Shown piece after piece: positions 1 to 10,380 of a stretch of 10,380 nucleotides of DNA. The notes beneath the pieces were generated by a model. It had not been told where the DNA came from and did no database searches. It was given only the letters and a program-made list of their open reading frames with translations. The stretch is from an uncultured Lysobacteraceae bacterium. GTDB taxonomy: Bacteria > Pseudomonadota > Gammaproteobacteria > Xanthomonadales > Rhodanobacteraceae. The stretch is from contig CAMLSI010000161.1 of the NCBI GenBank assembly GCA_946482585.1, forward strand, positions 1 to 10,380. The letters are read 5' to 3'. The number at the start of each line of letters is the position of its first letter. The first letter of the stretch is position 1. Position numbers and translations under genes: made by a program.

Positions 1-2255
1 TCTTCGCGCGCGAGCGCGGTCGCGCGGTCGAACGTGACCTGCTGCGGGCCGTCCTTGAGGCCGGCCAGCCCTTCGGTGCTGACGTATTCGGGATCGAGCA
101 CCCAGGTGCGCGTGCCGGTTTCCTCGTGCTCGATGCCGAACTGCTCGAACAGGCGCAGGATGAAATCTTCGGTGTCGAGATCGGCGTCGACCGCGGTCAG
201 CGCTTCGCGCAGCGTTTCTTCGCGCGCTTCGCGGCTGCTGGCGAGTTCGAGCAGACGATCGCGGCCCGCGTGCACGAGCCGCGACAGTTCCTCGTGCACC
301 GCGCGCGTCTCGGCGATCAGCGAATCGAGTTCCTGGTCGGGATCGGTGCCCTCGAGCGCATGCGTCGCAGCGCGTTCGGCCAGATCGGCACCGAAGCGCT
401 TGTAGAGTTCGCGGCCGTCGGCGGGACTGGTCCGCAGCGCATCCAGTCCTTCCTGGTACCAGCGCAGCAGCACGTGCTGCGCGCTGCCGCTGAACGCGAC
501 CGCGTGCAGCACGATGTCGTGCTGCTGGCCGATGCGGTCGAGACGGCCGATACGCTGTTCGAGCAGGTCCGGATCGAGCGGTACGTCCCAGAGGATCAGG
601 TGATGCGCGAACTGGAAGTTGCGGCCTTCCGAGCCGATTTCCGAGCAGATCAGCAGGCGCGCGCCTTCCGGGTCGGCGAAATAGGCCGCGTTGCGGTCGC
701 GATGCACGATGGACAGGCCCTCGTGGAAACGCGCGAGCGTGATCCCGCTGCGCGTGCGCACGGCTTCTTCCAGCGCCAGCACCTTGGCCTGGCTGCGGCA
801 GATCAGCAGGAATTTGTCGCGCGGGTATTTCTCGAGCACGCCGATGAGCCAGGGCAGGCGCGGATCGGCGGTGTAGTCGTATTCGTGCTGCGACGGCGGC
901 TGCTGGATGTCCGACAGGAATTCGGTCAGCAGGCGCTGGCGCTCGTCGTCGGCGAGCGCGACGCCGTCGAGCAGCTCGATGGCCGGCACGCGCTTCGGAA
1001 ATCCGCCGACGACCGCGCGACGATTGCGGAACATCACGCGGCCGGTACCGTGACGGTCGATCAGTGCGTCGAGCAGCGCGCTCGCAGCGCCTGCGTCCTC
1101 GTCGAGACGCGCGAGCAGTGCGCGGCTCGCGGCATCGTCGCCGAGGCGGTTCGCGAGCTCGCCGCGTTCCGCCGCGGTCAGCGGCGTGCCGTCGCCGAGC
1201 TTGGCCGCGATCTGCGACAGCGCGAGATAGCCGTCCGCTTCGGCGGTATAGCGTTCGAGATCGTGATAGCGCGCCGGATCGAGCAGGCGCAGGCGCGCGA
1301 AATGGCCGGTGCGGCCGAGCTGTTCGGGCGTCGCGGTCAGCAGGATCACGCCCGGCGTCGCTGCGGCCAGCGTTTCGACGAGTGCGTATTCGGGACTCGC
1401 CGCCTGCGGCGTCCAGGCCAGGTGATGCGCCTCGTCGACGACGAGCAGATCCCAGCCCGCGGCGCAGGCCTGTTCCGCGCGGCGGCGGTCGCCGGCGAGA
1501 AAGGCGAGGTCGGTGATGACGAGCTGCTCGTCCTCGAACGGATTGCGCGCGTCGCCGGCGAGTTCGATCGCGGCGCAGCGCTCTTCGTCAAAAATGGAAA
1601 ATTGCAGATTGAAGCGGCGCAGCAGTTCCACGAACCATTGGTAGACCAGCGGTTCCGGCAGCAGCACGAGCACGCGTTCGACGCGCCCGGCGGCGAGCAG
1701 CCGCGCGAGGATCATGCCGGCTTCGATGGTCTTGCCGAGGCCGACTTCGTCGGCGAGCAGCGCGCGCACCGGACGGCGGTTCGCGCCGATCTGCGCGACG
1801 CGCAGCTGATGTGGCACCAGCGCGATGCGTGCCGCGCCGAGACCGAAATCGACGCCGCGGCGCGCGCCTGCGCGGCGATTCAGCGCCTCAAGGCGGAAAT
1901 CGAAGCGATCGGGCCGGTCGAGCCGACCGGAGAGCAGCCGCTCATCGGCCTGCGACAGGCTCTGCACGTCGTCGAGTTCGCCCTCGACCAGCGCATGACC
2001 GCCGCCGTGGTAGTGCAGCAGTCCCTGATGCGTTTCGACGCGCTCGACCGTGAACTGCTCGCCCTTGCCGCTGACCTTCTGGCCGATGCGGAATTCGGCG
2101 CGGACCAGCGGCGCCGCATGCGCGGCGTAGTGGCGCAGCACGCCCGCCTTGGCGAACAGCACCTGGATACTGCGCCCCTCGATGCGCAAGACGGTGCCGA
2201 GCCCGAGCTCGGGTTCGGCATTGGAAATCCAGCGTTGACCGGGGGTGAAATGCAT
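1..2255 (-). CDS. rapA: RNA polymerase-associated ATPase RapA (HepA), 3' end outside window
   Basis: RapA is a SNF2/SWI2-family ATPase that binds RNA polymerase and helps recycle it after transcription, in the cytoplasm. About 751 residues are visible. The N-terminus, MHFTPGQRWISNAEPELG, matches the family start and fixes the ATG at 2253-2255. Residues 1 to about 110 are the Tudor-like N-terminal region. The ATPase core has Walker A GLGKT (172-176, in LLADEVGLGKTIEAGMIL) and DEAHH (274-278), then LLTATPEQLG. The second helicase lobe carries SEIGSEGRNFQFA and QRIGRLDRIGQ (about 565-577). The visible end, near FDRATALARE, aligns with the RapA C-terminal region, so about 200 residues of a usual 930-970 lie beyond the edge. 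No frameshift was seen in the parts I translated. The gene is transcribed alone from its own promoter, separated from ybdD by a hairpin. Identification is very secure; the role is family knowledge. Confidence 0.96.
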   Translation of the reverse strand, partial: MHFTPGQRWISNAEPELGLGTVLRIEGRSIQVLFAKAGVLRHYAAHAAPLVRAEFRIGQKVSGKGEQFTVERVETHQGLLHYHGGGHALVEGELDDVQSLSQADERLLSGRLDRPDRFDFRLEALNRRAGARRGVDFGLGAARIALVPHQLRVAQIGANRRPVRALLADEVGLGKTIEAGMILARLLAAGRVERVLVLLPEPLVYQWFVELLRRFNLQFSIFDEERCAAIELAGDARNPFEDEQLVITDLAFLAGDRRRAEQACAAGWDLLVVDEAHHLAWTPQAASPEYALVETLAAATPGVILLTATPEQLGRTGHFARLRLLDPARYHDLERYTAEADGYLALSQIAAKLGDGTPLTAAERGELANRLGDDAASRALLARLDEDAGAASALLDALIDRHGTGRVMFRNRRAVVGGFPKRVPAIELLDGVALADDERQRLLTEFLSDIQQPPSQHEYDYTADPRLPWLIGVLEKYPRDKFLLICRSQAKVLALEEAVRTRSGITLARFHEGLSIVHRDRNAAYFADPEGARLLICSEIGSEGRNFQFAHHLILWDVPLDPDLLEQRIGRLDRIGQQHDIVLHAVAFSGSAQHVLLRWYQEGLDALRTSPADGRELYKRFGADLAERAATHALEGTDPDQELDSLIAETRAVHEELSRLVHAGRDRLLELASSREAREETLREALTAVDADLDTEDFILRLFEQFGIEHEETGTRTWVLDPEYVSTEGLAGLKDGPQQVTFDRATALARE

Positions 2256-2286
2256 CAGGCGTCGGTTCCAGGCGGGGCGGGCGCGG

Positions 2287-2315
2287 ATTATCCCGTGCAT
2301 CTGCCGCGGTGGAAA
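2287..2315 (-). promoter_or_regulatory. Probable sigma70 promoter of rapA
   Basis: On the minus strand, TTTCCA (2310-2315, 4 of 6 to TTGACA) is followed after exactly 17 bases by GATAAT (2287-2292, 5 of 6 to TATAAT). The predicted transcript start is near 2280, giving a leader of about 25 bases before the rapA ATG. No strong Shine-Dalgarno precedes the ATG; the nearest purine run is a GGA about 12 bases upstream. This is a motif match only, but spacing and position are good. Confidence 0.6.
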
Positions 2316-2373
2316 CCTTCGATTGGGCTTGACGCGGCCATTCTTGCGGGCGGCGCACTCGGAAAACGGCAGT

Positions 2374-2412
2374 GCGGGTAGGCGCTGAGCCGCCGGCTCG
2401 GCGCCTACCCGC
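2374..2412 (-). terminator. GTAG-type hairpin, likely terminator of cstA-ybdD
   Basis: Arms GCGGGTAGGCGCTGAGCC (2374-2391) and GGCTCGGCGCCTACCCGC (2395-2412) pair at 17 of 18 positions around a 3-base loop. It begins 10 bases after the ybdD stop. On the minus strand it is followed, about 8 bases later, by TTTT, a weak U-tract. This fits a transcript-end hairpin separating ybdD from the rapA promoter. The GTAG near one end also resembles the GTAG-bearing palindromic repeats (REP-like) described in Stenotrophomonas and relatives, so it may be a dispersed repeat serving as a terminator. Confidence 0.6.
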
Positions 2413-2422
2413 CGTCGCCCGT

Positions 2423-2626
2423 TCAGCAGCAGCGCGACCTTCCGCGCCCGTAGCGCGCGGCGAGGCGGTCGGCGAAGAACGCCTCGTAGCTCAGCGGCTC
2501 GGTGTCCGGATGCCGTTCGCGGTGATGCCGCAGGTAGGTGCCGTAGTCGGGCACGCCGACGGCCAGCCTTGCGGTTTCGCACAGCTGGCGCCAGAACGCG
2601 CGCAACGCGGCGGCGGCCGGACGCAT
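2423..2626 (-). CDS. ybdD: YbdD/YjiX family small protein (DUF466), CstA partner
   Basis: This 67-residue cytoplasmic-looking protein belongs to the YbdD/YjiX (DUF466) family. In Escherichia coli, members are encoded next to cstA or btsT and are needed for pyruvate uptake by those transporters. The family signature is clear: GVPDYGTYLRHHRERHP (residues 24-40), then SYEAFFADRLAARYG and a C-terminal RCC ending at TGA. Its length is normal (E. coli homologue about 65). The start ATG shares its A with the cstA stop codon (TGATG, 2624-2628), so translation is probably coupled to cstA, and no separate promoter is expected. Some family members are annotated as putative selenoproteins; here both terminal cysteines are ordinary TGC codons. 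Family assignment is secure; the exact mechanism is not known from sequence. Confidence 0.92.
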   Translation of the reverse strand: MRPAAAALRAFWRQLCETARLAVGVPDYGTYLRHHRERHPDTEPLSYEAFFADRLAARYGRGRSRCC

Positions 2627-4707
2627 CACGTGGCTACCGATGCCGCGGCGACGTAGGGCGTTTCGAGCGCGGACGCCGTGCTGTTGCGCCGGGCCGCGAG
2701 CGCGGCGCGGATGCCGAAGAACAGCGTGACCACGACGATGAACGCGAACAGCGCGCAGAGCCCGGCGTCGAGGTAATTGTTGAACGCGACGCGCTGCATC
2801 TGCTCCACGCTCTTGGCCGGCGCGAGCACTTCGCCGCGCGCGGCGGCCTCGGCGAAGCGTTTCGCATTGGCGATGAAACCGATCTTGGGGTTGTCGTGGA
2901 ACAGCTTCTGCCAGCTCGCGACGAGCGTGCAGACCACGAGCCATGCGGTCGGCAGCGCGACGATCCAGACATAGCGGTCACGCTTCATCTTGATCAGCAC
3001 GGCGCAGGCGAAGATCAGCGCCATTGCCGCGAGCATCTGATTGGCGATGCCGAACAGCGGCCACAGCGTGTTGATGCCGCCGAGCGGATCGACCACGCCC
3101 TGATACAGGAACCAGCCCCAGCCCGCGACGCAGAGCGCAGTCGCGATCAGATTGCCGCCCCAGGATTCGGTGTGGCGCAGCGGCGCGTGCACGGTACCGA
3201 GCAGGTCCTGGATCATGAAGCGACCGACGCGCGTGCCGGCATCGATCGTGGTCAGGATGAACAGCGCCTCGAACAGGATGGCGTAGTGATACCAGAACGC
3301 CATCATGCCTTCACCGGAGATCACGTCGTGGAGGATCTGCGCCATGCCGACGGCCAGCGTCGGCGCGCCGCCGGTGCGCGAGAGGATGGTGGTTTCGCCG
3401 ATGTCGCGCGCGGTCTGGCTCAGCATCTCGGGCGTCACGACGAAGCCCCACTGGCTGATCGCCTGCGCTGCGGATTCGACGCTGCCGCCGAGCACCGCCG
3501 CGGGGCTGTTCATCGCGAAATAGATGCCGGGCTGCAGTGCCGTGGCGGCGACCAGCGCCATGATCGCGACGAACGCCTCCATCAGCATGCCGCCGTAGCC
3601 GATCATGCGGATATCGGCTTCGGTCGCGACCATCTTCGGCGTCGTGCCGGAGGAGATCAGCGCATGGAAGCCCGACACGGCGCCGCAGGCGATCGTGATG
3701 AACAGGAACGGGAACAGGCTGCCCGACCAGACCGGGCCGCTGCCGTCGATGAAGCGCGTCAGCGCCGGCATCTGCAGGTCGGGCCGCACAATGAAGATCG
3801 CGAGCGCGAGGATGACGATGGTGCCGATCTTGAGGAAGGTCGACAGATAGTCGCGCGGCGCGAGCAGGAACCAGACCGGCAGCACCGACGCGACGAAGCC
3901 GTAGACGATCATGAGCCACGACAGTTGACGCCCGTCGAACGTGAACGCCTTGGCCCAGGCCGGATCGGCGGCGACGTGGCCGCCGGCCCAGATCGACGCG
4001 AACAGCAGCACGAGCCCGATCAGCGACGCTTCGAGAATGCGCCCGGGCCGCAGCCAGCGCATGTAGATGCCCATGAAGATCGCGATCGGTATCGTGGCGG
4101 CGACCGTGAACGTGCCCCAGGGGCTTTCCGCGAGTGCCTTGACCACGACGAGTGCGAGCACCGCGAGCAGGATGATCATGATCGCGAGGATGCCCAGCAT
4201 CGCGAGCGTGCCCGCGGTGTTGCCGAGTTCCGCGCGGATCATGTCGCCGAGCGAGCGGCCGTCGCGGCGCGTCGAGCAGAACAGGATGATCATGTCCTGC
4301 ACGGCGCCGGCGAAGACCACGCCGGCCAGTATCCAGAGCGTGCCGGGCAGATAGCCCATCTGCGCGGCGAGCACCGGGCCGACCAGCGGACCCGCGCCCG
4401 CGATCGCGGCGAAGTGATGGCCGTAGAGCACCCAGCGGTTCGTCGGCACGAAATCCAGGCCGTCGTTGCGCCGCAGCGCCGGCGTCGCGCGCGTCGGATC
4501 GAGCTGCAGCGCCGTGCCGGCGATGAAGCGGCTGTAGAAGCGATAGGCGATCGTCAGCACCGCCACGGCCGCCGCGACCAGCCAGATCGCATTGACCGGT
4601 TCGCCGCGTTTCAGCGCGACGACGCCGAGGCAGGCCGCGCCGGCCATGGCGAAGACCAGCCAGCCGAGTTTGCTCAGTAGCGTTCCATTCTTCATTGCCG
4701 TCGTCAT
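2626..4707 (-). CDS. cstA: Carbon starvation protein A, pyruvate/peptide-type transporter
   Basis: CstA is a multi-spanning inner-membrane transporter. E. coli CstA and its paralogue BtsT take up pyruvate with protons, and CstA has also been linked to peptide use under carbon starvation. The predicted protein is 693 residues (E. coli about 700). Visible family blocks are NDGLDFVPT (81-89), GHHFAAIAGAGPLVGP (96-111), STRRDGRSLG (145-154) and SGFHALISSGTTPKMV (about 341-356). Many hydrophobic helices run from residue 12 to the C-terminus, covering the CstA core and the C-terminal five-helix CstA region. I chose ATG 4705-4707 because GGGGA lies 8 bases upstream; an ATG four codons later (4693-4695) has no ribosome site. 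The frame stays open to 4890, but that upstream part does not look like CstA. It heads an operon with ybdD and is divergent from dgkA. Substrate is inferred from homologues. Confidence 0.95.
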   Translation of the reverse strand: MTTAMKNGTLLSKLGWLVFAMAGAACLGVVALKRGEPVNAIWLVAAAVAVLTIAYRFYSRFIAGTALQLDPTRATPALRRNDGLDFVPTNRWVLYGHHFAAIAGAGPLVGPVLAAQMGYLPGTLWILAGVVFAGAVQDMIILFCSTRRDGRSLGDMIRAELGNTAGTLAMLGILAIMIILLAVLALVVVKALAESPWGTFTVAATIPIAIFMGIYMRWLRPGRILEASLIGLVLLFASIWAGGHVAADPAWAKAFTFDGRQLSWLMIVYGFVASVLPVWFLLAPRDYLSTFLKIGTIVILALAIFIVRPDLQMPALTRFIDGSGPVWSGSLFPFLFITIACGAVSGFHALISSGTTPKMVATEADIRMIGYGGMLMEAFVAIMALVAATALQPGIYFAMNSPAAVLGGSVESAAQAISQWGFVVTPEMLSQTARDIGETTILSRTGGAPTLAVGMAQILHDVISGEGMMAFWYHYAILFEALFILTTIDAGTRVGRFMIQDLLGTVHAPLRHTESWGGNLIATALCVAGWGWFLYQGVVDPLGGINTLWPLFGIANQMLAAMALIFACAVLIKMKRDRYVWIVALPTAWLVVCTLVASWQKLFHDNPKIGFIANAKRFAEAAARGEVLAPAKSVEQMQRVAFNNYLDAGLCALFAFIVVVTLFFGIRAALAARRNSTASALETPYVAAASVAT

Positions 4708-4715
4708 CGATACCG

Positions 4716-4720
4716 TCCCC
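4716..4720 (-). promoter_or_regulatory. Ribosome binding site deciding the cstA start
   Basis: The minus strand reads GGGGA here, 8 bases before the ATG at 4705-4707. The alternative ATG at 4693-4695 is preceded by ATGACGACGGCA, with no Shine-Dalgarno, so the upstream ATG is preferred. Confidence 0.55.
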
Positions 4721-4738
4721 ACGTCCGCGACGCGCGGA

Positions 4739-4767
4739 AGCGTCGGCGCGATCGCGGCGGGGGTCAA
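4739..4767 (-). promoter_or_regulatory. Weak candidate promoter for cstA-ybdD
   Basis: A good -35 (TTGACC, 4762-4767, 5 of 6) on the minus strand is followed after 17 bases by GACGCT (4739-4744), which matches TATAAT poorly. The location, about 30 bases before the ATG, is right. No CRP-type TGTGA-N6-TCACA palindrome was seen in the cstA-dgkA gap, although E. coli cstA is CRP-controlled. Confidence 0.28.
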
Positions 4768-4884
4768 GCGCTCTTTAGTCGGATGGCGACGCGGTCTGCA
4801 ATTGCCGCTTTTTTCGCGTGTTCTCATGCTGCGGCGCGGCAGGAGTCCGGCCGGCCCGCAGCGAACGGCCGTTTGCCGCGGCTC

Positions 4885-4893
4885 TGGCATACT
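4885..4893 (+). promoter_or_regulatory. Candidate extended -10 promoter for dgkA
   Basis: TGG followed by CATACT forms an extended -10 element (TGn plus 4 of 6 bases). No recognisable -35 lies 17 bases upstream. The predicted start near 4900 would leave a leader of about 29 bases before the dgkA ATG. Motif match only. Confidence 0.35.
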
Positions 4894-4928
4894 ACGCGGC
4901 CTTTGCGTCAGCCGACCCCACGAAGACC

Positions 4929-5303
4929 ATGCCCAGCACCGAGCCGCGCGGCCCCAAACAGATCCTCAAGGCCCTGCGCTGGTCCTGGCAGGGACTCAAG
5001 GCCGGCTTCGCGTTCGAGGCTTCGTTCCGGCTCGAGGTCTATCTGTTCGTGATCTTCGCGCCGCTCGGCCTTTGGCTCGGCCACGGTCCCATCGAGAAGG
5101 CGATGCTCGTGGGCAGCCTGATCCTCGTGCTGGGGGCCGAACTGCTCAATTCCGCCGTCGAAGCCATCGTCGACAAGGCCAGCCCCGAATTCCACGTGCT
5201 GGCCGGCCGTGCGAAGGACATGGGTTCCGCCGCGGTGTTCCTGCTCATGCTCAACGTGATGCTGTGCTGGGGCCTGATCCTCGGATCGCGCTGGATGCCA
5301 TAG
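4929..5303 (+). CDS. dgkA: Diacylglycerol kinase DgkA
   Basis: DgkA is the small trimeric inner-membrane kinase that uses MgATP to turn diacylglycerol into phosphatidic acid, recycling diacylglycerol left by membrane-derived glucan synthesis. The predicted protein is 124 residues (E. coli 122). Key residues of the E. coli enzyme are conserved: E30 (E28) in FEASFR, E71, N74 and E78 (E69, N72, E76) in GAELLNSAVEAIVD, and K96-D97 (K94-D95) in GRAKDMGSA. An amphipathic N-terminal helix (10-30) precedes three membrane spans (about 37-52, 57-81, 99-119). ATG 4929 gives the family N-terminus; the upstream open frame (from 4818) lacks family similarity. Only a weak ACGAAG precedes the start. It stands alone, divergent from cstA, with repeats and a terminator-like hairpin downstream. 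Confidence 0.95.
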   Translation: MPSTEPRGPKQILKALRWSWQGLKAGFAFEASFRLEVYLFVIFAPLGLWLGHGPIEKAMLVGSLILVLGAELLNSAVEAIVDKASPEFHVLAGRAKDMGSAAVFLLMLNVMLCWGLILGSRWMP

Positions 5304-5311
5304 GCTGGGTT

Positions 5312-5338
5312 GAGCCTGCGGCTGCGCCCGACATCGAG
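5312..5338 (+). repeat. Left copy of a 27-base inverted repeat (REP/REPIN-like)
   Basis: The unit is GAGCC, a TGC loop, GGCT, one base, then CGCCCGACATCGAG. It is repeated in inverse orientation at 5477-5503 with 23 of 27 bases identical. The differences are the three loop bases and the base after GGCT. It starts 8 bases after the dgkA stop and can fold through AGCC/GGCT around the TGC loop. Confidence 0.65.
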
Positions 5339-5360
5339 ATCTTCCGGCGCGGCGAACGTG

Positions 5361-5400
5361 GGGCGCAACGATGCGCAGTCGGGCGCGGCGATGCGCAGAT
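5361..5400 (+). repeat. Two degenerate 20-base tandem units
   Basis: GGGCGCAACGATGCGCAGTC (5361-5380) is followed directly by GGGCGCGGCGATGCGCAGAT (5381-5400), 16 of 20 identical with the core CGATGCGCAG intact. They lie between the two inverted repeat copies. With only two copies in GC-rich sequence, chance is possible. Confidence 0.45.
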
Positions 5401-5476
5401 TGCGACGCCGTTCGGCATTCCGGCCTGATGCACGCGTGCCGATCGCTCCGGCGCGGATACTTCGTCGGTGCGATAC

Positions 5477-5503
5477 CTCGATGTCGGGCGTAGCCTGCGG
5501 CTC
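5477..5503 (-). repeat. Right copy of the 27-base inverted repeat
   Basis: This is the inverse partner of 5312-5338, sharing CGCCCGACATCGAG on the minus strand. On the plus strand it reads CTCGATGTCGGGCG, then GTAGCC-TGC-GGCT. It contains GTAG beside a hairpin, as in REP elements of Xanthomonadales, and its hairpin is also the stem of the terminator-like structure at 5486-5527. Confidence 0.65.
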
Positions 5504-5527
5504 GCCCTGGCCTGTTTTTTGCTTTTT
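5486..5527 (+). terminator. Hairpin plus T-runs between dgkA and rlmI
   Basis: GGGCG (5486-5490), a bulged T, AGCC, loop TGC, GGCT and CGCCC (5503-5507) form a 9-bp stem with one bulge. Seven bases later come TTTTTT (5515-5520) and TTTTT (5523-5527). It looks like an intrinsic terminator for dgkA. The T-run lies somewhat far from the stem, and it ends only 21 bases before the rlmI ATG, so it could instead act in the rlmI leader. No convincing rlmI promoter fits between the T-runs and the ATG. Confidence 0.55.
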
Positions 5528-5548
5528 CTAAATTTACGGAATTCCACC

Positions 5549-6754
5549 ATGTCCGACGCCGTCGAATATCCTGCTCTCCACCTCAAGCGCGGCGAAGACG
5601 CGCGGCTGCGCGCGGGGCACCTGTGGGTGTTCTCCAACGAAGTCGACGTCAAGCGCACGCCGCTGACCGGCTTCGCCCCCGGCGAGATCTGCATCGTCGT
5701 CGATCACGCGGGCAAGCCGCTCGGCGTCGGCTACGTCAATCCGAATTCGCTGATCTGCGCGCGGCTCGTCGCGCGCGGGCTCGATCATGCGCTGGACCGT
5801 TCGCTGTTCGTGCACAAGCTCAATGTCGCGCTGAGCCTGCGCGAGCGCCTGTTCGACGAGCCCTACTACCGGCTGGTCTACGGCGAATCCGACGGTCTGC
5901 CGGGTCTGACGCTGGACCGTTTCGGCGACGTCATCGTCGGCCAGACGACGACGGCGGGCATGGAGAGGCTCAAGGACGAGATCAGCGAAGCCGTCGTCAA
6001 GGTACTGAAGCCGCGCGCGCTGGTCTGGAAGAACGACGCCGGCATCCGCAGCATGGAACAACTGCCGGAATACGCCGACATCGGCTACGGCGCGCTCGAC
6101 GCGCCGGTCGTCGTGCGCGAAGGCGGCGTCGAATTCGAGTGCGACGTGATCGGCGGGCAGAAGACCGGCTGGTTCTACGATCAGCAGTCCAATCGCGATC
6201 GCATGGCGCGCTATGTCGCGGGCAAGCGCGTACTCGATGTCTGCAGCTATCTCGGCGGCTGGGGCCTGCGTGCCGCGGCCATGGGCGCGAGCGAAGTGGT
6301 CTGCGTCGACGTGTCGGCGCACGCGGTCGACGCGATCCGCCGCAACATCGAGCGCAACGGCTTCGGCGATCGCGTGACCGCGGTCAAGGCCGATGCATTC
6401 GACGAGCTCAAGCGCCTGCGCGAACTGCGCGAGCGCTTCGACGTCGTGATTCTCGATCCGCCGGCCTTCGTCAAGCGCAAGAAGGATTTCGCCGAAGGCC
6501 GCATCGCCTACCGCCGCCTCAACGAGATGGGCATGCAGGTGCTGTCGCGCGACGGCATCCTCGTGACCTGCTCGTGCTCGTACCACATGCCGCGCGCGGC
6601 GCTGCTCGACAGCGTGCAGCAGGCCGCGCGGCATCTCGATCGCCAGGTGCAGGTGCTCGAGCAACTGCAGCAGGGGCCCGACCATCCGGTGCATCCGGCG
6701 ATCGCGGAAACGGACTACCTCAAGGGCTACATCTGCCGCGTGCTGCCGGCCTGA
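5549..6754 (+). CDS. rlmI: 23S rRNA m5C1962 methyltransferase RlmI
   Basis: RlmI is a SAM-dependent cytoplasmic enzyme that methylates C1962 (E. coli numbering) of 23S rRNA at carbon 5. The protein is 401 residues (E. coli 396). Residues 7 to about 75 form the PUA RNA-binding domain (LKRGEDARLRAGHLWVFSNE). A linking region with YYRLVYGESDGLPGLTLDRF (107-126) and GQKTGWFYDQQSNR (203-216) follows. The Rossmann core has motif I VLDVCSYLGGWG (228-239), ILDPPAFVK (301-309) and TCSCS (340-344), which carries the cysteines expected for m5C catalysis. The C-terminus LKGYICRVLPA matches the family. ATG 5549 fits the family start, with GGA 9 bases upstream; the frame is open back to 5468, but that stretch translates the repeat. 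It is convergent with the next gene, with 29 bases between stops. Confidence 0.94.
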   Translation: MSDAVEYPALHLKRGEDARLRAGHLWVFSNEVDVKRTPLTGFAPGEICIVVDHAGKPLGVGYVNPNSLICARLVARGLDHALDRSLFVHKLNVALSLRERLFDEPYYRLVYGESDGLPGLTLDRFGDVIVGQTTTAGMERLKDEISEAVVKVLKPRALVWKNDAGIRSMEQLPEYADIGYGALDAPVVVREGGVEFECDVIGGQKTGWFYDQQSNRDRMARYVAGKRVLDVCSYLGGWGLRAAAMGASEVVCVDVSAHAVDAIRRNIERNGFGDRVTAVKADAFDELKRLRELRERFDVVILDPPAFVKRKKDFAEGRIAYRRLNEMGMQVLSRDGILVTCSCSYHMPRAALLDSVQQAARHLDRQVQVLEQLQQGPDHPVHPAIAETDYLKGYICRVLPA

Positions 6755-6783
6755 GGCGGGATCGCCGGCTCAAGGCATCCGGT

Positions 6784-8238
6784 TCAAAACAGGCTGAAGC
6801 CGTCGGCGAAGATGCGATCGCCGGCGCCGGCCGCGAGCGTGACGCTGCCGAGCCGCACGCCGGCCGCGCCCGCGTCGCGCGGACTGTTCTGCAGCACGAT
6901 GCCGGGCCGGCCCGCGACGGCGTCGGCGACGACGAGGCGCACGGTGTAGCTGCCGGCGGCGAGGCCGCTCCACTGCAGGCGGCCACGCCAGACGCTCGTC
7001 GCACCGGGTTCCGCCGTGTCGAGCGTGACCGCGAGCGGCGTCGTCGCGCGCACGGCGTTGCCGGCATCGAGCAGTTCGAGCCGGACCTGCGTCGCGTGAT
7101 ACACGGGCGCGCTGCCGCGATTCGCGAGTTCGAGGCGCCACGGCAACGACGCGCCCTGGGCGACCGGATCGCCGAGTACGAAGCGAACGACGCTGAGGTC
7201 GTAGCCGAGCGCGCGCTTGATGCGGGCGAGCGGCGTCGCGAAACCGGGCTGTTCGTGCTTGCCTGCGGGTCCCAGGAAACTGAAGTGGTAGTTGCGCAGC
7301 ACCGTGATCACGTCGTCGGTGTCGGCGGTCCAGGTGTTCTGCTGGCTCGTCGTCGGACTTTCGCCCGAGACCGGATTGACGCGCCAGTTCTGCCGCGCGG
7401 CCGGCACGACGTTGGCGAGGCCATATTCGAGGTTCCAGTCGCCGCTCGCATCGCAGAGCGGAAAACCGTAGATGCAGTTCGCCGTGAACGACGGGAAATA
7501 GTCTTCATGGAAGGCGAAGTCGGCGCCGACGACGTCGGGACTGCGCGCGTAGCGCGTCTGCAGCCGTGCCGTCGCGAAGGCTTGTTTGTAGGCCTCGCGC
7601 ACGGCGACCTTGATCGCGTTGCCGGGCTCGTGCGCGTCGCAGCCGCTCTGGTGCCATTCGCCCCAGAGGCCGAGCAGGCCGACCTGAATCGCGGTGATGC
7701 GCGGGTCCGCGTCGTAGCGCTGCGCGAGCGCCTGCACGAGTTGCACTGCCTGCGTCGCGAACGCCGGCGCATTCCAGTCCGGCGTGCGGCCCGGACCATC
7801 GCCGTCGCAGCTCGTGTAGTCGAATCCGGCGATGTTCAGCGGCGGCTGTTCGAGAAACAGCGGATAGTCGCGCTCGGGCTGGCCGCCGGTGTAATAAAAC
7901 GAGAGCCCGGTGCCGACGCTGTCGGGATAGTCGGCGACGAGGCGCAGCACGAACGTGGCCTCGGGATCGTCCGCGAGGATCGGCTGCAGGTGGCGCTGCT
8001 CGAAGCCGGCCCAGTCGAACACCTGATCGGCGGTTTCCAGCTCGCGCCAGGGTACGTAGACGTGGTAGATGCTCGCGCCGTAGTGGTTGTCCGCGCCGCC
8101 CTGCGCCCAGGTCGAGCCCCAGAGCATGTAGCCCTTGTGCGGATTGTCGAGGTCGTCGCTCGTCGCCGCCGGCGTGAAGTCGAGTGCCGAGGCCGTGGTG
8201 CCGAAGAGCCACAGCGCAAGAGCCGCAATCGCTTTCAT
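6784..8238 (-). CDS. Secreted DUF4874/DUF4832-like protein, putative glycosidase-like
   Basis: This 484-residue protein starts with a Sec signal peptide (hydrophobic 3-13, likely cut after TASA, residue 18). The mature part begins with DNPHKGYMLWGSTW (31-44) and continues with VYVPWRELE (60-68), VLRLVADYPDS (97-107), and LLGLWGEWHQSG (188-199). This order resembles the TIM-barrel proteins annotated with DUF4874 and DUF4832, which are glycoside-hydrolase-like but without an assigned reaction. E194 in GEWH and E293 in VSGES are candidate catalytic acids by analogy with retaining clan-A enzymes; that is inference. A beta-sandwich (about 365-465, LPWRLELANRG, GLAAGSYTVRLVV) follows. The last residues, GDRIFADGFSLF, match the tail of the neighbouring secreted protein. 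GGAAG lies 6 bases before the ATG. It is downstream of the modular gene on the same strand by 145 bases and convergent with rlmI. The substrate is unknown. Confidence 0.8.
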   Translation of the reverse strand: MKAIAALALWLFGTTASALDFTPAATSDDLDNPHKGYMLWGSTWAQGGADNHYGASIYHVYVPWRELETADQVFDWAGFEQRHLQPILADDPEATFVLRLVADYPDSVGTGLSFYYTGGQPERDYPLFLEQPPLNIAGFDYTSCDGDGPGRTPDWNAPAFATQAVQLVQALAQRYDADPRITAIQVGLLGLWGEWHQSGCDAHEPGNAIKVAVREAYKQAFATARLQTRYARSPDVVGADFAFHEDYFPSFTANCIYGFPLCDASGDWNLEYGLANVVPAARQNWRVNPVSGESPTTSQQNTWTADTDDVITVLRNYHFSFLGPAGKHEQPGFATPLARIKRALGYDLSVVRFVLGDPVAQGASLPWRLELANRGSAPVYHATQVRLELLDAGNAVRATTPLAVTLDTAEPGATSVWRGRLQWSGLAAGSYTVRLVVADAVAGRPGIVLQNSPRDAGAAGVRLGSVTLAAGAGDRIFADGFSLF

Positions 8239-8339
8239 CGCCTGCTTCCGGGAATGGTTGACGGCGCCGACTGTACGGCGGTTGCCGGCCAGGCGTGCGG
8301 CGCCAGGTCACACAACGGTTGCGACCATCGTATGAGTGC

Positions 8340-8373
8340 CGCGAAGCCGGGGCGGCGATACGCAGGCTTCGCG
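8340..8373 (-). terminator. Hairpin after the modular secreted-protein gene
   Basis: A perfect 9-base inverted repeat, CGCGAAGCC (8340-8348) and GGCTTCGCG (8365-8373), surrounds a 16-base loop, starting 10 bases after the stop at 8384. There is no T-run on the minus strand after it, so it is a 3'-end hairpin rather than a clear intrinsic terminator. The rest of the gap (8239-8339) shows no confident promoter for the DUF4832-like gene. Confidence 0.4.
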
Positions 8374-8383
8374 CGCGGTTCCG

Positions 8384-9976
8384 TCAGTTCTCGAAGCGGT
8401 TACGGAAGATCCGATCGCCGTCGAGCACGAAATCGATGCCGCCCGTGCTTTGTCCGACACTGACCGTGATCGGCGTGCCGAACGTCTGCGGGCCGCCGAA
8501 CACGCACGGATAGCCGGAATAGACCTGACAGGCGTCGTAGCCTTCGGCGGTCAGAAAATAGGTTCCCGGCAGGATGGGCGGCGTCACGTAGCTGCCGCTC
8601 GCGTCGACGTTGTGCTGCCAGATCGCTGCGCCCGTCGCGGCGGAAAACAGCGAGAACCGGAGCGGGCCCGGCGTCACGGCGTCGACCTGGCCGCTCACCG
8701 TGCCGCCGCGCGCGAGCGCGAAGTCGTAGGTCGTGTCGCTGCCTTCGCCGACCGTGAGCATTTCGCCGCCGGCCATGTCGCAATCGCGCGGACACGGGCG
8801 GTCCGGCCAGATCACGCCGACGTCGTCCGCCGTGCCGTCGGTGTGGAGGCGGAACTGTTGGCCCGGCGAAGCGTAAAAGCGATAGCTGCCGTCGGCCGCC
8901 GTCGTCGCTTGGAGATGGCTCGGGATGAGGATGCCGATCAGGCGCAGCTGGCGCACGCGCACGCCGGCGAGCGGCTGCTGCGTCGCCGCGTCGCGTACGG
9001 TGCCGCGGACGATCGCGCGCGGCGCGATCGCGAAGTCGATGCCGCTGATCGTCTCGCCGGCCGCGAGCGTGATCGGCGTGCCGTCCGTGATTGTGCACGC
9101 CGTATTGCAGGGGCCGGCGCCGTAGAGGTAACGCGATTCGAGCGCGTGATTGATGCCGAAGGTCGTCGACGCGATCGCGTAGTACGTGCCGGGCGCGAGT
9201 CCGCCGGTGCGGTAGTCGCCGTCGCCGCCGTAGACGCCGAGCAGATCGCCGTTCGCATCGTAGATCCCGATCTCGGCGGTGACGGGCTGGTTCGTCAGCG
9301 CATCGCGGACGTGCCCGGCGATCGCGGCGCCCGGACTCAGAGCGAAGTCGACCTGGGTGCGCGTCTCGCCGTCGCCGAGCACGACCACGTCGAACTGCTG
9401 CATGCCCTGGATCGCCGGGGCATCCTGGTGGTCGTAGCACTGCATGCGCAGCGTCGAGGCCGCGTTGATCGTACAGACGCGGTAATTGCCCGGACGCAGA
9501 GGGCCGATCTCATACAGCCCCTGGGCGTCGATCACGTCGCCGCTGCAGTCGGTGTACTGGCCCTGGCCGGTGATGTCACGACAGGCCTCCACTTCGACTT
9601 CGTTCTCCAGCGGAACGCCCGCGGACACCTGGCCGGCGATCGTGCCGGCGCGCGCGAGCGCGAAATTGATCTGTACCGCGCCGGGAGTCGCCGGCAGGTA
9701 CTGTCGTTCCGGGAAATACGGAGAGAGATTGGCGACGAGGAAGCAGCGATCGTCGCAGTCGGCGGTCAGCGTGTAGTGGCCGGTCGGGTCGGTCGCGGTC
9801 CGCGTGACGAGAATCGGCACTATGAAACCGGGCGAGTAGAGCGCGACGTCGACGCCGGCGATCGGCGTCAGGAAATCCGCTTGAGTCACGCGGCCGCTGA
9901 GGTTGTAGACGGCCGCCGCGGCCGGGCCGATGGACAACAGCAGGAACAGCGACAGCAGCAGGCGACGCAGCGACAT
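8384..9976 (-). CDS. Secreted protein of five carboxypeptidase-regulatory-like modules
   Basis: The 530-residue product has a signal peptide (MSLRRLLLSLFLLLSIGPAAA, cut near 20-22) and then five prealbumin-like beta-sandwich modules of about 100 residues (CarboxypepD_reg/Cna-B type). Each opens with a strand such as TIAGQV (112), AIAGHV (218), IVRGTV (322) or TVSGQV (426), has a central L-x-PG-x-Y turn (RPGNYRV, APGTYYA, LPGTYFL), and closes with an I/V/Y-DFAL strand (103, 209, 313, 417, 514). Cysteine pairs recur before the closing strand (GPCNTACT, RPCPRDCD), suggesting disulfides outside the cytoplasm. The protein ends GDRIFRNRFEN directly after the last DFVL strand. Such modules are structural or carbohydrate/protein-binding; no catalytic motif is seen. 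ATG 9976 was chosen because the signal peptide follows it and TATACT lies about 30 bases upstream; the frame runs open to 10279. No Shine-Dalgarno is visible. It is divergent from lgt. Confidence 0.82.
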   Translation of the reverse strand: MSLRRLLLSLFLLLSIGPAAAAVYNLSGRVTQADFLTPIAGVDVALYSPGFIVPILVTRTATDPTGHYTLTADCDDRCFLVANLSPYFPERQYLPATPGAVQINFALARAGTIAGQVSAGVPLENEVEVEACRDITGQGQYTDCSGDVIDAQGLYEIGPLRPGNYRVCTINAASTLRMQCYDHQDAPAIQGMQQFDVVVLGDGETRTQVDFALSPGAAIAGHVRDALTNQPVTAEIGIYDANGDLLGVYGGDGDYRTGGLAPGTYYAIASTTFGINHALESRYLYGAGPCNTACTITDGTPITLAAGETISGIDFAIAPRAIVRGTVRDAATQQPLAGVRVRQLRLIGILIPSHLQATTAADGSYRFYASPGQQFRLHTDGTADDVGVIWPDRPCPRDCDMAGGEMLTVGEGSDTTYDFALARGGTVSGQVDAVTPGPLRFSLFSAATGAAIWQHNVDASGSYVTPPILPGTYFLTAEGYDACQVYSGYPCVFGGPQTFGTPITVSVGQSTGGIDFVLDGDRIFRNRFEN

Positions 9977-10005
9977 GGGTGGGGCGGTGTCGACGAAGGC
10001 GGCGC

Positions 10006-10011
10006 AGTATA
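10006..10011 (-). promoter_or_regulatory. -10 element for the modular secreted-protein gene
   Basis: The minus strand reads TATACT, 5 of 6 to consensus. A start near 9999 gives a leader of about 23 bases to the ATG at 9976 and rules against the in-frame ATG at 10036, which would lie upstream. No clear -35 is present at 16-18 bases. The overlapping GTATAC palindrome offers TATACC on the plus strand, a weaker match that might serve lgt. Confidence 0.5.
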
Positions 10012-10123
10012 CCGGCCGCCTTCGCCGGATCGGCATGGATTTCGCGCAGATCCGCCGAGGATGCGACTGGACGCGGCGCGGCATCTGTCCAAGAATCGCG
10101 CTTCGTTCGCCGCCGGACCGCTC

Positions 10124-10380
10124 ATGCCCTATTTCCACGACATCAATCCGATCGCGCTGTCGCTGGGGCCGGTCTCCATCCACTGGTACGGTCTCATGTA
10201 CGTACTCGGCGGCCTGTTCGCCTGGTGGCTCGGCAAGCGCCGGCTCGCGCAGGGACGACTGAACGCGAGCTACGAGCAATACGCGGACCTGATCTTCTAC
10301 GCGATGATCGGCGTCAACGTCGGCGGACGGCTCGGCTACATGCTGTTCTACGGCTTCGATCAGATCCGCGCCGACCCGAT
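10124..10380 (+). CDS. lgt: Prolipoprotein diacylglyceryl transferase Lgt, 5' part
   Basis: Lgt is the inner-membrane enzyme that transfers diacylglyceryl from phosphatidylglycerol to the lipobox cysteine of prolipoproteins, the first step of lipoprotein maturation. Only 85 residues are visible out of about 270-290. The start MPYFHDINPIALSLGPVSIH and the family block HWYGLMY (20-26) are diagnostic, followed by a first membrane span with AWWLGKRR (33-40) and a second with GGRLGYMLFY (67-76), matching the family's GGR-x-GY-x-LFY. ATG 10124 gives the usual family N-terminus; a GGA lies 8 bases upstream. An in-frame ATG at 10061 would add 21 residues with no family similarity. The gene is divergent from the modular secreted-protein gene, sharing a 147-base gap. 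Catalytic residues lie beyond the right edge. Confidence 0.95.
   Translation, partial: MPYFHDINPIALSLGPVSIHWYGLMYVLGGLFAWWLGKRRLAQGRLNASYEQYADLIFYAMIGVNVGGRLGYMLFYGFDQIRADP

Follow-up and report, generated by a model that had tools for sequence, protein, structure and literature searches.

The window analysed here is a stretch of 10,380 nucleotides from an uncultured Lysobacteraceae bacterium. Two adjacent genes in it encode exported proteins that end in nearly the same short tail. Their features are as follows, with the kind of evidence in brackets.

6784..8238, minus strand: gene 1, exported DUF4832 protein of 484 aa (sequence, Pfam, homologues, AlphaFold2)
6787..6822, minus strand: tail tag of gene 1, GDRIFADGFSLF, a G form with a diverged end in which E is replaced by SLF (sequence, low pLDDT, homologue tails)
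6919..7383, minus strand: DUF4832 domain match, gene 1 residues 286-440 (Pfam)
8185..8238, minus strand: probable signal peptide, gene 1 residues 1-18 (sequence, cleavage site by eye)
8384..9976, minus strand: gene 2, exported 530-aa protein built of CarboxypepD_reg/SdrD_B repeats (Pfam, relatives, sequence)
8387..8419, minus strand: tail tag of gene 2, GDRIFRNRFEN, an R form (sequence, relatives' tails, R/S form elsewhere)
9911..9976, minus strand: probable signal peptide, gene 2 residues 1-22 (sequence, cleavage site by eye)

The protein of gene 1 starts with MKAIAALALWLFGTTASA and ends with GDRIFADGFSLF; that of gene 2, whose start was chosen from the 530-aa relative P0121, starts with MSLRRLLLSLFLLLSIGPAAAA and ends with GDRIFRNRFEN. 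The initial annotation had described them as unrelated exported neighbours with nearly the same tail, and this is correct: both tails are in the sequence and the bodies differ in Pfam (DUF4832 at E 4.5e-12 in gene 1, CarboxypepD_reg at E 1.8e-17 in gene 2). Gene 1 scores 46.6 bits against the curated cut-off of 29.2 for DUF4832 (PF16116) and is therefore a member of that family. In its AlphaFold2 model the fold ends at the strand 461-469 (mean pLDDT 90.6), and across residues 471-484 the block mean drops to 55 and then to 42, so the tail hangs off the domain. The tail is found in 46 (narrow regular expression) or 66 (broad one) of the 120 relatives of gene 1 that were scored, out of 188 found, and DUF4832 homologues lacking it end at the same strand. 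For gene 2, it was matched in 12 of the best 14 relatives.

Each tail is short by itself, and this speaks for a chance resemblance. We searched 398 genomes of the order for the strict G form, D-x-[ILV]-F-x-[DN]-G-F-E, using a DNA pattern that contains no stop codon. The pattern matches 1,210 times, in 108 genomes; reversed, it matches twice in the same 398 genomes. At the loci that were fetched, 74 of 86 strict copies are found no more than 25 aa from the stop, where 6.4% would be expected by position; this is the C-terminal enrichment that had been put forward as a check. Because of these two results the likeness of the tails goes beyond chance, and coincidence can practically be dismissed. 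Signal peptides, called with a home-made heuristic, are present in 66 of the 74 C-terminal copies (four of the others are cut off and four have none), in agreement with the expectation of signal-peptide proteins of many folds.

The tail has the consensus DxIFxDGFE, with no LPXTG motif and no helix. It is mostly 9-22 residues long, and the stop codon mostly follows after a short distance. The peptide is identical in AT-rich and GC-rich genomes, written in different codons. A TM-like window (17 residues, mean KD of at least 1.6) occurs within the final 45 aa in only 2 of 204 cases, and 2 of 204 have a basic cluster (at least three K/R within the last 8 residues). The former count bears out the earlier statement that the tail is not PEP-CTERM, GlyGly-CTERM or LPXTG. 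The description of the motif as terminal holds for most copies but not for all, as some stand directly after the signal peptide (in GH18, sulfatase and other bodies) or in linkers. Some genomes have copies in tandem, and the D. fugitiva genome (G001) has 80 matches to the broad pattern.

What kinds of proteins carry the tag? They form 91 clusters, and the possibility that the motif is confined to homologues of the two neighbours is thereby rejected. Among the NCBIfam matches listed (25 of 77 families, E up to 0.001) the widest family, choice_anch_Q, covers 5 of 76 tagged bodies; among the Pfam matches listed (25 of 110) no family covers more than 4 of 76. The other NCBIfam matches include choice_anch_D, NxxGxxAF, rhombosortase- and myxosortase-dependent M36, ScyF PEP-CTERM, MXAN_5453 MYXO-CTERM and LPXTG families. 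Hence some tagged bodies match families that elsewhere bear PEP-CTERM, GlyGly-CTERM or MYXO-CTERM. Tagged bodies also match GbpA, LapA, ExeM, VesB-like Ig and GH18, which we take to be families of type II secretion system (T2SS) cargo. We conclude that the tag is real and portable and that it behaves like a previously undescribed address label on unrelated exported proteins. The reading of the shared tail as a sorting or secretion signal, proposed from the two genes, is thus supported overall.

No NCBIfam or Pfam model was found for 28 tail peptides. A search of mainly open-access journal papers found no published description of the tail. Among solved structures there were four matches at E 0.03-0.4, which we read as chance: three fall on the N-terminal part of pertussis-toxin-like subunits, and the fourth is a designed protein. 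Genes next to tagged genes do not offer a convincing reader of the tag either. Their largest cluster, seen at 12 of 188 loci, is a TPR Ser/Thr kinase judging by the one member scanned, and three clusters of 4 loci each follow; one of these, from two scanned members, is an ECF sigma factor, and the single members scanned from the other two have no Pfam match. The kinase and the sigma factor look regulatory.

The initial annotation had also anticipated a co-occurring transporter. A candidate was found, a T2SS, in the form of a correlation. A GspD that we call type A (by score) is present in 125 of the 398 genomes: in 86 of the 108 with a strict tag, in 46 of the 52 with at least 10 tags (49 if fragments are included) and in 39 of the 290 without a strict tag, the last number excluding 31 lower-scoring GspDs, all from tag-zero genomes, with which it would be 70 of 290. 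The arginine/serine (R/S) variant of the tag, as in gene 2, occurs in 21 of these 39 genomes, leaving 18 with neither form, and in 0 of 40 sampled genomes that have neither strict tag nor type A (control 0). In an rpoB tree type A is absent from three separated clades, each with 0-2 tags. Of the 21 R/S-form genomes, a GspD tree includes 8, and 7 of these fall in a single clade of 9 rows. Tagged genomes without type A number 18 to 22 of 108 and include three with 15-32 tags (G126, G131, G190). When pairs are corrected for kinship, no tail threshold gives p 0.05; the best value is 0.0625, at 4 or more tails, and at 1 or 2 tails it is 0.5.

The type-A cluster, gspC-gspD plus gspE and gspF (the latter two by eye), fits a canonical T2SS, having a GspD with N-domains and secretin beside a GspC with the HR domain. 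The 614-position GspD profile aligns with solved GspD chains across 5-594 or a comparable span. In all four clusters read, gspC is the reading frame that precedes gspD, its product matches PF11356 above the cut-off, and a PDZ-like domain lies at its C-terminus, in two cases above the PDZ_2 cut-off. Tags show no visible clustering around type-A gspD: 4 of 10 loci (16-20 kb) hold one by regular expression. The density of tags there is about that of the D. fugitiva genome as a whole, and one locus (L234) has an additional tail without the final E.

The motif had been put forward as a feature of Lysobacterales. It is indeed present there; it is not confined to them, as some Acidobacteriota also have it. 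A GspC profile matched none of 9 tagged Acidobacteriota and none of 31 untagged ones. However, the same model misses G108 and G018, both of which have another GspD, and it is therefore not sensitive. In three tagged Acidobacteriota examined, GspD gave sub-cut-off matches only, and the one secretin locus read resembles a pilus cluster. A long form, DGFESGDTSAWS, also begins internal segments of Chloroflexi proteins. We considered a jelly-roll origin of the tail among these and set it aside: the segment was modelled too poorly for a judgement (mean pLDDT 57), and few of 78 protein-search matches look truly related.

The tag, its position, the spread of folds that bear it, its taking the place of known signals and its co-occurrence with the T2SS were all computed. 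The following might explain them. The tag would be a peptide of about 9 residues, D-x-[ILV]-F-x-[DN]-[G/R]-F-E, usually the final element of a Sec-exported protein and sometimes standing directly behind the signal peptide, borne in tag-rich genomes by dozens of proteins. A tagged protein would be exported by Sec and then fold; in the periplasm of Lysobacterales its flexible tag would be recognized by the type-A T2SS, presumably through GspC/GspD and, as a specific guess, by strand addition to the PDZ domain; the T2SS would then take the protein through the outer membrane to the surface or outside. If correct, the tag is a portable linear sorting signal, probably read by the type-A T2SS in Lysobacterales, a proposal for which we see the scales as level. 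The identity of the reader as the type-A T2SS is by itself about evenly poised. A bolder suggestion, that the tail is a universal linear T2SS signal read by a dedicated GspC PDZ, with the G/R residue set by the receptor of the lineage, is tentative, and we lean somewhat against it. In one report, flexible segments are proposed as T2SS recruitment elements and composite flexible loops were found (PMC7949064); in another, VesB secretion requires the PDZ of GspC (PMC12369372). Against a tag read by the T2SS stands a review that describes the mechanism of substrate recognition as not known and reports that linear signals are excluded (PMC9251779). The missing GspC matches in tagged Acidobacteriota, the kinship-corrected p values, the tagged genomes without type A, the 18 type-A genomes with neither tag form, the 31 lower-scoring GspDs and the scatter of tags away from gspD count against it as well.

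Suppose instead that a receptor in the outer membrane or matrix holds tagged proteins at the surface, whichever route secreted them, and that the tag shares ancestry and lifestyle with the type-A T2SS, which does not read it. Copies at both ends of proteins and in linkers, tandem copies, occupation of the place of anchors such as MYXO-CTERM and GlyGly-CTERM, and presence in Acidobacteriota that have no GspC match would all suit such a retention tag. Alone, it leaves unexplained the joint absence of tag and type A from three clades and the R/S form in type-A genomes, and it names no candidate receptor gene. We regard it as possible but doubtful.

Two other explanations seem to us much weaker. 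A protease or transpeptidase might cut at or before the tag and join the protein to lipid or sugar, as with PEP-CTERM or type IX signals; the strong terminal preference (74 of 86) and the exchange with sortase-type signals would agree with this. However, a TM-like window is present in just 2 of 204 tails, and copies in linkers and after signal peptides weigh against a cleaved C-terminal signal, since cutting after the signal peptide of a GH18, a sulfatase or another protein would not anchor the body. A model of SprA, from type IX, matched 0 of 47 genomes in a search that is weak, as it matched no control genome either. Such processing is improbable in our opinion. We consider very improbable that the tag has no sorting role and is a structural leftover, either a strand capping the preceding domain or the one that opens a jelly-roll or Ig-like module. 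This would account for the long form at the beginning of internal Chloroflexi segments, and for the tail of gene 2 standing, as the initial annotation had it, where the next module would begin; it fits poorly with a tag that follows 91 clusters, with the unpacked tail in the model of gene 1, with tail-less DUF4832 homologues that terminate at the same strand and with a stop codon mostly close behind the tag.

To return to a tag read by the type-A T2SS, the same genomes hold dozens of candidate cargo proteins and a candidate machine, so the question of T2SS recognition would become testable by one peptide swap. If a linear signal is read by GspC, there would be an address at the level of sequence for a machine whose substrate recognition is described as not known and not linear. 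Even with another reader protein, the tag would allow the localisation of many proteins to be guessed by sight.

We know other short C-terminal regions that dozens of unrelated exported proteins share within a genome: PEP-CTERM with exosortase, GlyGly-CTERM with rhombosortase and MYXO-CTERM with myxosortase. Some body families are common to them and the tag, but the tag lacks both a transmembrane helix and a basic cluster, and it tolerates different positions. With its consensus and without a helix it does not belong among LPXTG sortase substrates. The type IX C-terminal domain is likewise a C-terminal address on Sec-exported proteins without a TM helix; it folds as a domain of some 70-100 residues, whereas the tag has about 9-22 and is unpacked in one model. 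Type I cargo has no Sec signal peptide, in contrast to 66 of 74 tagged proteins. Type II systems (Out, Eps, Pul, Xps), like the putative reader of the tag, move Sec-exported cargo of many folds, and tagged proteins share the N-terminal signal peptide of such cargo. The T2SS signals described (Pel3 loops, the PDZ-dependent Ig fold of VesB) are composite or structural and specific to the substrate, whereas the tag would be one linear peptide for many folds. Finally, the choice-of-anchor domains of NCBIfam are bodies whose sorting signals depend on the lineage; the tag is not such a body but a signal, and the new tail occupies the signal's place.

Two neighbouring exported proteins in the window end in similar tails, GDRIFADGFSLF in gene 1 and GDRIFRNRFEN in gene 2. 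Their genes, assigned by profile match and sequence, are the following.

6784-8238, minus strand: gene 1, exported DUF4832 protein
8384-9976, minus strand: gene 2, exported protein with CarboxypepD_reg and SdrD_B-like repeats

They run in the same direction, separated by 145 bases. In protein searches gene 1 is 88% identical to a relative from a Rhodanobacteraceae MAG and 68% to one from Tahibacter amnicola, and gene 2 is 77% identical to one from Tahibacter sp.; because of these named relatives we place the window near Tahibacter and the Rhodanobacteraceae. The remaining genes, judged by eye, are a RapA-like helicase, a CstA-like carrier, a small membrane kinase, an RlmI-like methyltransferase and the start of an Lgt-like gene. 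High G+C content probably accounts for very long open frames (3-2381 and 5623-8463 on the plus strand, among others) that overlap likely genes or run antisense to them.

DUF4832 (window 6784-8238) is a Pfam domain of unknown function. The AlphaFold2 model of gene 1, built on a 75-row alignment, is well folded (mean pLDDT 90.6), with its final strand at 461-469 and pLDDT below 50 at 480-484. Among the best 120 of 188 DUF4832 homologues, 46 satisfy a narrow tail expression and 66 a broad one. The 36 of these 120 that exceed 560 aa have a different C-terminal region and none carries the narrow form (three are named from Kiritimatiellae or Kiritimatiellia), while P0086, P0095, P0101 and P0120, of window-like length and one of them named Lysobacter sp., stop at the last strand and have no tail. 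Since homologues exist with and without the tail, and it lies beyond the last strand in the model, the tail is an optional appendage. Of the 14 relatives closest to gene 2, 12 fit a tail expression, chiefly with R in place of G; among all 66 relatives this R form is found in 10, and five end in the G form or in a long form known from Acidobacteriota.

How widespread is the tag? A stop-free search for D-x-I-F-x-[DN]-G-F-E over one genome per species matched at least 115 stretches, and among the 80 matches listed many belong to Lysobacterales (Dokdonella, Tahibacter, Rudaea, Wenzhouxiangella, Marinicella) or Thermoanaerobaculia. With [ILV] at the third position, the strict form, 1,210 copies were found in 108 of 398 genomes from the order that contains Dokdonella fugitiva, 1 to 53 in each, and the reversed pattern, used as control, occurred twice. 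Eight of 247 Acidobacteriota genomes match (control 0), and three of these carry 6, 11 and 24 copies; matches also occur in 5 of 229 Gammaproteobacteria sampled by class (control 2), with more than one copy only in D. fugitiva. A broad pattern (last residue E or D; G, R, S, C or W in the middle) gives 80 matches in D. fugitiva, and its control 4 in 80 genomes. The tag is real. As far as our searches reach, we found no description of it in the literature or in family libraries, and no NCBIfam or Pfam model matches the tail itself.

The long form, DxIFxDGFESGDTSAWSxTxP-stop, is common in the Acidobacteriota genome G008 (L186-L205) and appears once among the fetched loci of G046 (L222), a Dokdonella-order genome. 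In Chloroflexi and similar proteins (L001, L019, L033, L100), DxIFxDGFESGxLSxWS opens what is probably a beta-sandwich segment, in many cases behind Thr/Pro repeats. Such a segment opening is a possible origin of the long tail.

Regions from six genomes contain 86 strict copies, of which 74 lie at most 25 aa from the stop, against 6.4% expected by position; D. fugitiva (17 of 21) is the one genome whose strict matches are all included in this sample. A heuristic assigns signal peptides to 66 of the 74, four more being cut off and four lacking one. The looser D.[ILV]F.[DN]GF falls within 30 aa of the stop in 213 of 239 frames, all of them stop-bearing, since frames truncated ahead of their stop were excluded. 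With tails removed, 197 C-terminally tagged proteins form 91 clusters at 60% coverage.

Other copies stand directly behind the signal peptide, in two GH18 enzymes (L153, 449-1651; L072, 6154-7434), a sulfatase (L029, 5518-7734) and, by eye, a DUF1800-like frame (L164). L214 has a tandem tag there and a weak metalloprotease match, and in L182 the tag lies between CBM5/12 and a weak GH18 match. Placement behind the signal peptide and before the main domain is seen in G and R forms alike (also L302, L307). Tandem tags such as DLIFKNGFEDFIFANGFE are also found close to the C-terminus (L212, 3176-4645; L225; L217; genomes G087, G170, G190, G060 and G080), followed in L212, L217 and L225 by a common ...CPAF ending. 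Near tag genes we also observed TPR Ser/Thr kinase genes in 12 of 188 loci and ECF sigma factor genes (PF07638) in 4 of 188 (L041:1742-5322, L107:5389-5949 and other loci).

A candidate reader is a GspC-GspD type II secretion system (T2SS), here called type A. GspD (TIGR02517) was sought in 79 genomes (40 tag-rich ones of the order, 3 Acidobacteriota and 36 without the strict tag, or tag-zero); it matched in 78 and exceeded the cut-off in 72, and many tag-rich genomes hold a second full-length GspD. When 40 hand-chosen GspDs are placed in a tree, this second copy forms its own clade, type A, which contains 11 of the 12 sampled tag-rich genomes; for the twelfth, G136, the tree has its other GspD, and the profile search finds type-A pieces in that genome. 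The clade also takes in tag-zero G127, G157 and G020 and, further out, G070 and G163. The remaining GspDs (type B, presumably Xps) make up a second clade; 9 of the 12 tag-rich genomes have a row there, namely every one that yielded such a copy.

A profile built from 11 type-A GspDs aligns over nearly all of its own length with solved GspD chains and gives 160 matches at E 1e-100 over the 398 genomes. A score of at least 595 bits assigns type A to 125 genomes, or 129 when lower-scoring pieces in tag-bearing G122, G161, G185 and G388 are added; every one of the remaining 31 lower-scoring matches, of which 9 score 532-539 bits and 22 no more than 464 bits, comes from a tag-zero genome. By score, type A is present in 86 of 108 tagged genomes, 46 of the 52 with at least 10 tags and 39 of 290 without a tag. 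Including pieces, the first two counts become 90 and 49, and with all 160 matches they are again 90 and 49, with 70 of 290 tag-zero genomes. Fisher p ranges from 1e-18 to 1e-39, ignoring kinship. The profile search gave no type-A match in three tag-rich genomes, G126, G131 and G190, the last of which is spread over many contigs and has no GspD match at all.

To consider kinship, 80 genomes were sampled systematically. Of these, 73 had rpoB, and 60 entered an rpoB tree; the 13 left out include tag-rich G165 and G170. Type A is absent from three separated clades (9 rows, 11 of 12 rows, and 15 rows), in which the broad pattern finds 0-2 tags throughout; in their sister groups it is present, mostly with 4-80 tags. 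Five of the 15 rows in the third clade (G050, G070, G090, G255, G330) carry lower-scoring GspDs not counted as type A. At four or more tags, seven independent pairs agree in direction in 4.8 cases on average and never oppose (median p 0.0625); at 1, 2, 3 and 5 copies the median p is 0.5, 0.5, 0.25 and 0.125. Taking type A by score alone or by all 160 matches, the best p is again 0.0625, and with a threshold of 3 copies and three suspect MAGs removed, four pairs give 0.25. Corrected for kinship, the link points in a consistent direction and is suggestive, but it falls short of significance.

Should type A be the reader, a variant is expected in type-A genomes lacking the strict tag. The pattern [ILV]-F-x-[DN]-x-F-E-stop occurs in 9 of these 39 genomes (11 matches; reversed control 3) and in 3 of 40 with neither tag nor type A (3 matches; control 3), and the search showed R or S at the G position. 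With no stop required, the R/S form is present in 21 of the 39, which have 166 copies in all and at most 25 each, and in none of the 40 (control 0; Fisher 8e-9). This test was not blind, since R had in part been picked up from the stop-bearing search, although the letter already stood in the gene 2 tail and in the pattern of the initial annotation. Within the given loci 20 of 28 R/S copies lie at most 25 aa from the stop, and some others behind the signal peptide. In a 38-row GspD tree, seven of the eight included R/S-form genomes (of 21) share one 9-row clade; eight tag-less genomes lie inside a 29-row core, and four of the 39 exceptions (G282, G323, G238, G372) branch outside it.

Acidobacteriota present another picture. 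GspC matched in 0 of 9 tagged and 0 of 31 untagged genomes there, with a model that also misses G108 and G018, both with type-B GspD. G008, G009 and G555 have GspD matches below the cut-off only, and the one secretin locus read resembles pilMNOPQ in gene order. Either another reader serves the long form there, or the T2SS link is not the essence of the tag.

How might type A recognize the tag? PDZ domains bind C-termini or extended strands. All four type-A GspC proteins read have an HR domain and a C-terminal PDZ-like domain, with PDZ_2 scores of 36.0, 30.6, 26.6 and 26.2 bits (cut-off 27). We infer that the disordered aromatic-acidic tail would be bound by this PDZ-like domain; for N-terminal tag copies strand addition would fit better than carboxylate binding. 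In Vibrio, secretion of VesB requires the PDZ domain of EpsC, and a VesB-Ig fusion is captured by PDZ-bearing beads (PMC12369372). Flexible segments are put forward as recruitment elements in another paper (PMC7949064).

The initial annotation took the shared D-R-I-F tail of two adjacent secreted proteins for a sorting, processing or secretion signal, and a sorting signal of some kind it almost certainly is. That type A would be its reader is, on sequence evidence, an evenly balanced proposition, and secretion of tagged proteins through type A is predicted.

Known sorting signals offer a comparison. When 76 representative tagged bodies were searched against NCBIfam and matches judged by E value (up to 0.001), the best 25 of 77 families included choice_anch_Q (5 bodies), rhombosortase-dependent M36 (4) and myxosortase-dependent M36 (4), NxxGxxAF choice-of-anchor and ScyF PEP-CTERM (2 each), and choice_anch_D, MXAN_5453 MYXO-CTERM, ExeM-GG and an LPXTG-anchored peptidase (1 each). 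Elsewhere, members of these families carry other sorting signals. Bodies that, judged by such matches, are held in common with families using other sorting signals are the pattern of a sorting signal.
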